Assembly (NCBI RefSeq): GCF_020091405.1
Contig: NZ_CP081903.1
Location: forward strand, 868,001 to 932,000
Length of the DNA stretch: 64,000 nucleotides
Reading direction: 5' to 3'
Source of the DNA: Bacteroides cellulosilyticus
GTDB taxonomy: Bacteria > Bacteroidota > Bacteroidia > Bacteroidales > Bacteroidaceae
How positions within the stretch are numbered: position 1 is the first letter of the stretch; each line of letters opens with the position of its first letter. The notes under the pieces are model-generated. The model was not told where the DNA came from. It was given only the letters and a program-made list of their open reading frames with translations, and made no database searches. The translations under genes were made by a program, and so were the position numbers. Shown here one piece after another: positions 1 to 64,000 of the stretch.

Positions 1-175
1 AATCATCAGTGGTATTAAAGTCAGTGCTGTAGCCAACAACGTATGCTTCCTGTACAATAACCTTCCGGGATTCGACCCTGAATGTACATACTCTACTGGC
101 AACGGACAGGGTGTAGAAACCGCTGCTCTACCGTCTACCCGTTCATTTGGTTTCAATCTTAATGTTACATTCTAA
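1..175 (+). CDS. SusC-like TonB-dependent receptor, C-terminal end (partial)
   Basis: This is the last 57 codons of a gene that begins before the window. It reads from base 2 to a TAA at 173-175. The peptide ends in NLNVTF, and the stretch with NNLPGFDPE before it is typical of the last beta-strands of SusC/RagA outer-membrane receptors, which end in an aromatic residue. The SusD-type lipoprotein gene starts 13 bases later, as in normal susC-susD pairs. The substrate cannot be judged from this fragment. Confidence 0.85.
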   Translation, partial: IISGIKVSAVANNVCFLYNNLPGFDPECTYSTGNGQGVETAALPSTRSFGFNLNVTF

Positions 176-188
176 AAATGAAGATAAA

Positions 189-1841
189 ATGAATAAGTTA
201 TTTAAATCCATTATAAGCATTATTGGTCTTTCAATGGCCTTCGCGGGCTGTGTAGGCGATTTTGACGATATGAATACCGATCCCAACAACCCGACACCGG
301 GTTCAGTAGATCCTAAGTTCCAACTGATATTCATACAGGGACGTGGTATTCCGTATGCCAATCAGTGGCAACAGATAGACCAGCTGATGATCAGTACTTT
401 CTGTGAATATTCGGCTAACGACGGACTCTCGGCTTCCGACTATAACATAGACGCACGCTATGTGGACAACATTTGGGAGTTGACTTACACCGTGCTTACC
501 AATGCCAATTCATTAATCCGGGCCAATGAGAGCAACCCTGTTCACAATAACGTCGTTCAGATGGCACGTATCTGGAAAGCGTATGCTATGTTGCGTTTAA
601 CGAATTGTATGGGAGATGTACCTTACTCTGAAGCTGCCAACGACATTGATCAGCCTAAGTATGACACTCAGAAGGACATATATTATACCATATTCGAAGA
701 ATTGAAAGATGCCGTAAGTAAACTGGATGAGTCGGCTGCCAAGAATGTCGGTTCTTATGACCTTATTTATGGTGGTGACGCCACCAAATGGAAGAAATTC
801 GCCAACTCTATCCGCCTGCGCATGGCTGTCCGTATCTCCGACGTAGATGCCGCCAAGGCTAAAACAGAAGCCGCAGCTGCCATTTCAGCAGGTGTATTCA
901 GCAGTGACGCTGATGCCGCCTTCCTGACGCAAGGAGAAGATAAATTTGCCCAGAACCCTATTTATTATCATAAAGGTTCTTCGGTGTTGCATATGTCAAC
1001 GGCTTACAAACGTCTTGTAGAAGGTATCGGTGGACAAGCATGGCCTACCGCAGCCGACCGCGAAGCCAATAAGAATATCACCGAAGTTATTCTTACTGCC
1101 AAGAATGCTCCTGCTGTTGTCGATCCTCGCGCTCCGATCCACTTTGAACCCGCAGGTATCATCGAAAGCCCTGCAACTCCAAGCATGAACGGCAATTGGG
1201 ACGGCACAGATCCGGGACACGTAGCTTCGGGTGTAGGTGCTGCAATGGACAATGGACAGTTTGTTAGCGACTTCTCAAAAATCGGTCCCTGGTATTATGA
1301 AACCATTGACAGAAAGTACCCTTTGTTCAAGTACAGCGAACTGTGCTTCCTGAAAGCTATTGCCATCGAACTTGGTCTTGCAAGTGGAGATGCCAAAACA
1401 GAATATGAAGCCGGCGTACGCTCAAGTATGACAGAACTGGGAGTTCCGGAAAACAAAATCGCAAATTATCTGGCTTCAACTTCTCCAAACTATTATGGAA
1501 CCACAGCCAAGTATGACGACGTTACAGGAACTAACAATACACCTATGGATAAGATTCTTACCCAGAAATACATTGCTCAGTTCCAGGAATGTTCTTTTGA
1601 AACTTGGGCAGATCATCGCCAGTTCCACAAACCTACGCTTATGCCATTCGCAAGCGTAAGTTCAAGTGTCTTCAACATGAATCCTTCTGATCAGGCTAAT
1701 AATACTCCAAACGCTTATATCAAGCGTATCTATTATCCTTCTTCGGAATATACCGTTAACGAAGCTAACGTGAAAGAAGCCGAAAAGCGCATGGGTGGAA
1801 GCAACAGCATACAAAATAACCTATGGTGGGATGTTAACTAA
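189..1841 (+). CDS. SusD/RagB-like outer-membrane lipoprotein (SusD_2 type)
   Basis: A surface glycan- or nutrient-binding lipoprotein that works as the lid of the SusC channel encoded just upstream. The open frame reaches back to 147, but the ATG at 189 starts a clear lipoprotein signal (MNKLFKSIISIIGLSMAFAGC, lipobox before the Cys), so I place the start there (550 aa). The N-terminal FDDMNTDPNNPT motif is the hallmark of the SusD_2 (PF12771) branch. The body contains TPR-like helices (for example RIWKAYAMLRLTNCMGDVPYSE). The start lies 13 bases after the susC stop, so the two are co-transcribed. A strong hairpin follows the stop. The ligand is unknown. Confidence 0.9.
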   Translation: MNKLFKSIISIIGLSMAFAGCVGDFDDMNTDPNNPTPGSVDPKFQLIFIQGRGIPYANQWQQIDQLMISTFCEYSANDGLSASDYNIDARYVDNIWELTYTVLTNANSLIRANESNPVHNNVVQMARIWKAYAMLRLTNCMGDVPYSEAANDIDQPKYDTQKDIYYTIFEELKDAVSKLDESAAKNVGSYDLIYGGDATKWKKFANSIRLRMAVRISDVDAAKAKTEAAAAISAGVFSSDADAAFLTQGEDKFAQNPIYYHKGSSVLHMSTAYKRLVEGIGGQAWPTAADREANKNITEVILTAKNAPAVVDPRAPIHFEPAGIIESPATPSMNGNWDGTDPGHVASGVGAAMDNGQFVSDFSKIGPWYYETIDRKYPLFKYSELCFLKAIAIELGLASGDAKTEYEAGVRSSMTELGVPENKIANYLASTSPNYYGTTAKYDDVTGTNNTPMDKILTQKYIAQFQECSFETWADHRQFHKPTLMPFASVSSSVFNMNPSDQANNTPNAYIKRIYYPSSEYTVNEANVKEAEKRMGGSNSIQNNLWWDVN

Positions 1842-1853
1842 AAACTGATTCTT

Positions 1854-1892
1854 ACGAAATGCGTAGTTGAGTAATTCAGCTACGCATTTCGT
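1854..1892 (+). terminator. Stem-loop terminator after the susD-like gene
   Basis: A perfect 13-bp stem (ACGAAATGCGTAG at 1854-1866, CTACGCATTTCGT at 1880-1892) with a 13-base loop lies 12 bases after the stop. There is no long T run, so it may act as a terminator or as an RNA-stabilising hairpin. Confidence 0.6.
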
Positions 1893-1921
1893 TATACATA
1901 TAACCTCTCATCTGAAACAAT

Positions 1922-2965
1922 ATGAAAAATATTCTTCTCTTAATTCTTATATGTTGTCTTTCTCTGTCCAATCGGGCACAAGAACAGATGAATCTTTCAT
2001 CGAAAATATCCGGTAAAGCAATCAAATTACCCGGATTTGTAACCAGTCCTCATTTTGAGGAACAAGTTATCAGCTTTATCCATACTCCAGGAATCAAAGT
2101 TCATATAAATGCTCCCGCAGAAACTAAATTCGGAAAGGATAAACCCACAAAACTTGTACTATATGCACTACCGAATGGCAACAGTACAGACTGGACCATC
2201 GGGAAAATGCCGGCAGAAGGTGATGACTGGCATTATCATATACAACACATAGGAGCTCAAACACGGTATATCAGAGCTACTGATCCGGAATGTAACTTTA
2301 TTACGGTTTACCTGGAAGCAGACACCAAAAGTTGGGGAAGTTGGAGAAAAGCTGAACCTACACGGGATCAAAAGATCAAAGAAACAGTAGAGTATATTCT
2401 TTCTCTTTTTTCCAAGTATAATCCACATATCGAACTGAACAGCCACAGTGGAGGAGGAAACTTCATTTTCGGTTTTATGGATGCAGTTTCTGAAATTCCG
2501 GATTATGTGAAAAGAATCTCTTTCATTGACAGCAATTATAACTGGGATAATGAACGTTACGGAGATAAATTACAAAAATGGCTGGAAGCTTCTCCCGACA
2601 ATCGCTTATTTGTAGCTTGTTATGATGATGCTAATGCTCTGCTGGATGGAAAGCCATTTGTCTCAAAAACAGGAGGGACCTGGCACAGAACCTATTTAAT
2701 GCAACGATATTTGAAAAAGAAAATGAAACGTCTGTCATGGAATAAAACCGAAAATGATAGTATTATTTATTTCACGGCAGACAACCATCGGATTCAGTTT
2801 TATTCCCGAAAGAATCCGGAGCAAAAGATTTACCATACAATACTGGTAGAGCGAAATGGCTATATCCAGTCAGTATTCTCCGGCACGAAATACGAGGGAA
2901 TGGGATATCAGTTCATGGGTAGAAAGGTTTATGACATGTATCGGCAAGATTCAGGGTCCTGGTAG
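1922..2965 (+). CDS. Secreted alpha/beta-hydrolase-like protein
   Basis: 347 aa with an N-terminal signal peptide (MKNILLLILICCLSLSNRAQ), so periplasmic or outer. A nucleophile-elbow-like motif NSHSGGGNF (Ser176) follows a beta-strand, and a later FIDSNYNWD could carry the acidic residue; the late HTILVE may hold the His. This suggests an alpha/beta-hydrolase or esterase fold, but I do not recognise a named family. It lies 80 bases after the SusD gene, beyond a hairpin, and could belong to the same locus. The C-terminus is odd. The stop follows DSGSW, and another frame stays open to 3071 with an ordinary-looking peptide, so a frameshift near 2940-2960 is possible. Confidence 0.6.
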   Translation: MKNILLLILICCLSLSNRAQEQMNLSSKISGKAIKLPGFVTSPHFEEQVISFIHTPGIKVHINAPAETKFGKDKPTKLVLYALPNGNSTDWTIGKMPAEGDDWHYHIQHIGAQTRYIRATDPECNFITVYLEADTKSWGSWRKAEPTRDQKIKETVEYILSLFSKYNPHIELNSHSGGGNFIFGFMDAVSEIPDYVKRISFIDSNYNWDNERYGDKLQKWLEASPDNRLFVACYDDANALLDGKPFVSKTGGTWHRTYLMQRYLKKKMKRLSWNKTENDSIIYFTADNHRIQFYSRKNPEQKIYHTILVERNGYIQSVFSGTKYEGMGYQFMGRKVYDMYRQDSGSW

Positions 2966-3048
2966 AAGGCAGACTATATTCCTTGAAAGCCTTACTACAG
3001 GACCCCGTACTATACAAATTGTCAGTGATGAATCAGTTCCAATGGTAA

Positions 3049-4155
3049 TTACAAGTTATATTCCTGATTAATCCTGCTGACCACTTGCAACTTTCCATCC
3101 TTCAGCAAAGAACGTGCATTAAAGAAATTCACGCCGTCTGCTCCTGCTTCGATAGATAGTTTTGCAGCTGTATATAGCTCTTCAGCCGTAATATCAGGAA
3201 CAAATAAACCGGATACATACTTATTCTTATGGAAAGTTTCGCGCAAACCGTTTTCTATGCTAAACGGTATCCATTCAAGGCTTTCCGAATAAAACGACTG
3301 ATAATTCATCGGGCATACAATATCTATTTTCCAGGTAGGCCAGTCCTGATAAACTGTCATGCGGGCACGAGTGGGATAAGGAAAAACAGCCGCCGAAACC
3401 AATTTACCTTCAGAATGGGTCGCTTCTACAATCTCATTCACCAAAGAAGTGACCTCATTCAAACGAAACTGCAACCATTCCGGACTCATCCACGGAGCCT
3501 GCAAATCTAACGGAGAGTAACCGAACAGTTTCTTAAACTTTTCTATTGCTACCGGATGATAGCCAAAATCATATTCAGCGCGATAGGTATCTTGCTGAAT
3601 CTTAAACTTGTATTGTTGTAGGCGTCGTCCCAGTACAGCATCATTATAACGAATAAAATCCAGATGCACAGAAGTCAGTCCTTCCAAAGCTGCATAAGAA
3701 GCCGCTTTATCTTTCATATACCGTCGAGCCTCAGGCACAGAAGGACTCAGCCATTTATAATGCTTTACATAAGGGTCATATTCATGACTGTTATAACCTA
3801 TCCGGTTTACATCAAACCATTCGGGATGCGCCAACGCCGCAGAATCCCCGGGAGCATTCACAGTAAACATCCACGCATGCACTTTTGCACCCTGATAGGA
3901 CTTGGCAGCCTCAATATAACGCGCCACTTCTTCCGGTGAGCCACACATATAATAATTCTTGATACCGGCCTCATCGAAAGGCTTCATCCAGAGAATCAGA
4001 GACTCCACCGTGGCACTTTTATCCACATCGTCCCAGACTCCCAAAGCAACCTTTTGTTCCTGGTTTTGAACTTTCTTTTTTTTACCGGCTGATAACGGCT
4101 GAACAGCCAAACTGAAAATGCACGCAAATGCTGCACATAAATAAGTAAATTTCAT
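3049..4155 (-). CDS. GHL10-type putative glycoside hydrolase
   Basis: 368 aa, secreted (signal peptide about residues 1-23 with a KKKK cluster just after). It has the glycosyl-hydrolase-like 10 signature: a TIM-barrel with VHLDFIRYND around residues 165-175, where the Asp and Arg of LDxIRY are typical of GHL10/DUF187. It also has an upstream YDPYVKHYKWLSPSVPEARRY stretch and a late IDIVCPMNYQSFY strand. Enzymes of this group cleave glycans, and some act on peptidoglycan-like or bacterial polysaccharides. It is transcribed opposite to the downstream salvage operon and shares the upstream intergenic region with it. The exact substrate is unknown. Confidence 0.75.
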   Translation of the reverse strand: MKFTYLCAAFACIFSLAVQPLSAGKKKKVQNQEQKVALGVWDDVDKSATVESLILWMKPFDEAGIKNYYMCGSPEEVARYIEAAKSYQGAKVHAWMFTVNAPGDSAALAHPEWFDVNRIGYNSHEYDPYVKHYKWLSPSVPEARRYMKDKAASYAALEGLTSVHLDFIRYNDAVLGRRLQQYKFKIQQDTYRAEYDFGYHPVAIEKFKKLFGYSPLDLQAPWMSPEWLQFRLNEVTSLVNEIVEATHSEGKLVSAAVFPYPTRARMTVYQDWPTWKIDIVCPMNYQSFYSESLEWIPFSIENGLRETFHKNKYVSGLFVPDITAEELYTAAKLSIEAGADGVNFFNARSLLKDGKLQVVSRINQEYNL

Positions 4156-4179
4156 GATGATGATTTTTTTGGTTCACAG

Positions 4180-4187
4180 CAAAGATA
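4180..4187 (-). promoter_or_regulatory. Putative -7 promoter box for the GHL10 gene
   Basis: The minus strand reads TATCTTTG here, a perfect Bacteroides TAnnTTTG -7 element, 25 bases before the start codon at 4155. I see no good TTTG -33 box at the expected spacing. Confidence 0.45.
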
Positions 4188-4290
4188 ATATATCTTCTAT
4201 ATAAATAAGGTGAATATCTGATTATTTGCAAATTATTAATTATAATGCTAAAAATAATAAAATAAGTGTTTTTGATATTAAAATAAAATC

Positions 4291-4298
4291 TATCTTTG
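4291..4298 (+). promoter_or_regulatory. Putative -7 promoter box of the peptidoglycan salvage operon
   Basis: TATCTTTG, a perfect Bacteroides -7 box, lies 35 bases before the first ATG of the operon. A TTTG at 4271-4274 could be the -33 box, but its 16-base spacing is short of the usual 19-21. This is the only convincing promoter I see for the 14 genes that follow. Confidence 0.5.
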
Positions 4299-4333
4299 TT
4301 GCTACGAATATCCCCCTTAACAATAATACTATT

Positions 4334-5500
4334 ATGAAGAAACTTCTGCTACTGATCTTTTTATTGTGTAGTACCTTCTGGTGTCAGGCACAAACAGACC
4401 GGGTTATTTTGGGTGACGAACAAACTTCCGAGTATTTTCCCATCCTAAAGGATAAACGGATTGCCATTTTCTCTAATCATACAGGAATGATAGGGGATAA
4501 ACATCTATTGGATGTCCTTTTAGAAAACAAGTTCAATGTAGTTGCCATTTTCTCACCGGAACACGGATTCCGTGGAAATGCAGATGCAGGCGAGCACGTA
4601 TCCAGTTCAGTAGACTCTAAAACAGGGGTGCCAATTCTGTCTCTTTATGAAGGGAAGGATAAAAAGCCAAGTAGGGCTTCAATGCAGAAATTTGATATTC
4701 TGATAGTAGATATACAGGACGTAGGATTACGTTTTTACACCTATTACATAACGATGTGCCGGCTAATGGATGTCTGTGCGGAATATAACAAGAAAGTTTT
4801 GTTATTAGACCGTCCTAATCCGAATGGGCATTATGTAGATGGACCGATTCTGGATATGAAATATAAATCAGGTGTGGGATGGTTGCCGATTCCTATTGTA
4901 CACGGAATGACATTAGGGGAACTTGCATTAATGATTAATGGAGAAGATTGGTTGCCTGGTTCACGCAAATGTGATCTAGCAGTGATCAAATGCAAGAATT
5001 ATACACATCAGACTAAATATCAGCTGCCAATTCCCCCATCTCCTAACTTACCGAACATGAAGTCGATATATCTGTATCCGGCTACATGCTTTTTTGAGGC
5101 AACTCCCGTCAGCTTGGGTAGAGGAACTTCACTCCCATTTCAGGTTTATGGGCATCCAAATATGACCGGATATAGCTACAGTTTCACCCCAAGAAGTATT
5201 CCCGGAGCTAAGAATCCGCCGCAGCTGAATAAACTGTGCCATGGAGTAGACCTAAGCAATATGAGTAATGAAGAAATCTGGAAACGAGGTGTAGATTTAT
5301 CTTATGTCATCGATGCATATCGTAATCTGAATCTGGATGATCATTTCTTCCGTCCATTCTTTGAATTGCTGGTAGGAAGGGATTATGTACGGAAAATGAT
5401 AAAAGAAGGAAAAAGTGCCGATGAAATTAAAGCTATGTGGAAAGATGACGTTAAGAAATTCAAGGTGCAACGTAAACCATATCTGCTTTACGAAGAATAA
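4334..5500 (+). CDS. namZ: NamZ-type exo-beta-N-acetylmuramidase (DUF1343, GH171), copy 1
   Basis: Family members remove N-acetylmuramic acid from the non-reducing ends of peptidoglycan strands. The open frame extends upstream to 4226, but the ATG at 4334 begins a signal peptide (MKKLLLLIFLLCSTFWCQAQ), giving 388 aa, the usual DUF1343 length. Family motifs are visible: FSNHTGMIG near the start, FSPEHGFRG, then DIQDVGLRFYTY and LDRPNPNG. It is periplasmic by its signal. This is the first gene of the salvage operon, followed after 34 bases by an SSS symporter. A second DUF1343 gene lies at 17794, so the locus has two paralogues with clearly different sequences and perhaps different chain ends or substituents as targets. 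Confidence 0.88.
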   Translation: MKKLLLLIFLLCSTFWCQAQTDRVILGDEQTSEYFPILKDKRIAIFSNHTGMIGDKHLLDVLLENKFNVVAIFSPEHGFRGNADAGEHVSSSVDSKTGVPILSLYEGKDKKPSRASMQKFDILIVDIQDVGLRFYTYYITMCRLMDVCAEYNKKVLLLDRPNPNGHYVDGPILDMKYKSGVGWLPIPIVHGMTLGELALMINGEDWLPGSRKCDLAVIKCKNYTHQTKYQLPIPPSPNLPNMKSIYLYPATCFFEATPVSLGRGTSLPFQVYGHPNMTGYSYSFTPRSIPGAKNPPQLNKLCHGVDLSNMSNEEIWKRGVDLSYVIDAYRNLNLDDHFFRPFFELLVGRDYVRKMIKEGKSADEIKAMWKDDVKKFKVQRKPYLLYEE

Positions 5501-5534
5501 ATTCATATACTATTACAAATCATAAATCAACCCT

Positions 5535-6983
5535 ATGAGCCCGATATCTGTAATCATTACTATTGCCGCTTATTTCGTGATCTTGTTCACTATATCTTAT
5601 ATAGCCGGCAGAAAAGCCGACAATGAAGGCTTCTTTGTTGGTAACCGTAAATCGGCCTGGTATGTTGTGGCATTTGCCATGATTGGGTCCAGCATCTCCG
5701 GAGTGACGTATGTATCAGTACCGGGTATGGTGGCTGCCAGTAGTTTCGGCTACCTGCAAATGGTATTGGGATTTGTTGCGGGACAGTTCATCATAGCATT
5801 CGTATTGACGCCACTGTTCTACCGGATGAACCTGGTATCCATCTATGAATATCTGGAAAATCGTTTTGGTATGTCTTCCTATCGGACAGGCGCATGGTTC
5901 TTCTTCATCTCTAAGATGCTGGGAGCCGCGGTACGTTTGTTCCTCGTATGTCTGACACTTCAACTGCTGGTATTCGAACCGTTTGGATTACCATTTATTT
6001 TGAATGTGGCCATTACCGTAGCATTAGTATGGCTCTATACGTTCCGGGGTGGAGTAAAATCTCTAATCTGGACAGATTCACTCAAAACATTCTGCCTGGT
6101 GGTATCCGTAGTTCTCTGCATCAGTTATATTGCTTCCGATCTCAATCTGTCGCTGAGCAGTATGATCAGTACAATAGTCGATAGTGACATGTCACGCATC
6201 TTCTTCTTTGACGATGTAAACAGTAAACAATATTTCTTCAAACAATTCTTTGCCGGGGCATTCACTATGATTGCCATGACAGGACTGGATCAGGACATGA
6301 TGCAACGTAACCTCAGCTGCAAGAACTTCAAAGATTCACAGAAAAATATGATTACGAGTGTTATATCACAGTTCTTCGTAATTCTGTTGTTCCTGATGCT
6401 GGGAGTATTGCTTTACATCTTCGCTGGTAACCAGGGCATTCAGGTAGAAAAGAGCGATGAACTCTTCCCATTGATAGCCACCGGTAACTACTTTCCTGCA
6501 ATTGTAGGTATCTTGTTTATCATCGGACTTATTTCTTCGGCTTATTCCGCTGCCGGCTCAGCGCTGACAGCTTTAACAACTTCCTTTACAGTGGATATCC
6601 TCGGGACAAAAGGCAGGACGGAAGAAGAAATCGTAAAGATACGCAAGCGGGTACATATTGGTATGGCTGTAATTATGGGTATCACGATATTCGTATTCAA
6701 CCTATTGAATAACACAAGTGTAATCGATGCCGTATATATACTGGCAAGTTACACATACGGCCCCATTCTCGGATTATTCGCATTCGGTATATTCATGAAA
6801 CAACAGGTTCGCGACAAATATATCCCATTGGTAGCCATCCTCTCCCCTATCCTTTGCTTCATCCTGCAAAAGAATTCGGAAGCCTGGTTCAATGGATATC
6901 AGTTCAGCTACGAACTGCTGATATTCAACGCTCTGTTCACGTTTATCGGACTTTGCCTGTTGATCAGAAAAGATAAGAACTAA
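5535..6983 (+). CDS. Sodium:solute symporter (SSS family)
   Basis: 482 aa, an integral inner-membrane protein with about 13 hydrophobic helices. It starts MSPISVIITIAAYFVILFTISYIAGRKA and has the SSS features GNRKSAWYVVAFAMIGSSISG and, later, the LISSAYSAAGSALTALTTSF segment that resembles the sodium site around TM8. The family couples sodium to uptake of sugars, amino acids or sialic acids. Placed between namZ and the amidase-like gene, it most likely imports a wall-derived sugar or peptide product, but the sequence does not tell which. Part of the same plus-strand operon, with a 22-base gap to the next gene. Confidence 0.85.
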   Translation: MSPISVIITIAAYFVILFTISYIAGRKADNEGFFVGNRKSAWYVVAFAMIGSSISGVTYVSVPGMVAASSFGYLQMVLGFVAGQFIIAFVLTPLFYRMNLVSIYEYLENRFGMSSYRTGAWFFFISKMLGAAVRLFLVCLTLQLLVFEPFGLPFILNVAITVALVWLYTFRGGVKSLIWTDSLKTFCLVVSVVLCISYIASDLNLSLSSMISTIVDSDMSRIFFFDDVNSKQYFFKQFFAGAFTMIAMTGLDQDMMQRNLSCKNFKDSQKNMITSVISQFFVILLFLMLGVLLYIFAGNQGIQVEKSDELFPLIATGNYFPAIVGILFIIGLISSAYSAAGSALTALTTSFTVDILGTKGRTEEEIVKIRKRVHIGMAVIMGITIFVFNLLNNTSVIDAVYILASYTYGPILGLFAFGIFMKQQVRDKYIPLVAILSPILCFILQKNSEAWFNGYQFSYELLIFNALFTFIGLCLLIRKDKN

Positions 6984-7005
6984 TAATTAACTTAATACAT
7001 CATCC

Positions 7006-10000
7006 ATGAATGTAAGACTTCATTTTTTGTTCACTTTGCTCACCGCCTCCCTGATCCCCCAGACGGGAGGCGCGCAAGAGCTTCCGACGGATGTCCGCCA
7101 GGAAATCGGTAAGTTTCTGGACGCAACCGCACGGAAAGAAGTTTCCGTAGGGCGCATCCGGATTGACTCTGTCGCCATTGAAGAAAATACGTTGCAATTA
7201 TTCGCTAACATGAACTGTGCATATATTCCTTTCCGGGAAGATAATGTGACAGAGATTTATCAAGGTGTGCAGGCATTGCTTCCGACAGAGTTTTCAAAAT
7301 ACAACCTGCAAATCCGCACAAATAAGCATAGCATTGAAGAATTAATCCCCCAAGCACTACGCAGCAAAAAGGACAAAAAAGCCAAAACATTCAATCCTGC
7401 CGGAACAAAACCTTTGGTAACGGCCCTTTCTACCCCCTATACCCCTACAAATGGCCTAAAGAACCGTCACATTGCCTTGTGGCAGAGTCACGGCTTCTAT
7501 TATGAGCCCAAACTGACACGTTGGGAATGGCAACGCGCCCGCATCTTCCAGACGGTGGAGGATTTATATACGCAAAGTTATGTACTGCCTTTCCTGGTTC
7601 CCATGTTGGAGAATGCAGGAGCTAATGTGCTGATGCCCCGTGAACGGGATAGCCAAATAGCAGAAGTTGTCGTAGACAATGACGGTTGCCTTCACTCCCG
7701 TTCCGTTTATACAGAAAAGATAGGCGATAAGAACTGGATGCAAGGTACCGGTGAAGGTTTCGCCCATCTGCGCGATCAATATATCAATTTTGAGAACCCA
7801 TTCCGTGAAGGAACCTTCCGCACTGTTGAGACGGTGAAAGGTAAGAAGGAGAAAGAAAGTACTGCCGAATGGATTCCTGAACTCCCGTCAACCGGACAGT
7901 ACGCCGTTTATGTATCCTATAAATCATTGCCAAACAGTACGGATGATGCCCTTTACACCGTTTATCACAAAGGAGGGGTATCCCAATTCAAAGTGAACCA
8001 ACAGATGGGTGGCGGCACCTGGATTTATCTGGGTACATTTGGTTTTGATGCCGGAAAAAGCGATGCCGGAAAAGTTGTTTTAAGCAATCGTTCTGAGAAA
8101 GCCGGACGTATCGTTACCGCTGATGCCGTAAAAATCGGAGGTGGTATGGGAAATATGGCCCGCCGTATCTCTGATGCAGGTGCCACAGAGAATATTAAAA
8201 GTTCTCAAGCTACAGGAGCTACGAGCTACGAGCTACAAGCTACAGGTGCTTTGCAGCATGACGGCGCAGCCAACTCGTCACTCGTAGCTCGTAGCTCGTC
8301 ACTATATGAGATAAGTGGTTATCCCCGTTTCTGCGAGGCAGCACGCTACTGGCTTCAATGGGCAGGTATTCCGGACAGTGTTTATTCCGACAGCCAGGGT
8401 AAGAATGACTATACGGATGATTACAAATGTCGTGGTATCTGGGTGAATTACCTTGCCGGTGGTTCTGCGGTTAACCCGACAGAACAAGGACTGAATATCC
8501 CGGTAGATATGGCTTTCGCCTTCCATTCAGATGCAGGAACTACGCTAAACGATTCCATCATCGGAACACTGGGTATCTACTATACCAACGTCTACAATGA
8601 AGAATATGCCAACGGAGCATCCCGCTATCTGGCACACGACATGACAGACCTGATTCAGTCAAATATCGTACGGGATATCCGCAGTCTATACGAACCGGAT
8701 TGGACACGCCGCGGTATGTGGAACCAATCCTACTACGAGGCACGCGTTCCCCGTGTCCCCACTATGTTGCTGGAGTTACTTTCTCACCAGAACTTTGCAG
8801 ACATGCGTTATGGTTTAGATCCACGCTTCCGTTTTACGGTAAGCCGTGCAATCTATAAAGGTATGCTGCAATTCATTTGCTCGCAATACCACATGGACTA
8901 TATCGTTCAGCCGTTGCCTGTCGACAATATGGCATTGAAAATGATAGGCGAGAATGAAATAGAACTGACCTGGCAACCCGTAGCCGACCCACTGGAACCA
9001 ACGGCAAATGCTGAGAAATACATTGTTTATACTCGCATCGGAGATGGCGATTTCGACAATGGCGTGTTGGTAGATAAGAATGCCTATCGCACTGCCCTCC
9101 CTGCCGGCATGGTATGCAGTTATAAAGTAACCGCCGTGAACAAGGGTGGAGAAAGTTTCCCGTCCGAAATACTCTCTGCAGGACGCGCTTTCAACGAGAA
9201 AGGAACAGTACTCGTAGTAAACGGCTTCGACCGCATCAGTGCTCCGGCAGATTTTGTCGCACCTGTTCCCGGAGATACTTTACTTGCCGGTTTCTTAGAT
9301 GATCTGGACCACGGCGTACCTTATCTGAAAGATATCAGCTATATTGGTAAGATGAAAGAATACCGCCGTTCCATTCCATGGATGGACGACGATGCTTCCG
9401 GCTTCGGCGACAGCTATGGCAATTACGAAGATAAAGTAATCGCCGGAAACACATTCGATTATCCCTCTATTCATGGAGCCGCCATTTTGAAAGCCGGATA
9501 TTCTTTCATATCTTGCAGCGATGAAAGTGTGGAAAATAGAACAATGAACCTGAACGACTATAAGTATGTAGACCTGATATTAGGTAAAGAATGTCAGACC
9601 AAAATGGGACGTGGCGGTGTGAAGCCGTTAGATTTCAAAACATTCAGCCAACCTATGCAGGAAGCTATCACCGCATATTGCGGACAAGGCGGAAACATCT
9701 TCGTCTCGGGTGCTTATGTAGGAACCGACCTTTGGGACAATCGTCTTGCCGCGGCTCAGGAGTCCGATAAGAAATTTGCAACAGAAGTCCTGAAATATAA
9801 GTGGCGCGTGGGGCAGGCAGCTACAGAGGGTAAGGTGAAATGTGTAGCTTCACCGTTCCCCGCCCTTTCAGGCAACTATACATACCATAATGAACTGAAT
9901 GCAGACAGCTATGTCGTAGAATCACCGGATGCCATCGAACCTGCAACGAAAGATGCATACACCATAATGCGCTATTCGGAAAACAACCTGAGCGCCGGAG

Positions 10001-10113
10001 TAGCTTACAAAGGCGACTACAAGACTTGCATACTGGGCTTTCCGTTCGAAGCATTGCGCACCGCCTCTGAAAGAGAAGCGTTAATGCGCGCCATCCTGAC
10101 ATTTTTTAATTAA
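7006..10113 (+). CDS. Amidase_3-like protein with golvesin-like and FN3 domains
   Basis: 1035 aa, secreted (signal peptide about 1-23). Residues 154-215 look like the first half of an N-acetylmuramoyl-L-alanine amidase: HIALWQSHG (His162), VEDLYTQ (Glu185), then LENAGANVLMPRERD. The second half resumes at 440-640, with FHSDAG (His507) and VPTMLLELLSHQN. Between them sits a golvesin/xanthan-lyase-like module (about 285-378, GGGTWIYLGTFGFDAG). An FN3-like domain follows (about 650-735), then a 300-residue C-terminal region I do not recognise. The three likely zinc ligands are kept. It would cut stem peptides from MurNAc in the periplasm. Residues 399-434 are encoded by an in-frame palindromic repeat also found elsewhere in the window. 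Such proteins are often labelled xanthan lyase, which I think is misleading. Confidence 0.72.
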   Translation: MNVRLHFLFTLLTASLIPQTGGAQELPTDVRQEIGKFLDATARKEVSVGRIRIDSVAIEENTLQLFANMNCAYIPFREDNVTEIYQGVQALLPTEFSKYNLQIRTNKHSIEELIPQALRSKKDKKAKTFNPAGTKPLVTALSTPYTPTNGLKNRHIALWQSHGFYYEPKLTRWEWQRARIFQTVEDLYTQSYVLPFLVPMLENAGANVLMPRERDSQIAEVVVDNDGCLHSRSVYTEKIGDKNWMQGTGEGFAHLRDQYINFENPFREGTFRTVETVKGKKEKESTAEWIPELPSTGQYAVYVSYKSLPNSTDDALYTVYHKGGVSQFKVNQQMGGGTWIYLGTFGFDAGKSDAGKVVLSNRSEKAGRIVTADAVKIGGGMGNMARRISDAGATENIKSSQATGATSYELQATGALQHDGAANSSLVARSSSLYEISGYPRFCEAARYWLQWAGIPDSVYSDSQGKNDYTDDYKCRGIWVNYLAGGSAVNPTEQGLNIPVDMAFAFHSDAGTTLNDSIIGTLGIYYTNVYNEEYANGASRYLAHDMTDLIQSNIVRDIRSLYEPDWTRRGMWNQSYYEARVPRVPTMLLELLSHQNFADMRYGLDPRFRFTVSRAIYKGMLQFICSQYHMDYIVQPLPVDNMALKMIGENEIELTWQPVADPLEPTANAEKYIVYTRIGDGDFDNGVLVDKNAYRTALPAGMVCSYKVTAVNKGGESFPSEILSAGRAFNEKGTVLVVNGFDRISAPADFVAPVPGDTLLAGFLDDLDHGVPYLKDISYIGKMKEYRRSIPWMDDDASGFGDSYGNYEDKVIAGNTFDYPSIHGAAILKAGYSFISCSDESVENRTMNLNDYKYVDLILGKECQTKMGRGGVKPLDFKTFSQPMQEAITAYCGQGGNIFVSGAYVGTDLWDNRLAAAQESDKKFATEVLKYKWRVGQAATEGKVKCVASPFPALSGNYTYHNELNADSYVVESPDAIEPATKDAYTIMRYSENNLSAGVAYKGDYKTCILGFPFEALRTASEREALMRAILTFFN
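8200..8304 (+). repeat. In-frame palindromic repeat element (copy A) inside the amidase-like gene
   Basis: The left arm is built of AGCTACRAG units (8208-8245) and the right arm of CTCGTAGCTCGTAGC units (8274-8303), with a centre containing TGCAGCATGACGGCGCAGC. It encodes residues 399-434, including TSYELQATGALQHDGAA. The element is in frame, has no stop, and sits between the golvesin-like module and the second amidase half. Copies B, C and D share the arms and centre. Confidence 0.8.
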
Positions 10114-10127
10114 ACCAATCATCATCT

Positions 10128-11987
10128 ATGAAGCGAAGACTTTTAATAATGTTCCTGTTGGGGTGTCTGCTACCGTTCGCGGTACAGGCACAACATGACA
10201 CATTCCGTTTTGCGCAAATAACGGACATCCATTTCAGCCCCAACAACCCTAACCCGACGGAAGACTTACTACGTTCCGTCGCGCAAATAAATGCGACAGA
10301 CAGTATCGACTTTGTTTTGGTTACGGGCGACATCACCGAAGAGGGCGACCGTGCCACTATGCTGAAAGTTAAAGAGACATTGGATTTACTGAAAGCGAAG
10401 TATTACGTGATCCTCGGTAACCATGAAACCAAATGGAGCGACTCCGGTTGTACTGCCTTCGGTGAGATTTTCGGCGGCGAACGCTTTGAATTCGAGCATA
10501 AAGGCATCCTGTTTCTGGGTTTCAACTCCGGCCCGTTGATGCGTATGGCTTACGGACATGTCGTTCCGCAGGACATCCGTTGGATGACGGAAGAAATGGA
10601 TAAGTTTGGAAAAGACAAACCGGTTATACTCGTCACACACTATCCGTTACTGGACGGAGATGTTGATAACTGGTATGAAGTAACAGATGCAGTGCGCCCC
10701 TATAACATTCGTTTGTTCATCGGCGGGCACTATCACCGTAACCGGGATTTGCGTTATGATGGCATTCCGGGTATTTTGATGCGCAGCAACCTGCGTGATA
10801 AAGATGGAAAACCGGGATATGGCATCTATGATATAACGAAAGATTCGATCCTCGTCTACACTCAACGCATCGGCGAACCGAAAAAGCAATGGGCTGCTTT
10901 CTCGCTGGCTCAGCCCTATTATGATCGTAATGGAAAAGCAGAGAAATACCCCGACTTTTCAGTCAACACAGAATACCCGAATGTGAAAGAACAGTGGATA
11001 GTGCAAACCGGTGCAGGTATCTATTGTTCGCCTGCAATAGAAAAAGACAAAGTGTTCGTCGGAGACGATATGGGGTACCTGACTTGCTATGCCTTGAAGA
11101 ATGGAAAGAAACTGTGGAATTTCCAGTCCGGTAAGCGCATTGTAGGCACTCCGGCTGCGGCAGATGGTATAGTCGTATTCGGTTCTGCCGACCGTAACAT
11201 CTACGGTCTGAACAGTAAAGACGGAAAACTGCTATGGACTGTAAAAGCAAAAGACCCGGTACTGGGTGCGGTAACCGTTGAAAATGGAATTGCCTACATT
11301 GGTGCCAGCGATTCTACTTTCCGTGCTATTGATATCCATACAGGTAAAGTGATCTGGGCATATACCGGTGTGAAAGGATACATTGAAACCAAACCACTGG
11401 TAACAGCCGACAAAGTGATCTTCGGTGCCTGGGACAATACCCTCTATGCATTGAATAAGGCAGACGGCAAGGAATTATGGAAGTGGACAGGCGGTTTAAC
11501 GCGCATGCACTTCTCACCCGCCGCCGTATGGCCGGTAGCCGCAGAAGGCAAAGTATTTATCACTGACCCGCAACGTGCCATAACGGCTATCAATATAGAA
11601 AACGGAGAAACTGTGTGGCGCACTTTCCAGTCTATGGTACGTGAAACGATTGGCCTATCGGAAGATGGAACGCGTGTATTCAGCAAGACCATGAACGACA
11701 GTATTGTCTGCTATGCCACACAGGGAGATCAACCCCGCGAATTATGGGCAAGCAACGTCGGCTTCGGATACGAACATGCACCCTCCATGCAAGTGGAAAA
11801 GGGAGGCGTAATGTTCGGCAGTACCAAGGAAGGACTGATCTTTGCTTTGGAAGCCCAAACCGGTAAAGTCTTGTGGAAACATAAGATAGGTAACTCACTG
11901 ATCAGTACCGTAGTGCCGCTGAACGGGCGACAGGTATTGTTCACAGCTACCAGTGGCGAAGTGGGACTGCTACGAGTTAAGAATTAA
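10128..11987 (+). CDS. Secreted metallophosphoesterase fused to a PQQ-like beta-propeller
   Basis: 619 aa with a signal peptide (MKRRLLIMFLLGCLLPFAVQA). Residues 24-250 form a calcineurin-like phosphoesterase with all metal-binding motifs: QITDIHF, VTGDITEEGD, LGNHE, VTHYP and GGHYHRN. From about residue 290 onward there are at least seven PQQ/WD-like repeats, such as VFVGDDMGYLTCYALKNGKK and FGSADRNIYGLNSKDG, ending near 619. Family knowledge: such phosphoesterases cleave phosphomono- or diesters, and the propeller usually serves for binding. Its place inside the salvage operon suggests that it acts on a phosphorylated wall component or lipid-linked product, but that is inference. It starts 14 bases after the amidase-like gene. 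Confidence 0.82.
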   Translation: MKRRLLIMFLLGCLLPFAVQAQHDTFRFAQITDIHFSPNNPNPTEDLLRSVAQINATDSIDFVLVTGDITEEGDRATMLKVKETLDLLKAKYYVILGNHETKWSDSGCTAFGEIFGGERFEFEHKGILFLGFNSGPLMRMAYGHVVPQDIRWMTEEMDKFGKDKPVILVTHYPLLDGDVDNWYEVTDAVRPYNIRLFIGGHYHRNRDLRYDGIPGILMRSNLRDKDGKPGYGIYDITKDSILVYTQRIGEPKKQWAAFSLAQPYYDRNGKAEKYPDFSVNTEYPNVKEQWIVQTGAGIYCSPAIEKDKVFVGDDMGYLTCYALKNGKKLWNFQSGKRIVGTPAAADGIVVFGSADRNIYGLNSKDGKLLWTVKAKDPVLGAVTVENGIAYIGASDSTFRAIDIHTGKVIWAYTGVKGYIETKPLVTADKVIFGAWDNTLYALNKADGKELWKWTGGLTRMHFSPAAVWPVAAEGKVFITDPQRAITAINIENGETVWRTFQSMVRETIGLSEDGTRVFSKTMNDSIVCYATQGDQPRELWASNVGFGYEHAPSMQVEKGGVMFGSTKEGLIFALEAQTGKVLWKHKIGNSLISTVVPLNGRQVLFTATSGEVGLLRVKN

Positions 11988-12019
11988 AGAATTAATAATT
12001 AAAAGCAATATAGGACATT

Positions 12020-13483
12020 ATGAATAAAATCAATTGTTTCGTTCCTTTTTCAGGAGCTGCACAAGCGGAAAAGACAGTAAAAGGCCTGCAAGAAACCGGC
12101 TTAGTGAATAACATTTATCTGCTCGCCCTACCGGACGTTACAGAAAACCTGCCCGGATGCAGTACCCTGCACATGCAATCCATCCAGTCCAGTGCGGCCA
12201 TAAGAGACATAGCCGGACATAGCGATGCAGAATATACGCTGATCTATACAAAATATACGACACTCGAACTGGGTTTATTCGCCCTGGAGCGTATGATACA
12301 CATTGCTGAAGACAGCGGCGCAGGCATGGTATATGCTGACCGCTACCAGGTAAAGGAAGGCAAGCAAACCAATGCCCCGGTGATCGATTATCAATTCGGC
12401 TCATTGCGCGATGATTTCGACTTCGGTTCCGTACTGTTATTCCGTACGGATGCATTCAAGGAGGCCGCTGCCCGCATGAATGAAGACGAATATAAATTTG
12501 CCGGGCTTTATGACCTTCGCCTGAAAGTAAGCCAGAACGAAAGTCTGGTACACATCAATGAGTATCTGTACAGCGAAATCGAAGACGATACCCGCAAGAG
12601 CGGTGAGAAGATATTCGATTACGTGGATCCCAAAAACCGTGACCGCCAGATTGAAATGGAACAGGCTTGTACCGAGCATCTGAAAGAAATCGGCGGCTAT
12701 CTGGTACCCGAATTCAAACAAATAGAATTCTCAGCAGGCAACTTCGAGTACGAAGCTTCGGTTATCATCCCCGTACGCAATCGTATCCGTACCATCCGCG
12801 ATGCCATCCATTCGGTATTGAAGCAGAAGACCGACTTTAAGTTCAACCTGATTATCATCGACAACCACTCTACGGACGGGACCACAGAAGCTATTGACGA
12901 ATTCAAGAACGACGAACGCCTCATCCACATCATCCCCGAACGCAATGACCTGGGCATTGGCGGTTGCTGGAATATGGGAGTGCATCATCCCAAGTGCGGT
13001 AAGTTCGCCGTACAATTAGACAGTGACGACGTGTACAGCGATGAAAATACATTGACCACTATGGTTCGCGCTTTCTATGAACAGAATTGCGCCATGGTGG
13101 TAGGTACTTATATGATGACGGACTTCAATATGAACATGATTGCTCCGGGTATTATCGACCACAAAGAATGGACACCCGAGAACGGACGCAACAACGCACT
13201 CCGCATCAACGGTCTGGGCGCTCCGCGTGCTTTCTATACTCCGGTACTGCGTGAAGTGAAAGTTCCGAACACCAGCTATGGTGAAGACTATGCACTGGGA
13301 TTGAACTTCTCCCGCCAATACCAAATCGGCCGTGTGTATGACGTAGTTTACTTGTGCCGCCGCTGGGACGACAACTCGGATGCTTCACTGGATATCGTGA
13401 AAATGAATGGTCATAATCTGTATAAAGACCGCATCCGTACCTGGGAGCTCCAGGCACGTGTGGCAATGAATAAAAAAGGATAA
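12020..13483 (+). CDS. Cytosolic GT2 glycosyltransferase with two GT-A-like halves
   Basis: 487 aa with no signal peptide or membrane helix. The C-terminal half (about 248-487) is a classical GT2 domain: ASVIIPVRNRIRTIRDAIHS, LIIIDNHSTDGTTEAI and the metal/nucleotide motif LDSDDVYSD. The N-terminal half (1-240) resembles a degenerate second GT-A fold (GMVYADRYQ and a DFDFGSVLLFRTDAF stretch), so it may be a tandem enzyme. The DUF4922 gene begins 2 bases after its stop, implying translational coupling and a joint role. A biosynthetic glycosyltransferase inside a degradative wall-salvage operon is unexpected; the acceptor is unknown. Confidence 0.8.
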   Translation: MNKINCFVPFSGAAQAEKTVKGLQETGLVNNIYLLALPDVTENLPGCSTLHMQSIQSSAAIRDIAGHSDAEYTLIYTKYTTLELGLFALERMIHIAEDSGAGMVYADRYQVKEGKQTNAPVIDYQFGSLRDDFDFGSVLLFRTDAFKEAAARMNEDEYKFAGLYDLRLKVSQNESLVHINEYLYSEIEDDTRKSGEKIFDYVDPKNRDRQIEMEQACTEHLKEIGGYLVPEFKQIEFSAGNFEYEASVIIPVRNRIRTIRDAIHSVLKQKTDFKFNLIIIDNHSTDGTTEAIDEFKNDERLIHIIPERNDLGIGGCWNMGVHHPKCGKFAVQLDSDDVYSDENTLTTMVRAFYEQNCAMVVGTYMMTDFNMNMIAPGIIDHKEWTPENGRNNALRINGLGAPRAFYTPVLREVKVPNTSYGEDYALGLNFSRQYQIGRVYDVVYLCRRWDDNSDASLDIVKMNGHNLYKDRIRTWELQARVAMNKKG

Positions 13484-13485
13484 CT

Positions 13486-14418
13486 ATGAACCAAACCATA
13501 AACAATCTACTCATCGAGCAACTTGCCTCCTGGGAAACGGCACGTAATAATTATGCCGCCCTCAGCGGTGTGCAGGTGAAGGAACTGGATGTAAACGGCA
13601 TTCCTTATAAGGTACAGTTCAATCCTGCACGTATCGTTTCTTCGGGAGCTAAAGTAGATGCCCAGTCCATCAAGGAACGCAAATGCTTCCTCTGCCCGGC
13701 CAATTTACCGCCGGTGCAGAAAGGGATTCCGTTCGAAGGACATTATAATATCCTGGTCAATCCGTTCCCCATCTTTCCCCGCCACCTGACGATACCGGAA
13801 GTGGCACACGTGAACCAGCGCATAGCTGTCCGTTTCAAGGATATGCTGGCATTGGCACAGACGTTAACGGATTACACGATATTCTATAATGGTCCCAAGT
13901 GCGGTGCCTCCGCCCCCGACCATGCTCACTTCCAGGCAGGCAACAAAGGTTTCATGCCTATTGAAAAGGACTGGCACGGACAGGTAGCCGGCAAAGTGGC
14001 AGATTACGGTGAAGCTACCCTCTGGTACTTGAATGACGCTCCCCGTGCAACATTGGTCATCGAAGCAGCCAATAAGAAACATGCTGCCGCCCTGTTCGAT
14101 ATCATTTACCACTCACTGGATATCAAACCGGGAGATGACGAACCGATGATGAATGTATTGGCATGGTATGAAGATGAGAAATGGATCGTATGCGTATTTC
14201 CACGTGAGAAGCACCGTCCGGCTTGCTATACAGCCGAAGGAGATGCCAATTTATTGAGTAGTCCTGCATCCGTAGACCTCGGCGGAGCGTTTATCACACC
14301 GGTCGAAAAAGACTTTCTCAAGATCACAGCCGAAGATATAGCCCAGATCCTGAGTGAGGTATCGCTTTCTGCCGAAGACTTCCATCGGGTGCGTCAGCGT
14401 ATTAAAGAGAAGATATAG
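13486..14418 (+). CDS. DUF4922 HIT/GalT-like nucleotidyltransferase or phosphorylase
   Basis: 310 aa, cytosolic. It has the hallmarks of the HIT/GalT/Ap4A-phosphorylase superfamily: CFLCPANLPPVQKG (a CxxC-type metal or structural site), NPFPIFPRHLTI, and GASAPDHAHFQAG, equivalent to the active-site GxSxPHxHxQ loop with its nucleophilic His. Members transfer or phosphorolyse nucleotidyl groups (for example GDP-L-galactose or Ap4A phosphorylase). The gene follows the GT2 gene by 2 bases. I infer that it may make or break the nucleotide-sugar used by that GT, or rescue its product. The true substrate of DUF4922 is not known to me. Confidence 0.75.
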   Translation: MNQTINNLLIEQLASWETARNNYAALSGVQVKELDVNGIPYKVQFNPARIVSSGAKVDAQSIKERKCFLCPANLPPVQKGIPFEGHYNILVNPFPIFPRHLTIPEVAHVNQRIAVRFKDMLALAQTLTDYTIFYNGPKCGASAPDHAHFQAGNKGFMPIEKDWHGQVAGKVADYGEATLWYLNDAPRATLVIEAANKKHAAALFDIIYHSLDIKPGDDEPMMNVLAWYEDEKWIVCVFPREKHRPACYTAEGDANLLSSPASVDLGGAFITPVEKDFLKITAEDIAQILSEVSLSAEDFHRVRQRIKEKI

Positions 14419-14490
14419 TTAATGATACTATTTGAACTCTCCTCCTCTTGGGAATCTGAGATAGTAATGCAATATAACACTTAAATAAGT

Positions 14491-15855
14491 ATGAAAGAGC
14501 CCAAAGTACACGTAGGCATATTGTTCGAGCCGCAAATAGAGTTTATCCTACTGAATCCGTACCACATCAACGGTATGGAAATCAGTGGTAAGCAGGTTGT
14601 GACCTACAACGAAGGCAGGATACTGTGGAACGGACGCCTTTATGACGAGCTTCTATTTGAACCTGTAAACGAAGCCACCGACGCTTTCGAACTGCTCGAT
14701 GTCACCATCGGCATCAACTTCCACTGGGAGCGTAAAGAAGACCAACGCTTCCTGGGTTCCCTAAAGATTATTGTGGAGAACAAGAAGCTGACAGGTATCA
14801 ATGTTATTCACGTAGAAGATTACCTGACCAGCGTAATCTCCAGTGAGATGAGCGCAACGGCTTCATTAGAGCTGTTGGAGGCACATGCCGTGATTTCACG
14901 AAGCTGGCTTTTGGCTCAGATTCATAAAAACAAGGAGATTACGGAAAGCCAGGCAGAGTATTCCGCTTTCACCCAGACAGATGAAGAGTTAATCCGTTGG
15001 TACGACCGTGAAGACCACACCCGTTTCGATGTCTGTGCAGACGATCATTGCCAGCGTTACCAAGGCATTACCCGCGCCTCCACTGAAATCGTAAAGCAAG
15101 CCATCGCTGCCACCCGCGGACAAGTATTGACATCTGACGGTAAGATATGCGATGCCCGCTTCTCCAAATGCTGCGGCGGTGCATTCGAAGAATTCCAGTA
15201 TTGCTGGGAAGATACGCCCCATCCGTATCTCCGGAAACAACGCGACTTCCGCATCTTCAATCCCAAAACCTGCGACCTCAGCTTTGAAGCTACCCGACCT
15301 GTTGGAGGATTACCCGACCTGACGGATGAACAGAAAGCGGAAACATGGATTCGTACCTCTCCACCGGCCTTCTGCAACACCACAGACAAGAAAGTCCTCT
15401 CACAGGTATTGAATAACTACGACCAGGAAACCACCGACTTCTATCGCTGGAAAGTAGTTTACACCCAGGAAGAGCTTTCCGCACTGATCCTGAAACGTTC
15501 CGGCATCGATTACGGGCAAATCATTGATCTTGTTCCTATCGCCCGTGGAACTTCAGGTCGGCTCTGGAAACTGAAAATCGTAGGAACCAAGAAGACGCTC
15601 ACCATCGGTAAAGAGCTGGAAATACGCCGCACGCTGTCCACCTCCCATCTGTACAGCTCCGCATTCGTAGTAGATAAGGAAGACGTCTCTCCCGAAGGCA
15701 TCCCCGCCCGTTTCATCCTTACCGGAGCAGGCTGGGGGCACGGTGTAGGGCTATGCCAGATCGGTGCTGCCGTTATGGGCGAACAAGGCTATAAGTATGA
15801 CGCGATACTGCTACACTATTACATAGGCGCAAGTATCGAGAAGCTATATGAATAA
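14491..15855 (+). CDS. SpoIID/LytB-domain protein without a signal peptide
   Basis: 454 aa. Motifs of the SpoIID family, which has lytic transglycosylase and amidase-enhancer members, are plain: VEDYLTSVISSEMSATASLE with the catalytic-type Glu of the EM pair, EAHAVISRSW, a Cys/His cluster (CADDHCQRYQG, KCCGGAFEE), and the C-terminal GWGHGVGLCQIGA. SpoIID enzymes cut denuded glycan to anhydro-MurNAc ends. Unusually, no signal peptide is present: the protein starts MKEPKVHVGILFEPQ, and an in-frame TAA sits 9 bases before the ATG, so no upstream extension is possible. It may therefore act in the cytoplasm on imported fragments or use another export route. A 72-base gap precedes it and the AmpG-like gene follows 19 bases later. 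Confidence 0.85.
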   Translation: MKEPKVHVGILFEPQIEFILLNPYHINGMEISGKQVVTYNEGRILWNGRLYDELLFEPVNEATDAFELLDVTIGINFHWERKEDQRFLGSLKIIVENKKLTGINVIHVEDYLTSVISSEMSATASLELLEAHAVISRSWLLAQIHKNKEITESQAEYSAFTQTDEELIRWYDREDHTRFDVCADDHCQRYQGITRASTEIVKQAIAATRGQVLTSDGKICDARFSKCCGGAFEEFQYCWEDTPHPYLRKQRDFRIFNPKTCDLSFEATRPVGGLPDLTDEQKAETWIRTSPPAFCNTTDKKVLSQVLNNYDQETTDFYRWKVVYTQEELSALILKRSGIDYGQIIDLVPIARGTSGRLWKLKIVGTKKTLTIGKELEIRRTLSTSHLYSSAFVVDKEDVSPEGIPARFILTGAGWGHGVGLCQIGAAVMGEQGYKYDAILLHYYIGASIEKLYE

Positions 15856-15874
15856 ACAGAAATAAGAAAATACC

Positions 15875-17749
15875 ATGAAACAATCTACCAAGAAAACCAG
15901 TCCGTGGGCATGGATACCTACCCTGTACTTTGCACAAGGTTTGCCCTACGTAGCCGTGATGACCATTTCCGTCATCATGTACAAGCGTTTGGGAATATCC
16001 AACACGGATATCGCTCTCTACACCGGTTGGCTCTACCTGCCATGGGTAATTAAGCCTTTCTGGAGTCCATTTGTCGACTTGATCAAGACTAAACGGTGGT
16101 GGACCGTCGTCATGCAATACATCCTTGCCTTTGCATTGGCAGGCATTGCATTTTCCATCCCCACTCCCTTCTTTTTCCAGTTGACACTGGCAGTATTCTG
16201 GATAGTGGGCTTCACCTCCGCAACTCATGACATTGCCGCGGATGGATTCTATATGCACGCCCTGACGGAACATGAACAATCGCTCTATGTGGGCATCCGA
16301 AGCACATTTTACCGTATTGCCACGGTAGCCGGACAAGGCTTGCTGGTCATCATTGCGGGATTGATTGAAACCGGAACCGGTCTCGAACCCGCCATGTTGC
16401 AAGTTCAAGTCTCACCCGCTTACACTAACACCCTGACCTTGCCCGACTTTGAGGATACGAATATCGACACACAAAAAGAAGCCTATTTCGTATATACCTC
16501 TCCGATAGTACAAGCGGGTGTCACCGCTGCCGCCGATAATGATTCGGTAGATATAAAGACACAGATTGCCGAATTGGAAAAGGCTGTCAAAGCATCCAAC
16601 ATAGCCAATCACTTCGTTCCGGCCGAGGAAGCCAAAGAAGGCGATGCCACCGTAAAAGCAGAGAAAAAGGAGAGCACTTTCACCGCATGGGTACGTGAAA
16701 CTTTCGGCGAGAAGCGCGAAGTAGCCGAAGGTGCTGTTGATAACGTTGCCATAGTAGGCGTACGCCTGTCCAAACAGCCATCTGCCGATGAAACCAAGAT
16801 ACTGAATGTCACCTTCAAAGACGGTGACCAAAGTATCAAACTGGAACAGAACAGCCTTTCCACCCGGTTCGAGTTCACTGCCGAGAATTGGGACAAGCCC
16901 GCCTACCTACTGTTCAGAATAGATCATAAGATTAAGAACGAGACTTCCGCTACCTTCGAAGGTGCATCCGGTAACATTCCGTTTGCCTGGTTGATAGTAT
17001 TCATCGTACTGTCCGGATTCTTCTTCGCGGTGAGTATTTACCACAACTGGATATTGCCGAAACCCGCATCCGACCGTCCGTCGAAAGACGTTACCGCCCA
17101 GAATCTGATGAAGGAATTCTTCGATACTTTCAAGAGCTTCTTCACCAAACCGCAGGCAGGAGTCGCTATCCTCTTTATGTTGCTCTACCGTCTACCGGAA
17201 GCACAGCTCGTGAAGCTGATCAATCCTTTCCTTCTGGACCCAATAGACAAAGGCGGACTGGGACTGACTACCGGACAAGTTGGTTTCGTCTATGGTACTA
17301 TCGGTATCATCGGACTGACAATTGGCGGTATCATTGGCGGTCTTGTTGCTGCACGGGGCGGATTGAAGAAATGGTTATGGCCAATGGCATGGAGCATGTC
17401 CCTCACCTGTCTGACATTCATCTATCTGAGTTATGCACAGGATCACTCGTTGCTGACAGTCAACATCTGTATCTTCATCGAACAGTTCGGCTATGGTTTC
17501 GGCTTCACAGCTTATATGCTGTATCTGATTTATTTCTCGGAAGGCGAGCACAAAACTGCCCATTACGCCATCTGCACAGGATTCATGGCACTGGGAATGA
17601 TGTTGCCCGGAATGGCTGCCGGATGGTTACAGGAAACCATCGGTTACCGCCACTTCTTCGTATGGACCATTATCTGTTGCGCCGCTACCATCGGAGTATG
17701 TGCATTCATCAAGATAGATCCGAGCTTCGGAAGGAAAAAAGAAGAGTGA
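15875..17749 (+). CDS. ampG: AmpG-like muropeptide permease (MFS) with a large periplasmic insert
   Basis: 624 aa, longer than E. coli AmpG. Start: WAWIPTLYFAQGLPYVAVM, with GLPY and a following TGWLYLPWVIKPFWSP block typical of AmpG permeases, which import GlcNAc-anhydroMurNAc peptides. About five helices are followed by a hydrophilic region from residue 168 to about 368 (charged, Ala/Glu-rich, including KAEKKESTFTAWVRETFG), then more helices to the end (PFAWLIVFIVLSGFFFAV onward). With a cytosolic N-terminus this 200-residue insert falls in the periplasm between TM5 and TM6. Immediate neighbours are spoIID and the second namZ. Confident as AmpG-type; the role of the insert is unknown. Confidence 0.82.
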   Translation: MKQSTKKTSPWAWIPTLYFAQGLPYVAVMTISVIMYKRLGISNTDIALYTGWLYLPWVIKPFWSPFVDLIKTKRWWTVVMQYILAFALAGIAFSIPTPFFFQLTLAVFWIVGFTSATHDIAADGFYMHALTEHEQSLYVGIRSTFYRIATVAGQGLLVIIAGLIETGTGLEPAMLQVQVSPAYTNTLTLPDFEDTNIDTQKEAYFVYTSPIVQAGVTAAADNDSVDIKTQIAELEKAVKASNIANHFVPAEEAKEGDATVKAEKKESTFTAWVRETFGEKREVAEGAVDNVAIVGVRLSKQPSADETKILNVTFKDGDQSIKLEQNSLSTRFEFTAENWDKPAYLLFRIDHKIKNETSATFEGASGNIPFAWLIVFIVLSGFFFAVSIYHNWILPKPASDRPSKDVTAQNLMKEFFDTFKSFFTKPQAGVAILFMLLYRLPEAQLVKLINPFLLDPIDKGGLGLTTGQVGFVYGTIGIIGLTIGGIIGGLVAARGGLKKWLWPMAWSMSLTCLTFIYLSYAQDHSLLTVNICIFIEQFGYGFGFTAYMLYLIYFSEGEHKTAHYAICTGFMALGMMLPGMAAGWLQETIGYRHFFVWTIICCAATIGVCAFIKIDPSFGRKKEE

Positions 17750-17793
17750 TAACAAGTGATAAGTGGTAAGCAAGAAATCATAAATTATAAATC

Positions 17794-19026
17794 ATGAAGA
17801 AATACATTCTCCTCTGTGTCCTCTGCGTCCTCTGTGGTGCATCGCAGGCACAAAAGATTCGGATAAAGACAGGCATCGAAGTCCTGAAAGACCAGAACTT
17901 CAAGTGTCTGGAAGGCAAACGCGTAGGTCTGATTACCAACCCCACCGGAGTGGACAATCAGATGAAATCCACCATCGACATTCTGCACGAAGCACCGAAC
18001 GTGAATCTGGTCGCCCTCTTCGGCCCGGAGCACGGGGTTCGTGGTGACGTACATGCCGGCGACCACGTGACGGACATCAAAGACGCCACCACCGGACTGC
18101 CCGTATATTCCCTTTACGGCAAAACCCGCAAGGCTACGCCGGAGATGCTGAAAGACATTGACGTATTGGTCTACGATATCCAGGACATCGGTTGCCGCTC
18201 ATTCACCTATATCAGTACAATGGGGCTGGCTATGGAAGCAACGGCCGAAAACGGTAAAGAATTTATCGTATTGGACCGCCCCAACCCGGTAGGCGGACTC
18301 AAGATAGAAGGCAACCTGGTAGAAGATGATTGCATTTCCTTTGTCAGTCAGTTCAAGATTCCGTACCTTTACGGGCTGACTTGCGGCGAGCTGGCATTGA
18401 TGCTGAACGGAGAACGGATGATGGCGGCACCGTGCAACCTGCACGTTGTGAAGATGAAAGGCTGGAAACGCAAGATGGACTATGCACAGACGGGGTTACA
18501 ATGGGTACCCTCTTCTCCGCATATCCCTCATCCGCACTCGGCCGTGTTCTATCCGGTAAGCGGCATTCTGGGTGAACTGGGATACATGTCCATCGGAGTA
18601 GGCTATACGATACCGTTCCAGATGTTTGCCGCGCAGTGGGTAGAAGCAGAAAAACTGGCGGAACGCCTGAACGCATTGAACGTGCCGGGTGTTAAGTTCA
18701 GGCCGATGTATCTGAAACCCTTCTACTCCGTGGGCAAGGGCGAATTGCTGCAAGGCGTACAGGTACACATCATGGATGTGCAGAAAGCCCCGCTGAGCGA
18801 CATCCAATTCCTGGTGATGCAGGAAATCGCAGCGCTCTATCCCGACCGTGCCGTATTTGAGCATGCCGACAAGGGACGTTTCCGCATGTTCGACATGGTA
18901 AGCGGCTCGGAAGAGATACGCAAGCGGTTCTCACAGCGCAACCGGTGGGAAGATGTGCGCGACTATTGGTATAAGGATGCTGACGACTTCCGCCGGTTGT
19001 CGAAGAAGTACTACCTGTACAAGTAG
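17794..19026 (+). CDS. namZ: NamZ-type exo-beta-N-acetylmuramidase (DUF1343, GH171), copy 2
   Basis: 410 aa, periplasmic (signal MKKYILLCVLCVLCGASQAQ). Family motifs: LITNPTGVD, FGPEHGVRGDVHAGDHV, DIQDIGCRSFTY and LDRPNPVGG. The enzyme would release MurNAc from non-reducing ends, feeding MurT. The gene begins 44 bases after ampG in a spacer made of short repeats (GTGATAA and ATAAATCAT-like). It differs from the first copy at 4334 in much of its length while sharing the catalytic blocks. The next 250 bases are non-coding and carry a palindromic array before the dehydrogenase gene. Confidence 0.9.
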   Translation: MKKYILLCVLCVLCGASQAQKIRIKTGIEVLKDQNFKCLEGKRVGLITNPTGVDNQMKSTIDILHEAPNVNLVALFGPEHGVRGDVHAGDHVTDIKDATTGLPVYSLYGKTRKATPEMLKDIDVLVYDIQDIGCRSFTYISTMGLAMEATAENGKEFIVLDRPNPVGGLKIEGNLVEDDCISFVSQFKIPYLYGLTCGELALMLNGERMMAAPCNLHVVKMKGWKRKMDYAQTGLQWVPSSPHIPHPHSAVFYPVSGILGELGYMSIGVGYTIPFQMFAAQWVEAEKLAERLNALNVPGVKFRPMYLKPFYSVGKGELLQGVQVHIMDVQKAPLSDIQFLVMQEIAALYPDRAVFEHADKGRFRMFDMVSGSEEIRKRFSQRNRWEDVRDYWYKDADDFRRLSKKYYLYK

Positions 19027-19065
19027 GGAATAGTAAACGCTTCTTACACCCGAAGAGGCCATAAA

Positions 19066-19177
19066 GACATACGTATGTCACCCCTCATGAGATACGTATG
19101 TCAGGAGGTATGAGGTACTGTAGGTCATGGGTCATGAGATACGTATGTCATGAGTGGTGAGATACGTATCTCACCAC
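19066..19177 (+). repeat. TACGTA-centred palindromic array
   Basis: Four units share the core ATACGTAT followed by GTCA or CTCA, spaced 23-55 bases apart: 19066-19079 (GACATACGTATGTC, perfect palindrome), about 19092-19103, about 19138-19150, and 19154-19177, a perfect 24-bp palindrome GTGGTGAGATAC/GTATCTCACCAC. A degenerate fifth unit (GTACTGTAGGTCATG) lies near 19115. The array fills much of the 253-base gap between namZ copy 2 and the dehydrogenase gene. The rest of the gap (19178-19279) holds nothing I recognise. Confidence 0.7.
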
Positions 19178-19279
19178 AGGTGACATCGGGGCGACATCAG
19201 AGCAGCCCCACAGCACACCCTGACAGGGGTACAGGCAAAAGAGGAAAAGAATGATAAGGAAAAGAAAGGCGAAAACACT

Positions 19280-22200
19280 ATGGTAAAAAGTAGCTACACT
19301 TCGTTTTTGCGGGAAATAAGGGGACTTATTCCGCAAGATAGGATATACACCGACGAACTGCGCCGGTTAGCATGGGGAACAGATGCGGGTTTCTACCGTC
19401 TGATCCCACAAATCGTGATTCGTTCCAACAGCGAAGAGGAAATCTCCGACCTGTTGAGACTTGCCGACCGTTACAGTCTGCCAGTAACGTTTCGTGCCGC
19501 AGGAACCAGTTTGTCGGGACAAGCCATTAGTGACTCTATCCTGATCGTAGCCGGAAAGCACTGGGAGAAGTACAGCATTTCTCCCGATCATGAACAGATC
19601 ACCCTGCAACCGGGCATCATCGGCCAGCGGGTCAACGAGATTCTCGCGCCCTACGGACGTAAGTTTGCTCCGGACCCGGCAAGCGTGAAATCGGCCATGG
19701 TAGGCGGCATCGTCATGAACAACGCCTCGGGCATGAATTGCGGCACACATGCCAATAGTGACAAGGTACTTCTCTCCGCCCGCATCGTATTGGCGGACGG
19801 CACCGTGCTGGATACAGGGGACGACATTTCGCGTGCTTCCTTCGAAGCCACCCACCCCGATTTCCTTAACCGCATCTGCGAACTGCGCGACCGGATACGT
19901 GCCAACGAAGAACTCGCCACACGCATCCGCTACAAATATTCCATCAAGAACGTAACCGGACTGAATCTCCTGCCATTCGTCCGCTTCGACGACCCGTTCG
20001 ATATTATTGCCCACCTGATGGTAGGCTCGGAAGGCACGCTTGCGTTCCTTTCCCAGATTACCATGCGCACCGAGTACGACTATCCGCACAAGGCAAGCGC
20101 CATGCTCTACTTTACCAGTATCAAGGATGCTTGCCGGGCGGTGGTGGCGATGAAGGAGCTTAAAAATGAAGAATTCTTCATTCCTCATTCTTCATTCATT
20201 GTGAAGGGTGCCGAGTTGCTGGACTACAAGAGTCTTTCTTCCGTAGACGACCCCATATATATAAGGTATAAGCAAGAAGTCTCCGATCCCTCCGGCCTCA
20301 CCGCCGTGCTGACCGAGACCAAAGCCCGCACCCGCGAGGAACTGGAACAGAATATCTCAGCGATCGAAGAGTGTCTGAAACCTTTCAGCACCTACATCCC
20401 CGTGCACTTCACCGACCGACCGGAAGAATATTCCAAGTATTGGGCTATCCGCTCAGGCATATTCCCATCCGTAGGCGGTACACGCCAGCCCGGCACTACC
20501 TGCCTCATTGAGGACGTAGCCTTCCACATCGAAGACCTGCCCGAAGCCACTGCCGCCCTGCAACAGCTCATCGCCCGCCACGGCTACGATGATGCCTGCA
20601 TCTACGGTCATGCTCTGGAAGGCAACTACCACTTTATCCTGAACCAATCTTTCAGTACCGACACCGAAGTAAAGCGCTACGAGGACCTGATGAATGACGT
20701 AAAGACCTTGGTAGTCGATAAATACGACGGCTCGCTGAAAGCAGAACATGGCACCGGACGCAACATGGCCCCCTTCGTGAAATATGAATGGGGAGAGGCA
20801 GCTTTTGAAGCCATGAAGGCAGTCAAGCAGTTGTTCGACCCGAAAGGGCTGCTCAATCCGGGAGTTATCTTCAATGATGACCCGCAATGCCACATCAAAA
20901 ACTTCAAACCGTTGCCGTTGTTACGAGCTACAAGCTACGAGCTACAAGCTACGAGTACCATGCAGAATGATAGCGCAGCACTGGTAGCTCGTCGCTCGTC
21001 GCTCGTAGCTCTTTCAACTGACAAGTGCATCGAGTGTGGCTTCTGCGAAGTGAACTGCCTGTCGTGCGGCTTTACCCTTTCTTCGCGCCAGCGCATTGTA
21101 TTGCAACGGGAAATATCACGTCTGAAACAAAGCGGTACAGACCAGGAACGTCTGTCTCTACTCGAAAAACAATACCGCTACCCGGGCAATCAAACTTGCG
21201 CAGGAGACGGACTATGCTCCATGTCCTGCCCGATGAATATCAATACAGGCGACCTGACCCATATCATCCGCCAGGAAGCACTGCCGAAAGGTAGCCTCGG
21301 ATATAAAGCAGGAGATTTCGTAGCCAATCACTTCGCTGGTGTTAAGAGTAGTCTGCGCCCCGTTTTGTCATTAGCCAATTTCGGACACTCCGTATTGGGA
21401 ACCAAAGCCATGAGCAGCATTACGAAAGGAATGCACAATGTATTGGGCGTGCCTTTGTGGACGCCTGCCATGCCAAAGAGCTATAAAGTTGAAACAGCTA
21501 CCAGTGACAAGCTACCAGCTACAAGTACTATGCAGAATGACAGCGCAGCACTTGTAGCTGGTAGCTCGTCACTCGTAGCCGACAAAGTCGTTTATTTCCC
21601 CAGCTGCATCAACCAAACCATGGGCCTCCCGAAGCACTCCCCCGTGGAACAACCTTTGGTAAACAAGATGATCTCCCTCTTGCAAAAAGGCGGTTACGAA
21701 GTCATCTTCCCAAAGGAGATGGATAAGCTCTGCTGCGGCACCATCTGGGAAAGTAAAGGTATGCTCGACATTGCCGATCGCAAAGCCGCAGAACTCGAAG
21801 CCGCCCTTTGGGAAGCCAGCGAGCAAGGCAAATATCCTATCCTCTGCGATCAGAGCCCCTGCCTGCACCGCATGCGCGAAACCATTCAAAAGATGAAGCT
21901 CTACGAACCTGCAGAATTCATCTACACCTTCCTGCGGGACAAACTGGTCTTCACGCAGACCGACCGCCCCGTAGCAGTACACATCACCTGCTCCATGCGC
22001 AAAATGGGGCTGGCAGATACGATTGTCTCCCTGGCAAAACTTTGTTCCACGCATGTCTTCGTACCCGAAGAAGTAGGCTGCTGTGGTTTTGCCGGCGACC
22101 GCGGATTCACCTATCCCGAACTGAATTCCTATGCCTTGCGCAAACTCCGTCCGCAGATAGAAGCATCCGGCATCACCATCGGCTACTCCAACAGTCGTAC

Positions 22201-22309
22201 CTGCGAAATAGGACTGACTACCAACTCTGGTATCCCCTATGTCTCTATCGCCTATCTCGTAGACCAATGCACGAAGAGCGTGAAAGCTGAAGCAACTGAT
22301 AACTTATAA
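19280..22309 (+). CDS. FAD/Fe-S oxidoreductase, probable D-lactate dehydrogenase
   Basis: 1009 aa, no signal peptide. Domains in order: FAD_binding_4 (about 35-200, FAPDPASVKSAMVGGIVMNN), FAD-oxidase_C (to about 535), two [4Fe-4S] motifs (CIECGFCEVNC about 585 and CAGDGLCSMSCP about 640), then two cysteine-rich CCG halves (FPSCINQT, LCCGTIW; ITCSMRKMG, GCCGFAGDRG). This layout is that of YdiJ/HI1163-type D-2-hydroxyacid dehydrogenases. D-lactate is the likely substrate because MurQ, encoded nearby, releases D-lactate from MurNAc-6-P. Three in-frame repeat insertions are present: a short palindrome at residues 296-308 and two long elements at 549-578 and 739-768, the latter two exactly between domains. 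Confidence 0.8.
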   Translation: MVKSSYTSFLREIRGLIPQDRIYTDELRRLAWGTDAGFYRLIPQIVIRSNSEEEISDLLRLADRYSLPVTFRAAGTSLSGQAISDSILIVAGKHWEKYSISPDHEQITLQPGIIGQRVNEILAPYGRKFAPDPASVKSAMVGGIVMNNASGMNCGTHANSDKVLLSARIVLADGTVLDTGDDISRASFEATHPDFLNRICELRDRIRANEELATRIRYKYSIKNVTGLNLLPFVRFDDPFDIIAHLMVGSEGTLAFLSQITMRTEYDYPHKASAMLYFTSIKDACRAVVAMKELKNEEFFIPHSSFIVKGAELLDYKSLSSVDDPIYIRYKQEVSDPSGLTAVLTETKARTREELEQNISAIEECLKPFSTYIPVHFTDRPEEYSKYWAIRSGIFPSVGGTRQPGTTCLIEDVAFHIEDLPEATAALQQLIARHGYDDACIYGHALEGNYHFILNQSFSTDTEVKRYEDLMNDVKTLVVDKYDGSLKAEHGTGRNMAPFVKYEWGEAAFEAMKAVKQLFDPKGLLNPGVIFNDDPQCHIKNFKPLPLLRATSYELQATSTMQNDSAALVARRSSLVALSTDKCIECGFCEVNCLSCGFTLSSRQRIVLQREISRLKQSGTDQERLSLLEKQYRYPGNQTCAGDGLCSMSCPMNINTGDLTHIIRQEALPKGSLGYKAGDFVANHFAGVKSSLRPVLSLANFGHSVLGTKAMSSITKGMHNVLGVPLWTPAMPKSYKVETATSDKLPATSTMQNDSAALVAGSSSLVADKVVYFPSCINQTMGLPKHSPVEQPLVNKMISLLQKGGYEVIFPKEMDKLCCGTIWESKGMLDIADRKAAELEAALWEASEQGKYPILCDQSPCLHRMRETIQKMKLYEPAEFIYTFLRDKLVFTQTDRPVAVHITCSMRKMGLADTIVSLAKLCSTHVFVPEEVGCCGFAGDRGFTYPELNSYALRKLRPQIEASGITIGYSNSRTCEIGLTTNSGIPYVSIAYLVDQCTKSVKAEATDNL
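20165..20200 (+). repeat. In-frame AATGAAGAATTCTTCATT palindrome inside the dehydrogenase gene
   Basis: A perfect 18-bp palindrome at 20165-20182 is followed by a further ATTCTTCATTCATT half. It encodes NEEFFIPHSSFI within the FAD-oxidase_C domain, between MKEL and VKGAELLDYK. It looks like an inserted intergenic-type hairpin and differs from the GAGCTACAAG class. Confidence 0.6.
20924..21013 (+). repeat. In-frame palindromic repeat element (copy B)
   Basis: Left arm CGAGCTACAAGCTACGAGC, centre ATGCAGAATGATAGCGCAGCA, right arm GGTAGCTCGTCGCTCGTCGC. It encodes residues 549-578 (TSYELQATSTMQNDSAA inside), between the FAD-oxidase_C domain and the first [4Fe-4S] motif. In frame, no stop. Confidence 0.82.
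21494..21583 (+). repeat. In-frame palindromic repeat element (copy C)
   Basis: Shares the centre ATGCAGAATGACAGCGCAGCA with copy B (one base apart) and has arms of CTACCAGCTACAAG and CTTGTAGCTGGTAGC type. It encodes residues 739-768, between the Fe-S region and the first CCG domain. The 30-residue peptide matches that of copy B in most positions. Confidence 0.82.
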
Positions 22310-22334
22310 CTAATAACTTAACACACTTATTACA

Positions 22335-23522
22335 ATGAACAGTCAGACTAAGACAAACAAGCGCATTCTTGCCCTCGACATCCTTCGCGGTGTCACCATT
22401 GCGGGCATGATTATGGTGAACAACCCCGGCACTTGGGGACATATATATGCCCCCCTGCGCCACGCTGAGTGGAATGGCCTCACCCCCACCGACCTCGTCT
22501 TCCCCTTCTTCATGTTCATCATGGGTATCTCTACCTATATCTCCCTGAAGAAGTACAACTTCGAGTTCAGTCATGCAGCCGCCCTGAAGATATTGAAGCG
22601 TACTATTATCATCTTCCTGATCGGACTTGCCATCGGCTGGTTCTCCAGATTCTGTTACTACTGGGCAGGCTCCCATGAAGGTCTCAGCTTCGGCGAACAA
22701 CTCTGGGCATCCGTCTGGACTTTCGACCGCATCCGTATCCTGGGTGTCATGCAGCGTCTGGCCCTTTGCTACGGTGCTACCGCTATCATTGCGCTGACCA
22801 TGAAACACCGTCATATCCCTTATCTCATTGCCACATTGCTGGTAGGCTACTTCATCCTGCTGATGTGTGGCAACGGATTTGCTTACAACGAAACCAATAT
22901 CCTCTCCATAGTGGACCGTGCCATCCTCACCCCCGCACACATGTACAAGGACAACGGCATTGATCCCGAAGGTCTTTTAAGCACCATCCCCTCCATTGCC
23001 CACGTATTGCTGGGCTTCTGCGTGGGTCGCATGATGCTGGACAGCAATAAAGCCGAGAGCCGCGAAGCGTTACTAAACTCTCACCTGATCAAATTATTCC
23101 TGGTTGGTGCCATTCTTACTTTTGCAGGCTTCCTGCTGAGCTACGGTTGTCCTATCAACAAGAAAATCTGGTCTCCCACCTTCGTTCTCACCACTTGCGG
23201 ACTGGCCTCCAGTTTCCTGGCACTGCTCATCTGGATCATCGACGTAAAAGGATACAAGAAATGGTGTACTTTCTTCGAGGCTTTCGGTGTCAACCCCCTG
23301 TTCATGTACGTTCTGGGTGGAGTACTAAGTATCCTGTTCGGCAGCATCAGCTTCCCTTGGGGTGATGGCAGCGTCAGCATACACGGATTCTTATATAAGA
23401 TCGTTCTTATGCCGATATTCGGTGAGACAGGCGGTTCACTGGCCTACGCACTGCTCTTTGTAGCCATCAACTGGTGCATCGGCTATCAATTGTATAAACG
23501 GAAGATATATATCAAGATATAG
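22335..23522 (+). CDS. murT: MurT-like N-acetylmuramic acid transporter (DUF5009/COG4299 membrane protein)
   Basis: 395 aa, about 10 transmembrane helices. It opens with ALDILRGVTIAGMIMVNNPG and TPTDLVFPFFMFIMGIS, the signature of the DUF5009 family, often annotated as heparan-alpha-glucosaminide N-acetyltransferase. In Tannerella forsythia a three-gene cluster encoding a MurNAc transporter (MurT), a kinase and MurQ lies downstream of a wall-recycling locus; I believe MurT is of this family, and gene order here matches (murT-murK-murQ). I therefore favour inner-membrane MurNAc uptake, with an acyltransferase as the alternative. It follows the dehydrogenase gene by 25 bases. A hairpin follows its stop. 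Confidence 0.7.
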   Translation: MNSQTKTNKRILALDILRGVTIAGMIMVNNPGTWGHIYAPLRHAEWNGLTPTDLVFPFFMFIMGISTYISLKKYNFEFSHAAALKILKRTIIIFLIGLAIGWFSRFCYYWAGSHEGLSFGEQLWASVWTFDRIRILGVMQRLALCYGATAIIALTMKHRHIPYLIATLLVGYFILLMCGNGFAYNETNILSIVDRAILTPAHMYKDNGIDPEGLLSTIPSIAHVLLGFCVGRMMLDSNKAESREALLNSHLIKLFLVGAILTFAGFLLSYGCPINKKIWSPTFVLTTCGLASSFLALLIWIIDVKGYKKWCTFFEAFGVNPLFMYVLGGVLSILFGSISFPWGDGSVSIHGFLYKIVLMPIFGETGGSLAYALLFVAINWCIGYQLYKRKIYIKI

Positions 23523-23530
23523 GAGGTAAA

Positions 23531-23560
23531 GGAGATATAGGAGATAACTCCTATAACTCC
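23531..23560 (+). repeat. Hairpin between murT and murK
   Basis: GGAGATATAGGAG (23531-23543) pairs with CTCCTATAACTCC (23548-23560) with one mismatch and a 4-base loop. There is no T run. It probably stabilises or partly attenuates the operon transcript. Confidence 0.5.
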
Positions 23561-23596
23561 TTAAAACAACAAGTAAATAATTAAACTTAAAACGAT

Positions 23597-24436
23597 ATGA
23601 TATTAATAGCAGACAGTGGCTCTACAAAAACCGATTGGTGTGTTGTAGAGAAAGGTAAACTCATCCAGCAGATTTCTACGAAAGGTACCAACCCTTTCTT
23701 TCAGTCGGAAGAGGAGATCAGTAATGAAATTGCGACAGCGCTGCTGCCCCAGTTAACGTCCCATGCCTTCAACGCTGTGTACTTTTATGGTGCCGGCTGT
23801 GGCTTCCCCGACAAAATTGCCATGGTACACCGTGCCATTATCCAGCATCTCCAGGTTTCGGGCGACGAAGTGGAAGTAAATACGGACATGCTTGCCGCCG
23901 CTCGCGGACTTTGCGGACACGAACCGGGCATAGCCTGCATCATGGGCACAGGTTCCAACTCGTGTTACTACGACGGCAAACACATTGGTGCCAACGTCTC
24001 TCCCCTGGGTTTCATTCTTGGCGACGAAGGTAGCGGTGCTTGCCTGGGTAAGTTGCTGGTAGGTGATATTCTGAAAAATCAGATGACTCCGGAACTGAAA
24101 GAGAAGTTCCTCAAGCAGTTCAATCTGGAACCGGCAGACATCATCGACCGTGTATACCGTAAACCTTTCCCGAACCGCTTCCTGGCAAGCCTGTCTCCAT
24201 TCCTCGCTCAGAATCTGGACGAGCCTTGCGTGCGCACGCTGGTGCTAAACAGTTTCAAGGCTTTCCTGAAAAGGAACGTCATGCAATACGATTATCAGCA
24301 TAGCAAGGTACATTTCATCGGCTCCGTAGCATTCCATTATAAGGAGGTACTTGCCGAGGCCGCACAGGAAATGGGCGTTCAAATAGGCACCATCCTCCAG
24401 AGCCCCATGGAAGGCCTGATTAGCTACCATAGCTAA
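23597..24436 (+). CDS. murK: BadF/BadG-type amino-sugar kinase, probable MurNAc kinase
   Basis: 279 aa, cytosolic, ASKHA-fold kinase. Visible motifs: the phosphate-1 loop ADSGSTKTDWCVVE at the N-terminus, the phosphate-2-type GTGSNSCYYDG, and GDEGSGACLG. The family includes N-acetylglucosamine and MurNAc kinases. Being directly before murQ and after murT, it most likely phosphorylates MurNAc (and perhaps GlcNAc) at O6, giving the MurQ substrate. The spacer to murQ is 53 bases of ATAAATCAT-like repeats. Confidence 0.82.
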   Translation: MILIADSGSTKTDWCVVEKGKLIQQISTKGTNPFFQSEEEISNEIATALLPQLTSHAFNAVYFYGAGCGFPDKIAMVHRAIIQHLQVSGDEVEVNTDMLAAARGLCGHEPGIACIMGTGSNSCYYDGKHIGANVSPLGFILGDEGSGACLGKLLVGDILKNQMTPELKEKFLKQFNLEPADIIDRVYRKPFPNRFLASLSPFLAQNLDEPCVRTLVLNSFKAFLKRNVMQYDYQHSKVHFIGSVAFHYKEVLAEAAQEMGVQIGTILQSPMEGLISYHS

Positions 24437-24489
24437 TCACCCCAGCCCTCATAAATCATAAATTATAAATCATAAATCTCATCATCATC

Positions 24490-25311
24490 ATGGCATTCGT
24501 AAAGATATCAGAGCAACCTTCGCTCTACAACGACTTGGAAAAGAAATCTGTCCGCGAAATATTGGAGGACATCAACACAGAAGACCAGAAAGTGGCATTG
24601 GCTGTTCAAAAAGCCATCCCACAGATCGAGAAACTGGTGACACAAATCGTTCCACGCATGAAGCAAGGCGGACGCATCTTTTATATGGGAGCAGGCACCA
24701 GCGGTCGCCTGGGTGTGCTGGATGCATCAGAAATTCCTCCAACATTCGGTATGCCTCCTACGCTCGTCATCGGACTGATAGCAGGCGGTGATACAGCCTT
24801 GCGTAATCCGGTGGAAAATGCGGAGGACGATATGCGTCGCGGTTGGGAAGAGTTAGTTGAACGTAACATTACGGATAAAGATACCGTCATCGGCATTGCC
24901 GCTTCCGGCACGACTCCCTACGTTATCGGTGCCATGCAGAAAGCACGTGAGCACGGCATTCTTACAGGCTGCATCACCAGCAACCCCGACTCTCCGATGG
25001 CAGCCGAAGCAGATGTTCCCATCGAAATGATTGTAGGACCGGAGTATGTAACAGGAAGCTCACGCATGAAATCGGGTACAGGACAGAAAATGATACTGAA
25101 CATGATTACCACTTCCGTCATGATACAACTGGGCCGCGTGAAAGGTAATAAGATGGTGAACATGCAGCTGAGTAACCAGAAATTGGTAGACCGTGGCACC
25201 CGCATGATCGTAGAAGAACTGGGATTGGACTATGGAAAGGCAAAGGCACTGTTGCTAATGCATGGTTCAGTGAAAAAGGCAGTGGATGCTTATAGGGGGG
25301 TAACATTATGA
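24490..25311 (+). CDS. murQ: N-acetylmuramic acid-6-phosphate etherase
   Basis: 273 aa, cytosolic, SIS fold. It cleaves the D-lactyl ether of MurNAc-6-P to GlcNAc-6-P and D-lactate. Signatures are complete: GAGTSGRLGVLDASEIPPTFG with the catalytic-type Glu, IAASGTTPYVIGAM, and GSSRMKSGTGQKMILNMITT. Slightly shorter than the usual 300 residues because the C-terminal tail is short. Its TGA overlaps the ATG of the next gene (ATGA at 25308-25311), so the two are translationally coupled. It defines the purpose of the operon as MurNAc salvage. Confidence 0.95.
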   Translation: MAFVKISEQPSLYNDLEKKSVREILEDINTEDQKVALAVQKAIPQIEKLVTQIVPRMKQGGRIFYMGAGTSGRLGVLDASEIPPTFGMPPTLVIGLIAGGDTALRNPVENAEDDMRRGWEELVERNITDKDTVIGIAASGTTPYVIGAMQKAREHGILTGCITSNPDSPMAAEADVPIEMIVGPEYVTGSSRMKSGTGQKMILNMITTSVMIQLGRVKGNKMVNMQLSNQKLVDRGTRMIVEELGLDYGKAKALLLMHGSVKKAVDAYRGVTL

Positions 25312-27167
25312 AACTCCTCCCTTCCTTTTTCTTCTTTGTGTTGCTTGCCCTGCAAGCCAATGCACAATCCTTGCAACGTGTTGCCCCCGAACAAGTCGGC
25401 ATGGATTCCCGTCATTTGTTGTACGCTGACGAAGCGATAGAAACCGCCATCGCCAATAAAGACATTCCCGGTGCCGTACTCGCTGTAGTACGCAACGGGA
25501 AGATGGCCTACCTCAAAGCATACGGCAACAAGCGTGTGTACCCTAACACCGAGCCTGTGACTGTAAACACCATTTTCGATATGGCTTCATGCAGTAAACC
25601 CATGTCCACTGCCATCTGTACCCATATCCTGGCAGAACGTGGTAAGCTCCGCCTCCTGGATCCCGTCAGCCTCTACATACCTGAATTTAAGTCCTGGATG
25701 AGCGAAGACGGAAAAGGTAAGAAAATCATCCGCATCGCCGACTTGTTAACACATACTTCCGGTCTTCCCCCTTATGCCCCAACCAGTGAATTGGAAAAAC
25801 AATATGGCTCCCCCAGCCCCGACGGAATGATAGAGTACATAGCCAACTGCCGCCGCGACTTCAAGCCGCAGACCGACTTCCAATACAGTTGCCTTAACTA
25901 CATCACCCTGCAACGCATCATCGAAACCGTCAGCGGACAATCCTTACGTGACTTCGCCCGCGAAAATCTATTTGATGTATTAGGTATGGCCCATACCGAC
26001 TATCTCCCCTGCAAGCGCGACAAGGATGGGAAATGGATCAATACAGCAGATGCCCATTGGACAACCTCTACCGAAGGTGACTGGCATAGCCTCATCGCTC
26101 CTACCGAGAAGCAATCCGACGGCAGTGTCCTCTGCGGACAAGTACACGATCCACTCGCCCGTGTCATGAATGGCGGTATTTCCGGCAATGCCGGCGTATT
26201 CTCTTGTGCCGAAGACATAGCTGTCCTCTGCGCCGCCCTGCAAAACGGCGGAGAATGGAACGGACACCGCATCCTCAGCCCATTGGGAGTAAAAGCTATG
26301 CGTACCGTCCCCCGTGCCACTGCTACATTAGGACGCACTTTAGGATGGGATAATTTCACCGCCTACGCTTCCAATAACGGAGATTATTTTGGTCCGAATA
26401 CCTACGGGCACACCGGATACACCGGTACTTCCATCATCATAGACCCGGACAACGATACTTCCGTCATCCTGCTCGTCAATGCCGTGCATCCCGAAGACGG
26501 TCACAGCATGGTTCGCCTGCGCTCTCTGATAGCCAATGTTGTTGCTGCTTCTATCTATCCCACCCCACGTATTTATACGGATCATTATTATAAGCGCTTC
26601 CTCCAATTCATGGATGAACCTGCCATTACCTCCAAAGACATCGTCATGGTGGGCAACAGCCTTACAGAAGGTGGCGGCAACTGGAACACCCGCCTCAACA
26701 AGAAAAACATCCGTAACCGTGGTATCATCGGTGACGAAGTTATGGGTATTTACGACCGCCTGCACCAGATACTTCCGGGACACCCAGAGAAACTATTCCT
26801 CCTTGCCGGTGTCAACGACATCTCACACGACCTCACTGCGGACAGCATCGTCAGCATGATACGCATGACCGTAGAGCGCATTCAGCGTGAATCTCCTGAT
26901 ACGAAACTCTACCTGCAAAGTCTCCTGCCTTTCAACGAGAGCTTCGGACGCTACAAAAAGCTAACCGGGAAAACCGACATGATTCCCGAAATCAATGCGC
27001 AACTGGAGGTTTTAGCTAAAGATCACAAGATTACATTCATCAACCTCTTCCCGTTATTTACAGAGAAAAGTACGAATGTACTGCGCAAAGAACTGACCAG
27101 CGACGGCTTACACCTGAATGAAGAAGGATATAAGATTTGGGTAAAAGCGTTGAAAAAGAAAATGTAG
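25308..27167 (+). CDS. Secreted serine beta-lactamase-fold hydrolase fused to an SGNH/GDSL esterase
   Basis: 619 aa with a signal peptide (MKLLPSFFFFVLLALQANAQ). Residues about 22-415 are a class C beta-lactamase/DD-peptidase-like domain: SCSK (Ser94-x-x-Lys97), FQYSCLNY in place of the YxN motif, and HTGYTG in place of KTG. Residues about 440-619 are an SGNH hydrolase: GNSLTEGG (Ser451), GVND, and DGLHLN near the end. The first half could trim stem peptides or esters, and the second could remove O-acetyl groups. A DD-peptidase plus deacetylase would fit wall processing before NamZ and amidase action. The last gene of the operon, it overlaps murQ by 4 bases and is followed by a terminator. 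Confidence 0.85.
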   Translation: MKLLPSFFFFVLLALQANAQSLQRVAPEQVGMDSRHLLYADEAIETAIANKDIPGAVLAVVRNGKMAYLKAYGNKRVYPNTEPVTVNTIFDMASCSKPMSTAICTHILAERGKLRLLDPVSLYIPEFKSWMSEDGKGKKIIRIADLLTHTSGLPPYAPTSELEKQYGSPSPDGMIEYIANCRRDFKPQTDFQYSCLNYITLQRIIETVSGQSLRDFARENLFDVLGMAHTDYLPCKRDKDGKWINTADAHWTTSTEGDWHSLIAPTEKQSDGSVLCGQVHDPLARVMNGGISGNAGVFSCAEDIAVLCAALQNGGEWNGHRILSPLGVKAMRTVPRATATLGRTLGWDNFTAYASNNGDYFGPNTYGHTGYTGTSIIIDPDNDTSVILLVNAVHPEDGHSMVRLRSLIANVVAASIYPTPRIYTDHYYKRFLQFMDEPAITSKDIVMVGNSLTEGGGNWNTRLNKKNIRNRGIIGDEVMGIYDRLHQILPGHPEKLFLLAGVNDISHDLTADSIVSMIRMTVERIQRESPDTKLYLQSLLPFNESFGRYKKLTGKTDMIPEINAQLEVLAKDHKITFINLFPLFTEKSTNVLRKELTSDGLHLNEEGYKIWVKALKKKM

Positions 27168-27187
27168 ATCCGTACTCTATAAACACA

Positions 27188-27216
27188 AGAGGCTGCCCAT
27201 GAAATGAGCAGCCTCT
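27188..27216. terminator. Bidirectional terminator between the salvage operon and the FKBP gene
   Basis: AGAGGCTGC (27188-27196) pairs with GCAGCCTCT (27208-27216) around an 11-base loop, between two convergent genes. Confidence 0.75.
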
Positions 27217-27237
27217 CTATCTATTGTAAAAGAACGT

Positions 27238-27906
27238 CTACTTTACTGCTTCTAACAGCATATCAAATGTCAAGGTTGAATAACCAAGAATTGAACCATA
27301 TCCGGCTTCTCCATATCCACATTGATAAGGAATATACAATATCCAGCGTTCTTTCGTATGCATATACTGTAATACCGTAGTCCATCCTGAAACGACACCT
27401 GTCACCCTAAAAGAAGATGGAGAATCGAAGTCCGTGGGCACCTTGGCGCCCTCGCCTTCAGAAAGCAGTACCCCTCGGTCTATTGCACTGTAACCAACAA
27501 AATTACCATCGAATCTATCCCCTAATATTATTGTACCATAATAGTATGTCGTAACTGACTGCGTATAAAGCGGACGCTCCCCAAGGGGGTTATCTGACGA
27601 GATTTTCTTACAGTAAATATACAAGGAATTCTCTGTCGTACTATTGTAGTTATCCTTAATAGCAAATAATTCACCTACAGGAATCTTACTAAGCTTAACA
27701 GAGTCACCGTTATCACCTTCATATTTCGCCCCTTCTATAATTCTATCAGCCCGACCACCTATGATCAGATTCAATGAATCAATATAAGCTTCATTCCGTT
27801 CTCGCCAGTTATCATACCTACCTACTTCCTCTACTTCTTCACAAGAAGTAAATACACCTGTCAAGAGTAACAGGAAAGGTAGAAATATTAAGAGTCTTTT
27901 ATTCAT
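27238..27906 (-). CDS. FKBP-type peptidyl-prolyl isomerase-like lipoprotein
   Basis: 222 aa. The N-terminal lipoprotein signal ends in GVFTSC. The C-terminal half resembles an FKBP domain: VSGWTTVLQYMHTKERWILYIPYQCGYGEAGYGSILGYSTLTFDMLLEAV, split by an unusual Tyr/Gly insert, with the GWTxxLQxM and PxxxGYG patterns kept. It would assist folding of exported proteins at the membrane, or it may be a binding-only relative since key active-site aromatics are not all clear. It is convergent with the salvage operon and co-directional with glyS. Confidence 0.75.
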   Translation of the reverse strand: MNKRLLIFLPFLLLLTGVFTSCEEVEEVGRYDNWRERNEAYIDSLNLIIGGRADRIIEGAKYEGDNGDSVKLSKIPVGELFAIKDNYNSTTENSLYIYCKKISSDNPLGERPLYTQSVTTYYYGTIILGDRFDGNFVGYSAIDRGVLLSEGEGAKVPTDFDSPSSFRVTGVVSGWTTVLQYMHTKERWILYIPYQCGYGEAGYGSILGYSTLTFDMLLEAVK

Positions 27907-27927
27907 TCTATTAATTTATTGTATTAC

Positions 27928-29469
27928 TTATTGCAACCCCTTCAGCAATGAAGTGATGCTAACACGGTCTGCAATGATGTTATTCAGTTCAGCAATAGCC
28001 ACGCGTTCCTGTTGCATCGTATCACGATTACGCAGCGTCACGCAGTTATCTTCCAGAGTTTGGTGGTCAACAGTCACGCAGTACGGAGTACCAATGGCAT
28101 CCTGACGACGGTAACGTTTACCGATACTATCTTTTTCATCATACTGGCAGTGGAAGTGGAACTTCAATGAGTCGATAATCTCACGAGCCTTTTCAGGCAG
28201 ACCGTCTTTCTTCACCAACGGCATTACAGCCAACTTCACAGGAGCAAGTGCGGCAGGCAATCTCAGTACTACGCGGCTTTCTCCACTCTCCAGTTGTTCT
28301 TCGCAATAAGAAGCAGACATGATACTGAGGAACATACGGTCCACACCAATAGAAGTTTCCACAACAAACGGAGTATAACTTTCATTCGTTTCGGGATCGA
28401 AGTACTTAATATTCTTACCTGAGAACTTCTCATGCTGGGACAAGTCAAAATTCGTACGGCTATGGATACCTTCCACTTCCTTGAAGCCAAACGGCATTAA
28501 GAACTCGATATCTGTAGCTGCATTCGCATAATGAGCCAACTTATCATGATCATGATAACGATAGTGGTCATCACCGAATCCCAATGCCTTATGCCATTTC
28601 AAACGGATTTCTTTCCATTTCTTGAACCATTCCAGCTCAGTACCCGGCTTCACGAAGAACTGCATTTCCATCTGTTCGAACTCACGCATACGGAAAATGA
28701 ACTGACGGGCAACAATCTCGTTACGGAATGCCTTACCAATCTGTGCAATACCGAAAGGTATCTTCATGCGACCGGTCTTCTGTACATTCAGGTAATTCAC
28801 AAAGATACCCTGGGCTGTTTCAGGACGCAGGTAAATCTTCATGGCACCATCCGAAGTAGAACCCATCTCTGTAGAAAACATCAGGTTGAACTGACGAACT
28901 TCCGTCCAGTTCTTTGTACCGCTGATGGGGCAAACGATTTCTTCATCCAGAATAATCTGGCGAAGCTCGTCAAGGTTATTATCATTCAGCGCCTTTGCAA
29001 AACGTTCGTGCAATGCGTCGCGTTTAGCCTGGTGTTCCAATACGCGACCATTTGTGCTACGGAACTGCGCTTCATCAAAAGCCTCTCCGAAACGCTTGGC
29101 AGCTTTGGCAACTTCTTTATTGATTTTATCGTCGTACTTTGCAAGTTGGTCTTCAATCAGCACATCAGCACGATAACGTTTTTTGGAATCACGGTTGTCA
29201 ATCAAAGGGTCATTGAATGCGTCTACGTGTCCGGAAGCCTTCCAGATGGTGGGGTGCATAAAGATAGCGGAGTCGATGCCGACAATGTTTTCGTGCAGCA
29301 ACACCATGCTCTGCCACCAGTATTGTTTAATGTTGTTTTTCAGTTCCACACCCATCTGACCGTAGTCATACACTGCTCCCAATCCGTCGTAGATGTCGCT
29401 GGAGGGGAATACGAAACCGTATTCCTTACAGTGTGATACGAGTTTCTTAAAAACGTCTTCTTGTGCCAT
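27928..29469 (-). CDS. glyS: Glycine--tRNA ligase (single-chain, dimeric type)
   Basis: 513 aa, a class II synthetase of the alpha2 type found in Bacteroidetes and eukaryotes. The open frame extends to 29523, but the ATG at 29469 (MAQEDVFKKLVSHCKEYG) is the natural start. Motif 2 is FRNEIVARQFIFRMREFEQME and motif 3 is ETSIGVDRMFLSIM. The anticodon-binding domain covers roughly the last 110 residues. It charges tRNA-Gly. A -7 box for this gene lies at 29521-29528, and the FKBP-like gene follows 21 bases after its stop. Confidence 0.96.
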   Translation of the reverse strand: MAQEDVFKKLVSHCKEYGFVFPSSDIYDGLGAVYDYGQMGVELKNNIKQYWWQSMVLLHENIVGIDSAIFMHPTIWKASGHVDAFNDPLIDNRDSKKRYRADVLIEDQLAKYDDKINKEVAKAAKRFGEAFDEAQFRSTNGRVLEHQAKRDALHERFAKALNDNNLDELRQIILDEEIVCPISGTKNWTEVRQFNLMFSTEMGSTSDGAMKIYLRPETAQGIFVNYLNVQKTGRMKIPFGIAQIGKAFRNEIVARQFIFRMREFEQMEMQFFVKPGTELEWFKKWKEIRLKWHKALGFGDDHYRYHDHDKLAHYANAATDIEFLMPFGFKEVEGIHSRTNFDLSQHEKFSGKNIKYFDPETNESYTPFVVETSIGVDRMFLSIMSASYCEEQLESGESRVVLRLPAALAPVKLAVMPLVKKDGLPEKAREIIDSLKFHFHCQYDEKDSIGKRYRRQDAIGTPYCVTVDHQTLEDNCVTLRNRDTMQQERVAIAELNNIIADRVSITSLLKGLQ

Positions 29470-29520
29470 TTTTTTGTTATATCTATTAATTTTAATCCTG
29501 TTCTTTATTAAAAAGCGCCA

Positions 29521-29528
29521 CAAAGATA
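29521..29528 (-). promoter_or_regulatory. Putative -7 promoter box of glyS
   Basis: The minus strand reads TATCTTTG, matching the Bacteroides -7 consensus, 52 bases before the ATG. No clear -33 box. Confidence 0.45.
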
Positions 29529-29571
29529 GGGATTTATATCATAAGTCGGGCAGGTGGGGTATTAATTTATC

Positions 29572-29685
29572 TTATCGTAACAAACTCTCACTTTGCACTT
29601 CCGTCACAATCTGTCCGTCAAACAGATTGATGATGCGGTGGGCATACGAGGCATCATGTCGCGAGTGAGTCACCACTACAAATAA
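29572..29685 (-). pseudogene. Remnant of an ABC-transporter ATPase gene (C-terminal end only)
   Basis: The minus strand encodes FVVVTHSRHDASYAHRI followed by INLFDGQIVTEVQ and ends with a TAA at 29574-29572. This is the H-loop His and the last strand of a MacB/LolD-like ATPase. The frame is closed by a stop just upstream (29688-29686), and the Walker A and B regions are absent, so only 38 codons survive. It lies between glyS and parC. Confidence 0.78.
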
Positions 29686-29699
29686 TTAAAAAACCTTCA

Positions 29700-29733
29700 T
29701 TTGCAGGTTTTCCCGAGAAATTTAGTAATTTTG
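29700..29733 (+). promoter_or_regulatory. Putative promoter of parC
   Basis: TTTG at 29700-29703 and TAATTTTG at 29726-29733 match the Bacteroides -33 and -7 boxes. The spacer is 22 bases, one longer than usual. It lies 53 bases before the ATG. Confidence 0.45.
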
Positions 29734-29786
29734 CGTTCGACTGAAAAATTCAGTGATTATTCAGAATAGATATTCCCGGAACAGAT

Positions 29787-32465
29787 ATGAGCGAAGACTT
29801 TGAAGCACCAAAAGACGATTTGGAAAACGGACTCCCGGAAGGGAGCGAAGGACATTCGGATTATAAACCCGCTGACGCGAAAGACGTAAAAGCAAAATAC
29901 CAACTTAGCGGTATGTACCAGAACTGGTTTCTGGATTATGCTTCATACGTTATTCTGGAGCGTGCCGTACCCCACATAAATGATGGTTTGAAGCCTGTGC
30001 AGAGACGTATTCTGCACTCCATGAGGCGTTTGGAAGATGGACGTTACAATAAGGTAGCGAACATCGTAGGACATACCATGCAGTTTCACCCGCATGGTGA
30101 CGCTTCTATCGGGGATGCGCTGGTGCAATTAGGACAGAAAGATTTGCTTGTAGACTGTCAAGGAAACTGGGGTAATATACTCACCGGTGACGGTGCTGCT
30201 GCTCCCCGTTACATTGAAGCACGCCTGTCGAAATTCGCCCTCGACGTAGTGTTCAATCCCAAAACTACCGAATGGAAACTTTCCTATGACGGACGAAACA
30301 AAGAACCGGTAACCCTGCCTGTTAAATTTCCTTTGCTGCTGGCACAAGGAGTAGAGGGTATTGCGGTAGGTCTTTCATCCAAAATACTTCCCCATAACTT
30401 CAATGAACTTTGCGATGCATCCATCCACTATCTGCATGAAGAGGAATTCAAACTGTATCCGGATTTCCAGACAGGCGGCAGCATTGATGTTTCTAAATAC
30501 AATGACGGAGAACGTGGCGGTGCGGTACGCATACGCGCTAAAATTGAAAAGATTGATAATAAGACACTTGCTATCAAAGAAATTCCTTACGGGAAAACGG
30601 TAGCCAGCGTTTGCGACTCTATTGTAAAGGCAAGCGAAAAAGGCAAAATCAAGATAAAGAAGGTAGAAGACCTGACATCTGGCAACGTAGAGATATTGGT
30701 TCACCTGGCGCCTGGTGTTTCATCGGACAAGACGATAGATGCCTTGTATGCTTTCACTGATTGCGAAGTAAGCATTTCGCCCAATTGTTGCGTCATCGAC
30801 GATCAGAAACCTCACTTCCTCACCGTGAGCAACATACTGAGAAAATCAGTAGATAACACCTTATCCCTGCTGCGCCAGGAGTTGGAAATACGCAAAGACG
30901 AAATACTGGAAAGTTTGCACTTTGCCTCACTGGAAAAGATCTTCATTGAAGAACGCATTTATAAAGACAAGGAATTTGAGCAGGCCCAAAATATGGATGC
31001 CGCTTGCGAACACATCGACGAACGTCTGACGCCTTATTATCCACAATTCGTACGCGAAGTAACCAAGGAAGATATCCTCAAATTGATGGAAATAAAGATG
31101 GGGCGCATCCTCAAGTTCAACTCCGACAAAGCGGAAGAACTCATTGCCCGCATGAAGGCGGACATAGAGGAAATAGACCATCATCTGGCTAATATCGTGG
31201 AATATACGGTAGACTGGTATTTGATGCTGAAAAACAAATATGGCAAGAATTTCCCGCGCCGTACAGAATTGCGCAACTTCGATACCATCGAGGCAAGCAA
31301 GGTAGTGGAAGCCAACGAAAAATTATACATCAATCGCGAAGAAGGCTTCATCGGCACAGGTCTGAAGAAAGATGAATTCCTCTCAAACTGTTCCAGCCTC
31401 GACGATGTCATTATCTTCTTCCGCGACGGGCGGTATATAGTTACTCCTGTTTCCGACAAGAAATTTGTGGGTAAAAATATTCTTTATGCCAATGTATTCA
31501 AGAAAAACGATAAGCGTACCATCTACAATGTGGTTTACCGTGACGGAAAAGAGGGTACACATTATATCAAGCGTTTTGCAGTGACAAGCATTATCCGTGA
31601 TCGCGAATATGATGTGACGCAAGGCACGCCCGATTCACGCATCATGTACTTCACTGCCAACCCCAACGGTGAAGCGGAAGTCATCAAAGTAACCCTGAAA
31701 CCCAATCCACGGGTACGACGCATTATCTTCGAAGAAGACTTTAGTGCCGTCGGCATTAAAGGACGCCAGGCAAGAGGAAACATTCTAACCAAGCTTCCGG
31801 TACACAAGATCGCCCTGAAACAGCGTGGCGGTTCTACTCTGGGCGGACGAAAAGTCTGGTTCGACCGTGACGTGCTTCGCCTTAACTATGACGGACGAGG
31901 CGAATACCTGGGAGAATTCCAAAGTGATGACAGCATCCTGGTGGTACATGACAACGGGGATTTCTACATCACCAACTTCGACCTAAGCAACCACTATGAA
32001 GCCAATATCCGTATATTAGAGAAGTTTGACCCGAACAAGATATGGACAGCCGTACTTTATGATGCGGACCAACAAAATTTCCCATATATCAAACGTTTCT
32101 GCATGGAGGCAACCAACCGCAAGCAGAACTATCTGGGAGAGAACAAGAACAATCGCCTGATTTTACTGACGGATGAATGCTATCCCCGCCTGGAAATCAT
32201 ATTCGGCGGACACGACAGTTTCCGTGAACCTATGATTATAGAGGCTGATGAATTTATCGCTGTAAAAGGTTTCAAGGCAAAAGGTAAACGTATCACTACG
32301 TTCACAATGGAAACTGTCAATGAACTGGAACCTACACGACAGCCGGAGGTTTCGCAGGACACAGAAGATCAGGAGGAAGAAGAGCCGGAAAATCTGGACC
32401 CCGATCATGGAAAGAGTGAAGATGATATCCGGGATGAAATAACGGGGCAGATGAAGCTGTTCTAA
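29787..32465 (+). CDS. parC: DNA topoisomerase IV subunit A (GyrA/ParC family)
   Basis: 892 aa, cytosolic. Cuts and rejoins DNA with a Tyr nucleophile: AAPRYIEARLSKFA (Tyr142). The quinolone-binding region is HPHGDASIGDALVQLG. The N-terminal SYVILERAVPHINDGLKPVQRR is typical. The last 40 residues are very acidic (QDTEDQEEEEPENLDPD) and end QMKLF. The C-terminal half has GyrA-like blades with weak spacing, and I see no clear GyrA box (QRRGGKG), which supports ParC over GyrA. The partner subunit is not in the window next to it. Confidence 0.88.
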   Translation: MSEDFEAPKDDLENGLPEGSEGHSDYKPADAKDVKAKYQLSGMYQNWFLDYASYVILERAVPHINDGLKPVQRRILHSMRRLEDGRYNKVANIVGHTMQFHPHGDASIGDALVQLGQKDLLVDCQGNWGNILTGDGAAAPRYIEARLSKFALDVVFNPKTTEWKLSYDGRNKEPVTLPVKFPLLLAQGVEGIAVGLSSKILPHNFNELCDASIHYLHEEEFKLYPDFQTGGSIDVSKYNDGERGGAVRIRAKIEKIDNKTLAIKEIPYGKTVASVCDSIVKASEKGKIKIKKVEDLTSGNVEILVHLAPGVSSDKTIDALYAFTDCEVSISPNCCVIDDQKPHFLTVSNILRKSVDNTLSLLRQELEIRKDEILESLHFASLEKIFIEERIYKDKEFEQAQNMDAACEHIDERLTPYYPQFVREVTKEDILKLMEIKMGRILKFNSDKAEELIARMKADIEEIDHHLANIVEYTVDWYLMLKNKYGKNFPRRTELRNFDTIEASKVVEANEKLYINREEGFIGTGLKKDEFLSNCSSLDDVIIFFRDGRYIVTPVSDKKFVGKNILYANVFKKNDKRTIYNVVYRDGKEGTHYIKRFAVTSIIRDREYDVTQGTPDSRIMYFTANPNGEAEVIKVTLKPNPRVRRIIFEEDFSAVGIKGRQARGNILTKLPVHKIALKQRGGSTLGGRKVWFDRDVLRLNYDGRGEYLGEFQSDDSILVVHDNGDFYITNFDLSNHYEANIRILEKFDPNKIWTAVLYDADQQNFPYIKRFCMEATNRKQNYLGENKNNRLILLTDECYPRLEIIFGGHDSFREPMIIEADEFIAVKGFKAKGKRITTFTMETVNELEPTRQPEVSQDTEDQEEEEPENLDPDHGKSEDDIRDEITGQMKLF

Positions 32466-32505
32466 GTGATTAACGATTAGCGATTAGTGACAAGCAACTA
32501 TATCA

Positions 32506-33366
32506 ATGAAGTTACATAAGATTGTTGTAATAGTAGGATGCCTGCTTTTGTCAGGTGGAAGTATAAAAGCGCAAAGTGTTGAAGACAAGGCGCTGCAAGA
32601 GCTGAGGGCGGACTCTTCTGCAAGGACACGCTTTATAACCCGCGCCACAATGTACGGTGTCGGCTTCACGAATGTATTCGACACCTACCTGTCACCGCAG
32701 GAATACAAAGGCGTTGACTTCCGTATTTCCCGCGAAAGTATGCGCATGACGAAGTGGATGAACGGTAATGTATCTCTGCAAAGTTTCTTCCAGGCAGACT
32801 TAGGCTATACACACAACCGGGTGGACAACAACAATATGTTCTCCGGTCTGGCAAACTGGAATTACGGATTGCATTATAATTTTCCGATTACTTCTAACTT
32901 CAAATTACTTGCCGGAGGACTTATCGACTTAAATGGCGGCTTTGTCTACAATCTGCGCAATGGCAACAACCCGGCACAGGCACGCGCTTACATCAATCTG
33001 GATGCATCGGGAATGGCAATATGGGATTTAAGAATCAAAAACTATCCGATTAGTCTGCGCTATCAGGTTAACCTGCCTTTTGCAGGTATTATGTTCTCAC
33101 CCAACTACGGACAGTCGTACTACGAAATATTTACGTTGGGCAACTGGAACGGGGTAATTAATTTCACTTCCCTACACAACCAGCCATCCCTGCGGCAGAT
33201 GCTGACTGTTGATTTCCCGGTAGGAAGAGCCAAAATGCGTTTAGCCTATCTCTGGGATGCACAACAATCCAAAGTAAATGATATAAAGACGCATACCTAT
33301 TCGCATGTGTTTATGGTAGGTTTCGTAAAAGAATTGTTTCTCATTCGTGACAAGAAGAAAAAATAG
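32506..33366 (+). CDS. Outer-membrane beta-barrel-like protein (DUF3316-like)
   Basis: 286 aa with a signal peptide (MKLHKIVVIVGCLLLSGGSIKAQ). The body consists of alternating hydrophobic/polar strands with many Tyr, Phe and Asn (for example VSLQSFFQADLGYTHNRVD, LLAGGLIDLNGGFVYNL), as in a small outer-membrane barrel. I think it belongs to DUF3316, but cannot confirm this. It follows parC after 40 bases of short tandem repeats and precedes an S41 peptidase gene by 39 bases, so it may be co-transcribed with both. Confidence 0.6.
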   Translation: MKLHKIVVIVGCLLLSGGSIKAQSVEDKALQELRADSSARTRFITRATMYGVGFTNVFDTYLSPQEYKGVDFRISRESMRMTKWMNGNVSLQSFFQADLGYTHNRVDNNNMFSGLANWNYGLHYNFPITSNFKLLAGGLIDLNGGFVYNLRNGNNPAQARAYINLDASGMAIWDLRIKNYPISLRYQVNLPFAGIMFSPNYGQSYYEIFTLGNWNGVINFTSLHNQPSLRQMLTVDFPVGRAKMRLAYLWDAQQSKVNDIKTHTYSHVFMVGFVKELFLIRDKKKK

Positions 33367-33405
33367 AGTGATAAAGCGATAACATCGTGATAAGGGGATA
33401 GAATA

Positions 33406-34431
33406 ATGGGAATAAAAGAAATATATCATAGTAAGTTTAGATGGCTGGGAGTAGCGCTCATGATACTGCCTTTGCTATCCAGTTGTATCCGGGAGGAAGA
33501 GTTCAACAATTCACCACAGGGAAACTTCGAAGCTTTGTGGAAGATCATTGACGAGCAATACTGTTTCCTGGATTACAAACAAATAGACTGGGATGCCATC
33601 CACGATAAATACCAACCTCTCATTACATCCAACATGGGTAATGACGGATTGTTCCAAGTGCTTGACAGTATGCTGGCGGAACTGAAAGACGGTCATGTGA
33701 ATCTGTACAGTTCTTCAAATGTGGCCCGTTACTGGGACTGGTATCTGGATTATCCCCGCAACTTCAACGAAGGTATTATCGAACGGCAATATCTCGGAAA
33801 GACGTACCGCATCGCTGCCGGCATGAAATATAAGATTCTGGATGACAACATCGGATATATCTATTATGAATCATTCTCCAGTGGTGTCGGTAACGGCAAT
33901 CTGGATGAAGTCCTTTCTTACCTTGCTCCATGTAGTGGCCTGATTCTGGATGTTCGCAACAATGGTGGCGGAAATCTGACTAATTCAGAGCGTATAGCGG
34001 CCCGCTTCACTAATGAGAAAGTGTTGACGGGGTATATCCAGCATAAGACGGGAAAGGGACACAGTGACTTCTCTGATCCCAAACCCATTTATTTGGAGCC
34101 CTCCAATAGCATCCGTTGGCAAAAACCAGTAATGCTTCTCATCAACCGTCACTCTTATAGCGCAACAAATGATTTCGTAAATGCGATGCGCTATTTTCCT
34201 AACGTTACTCTGGTAGGTGACAAAACCGGTGGCGGTTCGGGATTACCTTTCTCTTCAGAGCTTCCGAATGGTTGGGGCGTACGTTTCTCTGCCAGCCCCC
34301 ACCTGGATGCAGACAAACAACATATCGAATTCGGCATTGATCCGGATGAGAAAGTAGATATGGATGAGAATGATACCAAGAGCGATGCCATTATTGAACG
34401 GGCACGGGAACTCTTAAAAGTAGTCCAATAA
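33406..34431 (+). CDS. S41-family (tail-specific/tricorn-like) protease lipoprotein
   Basis: 341 aa. Lipoprotein signal ending LLPLLSSC (with an uncharged stretch GVALMILPLLSS). S41 core: LILDVRNNGGGNLTNSERIA, then NRHSYSATNDFVNAMRYF with the likely catalytic Ser, and VGDKTGGGSG. The family degrades proteins from their C-termini or cleaves specific periplasmic targets. No PDZ domain is visible in its N-terminal region; instead there is a short helical tail-like part. It ends 75 bases before the tRNA-Leu gene. Confidence 0.85.
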   Translation: MGIKEIYHSKFRWLGVALMILPLLSSCIREEEFNNSPQGNFEALWKIIDEQYCFLDYKQIDWDAIHDKYQPLITSNMGNDGLFQVLDSMLAELKDGHVNLYSSSNVARYWDWYLDYPRNFNEGIIERQYLGKTYRIAAGMKYKILDDNIGYIYYESFSSGVGNGNLDEVLSYLAPCSGLILDVRNNGGGNLTNSERIAARFTNEKVLTGYIQHKTGKGHSDFSDPKPIYLEPSNSIRWQKPVMLLINRHSYSATNDFVNAMRYFPNVTLVGDKTGGGSGLPFSSELPNGWGVRFSASPHLDADKQHIEFGIDPDEKVDMDENDTKSDAIIERARELLKVVQ

Positions 34432-34451
34432 ACACTTTCTATGCCAAACTG

Positions 34452-34482
34452 TTTGCCAGAAAGAAAAAACTTTCTATCTTTG
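34452..34482 (+). promoter_or_regulatory. Bacteroides promoter of tRNA-Leu
   Basis: TTTG at 34452-34455 and TATCTTTG at 34475-34482 with a 19-base spacer fit the consensus exactly; the tRNA begins 25 bases downstream. Confidence 0.75.
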
Positions 34483-34506
34483 CCACCGCTTAACAAGAAA
34501 GCCACT

Positions 34507-34588
34507 GCGGGTGTGGCGTAATTGGCAGCCGCGCCAGACTTAGGATCTGGTGCCGAGAGGCGTGTAGGTTCGAGTCCTATCACCCGCA
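34507..34588 (+). tRNA. tRNA-Leu (anticodon UAG)
   Basis: 82 bases. The acceptor stem GCGGGTG/CACCCGC, the D-arm, the anticodon stem CCAGA/TCTGG with loop CTTAGGA (anticodon TAG at 34541-34543), a long variable arm typical of class II tRNAs, and a TAGG-TTCGAGT-CCTA T-arm are all present. CCA is not encoded. A terminator follows. Confidence 0.96.
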
Positions 34589-34595
34589 CATAGAT

Positions 34596-34640
34596 TAAAA
34601 AAAGCCTTCGGAAAACTTAATTCCGAAGGCTTTTTCTTTT
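34596..34640 (+). terminator. Rho-independent terminator after tRNA-Leu
   Basis: AAAAAAGCCTTCGG pairs with CCGAAGGCTTTTT around a short loop, followed by a T-rich tail. It can serve both directions, since a gene converges from the right. Confidence 0.85.
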
Positions 34641-34651
34641 CAAAGTCAGAA

Positions 34652-35209
34652 CTATCTTTTCCTTATCTTACCTACTAACTTTTTGATGGAGCCAAAACCT
34701 ATCGTAGGAGCATGTGCATGACAAGTATCAAAAACAACAAATTGTCCGGGTTGCACTTCGATAAGTTCACTAATAGGATCGTCAAAAAACTGAATATCTT
34801 TTATTGTATCCAACGGAGCTTTCGGAAATTTGCACTCGCTACGCAATTTGTAACCATAGTTTTCAGCTACTGAAACAGGCATCTGTAAATCAAGATAATT
34901 ATCATGTATTTCAAGCAATGCTTTCTCCTGTTCTTTCATATCACACTCCATTATAATCACCCAAGCATTATCATCATCCAAGATATAAGTACCTGGTTTT
35001 ACATTGATTAGATCAGTAGTATCTATGAAATGGAAAACTGTTGCAAATGATGGATTCAAGGCTTCCCAGAAGGCTCTGGCTTCAGCGTCAGCATTTTGTA
35101 CAATCGGTTGCATCAACATCTGTTTTCTTGTACAACTATACACTGTAATAGACACGCAGAGCACAATAAATGCCCTTTGTATAATCAATAAAAGTCTCTG
35201 TAACTTCAT
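34652..35209 (-). CDS. YhcH/YjgK/YiaL-family protein carrying a lipoprotein signal
   Basis: 185 aa. The N-terminus has a positively charged start, a hydrophobic core and a VYSC lipobox, so it is likely lipid-anchored. The C-terminal 110 residues match the YhcH (NanQ/TabA) cupin family: LEIHDNYLDLQMPVSVAENYGY, FFDDP, and VQPGQFVVFDTCHAHAPTIGFG, with His/Glu cupin ligands. Cytosolic members act as sugar anomerases, including on sialic acid. Export of such a protein is unusual. It is the last gene of the minus-strand cluster, next to sialidase-fold genes, so a role in opening or epimerising a released acidic sugar is plausible but inferred. Confidence 0.75.
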   Translation of the reverse strand: MKLQRLLLIIQRAFIVLCVSITVYSCTRKQMLMQPIVQNADAEARAFWEALNPSFATVFHFIDTTDLINVKPGTYILDDDNAWVIIMECDMKEQEKALLEIHDNYLDLQMPVSVAENYGYKLRSECKFPKAPLDTIKDIQFFDDPISELIEVQPGQFVVFDTCHAHAPTIGFGSIKKLVGKIRKR

Positions 35210-35274
35210 TTTATAAGATTATTTTCACATTATATTCTAAATACGGGATTCCCAACTGAATCTCGTATTTTAAA

Positions 35275-36564
35275 CTATAATCCCAACGCAATTAATGGAA
35301 CACGTGTAATCGCCATATCCTCTTTGCCCACAGAATATAAAGTATACAGCCATCCATTTAATATTATAGAACTGGGATAAGCATAGCCTAAATTTCGCCC
35401 TTTGATACCCGCAAATCGATATTTCTTAGGAGCATCAATACGTAAAGCATATACACAATCGAATTTATATCCGTCCTTACTGACTGACACAGTTATCGGA
35501 TCCCGGTCTAAATATAACGCTTGATCAAAACTATATGCATTTTGGTTGCCTATCAGCAACACAGTCCCGTCTCCTGATGAAATAGCCTGCGCTCTGCTTG
35601 GTGAATCCGGAATATCTGTCGGATAAGGAATTCCCCACCCACCTGCTCCATCATTGAAGCTCACATACATTCTATTATCATGTACCGGATTCTGTGAGGT
35701 TCCCCAGTCACGTAACATGAGTACCAGCCCTCCATCTTTAGCCCGATAGATAAAACTTTCTATTAGTTTATGACTGTCAATCGCCGTACGCAATACTCCC
35801 CATGTGTCTGCCGCCCACCAACTGATTTGATCGTTCTCCCGATACCAATTGCGTAGCCGGATACCTATAGGTGGAGCCGTAGCTGAAGCAAGATCTTGCA
35901 TGTATACAGGCAATTTTCCACCATCAGGTAAGTTTTCAACCAGGAATGGTTGTCCGAATTCCCCTTTTTCGTTCACAGTACGAGCAATCGGATATACTTT
36001 GGCACCATGCACGTAGGTAATGGCATATAGCACATCATCAATAACCGCCCATCTGTCGGGTTTCAGATGAATGCCTTTCTCTGTACGAGGCAAGACCGGA
36101 CCGGGAGCAGGAAACAATTCTTTTGCCTCCGACCACTTTCCCCACGCATCAGAAGTGGCATATAACACACGTTGCCCGGGAGCATCTTCACCTAAAGGAT
36201 GATTTCCCCACATTGCATAAAACTTACCTTTATGATTAATCAGACAAGCATAATGATTATAAGCACCATCTTCCCGAGTAGGTGGTTGCCACACTACTGC
36301 ATGTTCAGCCTTGGATAATACTGGGAATCCCGCACCAGCAGAAAGGTCAACAGTTGGCATTTGAGCATTCCACATTGGTACAACCGGTGTCCCCTGCTTA
36401 GTAACCTTATTCGTTTTAAAGTTTTTTGTTCCTACTTTCACTTCAATCTCACCTTGATTGTCACCACCCGGAGAGGATTTTTCTGAAGACGTTTGACAAC
36501 AAATATTGGATAGCTGAATAAAAACGAGCAAGCCAGTTATCGATATTTTTTTTAAATTATCCAT
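35275..36564 (-). CDS. Sialidase-fold beta-propeller lipoprotein (hydrolase or lyase)
   Basis: 429 aa with a signal ending SNIC, likely lipidated. The repeated blades HKGKFYAMWGNH, VLYATSDAWGKWSEAKE, MYVSFNDGAGGW and ITVSVSKDGYKFD look like BNR/Asp-box propeller strands, and SRAQAISSGDGTVLLIGNQ and YPSSIILNGWLYTLYS recall sialidase-superfamily enzymes. I cannot tell an exo-glycosidase from a propeller-type polysaccharide lyase by sequence alone. It lies between the YhcH-like gene and a SusD gene with short gaps (12 bases to susD), so it is part of the same locus. Confidence 0.65.
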   Translation of the reverse strand: MDNLKKISITGLLVFIQLSNICCQTSSEKSSPGGDNQGEIEVKVGTKNFKTNKVTKQGTPVVPMWNAQMPTVDLSAGAGFPVLSKAEHAVVWQPPTREDGAYNHYACLINHKGKFYAMWGNHPLGEDAPGQRVLYATSDAWGKWSEAKELFPAPGPVLPRTEKGIHLKPDRWAVIDDVLYAITYVHGAKVYPIARTVNEKGEFGQPFLVENLPDGGKLPVYMQDLASATAPPIGIRLRNWYRENDQISWWAADTWGVLRTAIDSHKLIESFIYRAKDGGLVLMLRDWGTSQNPVHDNRMYVSFNDGAGGWGIPYPTDIPDSPSRAQAISSGDGTVLLIGNQNAYSFDQALYLDRDPITVSVSKDGYKFDCVYALRIDAPKKYRFAGIKGRNLGYAYPSSIILNGWLYTLYSVGKEDMAITRVPLIALGL

Positions 36565-36576
36565 AATATTTTTTAT

Positions 36577-38220
36577 TTAGTAGCCAACTGTTTGTTCCAG
36601 CTTAGCACCAACATTGCTATCAATAGCTGTCTGCGGAATAGGCCACCACTGGTGAAAATCTTGTATAGAAGTCCGGGTAAGCTCTCGTATACTATATTTC
36701 CTTACCCTATCCACCAGTCTCCCCATTCGCACCAATGTTCTGCGGCGAGGTTCCTCAGTAATCAACTCTCTGGCACGTTCATCCAAAATGTAATCTTCCG
36801 TTACGTCGGATGCTTGAACCGGTTTTGCTCTGGCACGTTCACGTACCACGTTAATATCCTTAGCTGCATTTTCCAAATCATTCAACCTAAAGTAGGCTTC
36901 GGCACGCAACAAATAAGTTTCAGCCAATCGGTACACAATGAAATCCTGATAGGTACGCCCGGACCAAGACGTACTCGTGTTGGTTAATGTACCTATATCT
37001 CCCTCAATCTTACGAGGATAAGGATAAACATTTTGCATAGTATCGATTTCTGTTTTTCTTGGTTCTACCAACTGCCCGAAATAGGCTGATTTCGAATTTG
37101 TGTAACGGAACTCCCTACGCATATTATGAACCGAATTACGCATATCATTGTCCCAGTTTCCTTTCCAGACATTATATAAGAAATAAGGCGTAGGACGTAC
37201 TTGTCCGGTCCCTCTTCCCATACTATCAACGACAATCATACCTGACTTTCCGGCAGGATCAGTAAGTCTTTCATACCAAGGTCCCCAATTTCTCAAACGA
37301 TTATTGCCATTACTACCGCCTTGTCCACCTAATGTCATGTCCTCAAACTGCCATACATAAATGGACTCTAAATTACCGGCATCACGATTCTGATTACCGT
37401 CTTTGAACATATCAGAGAAGGGATCTCCCGGCTCATTCATTTTGGTACCAAAACGTTCATCCATCAACTTATATAAACCGGAATTTATAACTTTATTAGC
37501 ACTTTCTACAGCTAACTGATACTCTCCAAGACTAATATAAACTTCAGTCAACAGATGATCAGCAGCAGCTTTCACAATCCGGCCTTGCTTTTTCACCGTT
37601 GCAGGTAGCCATTTAGAAGCATATTCCAGATCAGCACGCGCAGACTGGAGGACCTCTTCACGGGTATTTCGCACAAAATTAGTTTTGGGACTAACATAAA
37701 TGGTATCTATAATAGGTACTCCCCCATACAGATTAGCCAACATATTATGCGTATAAGCCCTGAAAAACTTAGCTTCGGCAATCATTGCATTCTTTTTTTC
37801 TTCACTACTCCATATATCAGCCAACTCCGGTTTACTGGCATATGCAATGATGGTATTAGCTATAGGAAACATACTCTCGTAAGCCCAATCCCACACATAT
37901 GTAGTCACGGTACTAGTTGGAGTAAGCAGGGTATTATAATTATTACTGGAAGCTGAATTATTGCCAAACGACGCTATGTCTGTTGATGCACTCATTATAT
38001 AAAAATAGCGGGAGGCATCACGAGCAGCCATCTCATCACGGGCAGCCTTATGCATAGCAGTCATATAGGCTTCAAAACCTATTTCGGAGGTCAAGACTCC
38101 TTCTGTACTATAATTAGAAAGAGGCACTTCATTAAGAAAATCCGAACTGCATGATTGGCCGGTAACTATTAACAGTGCGGCACACAGTATTTTACTTGTT
38201 AGATTGACGAGTGTTCTCAT
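36577..38220 (-). CDS. RagB/SusD-like outer-membrane lipoprotein
   Basis: 547 aa with a lipoprotein signal ending ALLIVTGQSC. The SSDFLNEVPLSNYSTEGVLTS start, the FRAYTHNMLANLYGGVPIID TPR-like block and the C-terminal DERARELITEEPRRRTLVRMGRL and QDFHQWWPIPQTAIDSN motifs are classic SusD features. It would bind glycan on the cell surface and cap the SusC channel encoded 46 bases upstream. Substrate unknown; nearby propellers suggest an acidic or sulfated glycan. Confidence 0.92.
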   Translation of the reverse strand: MRTLVNLTSKILCAALLIVTGQSCSSDFLNEVPLSNYSTEGVLTSEIGFEAYMTAMHKAARDEMAARDASRYFYIMSASTDIASFGNNSASSNNYNTLLTPTSTVTTYVWDWAYESMFPIANTIIAYASKPELADIWSSEEKKNAMIAEAKFFRAYTHNMLANLYGGVPIIDTIYVSPKTNFVRNTREEVLQSARADLEYASKWLPATVKKQGRIVKAAADHLLTEVYISLGEYQLAVESANKVINSGLYKLMDERFGTKMNEPGDPFSDMFKDGNQNRDAGNLESIYVWQFEDMTLGGQGGSNGNNRLRNWGPWYERLTDPAGKSGMIVVDSMGRGTGQVRPTPYFLYNVWKGNWDNDMRNSVHNMRREFRYTNSKSAYFGQLVEPRKTEIDTMQNVYPYPRKIEGDIGTLTNTSTSWSGRTYQDFIVYRLAETYLLRAEAYFRLNDLENAAKDINVVRERARAKPVQASDVTEDYILDERARELITEEPRRRTLVRMGRLVDRVRKYSIRELTRTSIQDFHQWWPIPQTAIDSNVGAKLEQTVGY

Positions 38221-38266
38221 TTTTTTCTTGTATTAGTATTTTTAATATTACTCAAATAAATTAGTA

Positions 38267-41200
38267 TTAAAAGCCTAACTTAAATCCTAATGTATATGTA
38301 CGGGCAATAGGATATCTTTCTGATGAGATTGATTCAGGATTAGTACCCAGCCAATCTGTAAATGTCAGTAAGTTCTTTCCACTCAAGAATACACTGAGAT
38401 TAGATAAACGATACTTAGTCAGGAATTTCTGAGGGAAACGGTAGGACAATGACACTTCCTGTACACGAATGAAACTGCGGTCGGAATACCAATTATGCCC
38501 AAGTACGCTTCTTCTATATTCAAGTGAAGGACGGGAATTTGATTTATTTTCCGGAGTCCACCATCCCCCATCATACATATTAACAGGACGGACAGGATCC
38601 AGACTATTGTTATAGAAATCCAAATCATTGAATGTTCCAATCCAACCTTGCATTGCATTGATGAAGATGGACAAATCAAAATTCTTATAACTGAAATTAT
38701 TAGTAATACCCCAACGGTACTTAGGCTGGCTACCCTGCCCAATAATTGTACGGTCATGTTCAGCTTCAACCTTACCATCATCATTCAAATCTTTGAATCG
38801 TGCATAGCCAGATGCATATCCTGCAGGGAGTTCATCTCCCTCCTGATAAATACCATCAAATACATAATCATAATATACATTAATAGGCTTCCCTATGAAC
38901 CAACTGTTGCCAATGTCATCATCTTCTTTACCATCCCCGTTAGCATCTTCACCATACAAACTTACAATTTTATTCTTGTTATGTGAGAATACAAAACTTG
39001 TACTCCACTCAAAATCTTTATTACGGATGTTCACTGTATTCAAAGTTAATTCAATACCTTTATTATTTACCTCTCCTAAGTTCGTCCATATAGATGAATA
39101 TCCTGTCATTACAGGAATAGACCGCTCTACCAACAAATCGCGCGTATCCATATTATAAAGCTCAACCGTACCACCGATTCGCTTATTGAACAGTTCAAAA
39201 TCTAATGCAATATTAGCTGTATAGGTTGTTTCCCATTTTAAATCCGTATTGGCAATTCTAGACGGATAAATGCCCAATGCTGACTCTTCGCCAAACACAT
39301 AACGGCTGGTGGTTGCCAAACTTAATGACTGATAAGGTGAAATAGCCTGATTACCTACAGCACCGTATGACACTCTCAATTTCAGCAAGTCCAGAAATGC
39401 CGCATTATCCAGAAAGTCTTCCTCAGAAACTATCCATGCAAAAGCCGCAGACGGGAATGTTGCATATTTATGATTAGCCGCAAAAACAGAACTACCATCC
39501 CTTCGGGCTGTCAAGGTGAACAAATACTTATTCATGAGTCTATAGTTTAACCTTGCCATAGAAGAGATACCGGAAACTTTCTTAGCCGAGGAAGTTGTTT
39601 CTTGTAACCCGCCAACACCAAGATTATTCCATCCAAATGTGTCAAACTCTAATTGATCTGCACTTGCTGTGGTACTTTCTTCGTTACTTCGGTTTGCACC
39701 ATACATTAAAGTTACATCAAATGCATGTTTTTCACCCAATTGGAATTTATAGTCTAAAATATTTTCAACAACCCAATCGCGCGACATCCAGTTGCGCTTG
39801 GAAGCTGATGAAGTATTTGCATCAACATATACATCATTCTTTGTAGAGTTATAATCACGAATCCAACGATAGTTCATTGAGTAGTTTATCCGGTATGTAA
39901 GACCCTTAACCCATGGAATATTAACTATTGAATAAAAATTTGCGAATAAATTATTCCGGTAATAATCTTTCTGAGAAAGGCTATTACTCCTCACAGGATT
40001 TGCAGAAACGCCTTGGTCTTCGGGTACAGTATATTGTGTGGGTGACCCATCTTCACGATACCACGTGCCGTATGGACTTTGTCTCTTGGCCAGATTGACC
40101 GATGCAGGTACACCTGACTGGTCGTTTTGAGAAAACATAGTACTGGTACCGATGCTCAACCAATCAGTAATCTTGCTTTCCAAATTCACTCTAAAGGACA
40201 TTCGGGTCAGGTTGTCATCAAGTATCAATCCTTTTTCTTGCGCCATAGAGGCAGAAATATAATAGTTAGTATTCTTGGACTTTCCTGACATACTTGCATC
40301 CACTGATAAAAGCTGCCCCTGTTGAGAAATCAAATCCAACGGATCAATAGTATGGCCATTTCGATAGTTTTCGGCCTCCGTTAAAGTCAGATATGTAGAA
40401 ACATCATTCGGATCATATGGGATTTCCCTAAGCCGTCGAATTTCCATTGATTTTTCCAGATAACGTTCCGGGGTCAACAACTTCAATTTAGAAGCCCAAT
40501 CCGACAAGCCATAAAATGCACTTACATTAATATTAGGCTTCTCTGTTTTACCTTTTTTAGAAGTGATAAGGATTACTCCATTCGCGGCACGAGAACCATA
40601 AATTGCAGCTGAACTGGCATCTTTGAGTACTTCCATAGATTCAATATCGTTCGGATTGATATCAATCATACTTCCATTAAAATAAATGCCATCCAGAATA
40701 ATCAACGGATCGTTTCCACCACTCAACGAACGAGGACCACGCACCAGGATACTACCGTTCTGCCCCGGACGCCCATTATCTGTAAACTGAACTCCAGCCA
40801 CCTGACCACGTAATGCCTGAGTAACATTAGTATTCGGACGGCTTTCCATATCGCTCATATTCACTTTACTTACAGAGCCAGTCACATTACGCCGACTTTG
40901 GCTTCCATAGCCAACCACTACAACTTCCTCCAAAAGGCCTGCATCTTCCTTTAAAACTATTTTAAAGGAATTCTTTCCTGCAACTTTTATTTCTTGCGGT
41001 AAAAAGCCAATAAATGATATCTGAAGCATTGCATTATCTTCTACAATCAGTTTGAAATGCCCATCCACATCTGTAACCGAACCATTAATAGTGCCTTTCT
41101 CTACTACATTTGCTCCGATAATAGCTTCTCCCCGCTCATCAGTGACTGTTCCGGTAATTTGCTTCTTTTGCTGAGTTGCAGCACTATTTCCAGGCACCTC

Positions 41201-41338
41201 AATATACATCTCCGCTTGTGTGCCACTATAGGCATAAGCACCTATTGTCAAACTATTATAAACAGCCAACAATAAGAAAATGGAGCTCGATTTTATAATT
41301 AGCCATAAAAAATCATACGACTTTGCTGGTTTATTCAT
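38267..41338 (-). CDS. SusC/RagA TonB-linked outer-membrane receptor
   Basis: About 1023 aa. The open frame extends to 41494, but the ATG at 41338 (MNKPAKSYDFLWLIIK) gives the sensible signal region, though the signal is long (hydrophobic around 15-35). A CarboxypepD-like domain (GTVTDERGEAIIGANV), a TonB-box-like EEVVVVGYG and a plug (LRGQVAGVQF, DPLIILDGIYF, IESMEVLKDASSAAIYGSRAANGV) are followed by the barrel ending YTLGFKLGF. It imports glycan across the outer membrane with the SusD encoded next to it. A strong hairpin separates it from the upstream sialidase-family gene. Confidence 0.93.
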   Translation of the reverse strand: MNKPAKSYDFLWLIIKSSSIFLLLAVYNSLTIGAYAYSGTQAEMYIEVPGNSAATQQKKQITGTVTDERGEAIIGANVVEKGTINGSVTDVDGHFKLIVEDNAMLQISFIGFLPQEIKVAGKNSFKIVLKEDAGLLEEVVVVGYGSQSRRNVTGSVSKVNMSDMESRPNTNVTQALRGQVAGVQFTDNGRPGQNGSILVRGPRSLSGGNDPLIILDGIYFNGSMIDINPNDIESMEVLKDASSAAIYGSRAANGVILITSKKGKTEKPNINVSAFYGLSDWASKLKLLTPERYLEKSMEIRRLREIPYDPNDVSTYLTLTEAENYRNGHTIDPLDLISQQGQLLSVDASMSGKSKNTNYYISASMAQEKGLILDDNLTRMSFRVNLESKITDWLSIGTSTMFSQNDQSGVPASVNLAKRQSPYGTWYREDGSPTQYTVPEDQGVSANPVRSNSLSQKDYYRNNLFANFYSIVNIPWVKGLTYRINYSMNYRWIRDYNSTKNDVYVDANTSSASKRNWMSRDWVVENILDYKFQLGEKHAFDVTLMYGANRSNEESTTASADQLEFDTFGWNNLGVGGLQETTSSAKKVSGISSMARLNYRLMNKYLFTLTARRDGSSVFAANHKYATFPSAAFAWIVSEEDFLDNAAFLDLLKLRVSYGAVGNQAISPYQSLSLATTSRYVFGEESALGIYPSRIANTDLKWETTYTANIALDFELFNKRIGGTVELYNMDTRDLLVERSIPVMTGYSSIWTNLGEVNNKGIELTLNTVNIRNKDFEWSTSFVFSHNKNKIVSLYGEDANGDGKEDDDIGNSWFIGKPINVYYDYVFDGIYQEGDELPAGYASGYARFKDLNDDGKVEAEHDRTIIGQGSQPKYRWGITNNFSYKNFDLSIFINAMQGWIGTFNDLDFYNNSLDPVRPVNMYDGGWWTPENKSNSRPSLEYRRSVLGHNWYSDRSFIRVQEVSLSYRFPQKFLTKYRLSNLSVFLSGKNLLTFTDWLGTNPESISSERYPIARTYTLGFKLGF

Positions 41339-41425
41339 ATCTTTACGTGTTTTTGATAGATTAAAATTTAGTATACAATTTGTTTGCGAGACAAAGGATA
41401 CGTTAATTAATTGAAAACATTCTAC

Positions 41426-41464
41426 AAAGTCGTGATGCTGCAGTGCAGCACCATGACTTTTTTT
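41426..41464. terminator. Long stem-loop between the sialidase-family gene and susC
   Basis: AAAGTCGTGATGCTGCA (41426-41442) pairs with TGCAGCACCATGACTTT (41444-41460) with one wobble and one mismatch. The plus strand then has a T run. It probably ends or attenuates transcripts coming from the sialidase side. The rest of the 41339-41586 gap holds nothing I recognise. Confidence 0.6.
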
Positions 41465-41586
41465 CTTATCTATACATCTCTCATAGGCATACATGTATTA
41501 TAATTCAACTTCATTAATAACTCCCATTTCGTTACTGAACCGAGAACTTTTCATAATATCAATTTATTCAGCAACTATCTGCACCT

Positions 41587-42864
41587 TTACTTTTTCATTT
41601 TATTTTTTTTGCGTGCAGCAATATTAGCAGCTGATTTCTTTACTCTGCCGGGCTTACTAATACGCATTCCCAAATCGCCACGTTCTGAAATTATTTTTCC
41701 TTCTAAAATATCCTCTTCTGTAAAACGTGCCATGAGTACATCGCCTTCACGAGTACGCTGATGGTCATACGAAATATAAATATATCCGTCTGGTGTCTGG
41801 AACCCTGTGGGATATGAAACTCCGGAACGTTCATCAAGCAGTAAATTACCCGACCAGGTTTTGCCATCATCTGTAGAAATAAAAGCACGAAGATGAGAAC
41901 GAGACTTAAGTTGCTCATCAGGCATACCATGACGTACAAGCAAGAGATTGCCTGACTTAAGTCGTAAAATAAAATGGCGTGAATTGACATGCTCCTGATA
42001 TTTTTCGGGCTCTGTCCAAGTGAATCCCTTATCAGTAGAATAACTTTGCCAGATACCTACGCCTGTACGTGCCGTCATCCACCAACTACCATCTTTTTTC
42101 TCTATTGTCAGATGTTCATCAAAACTGGGAGAGGGATATTTCACCATTCCACGGAATTCCCATGTTGTTCCCTGATCTGTTGATACCATAAGGTGAGCAC
42201 CACGTTTAGCATCTAATTCCGGATGTGCACCCTTCAAAGGATTCTCCTTCCACCCCTTTTCTAACAATATGTCCATGCGACTACGAGGCCAGATACTTAC
42301 AGGAAGTACCCACTCACCACTACTCATCACTGTCGGTTTTTGGAGTGTACAACCAATACCTAAATAAACAGGTTCTGACCATACAGGATTCTCAGAATCC
42401 GGATTTTCGCATAGCGTATACCAGTTACCGGAACGTCCGTCATAGTAAGTCATTGCCTGGTCGAAAAAGAGCCAAAGGCGTCCCAGCGGATCTGTCCATA
42501 ATTGGCCTACAATAGTTCTGCGTTTAAGAGGCAGTGATTCATCATGAGGATCAATAACTACTTTTGTCTTTGTCCACTTTTTGCCCTCATCATCACTCCA
42601 AGCCAGCACAAAAAAAGCATTCGCATTATCTCCGCCACCAACCCAGCAAGCCCAGATACGTCCGCCCGGCGTACGTTCTATTCCTATAGTCATACCATAA
42701 TCCAAATTCTTGGCATTATAATTTTTACCAGGATTGGTATTAACCAGCGGCGGTATCATAGCCAAACTGTCTGAAATGCGTATAAGCTCTTGGTTTTGCG
42801 CGACTACAGTATGAGTGGCACAAAATATGAAAAACATTGTGTACAAAATATTATTTTTTTTCAT
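41587..42864 (-). CDS. Sialidase-superfamily protein with Asp boxes (BNR_2)
   Basis: 425 aa, secreted (signal MKKNNILYTMFFIFCATHTVVAQ). Four Asp boxes are clear: SDDEGKKWT, STDQGTTWE, STDKGFTWT and STDDGKTWS, so it has a six-bladed sialidase fold. An arginine-rich region near the start (IGIERTPGGRIWACW) and YPTGFQTPDGYIYISYDHQRTREGDVLMARF near the end match BNR_2/exo-sialidase-like proteins. The full set of sialidase catalytic residues (three Arg, Tyr/Glu) cannot be confirmed by eye. The basic tail (KKSAANIAARKKNKMKK) is odd. It is followed downstream by a hairpin and susC. Confidence 0.8.
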   Translation of the reverse strand: MKKNNILYTMFFIFCATHTVVAQNQELIRISDSLAMIPPLVNTNPGKNYNAKNLDYGMTIGIERTPGGRIWACWVGGGDNANAFFVLAWSDDEGKKWTKTKVVIDPHDESLPLKRRTIVGQLWTDPLGRLWLFFDQAMTYYDGRSGNWYTLCENPDSENPVWSEPVYLGIGCTLQKPTVMSSGEWVLPVSIWPRSRMDILLEKGWKENPLKGAHPELDAKRGAHLMVSTDQGTTWEFRGMVKYPSPSFDEHLTIEKKDGSWWMTARTGVGIWQSYSTDKGFTWTEPEKYQEHVNSRHFILRLKSGNLLLVRHGMPDEQLKSRSHLRAFISTDDGKTWSGNLLLDERSGVSYPTGFQTPDGYIYISYDHQRTREGDVLMARFTEEDILEGKIISERGDLGMRISKPGRVKKSAANIAARKKNKMKK

Positions 42865-42897
42865 GGCAATATAAATTTAAATATAAGTTACTTTTTA

Positions 42898-43638
42898 TCA
42901 GACTTTAATTCTTTTGTATCCTGAGCGTAATACAGCCAAATCAGCTCCTATAGCAAAAGCACTAAACCCCATCACACACAAATCAGAAATATCTTCTTCC
43001 GGAGAGACCAATATCCCTGCTTGTTTACCGGAGGATATAGCTGCTTTAACAGTTAAAGAAATGGCCTCCTGAAAAGGTATTCTTTCATCAGCACTCTTTC
43101 TGACTGATAAATCAAGACGCAAATCACGCGGACCAACAAAAAGCATATCCACTCCTTCTGTTGCCGCTATAGAATTAGCATTTTGTACGCCTTCGTAGTT
43201 TTCAATCTGAGCAATAAACAAAGGTGGTTCCCACTCTGTGATATTCCTGGGAGCATTTTCCCCGTATCCAAACGACCGGGAAGAACTCGAGAATCCTCTT
43301 TTCCCGAAAGGCGGATAACGCATTGCACCCACCACCCGGGCAGCTTCTTCAGATGAAGAAACATGCGGCATCATAATACCTGCAACTCCCCAGTCCAGCA
43401 GACGCGCAATAAGTCCACTACGGAATTCACTTACACGTACAATCACTTTTGTACCACTTGATTTTACAGCCATCAGATTAGGCAGAATGTCATGCTCCTG
43501 CATGAAGCCATGTTCAAGGTCGAACAGCAACCAGTCAAACTGCATCATCGATATTACTTCGGTAACAATGGGGGAACCTAATGAAATCCACGTACCTGTA
43601 CCAAGTATACGAGCCTTATTTTCTATATTCTGTTTCAT
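42898..43638 (-). CDS. HpaI/HpcH-type class II aldolase
   Basis: 246 aa, cytosolic. The family cleaves 2-keto-3-deoxy acids or related hydroxy-keto acids to pyruvate plus an aldehyde. Landmarks: LGTWISLGSPIVTEV, DWLLFDLEHG (active-site His), MMPHVSSSEEA, KRGFS (substrate-binding Arg), QIENYEGVQN and GPRDLRLDLSV (metal-binding Glu and Asp). The usual GPxDLS is changed to GPRDLRL. It lies 39 bases before the kinase gene in the same operon. It would complete catabolism of an acidic sugar released by the beta-propeller enzymes. Confidence 0.85.
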   Translation of the reverse strand: MKQNIENKARILGTGTWISLGSPIVTEVISMMQFDWLLFDLEHGFMQEHDILPNLMAVKSSGTKVIVRVSEFRSGLIARLLDWGVAGIMMPHVSSSEEAARVVGAMRYPPFGKRGFSSSSRSFGYGENAPRNITEWEPPLFIAQIENYEGVQNANSIAATEGVDMLFVGPRDLRLDLSVRKSADERIPFQEAISLTVKAAISSGKQAGILVSPEEDISDLCVMGFSAFAIGADLAVLRSGYKRIKV

Positions 43639-43677
43639 ACGTAAATTATTAATTTAATTCGCTATTACCTTATTTCT

Positions 43678-44772
43678 TCACAAGTCATCCATACTTTTCA
43701 GCTCTGTAAGCCCTTCATATGCGAGTTCTAATCTACTCAATGTAAAATTATGCAATCCCAGACCTCCTTCAGACCCCGAATTTATCAGAAAATAGTTACT
43801 ATCTTTTTTAAAATATCCCGCCCCAACCCTTATCACAGCCTTAAACAGCATATTACGCATCAGATGTAGCCAAAAACGTGGTATGAAATTCTCCGGCAGA
43901 GGTTTTATTTCCTGATATCCTTCTATTAATGCATTCATCTCTTCCTTTGAGTGGAAACAAGCCATAAGTGAAATATCATCAGTAGGATCTCCTGAAATAG
44001 TATCGTCCCAATCAATCACAGCCTTTATGCAATCTTCCGTACCAAGCACATTCCATAAAGCCAGATCTTTGTGTACAAGACATCCACGTGAAATATCCAA
44101 GAATTTCAAATTAGCCACAACTGCTCCTAAAAAGCTATCAGCTTTCTCCTTTGTCAGAAAACTGTGCTGCACCAAGAAATCAAAATGCTTCTCTATATTC
44201 AGCATATAATAGTCACGATAAGTGGAATGCAGTCCTTCTAAACGTCCGTCGACACGCAAAATATCAGAATTGTATGGCCCAAAACCGTCCGTTGAAATAC
44301 TTTGCCATCGGGCTATATAAGTACCTAGTTCACGCATCACAGTTCTCGTTTGCAGTTTATGAGATTTATAAATCCTATTCAAATCTGAGAATTCGACGTT
44401 TTCCATAATCTGCCAGGCAAAATCATATTTAATGCGAGATGAATCTACAGCGTATATGTTAGGGGTTGGAATTCCAATATCATGCACTCTATTTATAATG
44501 GTGGTTTCAACCTCCATATAGTCATCTTTCTCCGGTCCGTTCTCAACTCTCACGAAGTAGCTTTCATTATTCCTTGAAGCTAAAAACGTTAGATGGTTTC
44601 CTTGTCCTCCAGCTGAGGATAAAGAAAAATGTTCGCTTCCGAAATAATTGGTTAGTAACACCCCCAGTTCTTCCTGAACCTCTCTTGCATTCCCCTCATT
44701 ACCTTCTTTGATTGCAAAAAAGGCCGAAGGACGATCACACTTCCAATAATAAATATTTTTTCTTGTTCCCAT
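43678..44772 (-). CDS. APH-family small-molecule kinase
   Basis: 364 aa from the ATG at 44772. The open frame also reaches a TTG at 44793, but the ATG is one base after the TGA of the transporter gene (44776-44774), a better coupled start. Aminoglycoside-phosphotransferase fold: SAGGQGNHLTFLASRNNESYFVRVENG, the Brenner-type HKDLALWNVLG (catalytic Asp and Asn), and VIDWDDTISGDPTDD (metal Asp). Many such genes phosphorylate sugars, choline or homoserine rather than antibiotics. Context (transporter before, aldolase after) points to a sugar-acid kinase; I do not claim antibiotic resistance. Confidence 0.8.
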   Translation of the reverse strand: MGTRKNIYYWKCDRPSAFFAIKEGNEGNAREVQEELGVLLTNYFGSEHFSLSSAGGQGNHLTFLASRNNESYFVRVENGPEKDDYMEVETTIINRVHDIGIPTPNIYAVDSSRIKYDFAWQIMENVEFSDLNRIYKSHKLQTRTVMRELGTYIARWQSISTDGFGPYNSDILRVDGRLEGLHSTYRDYYMLNIEKHFDFLVQHSFLTKEKADSFLGAVVANLKFLDISRGCLVHKDLALWNVLGTEDCIKAVIDWDDTISGDPTDDISLMACFHSKEEMNALIEGYQEIKPLPENFIPRFWLHLMRNMLFKAVIRVGAGYFKKDSNYFLINSGSEGGLGLHNFTLSRLELAYEGLTELKSMDDL

Positions 44773-44773
44773 A

Positions 44774-45745
44774 TCAATGTTTGGATGCTTCAAGTTCTTC
44801 AGGGCTCGATGTAAAACGCCAGATAGTAGCTAATATTCCTCCGATAGCAGTTTGCATGATCGAACAAAATACAGCAGGCACAGCTACAAGCGGCATAAAA
44901 GCAGGAAAACTATTACGAGCAAGTACCGCAGCCAAGCCTCCATTCTGCATGCCAGTTTCACATGCAATAGCCTTTGACATAGGTTTATCATACTTAAAGA
45001 TTCGCCCAAAAGCATAGCCAAGGCCAAAGCCCAGCGAATGGAGTAATGATGCGGCAAGGGCTAATTGACCAGCATATTGAAACAAGAGTTCTTTTCCGTC
45101 AACCATAGCGGGAGCAATAATAGCACCGGATATGAAAACAATAGCCCATGTTGAAACAACAGGACCGGTTTGCCCCAACTTTTCTACAAACTTTGGAAAT
45201 TTATACTTTATAAAGACCCCCAATGATACAGGAATCAATACTACCTGAACCACATTGAGAAACATCCCCCATGCATTTACATCAACATATTGTCCTGCCA
45301 GCAACTTGCAGAGCAGAGGAGTCATAAAAATGCCTAAGACAGTAGATACGGCTGTACTAATTATCGACAATGCAATGTTCGCACGGCCAATATAAGCAAT
45401 CATGTTGGAAGCTGTACCTCCCGGACAACATGCTACCAATATAAGACCTACAGCAAATTCCGCAGGCAATCCCATCGCCATTGCAACAAGCCAGCCAGAA
45501 AGTGGCATGATAGTATACTGTGAAATAGCAGCTATTAGTACCACACGTGGTGTAGCAAATAAAGCTTTGAAATCTTCAACCCGAAGTGTAAGTCCCATAC
45601 TGAGCATAACGACCGCCAATGCCAAGGTCATCCAACTCCCTTTAGTAAACCACATAAATGCACCTGGATATAAATATCCGACTATAAAAGCCAGAATAAT
45701 CCAGATAGCATAAAGGTTAATAAACCATTCAATAATCTTTTTCAT
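44774..45745 (-). CDS. BASS-family (bile acid:sodium symporter-like) transporter
   Basis: 323 aa, about nine or ten membrane helices. BASS motifs: MLSMGLTLRVEDF, CCPGGTASNMIAYIGRAN and ETGMQNGGLAAVLA. The family includes pantoate, pyruvate and bile acid sodium symporters, mostly for organic anions. In this locus it likely imports the acidic sugar product. A perfect palindromic operator at 45786-45801 lies 41 bases before its start, between it and lacI. Confidence 0.85.
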   Translation of the reverse strand: MKKIIEWFINLYAIWIILAFIVGYLYPGAFMWFTKGSWMTLALAVVMLSMGLTLRVEDFKALFATPRVVLIAAISQYTIMPLSGWLVAMAMGLPAEFAVGLILVACCPGGTASNMIAYIGRANIALSIISTAVSTVLGIFMTPLLCKLLAGQYVDVNAWGMFLNVVQVVLIPVSLGVFIKYKFPKFVEKLGQTGPVVSTWAIVFISGAIIAPAMVDGKELLFQYAGQLALAASLLHSLGFGLGYAFGRIFKYDKPMSKAIACETGMQNGGLAAVLARNSFPAFMPLVAVPAVFCSIMQTAIGGILATIWRFTSSPEELEASKH

Positions 45746-45785
45746 GTTTCTATTAGTTTTAAAATTAATATACGGTTAGCAATTT

Positions 45786-45801
45786 ATGCAATCGATTGCA
45801 T
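45786..45801. promoter_or_regulatory. LacI-type operator upstream of the BASS transporter gene
   Basis: ATGCAATCGATTGCAT is a perfect 16-bp palindrome with the CG centre common to LacI/GalR operators. It lies 41 bases before the ATG of the transporter and between it and the lacI stop. It shares the core TGCAATCGATTGCA with 46951-46968. Confidence 0.8.
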
Positions 45802-45869
45802 TGTGGCCTAAATTAAATTGCTAATGGTAATTCACGGTTAATCAAATACTTATGAGGTTTGAATTTTGA

Positions 45870-46898
45870 TTACAGGTACTTACTTTTTAAAGATGACTCT
45901 CTTACTATAAGCTGTGGCTTATATACAATATCTTGATAAGGCATACCAGAGATAGCCTCCAACATTAATCTTGCGGAAGTTTTTCCAATACGATAACTAA
46001 ATTGTTCAATAGAACTCAAAGGTGGATTCAATAAGACATCCCATGGCTCATTCACAAATCCTACAATGGCAATCTCCTGTGGGATTTTAATTCCCTTCTC
46101 AACAAAAACCTCCATTGCCGCTTTAGCTGCAAAGTCTCCCGAAAAGAGTATACCATCAGGCAACTGCTGGTTCTTTTGAGCCGACAATTTAATTGCATAT
46201 TTCCGTCCTTCTTCTTCAGTGGTTAAAGCTGTATGAATATGTTTATTCGTAACTTCTAATCCATAATCACTCATAGCTTGCCTATATCCTCTATCCCGCT
46301 CACTCCATATCGAAACATTTTGTGGACCACGATAAAAGAAAATCCGTTTACAGCCTTGCTCTATAAGATGCTTCGTAGCCTCATAGGCCCCATTATAATC
46401 ATCTTGCACAACACTACTTGTATTTGGAATAGCCATCTTACGATCGAACATAACCAAAGGAATTCCACTTTCGACCAGCGATACATAATGAGAATAATCA
46501 GTCGTTTCAGCAGCAACGGCAGCAATTATGCCTACAACTTTACCTTGACTCAAAGAAGCGATAATTTTCTTTTCACGCTCGAACAAATTACCGGAAGTAG
46601 CTATAATTAGGTTATAACCAGCTTTATATATCTCTGTTTCAACGCCAGCAATAGCCTGAACAAAATAATTACGATCAATGAGAGGCACAATCATTCCTAT
46701 CGTCTTAATTTTACCGGTTTTCAAGGCCACTGCCATTTGGTTCGGTTTATAATTGAGCTCCTTTGCCAATTTATGAACAGCCTCACTTACTTCGCTGCTA
46801 ATTCCCTTATGGTTATTCAGCGCACGCGAAACTGTTGAAGCCGAGATCTTCAATTCTTTAGCAATATCATAAATAGAGACTTTTTTCTTATCCATCAT
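45870..46898 (-). CDS. LacI/GalR-family transcriptional regulator
   Basis: 342 aa. HTH at about residues 7-27 (VSIYDIAKELKISASTVSRALN), hinge and periplasmic-binding-like effector domain (TIGMIVPLIDRNYFVQAIAGVE; GILFSGDFAAKAAMEVF; VGFVNEPWDVLLNPPLSSIEQ). It probably represses the minus-strand cluster and itself by binding the two palindromes sharing TGCAATCGATTGCA, and may affect the divergent susC at 47194. LacI regulators are less common than HTCS or ECF systems in Bacteroides loci, which is noteworthy. The effector is unknown. Confidence 0.92.
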   Translation of the reverse strand: MMDKKKVSIYDIAKELKISASTVSRALNNHKGISSEVSEAVHKLAKELNYKPNQMAVALKTGKIKTIGMIVPLIDRNYFVQAIAGVETEIYKAGYNLIIATSGNLFEREKKIIASLSQGKVVGIIAAVAAETTDYSHYVSLVESGIPLVMFDRKMAIPNTSSVVQDDYNGAYEATKHLIEQGCKRIFFYRGPQNVSIWSERDRGYRQAMSDYGLEVTNKHIHTALTTEEEGRKYAIKLSAQKNQQLPDGILFSGDFAAKAAMEVFVEKGIKIPQEIAIVGFVNEPWDVLLNPPLSSIEQFSYRIGKTSARLMLEAISGMPYQDIVYKPQLIVRESSLKSKYL

Positions 46899-46950
46899 TA
46901 TATTGTATCACTATATGAAAATACTATTGTGCACTGAAAGCTATTACTTC

Positions 46951-46968
46951 ATTGCAATCGATTGCAAT
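46951..46968. promoter_or_regulatory. LacI-type operator between lacI and the divergent susC
   Basis: ATTGCAATCGATTGCAAT is a perfect 18-bp palindrome, 53 bases before lacI and 226 before susC. It is nearly identical to the site before the transporter gene, which supports autoregulation. The rest of the 46899-47193 gap is AT-rich with no recognised elements. Confidence 0.8.
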
Positions 46969-47193
46969 TATAGTGAAATTATAAATAAAACAAACACATC
47001 ACCCTCATATTTAACATCTTTTTTAACGAAAAGGCAATGTTGGCTAAATGAAACATAGGAAGAGAAGATAAATACCTTAAAGATCCTTCCTCCCCCAATT
47101 GTGTTAAAAACCCAAGATTTAAAAGCCCTCGAAATCTTTTTTTCATTTGCATTGTTCTGATGCAATATATCATTCACATAAAAATTTAATGCA

Positions 47194-50100
47194 ATGAAGA
47201 GAAACCTGAACCCTCCTATGAAGAGAGCCCTAAGGCTTAAAAATCTATTCTTGACGGTATGTTTCCTGCTGATAGGTACTGCCGCATTTTCTCAGGAACG
47301 GACCATAACCGGTGTCGTTACCGACTCATTTAAAGAACCGTTGATTGGCGTATCCATTGTGGTACAAGGCACCAATACCGGTGTAGTGACCGGACTGGAT
47401 GGTGATTATTCAATCCAAGTTCCGCCCAATGCTACCCTCGACTTCTCATACGTAGGTATGGAGAAGCAAAGCATTAAAGTAGGCAACCAGAGCGTCATCA
47501 ATGTACAGATGAAAGAAGACTCGCAGATGCTTGCAGAAACAGTGGTCATCGGTTACGGTAGCGCCAAGAAGCGTGACCTGACAGGATCTATCACCAACAT
47601 TAAAGGTGACGAAATTGCCAACAAACCTGTTGCCAACCCACTGTCTGCCCTGCAAGGTAAAGTGGCCGGTGTACAAATCATCAACTCCGGTAAGGCAGGT
47701 GCCGACCCGGAAATCCGCGTACGCGGTACAAACTCTATCAATGGTTACAAGCCCTTGTATGTAGTGGACGGACTGTTCAATGACAACATCAACTTCCTGA
47801 ACCCACAGGATATCGAGTCTATGGAAATCCTGAAAGACCCTTCCTCACTTGCCATCTTCGGTGTGCGTGGTGCCAATGGTGTAATCATCATCACCACCAA
47901 GAAAGCGAAAGAAGGACAGACACGGGTAAACATCAACGGTTCGTTCGGCTTCAAAGCTATCACCAACAAGATTGCAATGGTAGATGCCGATGGCTTCAAA
48001 CTGTTGTATAACGAACAGTTGAGAAATGAAGGCAATCCGGAATATAATTTCTCCGACTGGACAGGTAACACCAACTGGCAGGACGAAATCTTCCAGACCG
48101 GATTCATTACGAACAATAATATCAGCATTACGGGTGCTTCCGACAGGCATAGCTTCTACCTCGGCGCAGGTTATGCCTACGAGCAAGGAAACATCAAGCA
48201 TGAGAAGTACAGCAAGATCACACTGAGCATCAGCGATGATTATAAAGTGACGGACAACTTCAAAGTAGGTTTCCAGTTCAACGGCGCACGCATGCTGCCG
48301 GCTGATTCAAAGAGTGTTGCCACTGCCCTGCGGGCGGCTCCGGTGGCAGAGGTGTATAACAAAGAATATGGATTGTATACCTCCCTCCCCGGCTTCCAAA
48401 AAGCGCAGATGAATAACCCGATGGTGGACGTTGAATTGAAGGCAAATACCACAAAGGCGGAGAACTACCGCGGTTCGGGTAACATATACGGGCAATGGGA
48501 CTTCCTGCAACACTTTCAGTTCAAAGCCATGTTCTCACTGGATTATGCATCGAACAGCACACGGACTTACACGCCGATTATTAAAGTGTATGATGCCAGT
48601 GCCGAAGGTGATATAGCTACACTGGGCACCGGCAAGACCGGAGTGACTCAGGCCAAAGAGACCGAGATGAAAGTGCAGAGCGATTATCTGTTGACTTATA
48701 CCAACTCCTGGGGCGACCATAGCCTGACAGCCACCGCCGGTTTTACCACCTATTATAATAAGCTCGAAAATCTGAATGCCGGACGCACGCAAGGCGTAGG
48801 TCTGATCATTCCGGACAATCCCGACAAATGGTATGTAAGTATCGGCGATGCCGCCACTGCAACCAACGGTAGTACACAATGGGAACGTTCTACAGTATCT
48901 GTACTGGCACGTATTCTCTATAATTATAAAGGCAAGTACCTGTTCAACGGCTCCTACCGCCGCGACGGTTCTTCCGCTTTCTCTTATACAGGAAACCAAT
49001 GGCAGAATTTCTACTCCGTAGGTCTGGGTTGGCTGATGAGCGAAGAGGAATGGATGAAAGGTATCGAATGGCTGGATATGTTGAAACTGAAAGGATCATG
49101 GGGTACGCTGGGTAACCAAAACCTGGATAGAGCCTATCCGGCGGAGCCTTTGCTGACCAATGCCTATTCCGCAGTATTCGGTACTCCGTCCGCCATTTAT
49201 CCGGGCTATCAGCTTGCCTATCTGCCTAACCCGAACCTGCGTTGGGAAAAAGTAGAAGCATGGGAAGTAGGTGCCGAAGCCAACTTCTTCCGCAACCGCC
49301 TGCACTTTGAAGGTGTATATTACAAGAAGAAAACAAAAGACCTGCTGGCAGAAGTTCCCGGTATTTCAGGAACCGTGCCGGGCATCGGCAACCTGGGATC
49401 TATCGAAAACCTGGGTGTGGAACTTGCACTGAGCTGGCGTGACCAGATCGGCGACTGGAATTATAACGTCGGAGCCAACCTGACTACAATTAAGAACAAG
49501 GTATTAAGCCTTGTACAGGACGGATACTCCATCATTGCCGGAGACAAGAGCCAAAGTTATACAATGGCAGGTTATCCTATCGGTTACTTCTATGGCTACA
49601 AAGTAGAAGGTGTTTACCAGACTCAGGAAGAGATTAATAATTCACCGAAGAATAAGCTTGCAACGGTCACTCCGGGTGACTTGAAGTTTAAGGATGTAAA
49701 CGGTGACGGTGAAATCACCACCGCCGACCGTACCATGATTGGTGACCCGACACCTAATGTCACTTATGGTTTCACTCTCGGAGTAGGTTACAAAAACTGG
49801 GAGTTGGCAGTAGACATGATGGGACAAGGCGGTAACCAGATTTACCGTACCTGGGATAACTATAACTGGAGCCAGTTCAACTTCATGGCACAACGCATGG
49901 ACCGTTGGCATGGAGAGGGTACCAGCAATACCCAGCCGTTGCTGAATACGAAACACAGCATCAACAATATGAATTCTGAATACTATATAGAAGACGGCTC
50001 GTTCTTCCGCATCCGCAACGTATCATTGGCTTACAACTTCGACAAGGCGTTGATTTCCAAGATCGGTATGCAGGCACTGAAACTCTATGTGAATATTCAG

Positions 50101-50232
50101 AATCTGAAAACGTGGAAACATAACACCGGATATACACCTGAACTGGGTGGCTCGGCCATTGCCTTCGGGGTGGATGACGGAAGTTATCCGATGCCGGCGA
50201 TTTATACGTTCGGGTTTAACTTAACGTTCTAA
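47194..50232 (+). CDS. SusC-like TonB-linked receptor (beta-glucan locus)
   Basis: 1012 aa. Signal region MKRALRLKNLFLTVCFLLIGTAAFSQ, CarboxypepD_reg-like domain (GVVTDSFKEPLIGVSIVV), TonB-box region (AETVVIGYGSAKKRDLTGS), plug (LQGKVAGVQI, YKPLYVVDGLFN, IESMEILKDPSSLAIFGVRGANGV) and barrel to a final FGFNLTF. It imports oligosaccharides with the SusD encoded 81 bases later. Two tandem hairpins in that gap may set the ratio of the two proteins. The locus continues with GH3 and GH144-like genes. Confidence 0.93.
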   Translation: MKRNLNPPMKRALRLKNLFLTVCFLLIGTAAFSQERTITGVVTDSFKEPLIGVSIVVQGTNTGVVTGLDGDYSIQVPPNATLDFSYVGMEKQSIKVGNQSVINVQMKEDSQMLAETVVIGYGSAKKRDLTGSITNIKGDEIANKPVANPLSALQGKVAGVQIINSGKAGADPEIRVRGTNSINGYKPLYVVDGLFNDNINFLNPQDIESMEILKDPSSLAIFGVRGANGVIIITTKKAKEGQTRVNINGSFGFKAITNKIAMVDADGFKLLYNEQLRNEGNPEYNFSDWTGNTNWQDEIFQTGFITNNNISITGASDRHSFYLGAGYAYEQGNIKHEKYSKITLSISDDYKVTDNFKVGFQFNGARMLPADSKSVATALRAAPVAEVYNKEYGLYTSLPGFQKAQMNNPMVDVELKANTTKAENYRGSGNIYGQWDFLQHFQFKAMFSLDYASNSTRTYTPIIKVYDASAEGDIATLGTGKTGVTQAKETEMKVQSDYLLTYTNSWGDHSLTATAGFTTYYNKLENLNAGRTQGVGLIIPDNPDKWYVSIGDAATATNGSTQWERSTVSVLARILYNYKGKYLFNGSYRRDGSSAFSYTGNQWQNFYSVGLGWLMSEEEWMKGIEWLDMLKLKGSWGTLGNQNLDRAYPAEPLLTNAYSAVFGTPSAIYPGYQLAYLPNPNLRWEKVEAWEVGAEANFFRNRLHFEGVYYKKKTKDLLAEVPGISGTVPGIGNLGSIENLGVELALSWRDQIGDWNYNVGANLTTIKNKVLSLVQDGYSIIAGDKSQSYTMAGYPIGYFYGYKVEGVYQTQEEINNSPKNKLATVTPGDLKFKDVNGDGEITTADRTMIGDPTPNVTYGFTLGVGYKNWELAVDMMGQGGNQIYRTWDNYNWSQFNFMAQRMDRWHGEGTSNTQPLLNTKHSINNMNSEYYIEDGSFFRIRNVSLAYNFDKALISKIGMQALKLYVNIQNLKTWKHNTGYTPELGGSAIAFGVDDGSYPMPAIYTFGFNLTF

Positions 50233-50233
50233 A

Positions 50234-50264
50234 GGGGCGTAGCGCCCCGGCAAGGTTTCCTTGC
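50234..50264 (+). repeat. Two tandem hairpins between susC and susD
   Basis: GGGGCG-tag-CGCCCC (50234-50248) is followed by GCAAGG-ttt-CCTTGC (50250-50264), both with very short loops. They are not followed by a T run and probably act as RNA-processing or stability elements rather than full terminators. Confidence 0.6.
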
Positions 50265-50313
50265 GGCGTACAAGAGTAACTCCATATTATAATAACCATA
50301 ACAACAAAAGATT

Positions 50314-51834
50314 ATGAAGATAAAGAAATATATCCTATCCCTGCTGATTGGCGCGACCGCCCTCTCATTCAGTTCCTGTAATGACTTTCTGGACCGTGAC
50401 CCGCTGGGCCAGTTCACGGAAGACGACGCCCCCAACGCCCTTGTAGGCGGAAAGATATTCAACGTTTACTACCTGATGCGTTCGTATGACATCACCGCAG
50501 GTATTCCCGCTTTCATGGTACACATGGTTCGCAGCGAGGATTCCGAAAAGGGCAGTGATGCCGGCGACGGCGGTAACGAAGCTGCCATGTGGGATGATTT
50601 CGAGTACACAGCCTCCAACGGCCCGTTAGCCGCTTACTGGGGTCAGAACTACAAAATCATCTACCAATGTAATGAAATCTTAGACGACATCGCCAACAGC
50701 GACCATAAGGACGACACCGAATCCATCCGCAACCGTGGCGAAGCCCTCTTCTTCCGTGCTTACTGCTACTTCAACCTGGTACGCGCCTTTGGTGAAGTCC
50801 CCCTAGTGACCATCAAAGTAGTGGAAGCCTCCGATGCCAACGTCCCCAAAACCACTGCCGAAAAGATATACGAACAGATTGACAAAGACCTGACCGAAGC
50901 CGAAAAGTGCCTGCCCTTGAGATGGGACAGCGACTATACGGGACGGCTCACCTGGGGTGCCGCACGTTCCCTGCACGCACGTACCTACATGATGCGTAAC
51001 GACTGGGACAATATGTATACAGCCTCTACCGAAGTCGTCAACTCCGGCATTTATAACCTGAATACTCCGGTTGATAAAGTCTTCACCGTAGAAGGTGAGA
51101 ATTGCGGCGAAAGTATCTTCGAATTGCAATGCGAAGCCACCGATGCTATGAAAGAAGACGGTAGTATCGGCAGCCAGTTCTGCCAGGTACAGGGTGTGCG
51201 CGGAGCAGGCAATTGGGACTTAGGATGGGGTTGGCACATGGCCACCACCCTGATGGGTAAAGCTTACGAACCGGGCGATCCGCGTAAGAATGCTACACTG
51301 CTTTACTTCCGCCGTAGTGATGACGAGCCTATCACAGAGGAAAATACAAACACACCCTACGGTGAATCACCCGTATCTACGGCCATGGGCGCTTACTTCA
51401 ACAAGAAAGCCTATACCGACCCAGCATTGCGCCGCAAGTATACCCGCATGGGCTTCTGGGTAAATATCCGTCTGATCCGCTACCCGGACGTACTGCTGAT
51501 GGCCGCCGAATCAGCCAACGAAAAAGGTTTGATGGGCGAAGCAAGCGGTTATCTGGAGCGAGTACGTGCACATGCCCGCGGCACACTGACCAATGTACTT
51601 CCGAAAGTTGAGTCTCTGGATCAGAGTGTATTGCGTGAGGCTATCCGTCACGAACGCCGCGTAGAACTGGGATTAGAGCCCGACCGTTTCTATGACCTCG
51701 TACGCTGGGGCATTGCGCAAGAAGTGCTTCAGGCTGCCGGAAAGAACTACCAGCCTAAAAATGCACTGTTGCCATTGCCGCAAACAGAGATAGACAAATC
51801 GAACGGTGTATTGGTACAGAATCCGGACTACTAA
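50314..51834 (+). CDS. SusD/RagB-like lipoprotein (beta-glucan locus)
   Basis: 506 aa. Lipoprotein signal ending ALSFSSC, then the SusD start CNDFLDRDPLGQFTEDDA. TPR-like helices include GEALFFRAYCYFNLVRAFGEVPL, and the C-terminus has HERRVELGLEPDRFYDLVRWG and LLPLPQTEID. It binds the glycan at the surface as partner of the upstream SusC. The stop is followed by a 296-base gap with a long hairpin before the GH3 gene. Confidence 0.93.
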   Translation: MKIKKYILSLLIGATALSFSSCNDFLDRDPLGQFTEDDAPNALVGGKIFNVYYLMRSYDITAGIPAFMVHMVRSEDSEKGSDAGDGGNEAAMWDDFEYTASNGPLAAYWGQNYKIIYQCNEILDDIANSDHKDDTESIRNRGEALFFRAYCYFNLVRAFGEVPLVTIKVVEASDANVPKTTAEKIYEQIDKDLTEAEKCLPLRWDSDYTGRLTWGAARSLHARTYMMRNDWDNMYTASTEVVNSGIYNLNTPVDKVFTVEGENCGESIFELQCEATDAMKEDGSIGSQFCQVQGVRGAGNWDLGWGWHMATTLMGKAYEPGDPRKNATLLYFRRSDDEPITEENTNTPYGESPVSTAMGAYFNKKAYTDPALRRKYTRMGFWVNIRLIRYPDVLLMAAESANEKGLMGEASGYLERVRAHARGTLTNVLPKVESLDQSVLREAIRHERRVELGLEPDRFYDLVRWGIAQEVLQAAGKNYQPKNALLPLPQTEIDKSNGVLVQNPDY

Positions 51835-51930
51835 ACAACTCAAGTTACGCAAGCATCAACAAGCCGTGCAACCGCAGAGTTTATCAGAAAAACCTGCGGA
51901 GGCTAAGAAGCTAAGCTGCAAGATTCTTTT

Positions 51931-52016
51931 CTTTCCACCATGAGGAACTTTTCTTTCCACCGTAGAGAAAGTTTCTTTCCATCATGGTGGAAAGAAAAGT
52001 TCTCCATGATAGAAAG
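51931..52016 (+). repeat. Long imperfect hairpin between susD and the GH3 gene
   Basis: A 31-base arm at 51931-51961 (CTTTCCACCATGAGGAACTT at its start) pairs with 51986-52016 with few mismatches, and an extra half-unit TTTCTTTCCATCATGG lies in the loop. Repeated CTTTCCACCATG-like units make the structure. The remaining sequence of 51835-52130 shows nothing else. Confidence 0.65.
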
Positions 52017-52130
52017 AATAAACAGATGCCACTTCCCGGCTTAGCAATAGGTAAGAAAATCCTTAAATGCCGCGGTCGGATTGCTTACGGCAACCCATAC
52101 TCATTTTATTATCTTAAAACATAGAAATAT

Positions 52131-54488
52131 ATGAAAGCAATATTCAAAAAAGCAAGCCTGTTGCTGATGGGTGCCCTGATGGGCATAGCATCTGCACAGG
52201 CGCAAAAGTCTCCACAAGACATGGATCGCTTCATCGACGCACTGATGAAGAAGATGACCGTGGAAGAGAAAATCGGACAATTGAACCTACCCGTCACGGG
52301 AGACATCACCACGGGACAGGCCAAGAGCAGCGACGTGGCACAAAAGATTGAAAAAGGATTGGTGGGCGGACTCTTCAACCTGAAAGGGGTAGACCGTATT
52401 CTTGAAGTGCAAAAGCTGGCAGTAGAGAAATCACGCCTCGGTATTCCCCTGCTGTTCGGCATGGATGTGATACACGGGTACGAAACCATCTTCCCTATTC
52501 CATTGGGATTGTCCTGTACCTGGGATATGGCAGCTATTGAGAAGTCCGCCCGTATTGCAGCCATCGAAGCAAGTGCCGACGGCATTTCCTGGACATTCAG
52601 TCCGATGGTAGACATCAGTCGCGACCCACGTTGGGGACGTGTCAGTGAAGGCTCGGGAGAAGATCCGTTCCTGGGTGGAGCTATCGCACAGGCAATGGTA
52701 TACGGATACCAGGGTGCCAATCTGCAAGACCAGTTGCACCGCAACGATGAAATCATGGCTTGCGTAAAGCACTTTGCACTGTATGGAGCCGGAGAAGCCG
52801 GACGCGACTATAACACAGTAGATATGAGCCGCAACCGGATGTTCAATGAGTTTATGTACCCGTATGAGGCTGCCGTAGAGGCCGGAGTGGGTAGTGTAAT
52901 GGCGTCATTCAATGAAATAGACGGTATTCCCGCCACCGGAAACAAGTGGCTGCTGAGTGATTTGCTGCGTGGTCAGTGGGGCTTCGAAGGGTTTGTGGTA
53001 ACGGACTTCACAGGCATTTCAGAGATGATAGAGCATGGTGTCGGCGACTTGCAGACCGTCAGTGCACTCGCTCTTAATGCAGGGGTGGACATGGATATGG
53101 TAAGTGAAGGCTTCGTCGGTACACTGATGAAATCCATTAAAGAAGGAAAAGTAAGAATGGGCACGTTGAATACAGCCTGTCGCCGGATATTGGAAGCGAA
53201 ATACAAGCTGGGACTGTTCGATAATCCTTATAAATACTGCGACGTGAACCGTCCGAAACGGGATATCTTCACAAAAGAGCATCGTGACGCCGCCCGCAAG
53301 ATTGCCGGCGAAAGTTTTGTTCTTCTGAAGAATACCCCCACCACCGCACAGCCACTCGTAGCTCATAACTCGTCAACCGTAGCTGCTTCACCCGTGCTTC
53401 CGTTGAAGAAGCAAGGCACAGTTGCCGTCATCGGCCCTCTCGGAAATACCCGCAGCAATATGCCGGGCACCTGGAGCGTAGCCGCACGCCTCAACGATTA
53501 CCCTTCTTTATACGAAGGCTTGAAAGAAATGATGGCAGGCAAGGTCAACATCACCTATGCCAAAGGTAGTAACCTTATCGGCGATGCAGCTTACGAAGAA
53601 CGTGCCACCATGTTCGGCCGTTCATTGAACCGTGACAATCGCACAGACCAGGAGTTACTGGACGAAGCACTGAAAGTTGCAGCCGGTGCCGATGTTATCG
53701 TAGCTGCACTGGGAGAATCTTCTGAAATGAGCGGTGAAAGTTCAAGCCGCACCGAACTCGGCTTGCCCGATGTACAGCATACTTTATTGGAAGCCTTACT
53801 GAAAACAGGCAAACCCGTAGTACTAACCCTCTTTACCGGTCGGCCGTTGACGCTGAACTGGGAACAGGAGCATGTACCTGCCATCCTGAACGTATGGTTC
53901 GGAGGCAGTGAAGCGGCTTATGCCATTGGCGATGTTCTGTTCGGTGACGTGAATCCGAGTGGAAAACTAACCATGACTTTCCCGAAGAATGTAGGCCAGA
54001 TACCTTTGTTCTACAATCATAAGAATACCGGTCGGCCACTGGCAGCAGGCAAATGGTTCGAAAAGTTCCGTTCAAATTATCTGGATGTGGATAATGAGCC
54101 GCTATATCCCTTCGGTTATGGATTGTCATATACCACTTTCCAGTACAGTGACATTGCATTGAGCACACCGACATTGGGAAAAGATGGTTCCGTTACAGCC
54201 GTAGTCACCGTCACCAATACAGGCAAACATGACGGTGCGGAAGTAGTTCAACTCTATATCCGCGACCTCGTAGGAAGCATCACCCGCCCTGTACGCGAGT
54301 TGAAAGGGTTCAATAAAATCTTCCTTCGTGCCGGAGAAAGCAAAACGGTATCATTCACTATCACGCGTGATCTGCTTCGCTTCTATGATTACAACCTGAA
54401 CTACGTAGCCGAGCCGGGTGACTTTGATATCATGATCGGTGGAAACAGCCAGGCTGTGAAGACGGCGAAGTTGACGCTGAGCAAGTGA
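52131..54488 (+). CDS. GH3 beta-glucosidase (BglX-like)
   Basis: 785 aa, periplasmic (signal ending SAQAQ). GH3 N-terminal barrel with KHFALYGAGEAGRDYN and the nucleophile strand FVVTDFTGISEM, then the alpha/beta sandwich with ALGESSEMSGESSSRTELGLP (acid/base Glu), and a C-terminal FN3-like domain (VVTVTNTGKHDGAEVVQLYI). It releases glucose from beta-linked oligosaccharides; context with a GH144-like gene suggests beta-1,2-linked (sophoro-) substrates. Residues 404-421 (TAQPLVAHNSSTVAASPV), between the first two domains, look like a decayed half of the palindromic element. A full element follows directly at the stop. Confidence 0.92.
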   Translation: MKAIFKKASLLLMGALMGIASAQAQKSPQDMDRFIDALMKKMTVEEKIGQLNLPVTGDITTGQAKSSDVAQKIEKGLVGGLFNLKGVDRILEVQKLAVEKSRLGIPLLFGMDVIHGYETIFPIPLGLSCTWDMAAIEKSARIAAIEASADGISWTFSPMVDISRDPRWGRVSEGSGEDPFLGGAIAQAMVYGYQGANLQDQLHRNDEIMACVKHFALYGAGEAGRDYNTVDMSRNRMFNEFMYPYEAAVEAGVGSVMASFNEIDGIPATGNKWLLSDLLRGQWGFEGFVVTDFTGISEMIEHGVGDLQTVSALALNAGVDMDMVSEGFVGTLMKSIKEGKVRMGTLNTACRRILEAKYKLGLFDNPYKYCDVNRPKRDIFTKEHRDAARKIAGESFVLLKNTPTTAQPLVAHNSSTVAASPVLPLKKQGTVAVIGPLGNTRSNMPGTWSVAARLNDYPSLYEGLKEMMAGKVNITYAKGSNLIGDAAYEERATMFGRSLNRDNRTDQELLDEALKVAAGADVIVAALGESSEMSGESSSRTELGLPDVQHTLLEALLKTGKPVVLTLFTGRPLTLNWEQEHVPAILNVWFGGSEAAYAIGDVLFGDVNPSGKLTMTFPKNVGQIPLFYNHKNTGRPLAAGKWFEKFRSNYLDVDNEPLYPFGYGLSYTTFQYSDIALSTPTLGKDGSVTAVVTVTNTGKHDGAEVVQLYIRDLVGSITRPVRELKGFNKIFLRAGESKTVSFTITRDLLRFYDYNLNYVAEPGDFDIMIGGNSQAVKTAKLTLSK
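53341..53394 (+). repeat. Decayed half of the palindromic element (copy E) inside the GH3 gene
   Basis: GCACAGCCACTCGTAGCTC and GTCAACCGTAGCTGC match the centre end and right arm of copies A-D, with several changes and no left arm. It is in frame and adds about 18 residues in the linker between the two GH3 domains. Confidence 0.5.
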
Positions 54489-54565
54489 CAAGCTACAAGC
54501 TACGAGCTACAAGTGCCTTTCGGACTACACAGCGCAGCCACTTGTAGCTTGTAGCTCGTAGCTTA
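54486..54565 (+). repeat. Intergenic palindromic element (copy D)
   Basis: The left arm CAAGCTACAAGCTACGAGC continues to TACAAGTG, and the right arm CACTTGTAGCTTGTAGCTCG continues to TAGCTT; they pair over about 26 bases with two mismatches. The centre holds CGGACTACACAGCGCAGC. It begins at the GH3 stop codon and may serve as its terminator. Confidence 0.8.
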
Positions 54566-54592
54566 TTTATCATCCCTAACCCCTTATTAATT

Positions 54593-55927
54593 ATGAAACA
54601 ATTAACAACCTACCTTCCCCTCCTCTTCTTGCTTCTCCTCGGAGCCTGCAAGAATGCCAAGACCGGAAGTGCCGCCCAACTTACCGATGATGCCCTCATG
54701 GACACCGTTCAACGGCGAACCTTCAATTACTTCTGGGAAGGCGCGGAGCCTAACAGCGGTCTTGCCCCCGAGCGTATCCACATAGATGGTATCTACCCCG
54801 AAAAAGACCAGAACGTCATTACTTCCGGCGGTAGCGGCTTTGGCATTATGGCGATACTTTCAGGTATCGACCGCAACTACATCACTCGTGAAGAAGGTCT
54901 GGCACGTATGGAAAAGATAGTCTCTTTCCTTGAAAAAGCCGACCGCTTCCACGGTGCCTATCCTCACTGGTGGTATGGAGATACCGGCAAGGTAAAGCCT
55001 TTCGGACAGAAAGACAACGGTGGCGACCTCGTAGAAACAGCTTTCCTTATACAAGGACTGCTTGCCGTACACCAATATTACGTCAATGGCTCTCCCCAAG
55101 AACAGGCACTTGCCAAGCGCATCGATACCCTTTGGCGTGATGTCGACTGGAATTTCTATCGCCAGGGCGACCAGAATGTACTCTACTGGCATTGGAGTCC
55201 CGAATACGGTTGGGCAATGGACTTCCCCGTACATGGTTACAACGAATGTCTCATCATGTACCTGCTTGCCGCTGCCTCACCCACGCACGGCGTTCCCGCC
55301 TCCGTCTATCATGAGGGATGGGCACAGAACGGCGCCATCGTCGAACCCCATAAAGTAGAAGATATCGAACTTCATCTGCGCTATCAGGGTTGTGAAGCAG
55401 GTCCCCTCTTTTGGGCACATTATTCCTTCCTCGGATTAGATCCGACTCATCTAAAAGATGAATACTGCGCCAGCTATTTCGATGAAATGCGTAATCTGAC
55501 TCTCGTGAACCGTGCTTATTGCATCCGAAATCCGAAGCACTACAAAGGTTTCGGTCCGGACTGTTGGGGACTGACCGCCAGCTACTCCGTCAACGGATAT
55601 GCCGCCCACATGCCGAACGAACGGGATGACCAGGGAGTCATCTCTCCTACCGCCGCTCTTTCGTCCATCGTCTATACCCCGGACTATTCACTCGCTGTGA
55701 TGCGCCATCTCTATGATATGGGCGATAAGCTATTCGGTCCTTATGGTTTCTACGATGCTTTCTCCGAAACAGAGAACTGGTATCCCAAACGATATCTTGC
55801 CATCGATCAGGGACCTATTGCCGTCATGATAGAGAACTATCGCACCGGTCTGCTATGGAAACTATTTATGAGCCATCCGGATGTACAAAACGGATTGCAG
55901 AAACTGGGATTCTCAACAGATAAATAA
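54593..55927 (+). CDS. GH144-like (glycoamylase-domain) lipoprotein, probable beta-1,2-glucan hydrolase
   Basis: 444 aa, lipoprotein (signal LLFLLLLGAC). The (alpha/alpha)6 family of PF10091: TFNYFWEGAEPNSGLAPERI, GGSGFGIMAILSGIDRNYITREEG, FHGAYPHWWYGDTGK, DLVETAFLIQGLLAV, FGPDCWGLTAS, and YGFYDAFSETENWYPKRYLAIDQGP. Characterised members act on beta-1,2-glucans (endo or sophorose-releasing). In B. thetaiotaomicron I recall a GH3/GH144 pair with this order and substrate. It follows the palindromic element by 27 bases. Confidence 0.85.
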   Translation: MKQLTTYLPLLFLLLLGACKNAKTGSAAQLTDDALMDTVQRRTFNYFWEGAEPNSGLAPERIHIDGIYPEKDQNVITSGGSGFGIMAILSGIDRNYITREEGLARMEKIVSFLEKADRFHGAYPHWWYGDTGKVKPFGQKDNGGDLVETAFLIQGLLAVHQYYVNGSPQEQALAKRIDTLWRDVDWNFYRQGDQNVLYWHWSPEYGWAMDFPVHGYNECLIMYLLAAASPTHGVPASVYHEGWAQNGAIVEPHKVEDIELHLRYQGCEAGPLFWAHYSFLGLDPTHLKDEYCASYFDEMRNLTLVNRAYCIRNPKHYKGFGPDCWGLTASYSVNGYAAHMPNERDDQGVISPTAALSSIVYTPDYSLAVMRHLYDMGDKLFGPYGFYDAFSETENWYPKRYLAIDQGPIAVMIENYRTGLLWKLFMSHPDVQNGLQKLGFSTDK

Positions 55928-55932
55928 ATAAG

Positions 55933-55971
55933 AAAAGCCGGAAGCAGTACACAAACCTGTTCCCGGCTTTT
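55933..55971 (+). terminator. Terminator after the beta-glucan locus
   Basis: AAAAGCCGG (55933-55941) pairs with CCGGCTTTT (55963-55971) and is followed by ACTTTTCC. It ends the susC-susD-GH3-GH144 unit. Confidence 0.75.
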
Positions 55972-56150
55972 ACTTTTCCTCAAGATCACTCACACCGTCC
56001 TTATTCTTTATCCATCTAATAAACAATGCATTAAATTGATTTGAGTAGTAAATGAGTAGTCCCCGATTTGTTAAAAATCAGGGATATGTATTGGTGGTGA
56101 ATATCTTTTTTGCAGTTCGCAAATCGAAAGCCGCAAGATATAAAAGCGAA

Positions 56151-57872
56151 CTATTGAAATTTTATATTATATTCTGGTAAATACGTTCTACTTGATATTA
56201 TTTCCTGCCCTGTACTTTTCACAGTCATAGTAACAGTTACATTAACTCCAAGATTCGCTACATATAATACAGGCTTACCATTAAAATATGCATTACTTAT
56301 AGACAATGGGAAGCTATTTGTATCAGTACGATTATAAGATGCCATATATGAAAAGACCGTATTATAATATACCGAAAAAGTCTCTGTATATACTGAACTA
56401 CTGCCAATATAAACACCAATATCACTTAAAACTATCGGATAGTCGTAGTATGCTAATTTAACCTTTGTACCTTTTTCTTCATTTTGAATAACTGTGGGAG
56501 AAGGATCATACCCTGATCTTTTACTTGGTATATAAGTACAGTATACCGTATAAGAATTATTAGGAGTAATATTATAATATTTTTTAAATTGAACATCCCA
56601 TTCACTTCCCTCAAACTCCACAAGATTATAACGAACTTTATAAGTTATTTCATCCGCTATGGATGGATTAATAACTACATTAAATGTTGGACGAAATGAT
56701 AATGTATAATATTTTCCCGCATACTTACAATTATATGCAGAAGCTATATCTGGCCGGGCAATTACTTCGTGATAAGTTCCTGTTATATCTAATATTGGTG
56801 CAGATGCTAAATTCCAAGCTCCAAATCCTTCATCACATTTTATAGCTGTTAGCGGCAAGACAGGAACCGAACTATTTTCAATCATTTGCCCCTTCAAATC
56901 AATAGTTCCATTAGTAGATAATTCAACTGTTTGTATAGTGGGTTCATTAACTTTTTTCGAACCGAGAAATGAACCAAAAAGAGCATTTAATCCTCCAGAT
57001 ATCAAACCTGTAACTCCCCCTTTAGCTAATCCAGCCAATCCACCAGCAACCATATTACCAATATTTTTAAAAATTCCAGAAGGAATATTGTTTAGGGCTT
57101 TTTCAGCCTCGCCTTTCACCCATTTCTCGGCAGCATCCCCACCTGCCTTTACTATAGAATTTGCACCTTTTTGCAGAAGATTCGGAGATGAAGAGTAATG
57201 ATCTTCAACAATAGTACCTGTTGTTGTATCTTTATAATTCCCTGTAAGTGTCAACTCAGATATGTTTAACACTTTCGAATAAACATTTATGTTTCCATCA
57301 GCTCGTCCTGTATATGTAAGCGGTATTTGAAAACAATTCCAACCTTGATCAATACCCAAAGTAGTGTTATTACTCAAACAATTAACACCCACACGTTGAA
57401 TTGAAGTTCGATCCAATGGTGCCGTAAATGTAGTTCCTTGATTGAAGTAACCATAATACTTTTCATCAAAGAACTCCCAAACAGCATTATTATTTAAGAA
57501 CGAGCTCCTATTATAATAAAAGACTTTTAAAATACCTGTATATTTATTATAGAAGATTAGATAATCACTACCATTATCTTTACTGGGAGTACTTAAAAAC
57601 ATCCAACCATCTTGTTTCTTTATGTCCATTCTTGTATCATAGATTATGCTAGTAGGAGCATATTCGACCCAAGGTAAATCATAAGTCTTATTATCTGTCA
57701 ATAGAATAGACGTTTGATTTTCCCAATCTTGTTCAAAATCCAGAGGGTTCAAGGATCTAGTACTCTCTGACGCATCAGTTTCTAAATTCAATAAATTGCT
57801 TTGGCTTTCATCTGTACATGAATAATTAATAAGAACAGATAAAATAACGAAGAAAATAGATACATGTTTCAT
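56151..57872 (-). CDS. Unknown large lipoprotein with a glycine-rich hydrophobic segment
   Basis: 573 aa, lipoprotein (signal ending SVLINYSC). I do not recognise a family. The N-terminal half is Asn/Tyr-rich and beta-like. Residues about 255-310 form a Gly/Ala-rich, hydrophobic, amphipathic stretch (NMVAGGLAGLAKGG, LISGGLNALFGSFLGS) of glycine-zipper type, unlike the rest. The C-terminal half has many beta-strands with Tyr/Asn. The gene is very AT-rich and stands alone, with non-coding DNA on both sides. The segment could insert in a membrane, as in pore-forming or toxin-like proteins, but this is a guess. Confidence 0.75.
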   Translation of the reverse strand: MKHVSIFFVILSVLINYSCTDESQSNLLNLETDASESTRSLNPLDFEQDWENQTSILLTDNKTYDLPWVEYAPTSIIYDTRMDIKKQDGWMFLSTPSKDNGSDYLIFYNKYTGILKVFYYNRSSFLNNNAVWEFFDEKYYGYFNQGTTFTAPLDRTSIQRVGVNCLSNNTTLGIDQGWNCFQIPLTYTGRADGNINVYSKVLNISELTLTGNYKDTTTGTIVEDHYSSSPNLLQKGANSIVKAGGDAAEKWVKGEAEKALNNIPSGIFKNIGNMVAGGLAGLAKGGVTGLISGGLNALFGSFLGSKKVNEPTIQTVELSTNGTIDLKGQMIENSSVPVLPLTAIKCDEGFGAWNLASAPILDITGTYHEVIARPDIASAYNCKYAGKYYTLSFRPTFNVVINPSIADEITYKVRYNLVEFEGSEWDVQFKKYYNITPNNSYTVYCTYIPSKRSGYDPSPTVIQNEEKGTKVKLAYYDYPIVLSDIGVYIGSSSVYTETFSVYYNTVFSYMASYNRTDTNSFPLSISNAYFNGKPVLYVANLGVNVTVTMTVKSTGQEIISSRTYLPEYNIKFQ

Positions 57873-58196
57873 AATAATAAAAATTTAAAGGTTATACTAC
57901 TACATAAATATATTTTCAATGCAATAAATACGCCATGCTAATCATTTTCTCACAATCTACCCTATATTACAAACACTTATGACATTTAGTTTATTTAGTA
58001 CATGAATTCCATAATAACGTAGGTCATTTTCTATCGTTTCCGTACACTCAAACACCACACCTATATTACATTTAAAGAATAATAAGATATACATTTGAGC
58101 TAATTAATAAACACCAGCAAGTTATGAAAACTTTATTAAATAACAAAGAATACAAGTGTAAATATTTTTATGAGATCTCCACTGGCGATACGATGA
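57873..58196. other. AT-rich non-coding stretch
   Basis: I see no gene, promoter box or structured repeat that I can support here. It is AT-rich, like the lipoprotein gene to its left, and borders a gene remnant. Confidence 0.6.
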
Positions 58197-58415
58197 TACA
58201 CCCAAAGCCCCCGCTTTGGTCAAATAGATGATATCCAGAAACAGACCTCTTTCATCATCCACAAGAACGAACTTATCCTGAAACTGAAAGAGATGGTAGA
58301 TGAGATTTGTTCCCGTAATACGCAGAAAGCCTTATTACCTCTTTACCAGAAAATAAATACATTGCTTGCCAATAACCTCGATACGGAAGATGACTGGAGA
58401 ATGAGTACTTTTTAA
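58197..58415 (+). pseudogene. Remnant of a Bacteroidetes TPR/DUF6377-like regulator gene (C-terminal end)
   Basis: The frame encodes IHKNELILKLKEMVDEI and then LLANNLDTEDDWRMSTF before a TAA. The pattern of a coiled segment followed by L-x-N-x-DTEDDW resembles the end of TPR-plus-effector regulators of Bacteroidetes, in which the protein would continue after DDW. No start codon or N-terminal domains are present. Identification is tentative. Confidence 0.45.
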
Positions 58416-58510
58416 ATATAGATTAATAGAAAAGAAATCTATTTCTCTAATCATGTAACACCATGAAAAGTATCTGTAACATCCTACTAACCGGTTAAAA
58501 AAACATCGTC

Positions 58511-58518
58511 TATCTTTG
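58511..58518 (+). promoter_or_regulatory. Putative -7 promoter box of the CE15 gene
   Basis: TATCTTTG, a perfect Bacteroides -7 box, 34 bases before the ATG at 58553. The -33 box is weak. Confidence 0.5.
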
Positions 58519-58552
58519 CCAACAGATGTAAACCTCTTAAAAAGATAGAAAC

Positions 58553-59773
58553 ATGAAAAACAGGAAAACACGTTTATGGGTACTGATTGTTCTGCTGAAC
58601 ATAGGTATGGGCATTTCCACATTTGCACAGAAAATCCCCTTAGTCTACACTGTGGAAAATACGGGAATAAAGAATCCTGCACCCGTGTTGCCGGGTATCG
58701 ATGAACTGCCGGTGGTAAAAACACTGACCGATCCCTTCCAATGGTCCGATGGCAGTGGCCGTTCAACCAACTTCAAGGACTGGAGCCGACGGCGTGCAGA
58801 GATAGCCCGCGAAATAGAACACTACGAAATCGGCGAGAAACCCGTAGTGTCGAAAAAAGACATTACCGCGGATATCGTGGATGATACCCTCAGAGTAAAT
58901 GTAACAGTGAACGGACAAACGCTCACCCTGAAAGCAAAAATTACTTATCCGGCAGGTAAAGGCCCTTTCCCTGCCATCATTGGAATAGGCAGAGGTACGG
59001 GTAGTCTTCCTCCCGCCATCTTCACGAGCCGCAATATAGCACAAATCGCATTCAACTTCACACAAGTCATGTCGCACACACAAAAGCGCGGCAACGAGCC
59101 TATCAACAAACTTTATCCTGACCGTACGGACATGGGAGCCTATTGCGCCTGGTCCTGGGGAGTGAGCCGTATCATTGACGGATTGGAAATCGTAGGTAAA
59201 AAGAGCAAGATAGATACCAAACGACTGGCCATATCCGGTTGTTCCTTCGCCGGGAAAATGGCTCTTTTTGCCGGAGCATTCGATGAGCGTATTGCACTGA
59301 CCATTGCTCAGGAACCGGGTGGTGGCGGTGCAGCTGCATGGCGTGTTTCCGAAACGCTGGGTGAAGTGGAAACTTTGGGAAGAACCAGTCATGCCTGGTT
59401 TAAGGAAAGTATGTTCCAGTATAAAGAAGATAATGTATCGAAATTGCCGTATGACCACCACGAACTGTGTGCCATGGTAGCACCGCGTGCACTGCTGGTA
59501 CTTGGAAACCCGGATTATGTATGGCTGGCTGATGAATCGGGTTATGTCTCCTGCCGTGCTGCCCGTAAAGTATGGGAAACCTTCGGCATTGCCGACAGAA
59601 TGGGCTTCTCCATCGTAGGCGGACATGGGCACTGCCAGCTGCCCGAAAGCCAGTATCCTGAAGTAGAAGCGTTTGTCGACAAGTTCCTGCTTGGAAAGAA
59701 AGACGCGAATACAGAAGTAACCATTGCGCCACTTTACGAAAAGGTGGACTATGAGCGCTGGTTATTCCACTAA
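58553..59773 (+). CDS. CE15-type glucuronoyl esterase
   Basis: 406 aa, secreted (signal ending STFAQ). Glucuronoyl esterases cut the ester between lignin alcohols and 4-O-methylglucuronate of xylan. Motifs: AISGCSFAGKMALFAGAFDER with the nucleophile Ser231 (GCSxxGK), TIAQEPGGGGAAAWR, DHHELCAMVAPRALLVLGNPDY and the late catalytic His in GGHGHCQLPESQY. There is no CBM. It stands alone with its own -7 box and ends before a perfect hairpin. Confidence 0.88.
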   Translation: MKNRKTRLWVLIVLLNIGMGISTFAQKIPLVYTVENTGIKNPAPVLPGIDELPVVKTLTDPFQWSDGSGRSTNFKDWSRRRAEIAREIEHYEIGEKPVVSKKDITADIVDDTLRVNVTVNGQTLTLKAKITYPAGKGPFPAIIGIGRGTGSLPPAIFTSRNIAQIAFNFTQVMSHTQKRGNEPINKLYPDRTDMGAYCAWSWGVSRIIDGLEIVGKKSKIDTKRLAISGCSFAGKMALFAGAFDERIALTIAQEPGGGGAAAWRVSETLGEVETLGRTSHAWFKESMFQYKEDNVSKLPYDHHELCAMVAPRALLVLGNPDYVWLADESGYVSCRAARKVWETFGIADRMGFSIVGGHGHCQLPESQYPEVEAFVDKFLLGKKDANTEVTIAPLYEKVDYERWLFH

Positions 59774-59783
59774 AACTCTTTAT

Positions 59784-59818
59784 CTTTGGGGGTATAACAC
59801 TTACTAATACCCCCAAAG
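59784..59818. terminator. Perfect hairpin after the CE15 gene
   Basis: CTTTGGGGGTAT (59784-59795) and ATACCCCCAAAG (59807-59818) form a perfect 12-bp stem with an 11-base loop. A TATCTTTG box (59781-59788) overlaps the left arm, so it could also be part of a promoter for the small frame at 59823. Confidence 0.6.
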
Positions 59819-59822
59819 AATC

Positions 59823-60113
59823 ATGAAAAGAATTTTATTAGCTATCTGTGTGATAGCGCTGTCTCTCCTTTCCTACGGACAAGGCAGCTACGAACGAGGC
59901 AGATTATTCTCCACCGCCACCACCTTGGGTGCCACCACCACCACCTTTCACATCGTCGTTACTAATGGAGCGGGCAGCTTTCTTCACACTGGCCTTCAAT
60001 TCACCAATACGATAGCTAATGCTCATACCGAACGAACGGTTGGGATAACGACTCTTACTGGTAGAGTAGAAATTATCACCGAAGGTTGTATTATTAAAGT
60101 TTATATACTTTGA
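59823..60113 (+). pseudogene. Truncated gene: signal peptide fused to antisense of the neighbouring gene
   Basis: The frame begins with a convincing signal peptide (MKRILLAICVIALSLLSYGQ) and a few residues (GSYERGRL), but from 59904 on it runs antisense into the 3' end of the TonB-receptor-like gene. It looks like the 5' end of a secreted-protein gene cut by a deletion or rearrangement. It might also still be made as a 96-residue product. Confidence 0.55.
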
Positions 60114-62426
60114 GAAGAGATTTGACCCATAAACGCTTACTGTCAATCGATCCTTCAGGAACGAGCGGTTTACGCTCAAACTATAATAAGAATAACCGCT
60201 GCCCTTTCCCTGCAAAGAAATATAGGGCGTACTTCCACCGGCATTCAAACTGGCACGTAAATTCCACGGGAAAGTATGCTGGATACCACCATACATAGAA
60301 CCCTGCCAACCGTAATTGTGCAAGCCCTGCGACGGACTTTTAATATCCGAATACCCACCACGACCATTGATGTAGATACGTGTTTTAGGCGATGCATTCC
60401 AGTTGAGATATAAGCTCATATCAGTACGACGGCTCTTACCTATATTCTCATATGTCCTGTAAAGGGCACCTTCAGGAGCAAAGTGCCCCCCTTCGAATTC
60501 CTCACCTCCTTCGCCTATCAGTCGGCTGACATTCTCAATTCCACTGTTGTTGAAAGAGTGGCGTAATGAAACATTGATGTTGAATTTAGATGAGAAACTA
60601 CTATAATTCAAATTGAACGAATGGCTCTTCTCACTCTCCAGTTCCGAATTACCCTGACTGATGAACATCGGGTTACTATCATCAAAATAAGGATTCAGAT
60701 ACCAAATGCCGGGACGATAGATACGCATGTCATATCCACCACGCAATGTCTGCGTTTGCCCCAGCTTAATACCCATAGATACGGAAGGCACCAGATCATT
60801 ATAACTCACCTTAAAATCCTCACCTGCACCGACGATATAACGTACATCCTGCGCTGTGTGCTCAAAACGTAAACCTGGCTTGAAGGTGAAATCCTTGTAA
60901 CGCAACGTATATCCCAGGTAAGCAGCCAAGATGTCATTCAAATGCTCGTAGTTACTACTACGTTTTTCATTGTATACATAGTCTCCATTACCATCGTTGC
61001 TCCTGTCCTCCTCAAAGTTATTTTTGCTGACATTGTTGCGGATAATGTACTTTACACCCGTTTCTATGGTATGTATCTTGCCGATGGGAGTCGTATAGTC
61101 TACCTGAAAAGTATGCTCCGTGGTATTAGTCTTACCGAAAGTGTGCGAATTGTAAAGTTGAAAATCCTCGGGCACTTGATAACGATCCAAATAGCGGTTA
61201 TAACTATCACTCTCCTGTGGTTGAGTATTAATTTTATACGACAGGGTGAGCATACGGTTCTTGTTCTTCTTAGAAGTGCGTTGGTAGTCGATATTACCAC
61301 GGATGGAATACCATGAACCGTCTCCGTCCATCAAATTACGATAACTATATGCTTTCTTGTCGCGTGCGGTGTTCCACATCTCAGTATTTCCTTGCGATTC
61401 GTTATCATTTCCACCACCATACATACCTACGGACATAGTGATGAGCCGCAATGTATCGATCTCATAACTAGCCTCCAAGTTGCCATGCTGGAATTGTCCG
61501 CTATAATCCGATTCGGAAGTGGACTCCAAGTACTTCTGGTCAGTAGAATTATAATCTTCCCGATAGCTATCCGAATAGCTGGTAGGCTGGGTGTTATAAC
61601 TGTAATTGTAGTTGCCTGTCAACGTAAGCTTTCCCTGTTTGATCGTAGCATAGGCACCGGCACCCAGTCCCATATTGCTGGCACGACCGCTGAAGGTGGC
61701 TGTATAGCCTTCGAATCCACTGCCAACAGTCACAATATTGAGGATACCTCCCACTCCTTCGGCATCATACTTTGCTCCCGGAGAGGTGATAACTTCGATA
61801 TATTTAATAGTATTCGCAGGCATACTCTTCAACACTTCCTTGGGGTTATTACTCATCATGTTGTTGGGTTTGCCGTTAACGTGTATCTTAAAGCTACTGC
61901 TACCGTTTACCTGTATATTATCTTCGCCGTCTACCGTCACCAAAGGTACTTTTCGCAACATCTCTATCACGGAATTGGTTTTCGAATCGGGGTCGTCTTC
62001 AATATTATACTCTATCTTGTCCACATCCACCTTCACCAAAGGCTTTTGAGCTACGACTTCCACTTGTCCCAATTCGTTGGATGCATCCGTGACATACAGC
62101 GTACCGAAATCAACAATTTTCTCTCCTGCTTTCACGGTGAAATCTTTCACAATGGTATTTCTACCAATAGAAGAAATCGTCATCACAAAATCACCCGTCC
62201 CCGGAATCTTTTCCTGAAACTTTCCTTTCATGTCTGTTACCAGCATTTTCAATGCATGGGCAGGCGCTTCTTTTTTCACGATTTTGATTGTGGCATAAGG
62301 TTCTCCCTCTTGAGTCAAAGAATCCAGTAAGACTCCTTTAATCTGAAATGGAGGTGCCGCATTCTGTGCCGCTACCAATGAGGATATTACCAACATGATA
62401 AGCAGCAAAGGGCATTTAATTTTCAT
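59904..62426 (-). CDS. TonB-dependent receptor-like outer-membrane barrel (OMP_b-brl_3)
   Basis: 840 aa, secreted (signal MKIKCPLLLIMLVISSLVAAQ). An N-terminal carboxypeptidase-regulatory-like domain (about 25-115) is followed by a plug with VVAQKPLVKVDVDKIEYNIEDDP, VEMLRKVPLVTVDGEDN-type block, PANTIKYIEVITSPGAKYDAEG and GGILNIVT, then a long barrel. The end, NDDVKGGGGGTQGGGGGE, is a glycine-rich tail in place of the usual terminal aromatic strand. Substrate unknown. Confidence 0.88.
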   Translation of the reverse strand: MKIKCPLLLIMLVISSLVAAQNAAPPFQIKGVLLDSLTQEGEPYATIKIVKKEAPAHALKMLVTDMKGKFQEKIPGTGDFVMTISSIGRNTIVKDFTVKAGEKIVDFGTLYVTDASNELGQVEVVAQKPLVKVDVDKIEYNIEDDPDSKTNSVIEMLRKVPLVTVDGEDNIQVNGSSSFKIHVNGKPNNMMSNNPKEVLKSMPANTIKYIEVITSPGAKYDAEGVGGILNIVTVGSGFEGYTATFSGRASNMGLGAGAYATIKQGKLTLTGNYNYSYNTQPTSYSDSYREDYNSTDQKYLESTSESDYSGQFQHGNLEASYEIDTLRLITMSVGMYGGGNDNESQGNTEMWNTARDKKAYSYRNLMDGDGSWYSIRGNIDYQRTSKKNKNRMLTLSYKINTQPQESDSYNRYLDRYQVPEDFQLYNSHTFGKTNTTEHTFQVDYTTPIGKIHTIETGVKYIIRNNVSKNNFEEDRSNDGNGDYVYNEKRSSNYEHLNDILAAYLGYTLRYKDFTFKPGLRFEHTAQDVRYIVGAGEDFKVSYNDLVPSVSMGIKLGQTQTLRGGYDMRIYRPGIWYLNPYFDDSNPMFISQGNSELESEKSHSFNLNYSSFSSKFNINVSLRHSFNNSGIENVSRLIGEGGEEFEGGHFAPEGALYRTYENIGKSRRTDMSLYLNWNASPKTRIYINGRGGYSDIKSPSQGLHNYGWQGSMYGGIQHTFPWNLRASLNAGGSTPYISLQGKGSGYSYYSLSVNRSFLKDRLTVSVYGSNLFSKYINFNNTTFGDNFYSTSKSRYPNRSFGMSISYRIGELKASVKKAARSISNDDVKGGGGGTQGGGGGE

Positions 62427-62736
62427 TTCTGTTTTTGTTTGTTTGATGAATATTTAGTTGACTGTTCTTGTATTAGACGTAACTTGTACCTATTTTGTCA
62501 CAATGAAAGTGGCAAAAGTAGGCTGTTTTTCTTGGACTACGAGGTTTTCGGAGTTAAAAAAGCACAAAGAAAAGGGGATAACCCGTGCTTTTATCTGTTT
62601 AATGCTACATAATACTCACCTTCACTATATTTTCTATTTCACCTTGTACTCGCAAACGAATGCATTCAATTTATCTTTTATAAAAAACAAAAAAACATTT
62701 TGAGGTACTTTTATCCTCCATGAAAGATAAAAATGT
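62427..62736. other. Intergenic region
   Basis: No supported gene. A short open frame at 62458-62703 has no recognisable sequence and poor coding character. A -7 box follows at 62737-62744. Confidence 0.55.
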
Positions 62737-62744
62737 TATCTTTG
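62737..62744 (+). promoter_or_regulatory. Putative -7 promoter box before the DUF4143 gene remnant
   Basis: TATCTTTG matches the Bacteroides -7 box and lies 17 bases before the first codon of the truncated frame. It may be the original promoter of the gene whose 5' part was deleted. Confidence 0.45.
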
Positions 62745-62760
62745 TCTAAACATTCAGAGT

Positions 62761-63540
62761 TTGAACTACAAAGAATTTCTGGAATTCCATCAGTTGGAAG
62801 ACATCGATTCTTCTTTAATGAAATATCTGACTTACGGAGGATTACCACAACTATATCGCATTGGAATAGAGAATCAGGATTTAGCCCAAGACTATCTCCA
62901 TAATATCTATAATACCATAATATTGAAAGATGTCATTGCCAGAGAGCAAATCCGCAATGTGCCTTTCTTGGAAAACTTAATATCTTTTATCAGTGATAGC
63001 ACAGGAAAAATAATTTCAGCATCAAGTATTAGCAAATACATGAAAACACAACAGATAGAAGTTACTACCACTGTCATATTAAACTATCTGGCCTACTTTT
63101 GCAATGCTTTTATCATCAACAAGGTTCCCAGATATGATATTCATGGTAAACGCCTCCTGGAATCCAGTGAAAAGTATTATTTTGAAGATTTAGGACTTAG
63201 AAATGCCTTAACCGGTTCCAACCAAATCGGAGATATTGAGAAATTAATAGAAAACGCAATCTATCTGCACCTCAAAAGCCAAGGATTTACAGTGTCTGTA
63301 GGGCAATTCCGACAAATGGAAATTGATTTCGTGGCTAAAAAGAATGGGCAAACCATATATGTACAAGCCACGTATCTTCTTGCATCGGAAGATACCATAG
63401 AACGAGAATTCGGTAATCTTCAACTTATTAAAGACAACTACCCTAAATATGTCATTTCATTAGACCCATTCCATAAAGTGAATGACCGGGAAGGCATTAC
63501 GCAACTTCATCTAAGGGAATTCCTGAGAAGGGATTTCTGA
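62761..63540 (+). pseudogene. N-terminally truncated AAA_14/DUF4143 ATPase gene
   Basis: 259 codons beginning with TTG; no ATG precedes it in frame. The sequence starts at LNYKEFLEFHQLE, which in intact proteins lies after the AAA domain, and continues through YLTYGGLPQLYRIG, DYLHNIYNTIILKDVIARE, to the DUF4143 domain with LESSEKYYFEDLGLRNAL and VEIDFVAKKNGQTIYVQATY-like nuclease-fold strands. The Walker A and B motifs are missing. Intact relatives are about 380-400 residues, so roughly 120 residues are lost. It may still give a partial protein. Confidence 0.8.
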
Positions 63541-63553
63541 CAGCAAGAATAAC

Positions 63554-64000
63554 TTATAACAAATAGAAAAAAAGCAGCATGCAAACATTCACCGCAATCA
63601 CACCGCCAAAACCACGCAGCACCCACTGGCGCAACGGACTCTTCCCGCCTGCAAAGAACAACGCATAGCACATATTCACGGCAATATTACTCACTATAGC
63701 CTGCATACAGCAAGCTGTCACCACCACAACGGCAACGCCCGAACCTTGCAGCAGGTTCAGAATAAATGGAGTGATATCACTCAGCCCAGCAATGAACGAC
63801 AAGACATTCAATCCACCCGTACCGGTATAAATCAAAGTATAATGTGTCACAATGGTGAATATCACAAACAGAACGGCAAAAATCAGTGCAACTTTAAATT
63901 CCAACGGGTTACTGCTATCTTCTTCTTCAGCTTCTTCGCCCGTCACCGGAATCGGCTTACGCTTCCGATGCAGATACCAGGCCACGCCCGCCGTAACGAA
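63554..64000 (-). CDS. MgtC/DUF4010-family membrane protein (partial, C-terminal part)
   Basis: The frame is open to the right edge (149 codons seen), so the true start is outside the window. A polar acidic stretch (GEEAEEEDSSNPLE) is followed by four or five hydrophobic helices (FKVALIFAVLFVIFTIVTHY, GLNVLSFIAGLSDITPFILNL, VAVVVVTACCMQAIVSNIAVN, VLRGFGGVIAVNVCMLLFFYLL), matching the C-terminal DUF4010 part of MgtC/SapB-like proteins. Function is not known. Confidence 0.7.
   Translation of the reverse strand, partial: FVTAGVAWYLHRKRKPIPVTGEEAEEEDSSNPLEFKVALIFAVLFVIFTIVTHYTLIYTGTGGLNVLSFIAGLSDITPFILNLLQGSGVAVVVVTACCMQAIVSNIAVNMCYALFFAGGKSPLRQWVLRGFGGVIAVNVCMLLFFYLL

Follow-up and report, generated by a model that had tools for sequence, protein, structure and literature searches.

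The window, as the whole 64,000-nt stretch of DNA analyzed here is called, harbors a gene at 19280-22309 (plus strand) that encodes a protein of 1009 amino acids, assigned as an FAD-linked oxidase/Fe-S (4Fe-4S, CCG) oxidoreductase and named D-lactate-dehydrogenase-like in an earlier sequence-only reading of the same DNA. Judged by this protein, the nearest named relatives are Bacteroides timonensis (97%) and B. cellulosilyticus (91%). Two full palindromes, both on the minus strand and both in frame, are present in the gene, namely copy B (20922-21010), which encodes residues 548-577 (LRATSYELQATSTMQNDSAALVARRSSLVA), and copy C (21495-21579), which encodes residues 739-767, each of them backed by repeat, covariance-model and alignment evidence. 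Their cores lie on the plus strand at 20957-20979 (ACCATGCAGAATGATAGCGCAGC) and 21527-21549 (ACTATGCAGAATGACAGCGCAGC), respectively. The two copies have 84 nt in common at 86% identity and are inverted repeats, which confirms the earlier claim of two near-identical in-frame palindromes at these places of one enzyme; the arms of copy C are 33 nt long, 91% complementary and separated by 17 nt, and the predicted folds amount to -40.0 kcal/mol for copy B and -51.6 kcal/mol for copy C. A third palindrome of the GAATGAA type (20161-20201, no strand assigned) lacks the core and encodes residues 294-308 (LKNEEFFIPHSSFIV), and at its site a core-bearing element is found in B. stercorirosoris.

The Pfam layout of the host protein comprises FAD-oxidase_C (270-529), Fer4_8 (580-654) and CCG (770-862), so that copies B and C are located between domains, as had been proposed from the sequence, but the proposal does not extend to the third palindrome, which lies within FAD-oxidase_C. 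In a structure prediction of the host protein, confidence is low for the region of copy C (737-765) and for a larger stretch (533-603) that includes copy B, and not low for the third palindrome (294-308). The figure of 30 residues added by each copy holds for the length of the element but not for the net gain, which is 21 residues at site B (34 versus 13, between KPLPL and KCIECG) and approximately 17-20 at site C (35 versus 15 and 18 in two species that lack any obvious palindrome); at both sites, the former linker was replaced and not simply lengthened.

Further copies are found elsewhere in the window. Copy A (8216-8300, minus strand) is in frame in a Golvesin_C-domain ORF (7006-10113), copy D (54485-54571, minus strand) is intergenic, with its outermost heptad providing the TGA stop codon of a GH3 gene (52131-54488), and half-copy E (about 53350-53386, plus strand; limits and reading judged by eye) is a single arm that reads in frame within the GH3 gene. 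Repeats of other kinds also occur in the window: a different intergenic palindromic repeat composed of GAGATACGTATGTCAT units occupies 19066-19186 and is partly absent from B. cellulosilyticus, and AT-rich period-7 arrays (AAATCAT/AAATTAT) lie beside gene starts at 17775-17798 and 24449-24478.

The palindromes belong to a family that is dispersed over the genome, a single contig of 6.94 Mb in which the window spans positions 868001-932000. There are 205 occurrences of the arm motif AGCTACRAGCTAC in this genome versus one of the reversed pattern, and hence the palindromes are not a product of chance. With a covariance model built from 12 copies, 150 of 1908 candidates were scored, and the matches merge into at least 95 sites, and copies B and C were also matched in a further covariance-model search given 50 sources. 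Genes were called with a home-made program, a hexamer scorer that had the window as its training set (coding density 0.842). By these calls, 86 of the sites are intergenic, three extend across gene ends and six are in frame within genes. These six are A, B, C and three copies found in a proposed homoserine kinase, in threonine synthase (ThrC) and in phosphoribosylformylglycinamidine synthase, respectively, the last with a shortened core. The orientation relative to the gene is identical in all six.

Each element consists of a core of ~25 nt, about ACYATGCRGCRTGATAGCGCAGCC in gene sense, between inverted tandem arrays of a 7-nt unit (Most core positions were preset by the search pattern; outside the pattern, the C at position -3 is 91% conserved). 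Among 84 non-redundant elements (<80% identity) drawn from 104 core hits, the dominant lag within the range 4-12 is 7 in 74 and another lag in the remaining 10, and the lag-7 autocorrelation is 0.51 as opposed to 0.29 after shuffling. The heptads that accompany the core in this genome are AGCTACR, GAAGAAT, AAGTATT and AGTGATT, and arms of GACAATT, GAGAATT, GAGAAGG, GAAAATT as well as of period 8 and period 9 are seen in other genomes, identical copies being counted once in this listing, in which the B. timonensis twin stands for copy B. The two arms of an element match each other: the complementarity score averages 21.9 with the own partner and 9.0 with the arms of others (0 of 2000 permutations), and within the AGCTAC type alone (21 elements) the values are 22.5 and 18.2 (0 of 2000). 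In 27 of the 84 elements, no other arm scores as well as the own partner. Low complementarity (score <14) is seen in 12, including the armless match L259, and four of these 12 (L298, L300, L305 and L307), all from one genome, have unlike heptads on the two sides, with L307 being a nested insertion. When pairs were counted over 58 distinct rows in an alignment fitted to the structure, 95.6% of the cells were paired versus 94.0% in shuffles, and 38 cells were changed on both sides versus 19.5 (each 0 of 500 shuffles); two of the five covariation measures were weak, with both-side-changed pairs matched by 110 and further pair types by 23 of 500 shuffles. Rfam searches with seven loci gave nothing above the gathering score (best match 40.2 bits, gathering score 99), and membership in a known RNA family was rejected, with 11 weaker matches of these loci to microRNA-type hairpins (best E 0.0006) taken as chance.

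Inside predicted genes, where 28 of the 104 core hits are located, the core is mostly read in one frame, termed s0 (xMQxDxAA), which accounts for 24 hits, with two in s1, including the armless match, and two in a2; after removal of redundancy, the shares are 17, 2 and 2 of 21. These hits include orthologous sites and correspond to about a dozen distinct gene sites by hand count. The expectation of the same frame every time thus stands for most copies, but not for all of them. Cores are about equally stop-free in the three frames (s0 94, s1 97 and a2 101 of 104), and therefore the bias calls for protein-level selection or another cause. As 7 and 3 are coprime, the heptapeptide cycle encoded by a heptad array is identical in all frames, and any stop codon within the heptad returns every 21 nt, so that particular units would have to change within genes. 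In this genome, the stop-free units GTCACT/GTCGCT constitute 8 of 21 units of the 3' arm in genes versus 10 of 280 elsewhere. No open frame is present in 73 of the 86 intergenic copies, while all six in-gene copies are open, which partly reflects how genes were called.

Threonine synthase illustrates how variable such sites are. The loop between YYF and NFG spans 26-67 residues among the 120 homologues listed, out of 8000 scored, together with the protein of this genome, and it holds several heptad-type inserts or none, with the types judged from residues and not from DNA. The insert is absent from the solved structure 1vb3, which we take to be E. coli threonine synthase. Residues 249-263 of the predicted ThrC structure have a pLDDT <50 (mean 71.9), and the predictions, made from alignments of 30 and 25 rows, weakly suggest that the inserts are placed in flexible regions. 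Solved structures containing the added peptides were not found with two peptide queries.

The exact core pattern was present in 20 of 119 Bacteroides genomes and the reversed pattern in none of them, and the match in one of the 20 (G015, locus L259) lacks arms and looks like chance. Among 295 Bacteroidales genomes no other armed copy was found, with matches only in this genome and in one further genome (G331), where the match is armless. A looser hairpin model gave matches in 24 of 61 genomes, this one included, two of which are outside Bacteroides. No viral contig carried the one exact core consensus tested, on which basis carriage by phages was rejected, and a plasmid search with copy D as query yielded one partial match, in B. 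finegoldii, covering 54% of the query. Within the reach of these sequence searches, the family is found only in Bacteroides.

Presence and absence of the element vary among close relatives. For the host gene, 80 orthologous loci were fetched, 28 of which were used for protein alignment, six for comparison of DNA and all for a scan for the core residues. Core-like residues were detected in four of the 80, all from Bacteroides, and orthologues from distant genera did not carry the same residues. At site B, inspection by eye of 29 aligned proteins (the 28 and this one) showed that three contain the element (this genome, B. timonensis and an uncultured relative), 19 have a short linker and seven have some other, longer insert. 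Site C is filled in this genome, in B. cellulosilyticus and in the uncultured relative, and a different, coreless palindrome occupies it in B. timonensis; in B. stercorirosoris, sites B and C both carry GACAATT arms around the same core. Over 15.9 kb, the window matches B. timonensis at 98.6% identity, with two indels of at least 15 nt, one of them at site C. Directly in front of an ORF, B. timonensis (L337) carries an additional 121 nt that contain CGCTACAGCC repeats; this insertion is absent here, between 13482 and 13484. Gene fusion, by which an intergenic element would have become a linker, was rejected for site B, as the protein is fused in element-free species as well, through a short linker, and also in the case of ThrC, whose insert sits inside one enzyme. 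Other genes likewise show palindromes, with variant or empty loops among relatives.

At one orthologous site, the arms themselves differ. Four genomes with flanks of 97-99% identity contain three arm types and both core orientations there: GACAATT arms in B. timonensis, GAAGAAT arms in this genome and in G081, with the core inverted relative to B. timonensis, and shorter GAGAGTT arms in G066, also with an inverted core. Identity to B. timonensis in the left and right flank is 98.8 and 97.0% for this genome, 98.8 and 99.3% for G081, 99.4 and 97.0% for G066, and 89.2 and 87.6% for a fifth genome, the uncultured CAMTFK G067, whose arms are 8 nt long. In the best rotation, determined by hand, the heptads differ at only two to three of seven positions, and hence ordinary change followed by homogenization is possible at this site. 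At a second orthologous site, three genomes carry GAGAGTT-type arms and a fourth carries AAGTATT arms, and there, too, the core occurs in either orientation. The L300 element, with its unlike arms, represents a gain: the flanking genes are adjacent in all eight comparison loci (12 genomes searched), and the spacer measures 67-74 nt without core or palindrome in seven of them and 535 nt in the eighth (L357). The gained element starts directly behind the stop codon. Since the flanking genes neighbor each other in all eight loci, chromosomal rearrangement as a source of mixed arms was rejected for L300. One of the seven short orthologous spacers, at L355 (genome G014), contains a one-sided heptad array of the TTCTTCAT type without a core. 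Elsewhere in this genome, ~6.9 kb (6645863-6652804) separate the two flanks that abut the L331 element of B. timonensis.

Could whole palindromes instead be inserted by a transposase encoded elsewhere, as in miniature inverted-repeat transposable elements (MITEs), with arm types as lineages that have a recognition site in common and same-site differences as reinsertion into hot spots? Two amplified groups in this genome bear on this question. Compound elements, in which the heptad palindrome has an extra hairpin in its loop and is flanked by one or two further hairpins and by AATGATAATTTA/TAAATTATCATT ends, are present at eight sites (2900801, 3348372, 3392939, 3517690, 3821031, 4364543, 5699106 and 6172843; L061-L068) and apparently spread recently; they are 95.5-100% identical in pairs over 155-201 nt at unrelated sites, and three of the group have TA at both edges by eye. 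Among 20 sites that have one core variant in common, nine have matching flanks beyond the heptads (GGAAT.../...TGATTCAT), five with the core in one orientation and four in the other, and three more match on one flank. In some of the 20, TAATGCGAATC...GTTGAA lies at a greater distance, giving the impression that they are nested inside a larger repeat resembling a MITE. Given the flanks in common, hitch-hiking spread may apply to the eight compound elements and to part of the 20 sites. As an account of the family, however, insertion by such a transposase appears rather unlikely: the 334 proteins encoded within 2 kb of elements contain no recurrent gene family (largest cluster three), reinsertion would have to reproduce the same outer boundary in five genomes, and linker or spacer sequence was replaced and not split.

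The placement of the elements relative to genes raises the alternative that they are functional RNA hairpins of 3' ends, acting as terminator, mRNA stabilizer or translation-end signal, the stems of which drift with pairing kept and the in-gene copies of which are accidental. Among 62 non-redundant intergenic core elements outside the window that are bordered by called genes on both sides, neighbors are convergent in 28 cases, tandem in 33 and divergent in one, and the core edge lies a median of 37 nt from the stop codon (IQR 31-50). Of the 33 tandem elements, 29 are closer to the stop codon than to the next start. The same is true of 52 of 58 tandem elements in the set of at least 95 sites, where the median distance is 6 nt from the upstream stop to the element and 67 nt from the element to the next start; the first heptad often completes the stop codon of the upstream gene. 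Frequent one-sided changes from A-U to G-U pairs would also be accommodated by an RNA function. On the other hand, 13 of 88 neighborhoods in the larger set are divergent, and five Ts within 15 nt beyond either end are found at only five of 95 elements, so that few resemble intrinsic terminators. Avoidance of promoters would yield much of the same placement, and both the arrival inside enzymes and the coherent change of heptads are left unexplained. The RNA explanation is slightly less plausible than that of a MITE.

Mobilization as repetitive extragenic palindromes (REPs) by a RAYT (Y1 HUH) transposase was rejected and is very improbable. The elements are palindromic, intergenic and near stop codons, with GTAG within the heptads, and a Bacteroidetes subclass of Y1 enzymes flanked by atypical structures is reported in PMC6006769, but Y1_Tnp has no match at E <= 0.001 in this genome. 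Assuming the same draw of genomes, the 26 of 119 genus genomes with Y1 matches are distributed as five of the 20 core-positive and 21 of the 99 others, and among 14 Y1 loci that were fetched, five from core-positive genomes, none has a core or a lag-7 array within 500 bp (at L342, the upstream side is removed by the contig end). Many Bacteroides Y1 genes (L340-L352) are flanked by different repeats of their own, such as GCCCTTTCAGGGC and GTAGGGC-type palindromes. Ordinary protein-level linker expansion or selected peptide repeats, to which the DNA palindrome would be incidental, would suit the location of the examined in-gene copies in variable loops or linkers and the predominance of one frame, but can practically be dismissed, as the same DNA is mostly intergenic and mostly untranslatable there and its arms are complementary at the DNA level.

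The reading that we favor, with a probability of roughly 60%, is that copies B and C are in-gene members of a Bacteroides palindromic family, in which the core is conserved and the arms are rewritten on both sides together. The interpretation offered by the sequence-only reading, that of palindromes entering reading frames, is supported. Copies are found mainly in the spacer immediately after stop codons, with a minority in protein loops and linkers, where survival would require a length that keeps the frame and stop-free versions of heptads that otherwise give in-frame TAG or TAA. The xMQxDxAA frame is favored probably because a small-residue, hydrophilic and flexible linker results. Rewriting of both arms together, by which one site could come to have GAAGAAT, GACAATT or GAGAGTT in close relatives with the core kept, may proceed by polymerase slippage in steps of 7 nt, combined with copying in which one arm of the hairpin serves as template for the other. 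The period-7 arrays fit slippage, as proposed for heptameric repeats (Mrazek 2007, cited in PMC4679880), and copying across the hairpin would suit the fact that both arms change in step. The core may be kept for recognition or recombination, while its conservation is also suggestive of an RNA function. More tentatively, and with the odds somewhat against it, the element could be a rewritable hairpin cassette, in which the core directs the joint replacement of both arms, at a fixed boundary, by a new inverted heptad array, with a flip of the core possible and the flanks remaining 97-99% identical.

Several known systems resemble the family in part. A possible relation is to the BrickBuilt MITEs of Porphyromonas gingivalis, which consist of short repeats nested within one another. 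They come from the same order as the Bacteroides elements; their name appears in PMC5771137. Bacterial MITEs in general are described as small, gene-free inverted-repeat elements, for which in-frame fusions are known (PMC10969869); as to their terminal inverted repeats and partner transposase, target-site duplication was not found here, with TA on both sides at the ends of some compound copies only, and the genome-wide search for an enzyme covered Y1_Tnp. Rickettsia palindromic elements (RPEs) are depicted in the same source as palindromic repeats of ~150 bp in ten families, nearly half of them in ORFs, that are in frame in unrelated metabolic genes with a conserved encoded peptide (PMC10969869). 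As far as descriptions can be compared, the Bacteroides palindromes are similarly fused in frame into unrelated genes, whereas they measure ~85 bp, have six of 95 copies in ORFs and carry exchangeable heptad arms around one core. The earlier comparison with Rickettsia-like invasion of frames is hence largely right as to in-frame entry, differences between sister species and stop-free arm units in genes, but does not account for the majority of copies, which are intergenic and abut stop codons, nor for arms that are exchangeable heptad arrays around a core. Like GTAG- and CGTC-tagged REPs, the elements are short, many-copy and mostly extragenic palindromes; however, REPs are 20-40 bp long with a terminal GTAG or CGTC tag, and GTAG REPs have stems of 5-13 bp with the tag outside the pairing (PMC3733652), while the elements here are ~85 bp long with GTAG inside paired heptads, stems of several heptads and no linked RAYT gene. 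Tandem 7-nt units in intergenic DNA are shared with the heptameric repeats of Xanthomonas (GGGAATC) and Beggiatoaceae (TAACTGA), the former forming convergent inverted pairs in 70 and 75 cases (PMC4692102), but each published account is devoted to a single heptad and the passages in question mention no conserved core, as opposed to many heptads and one core here. The suggestion that the element is new to Bacteroides agrees with searches of the open-licence literature, in which no paper was recognized as describing these elements in Bacteroides.

With this family, coding palindromes are documented for a major gut genus in addition to Rickettsia, and the question of how dispersed bacterial palindromes arise and stay palindromic becomes testable, with orthologous sites that have near-identical flanks but different arms serving as natural experiments. 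It also accounts for odd peptides in Bacteroides proteins, such as SYELQATSTMQNDSAA, NSQLTIDNS...NCQLSTVNCQL and MKNEEL..., in proteins that include threonine synthase, the proposed homoserine kinase and phosphoribosylformylglycinamidine synthase, and it provides fast-changing loci usable for strain typing. If true, the cassette would constitute a bacterial system for the concerted, in-place rewriting of palindromes, which incidentally supplies flexible linkers to core enzymes.
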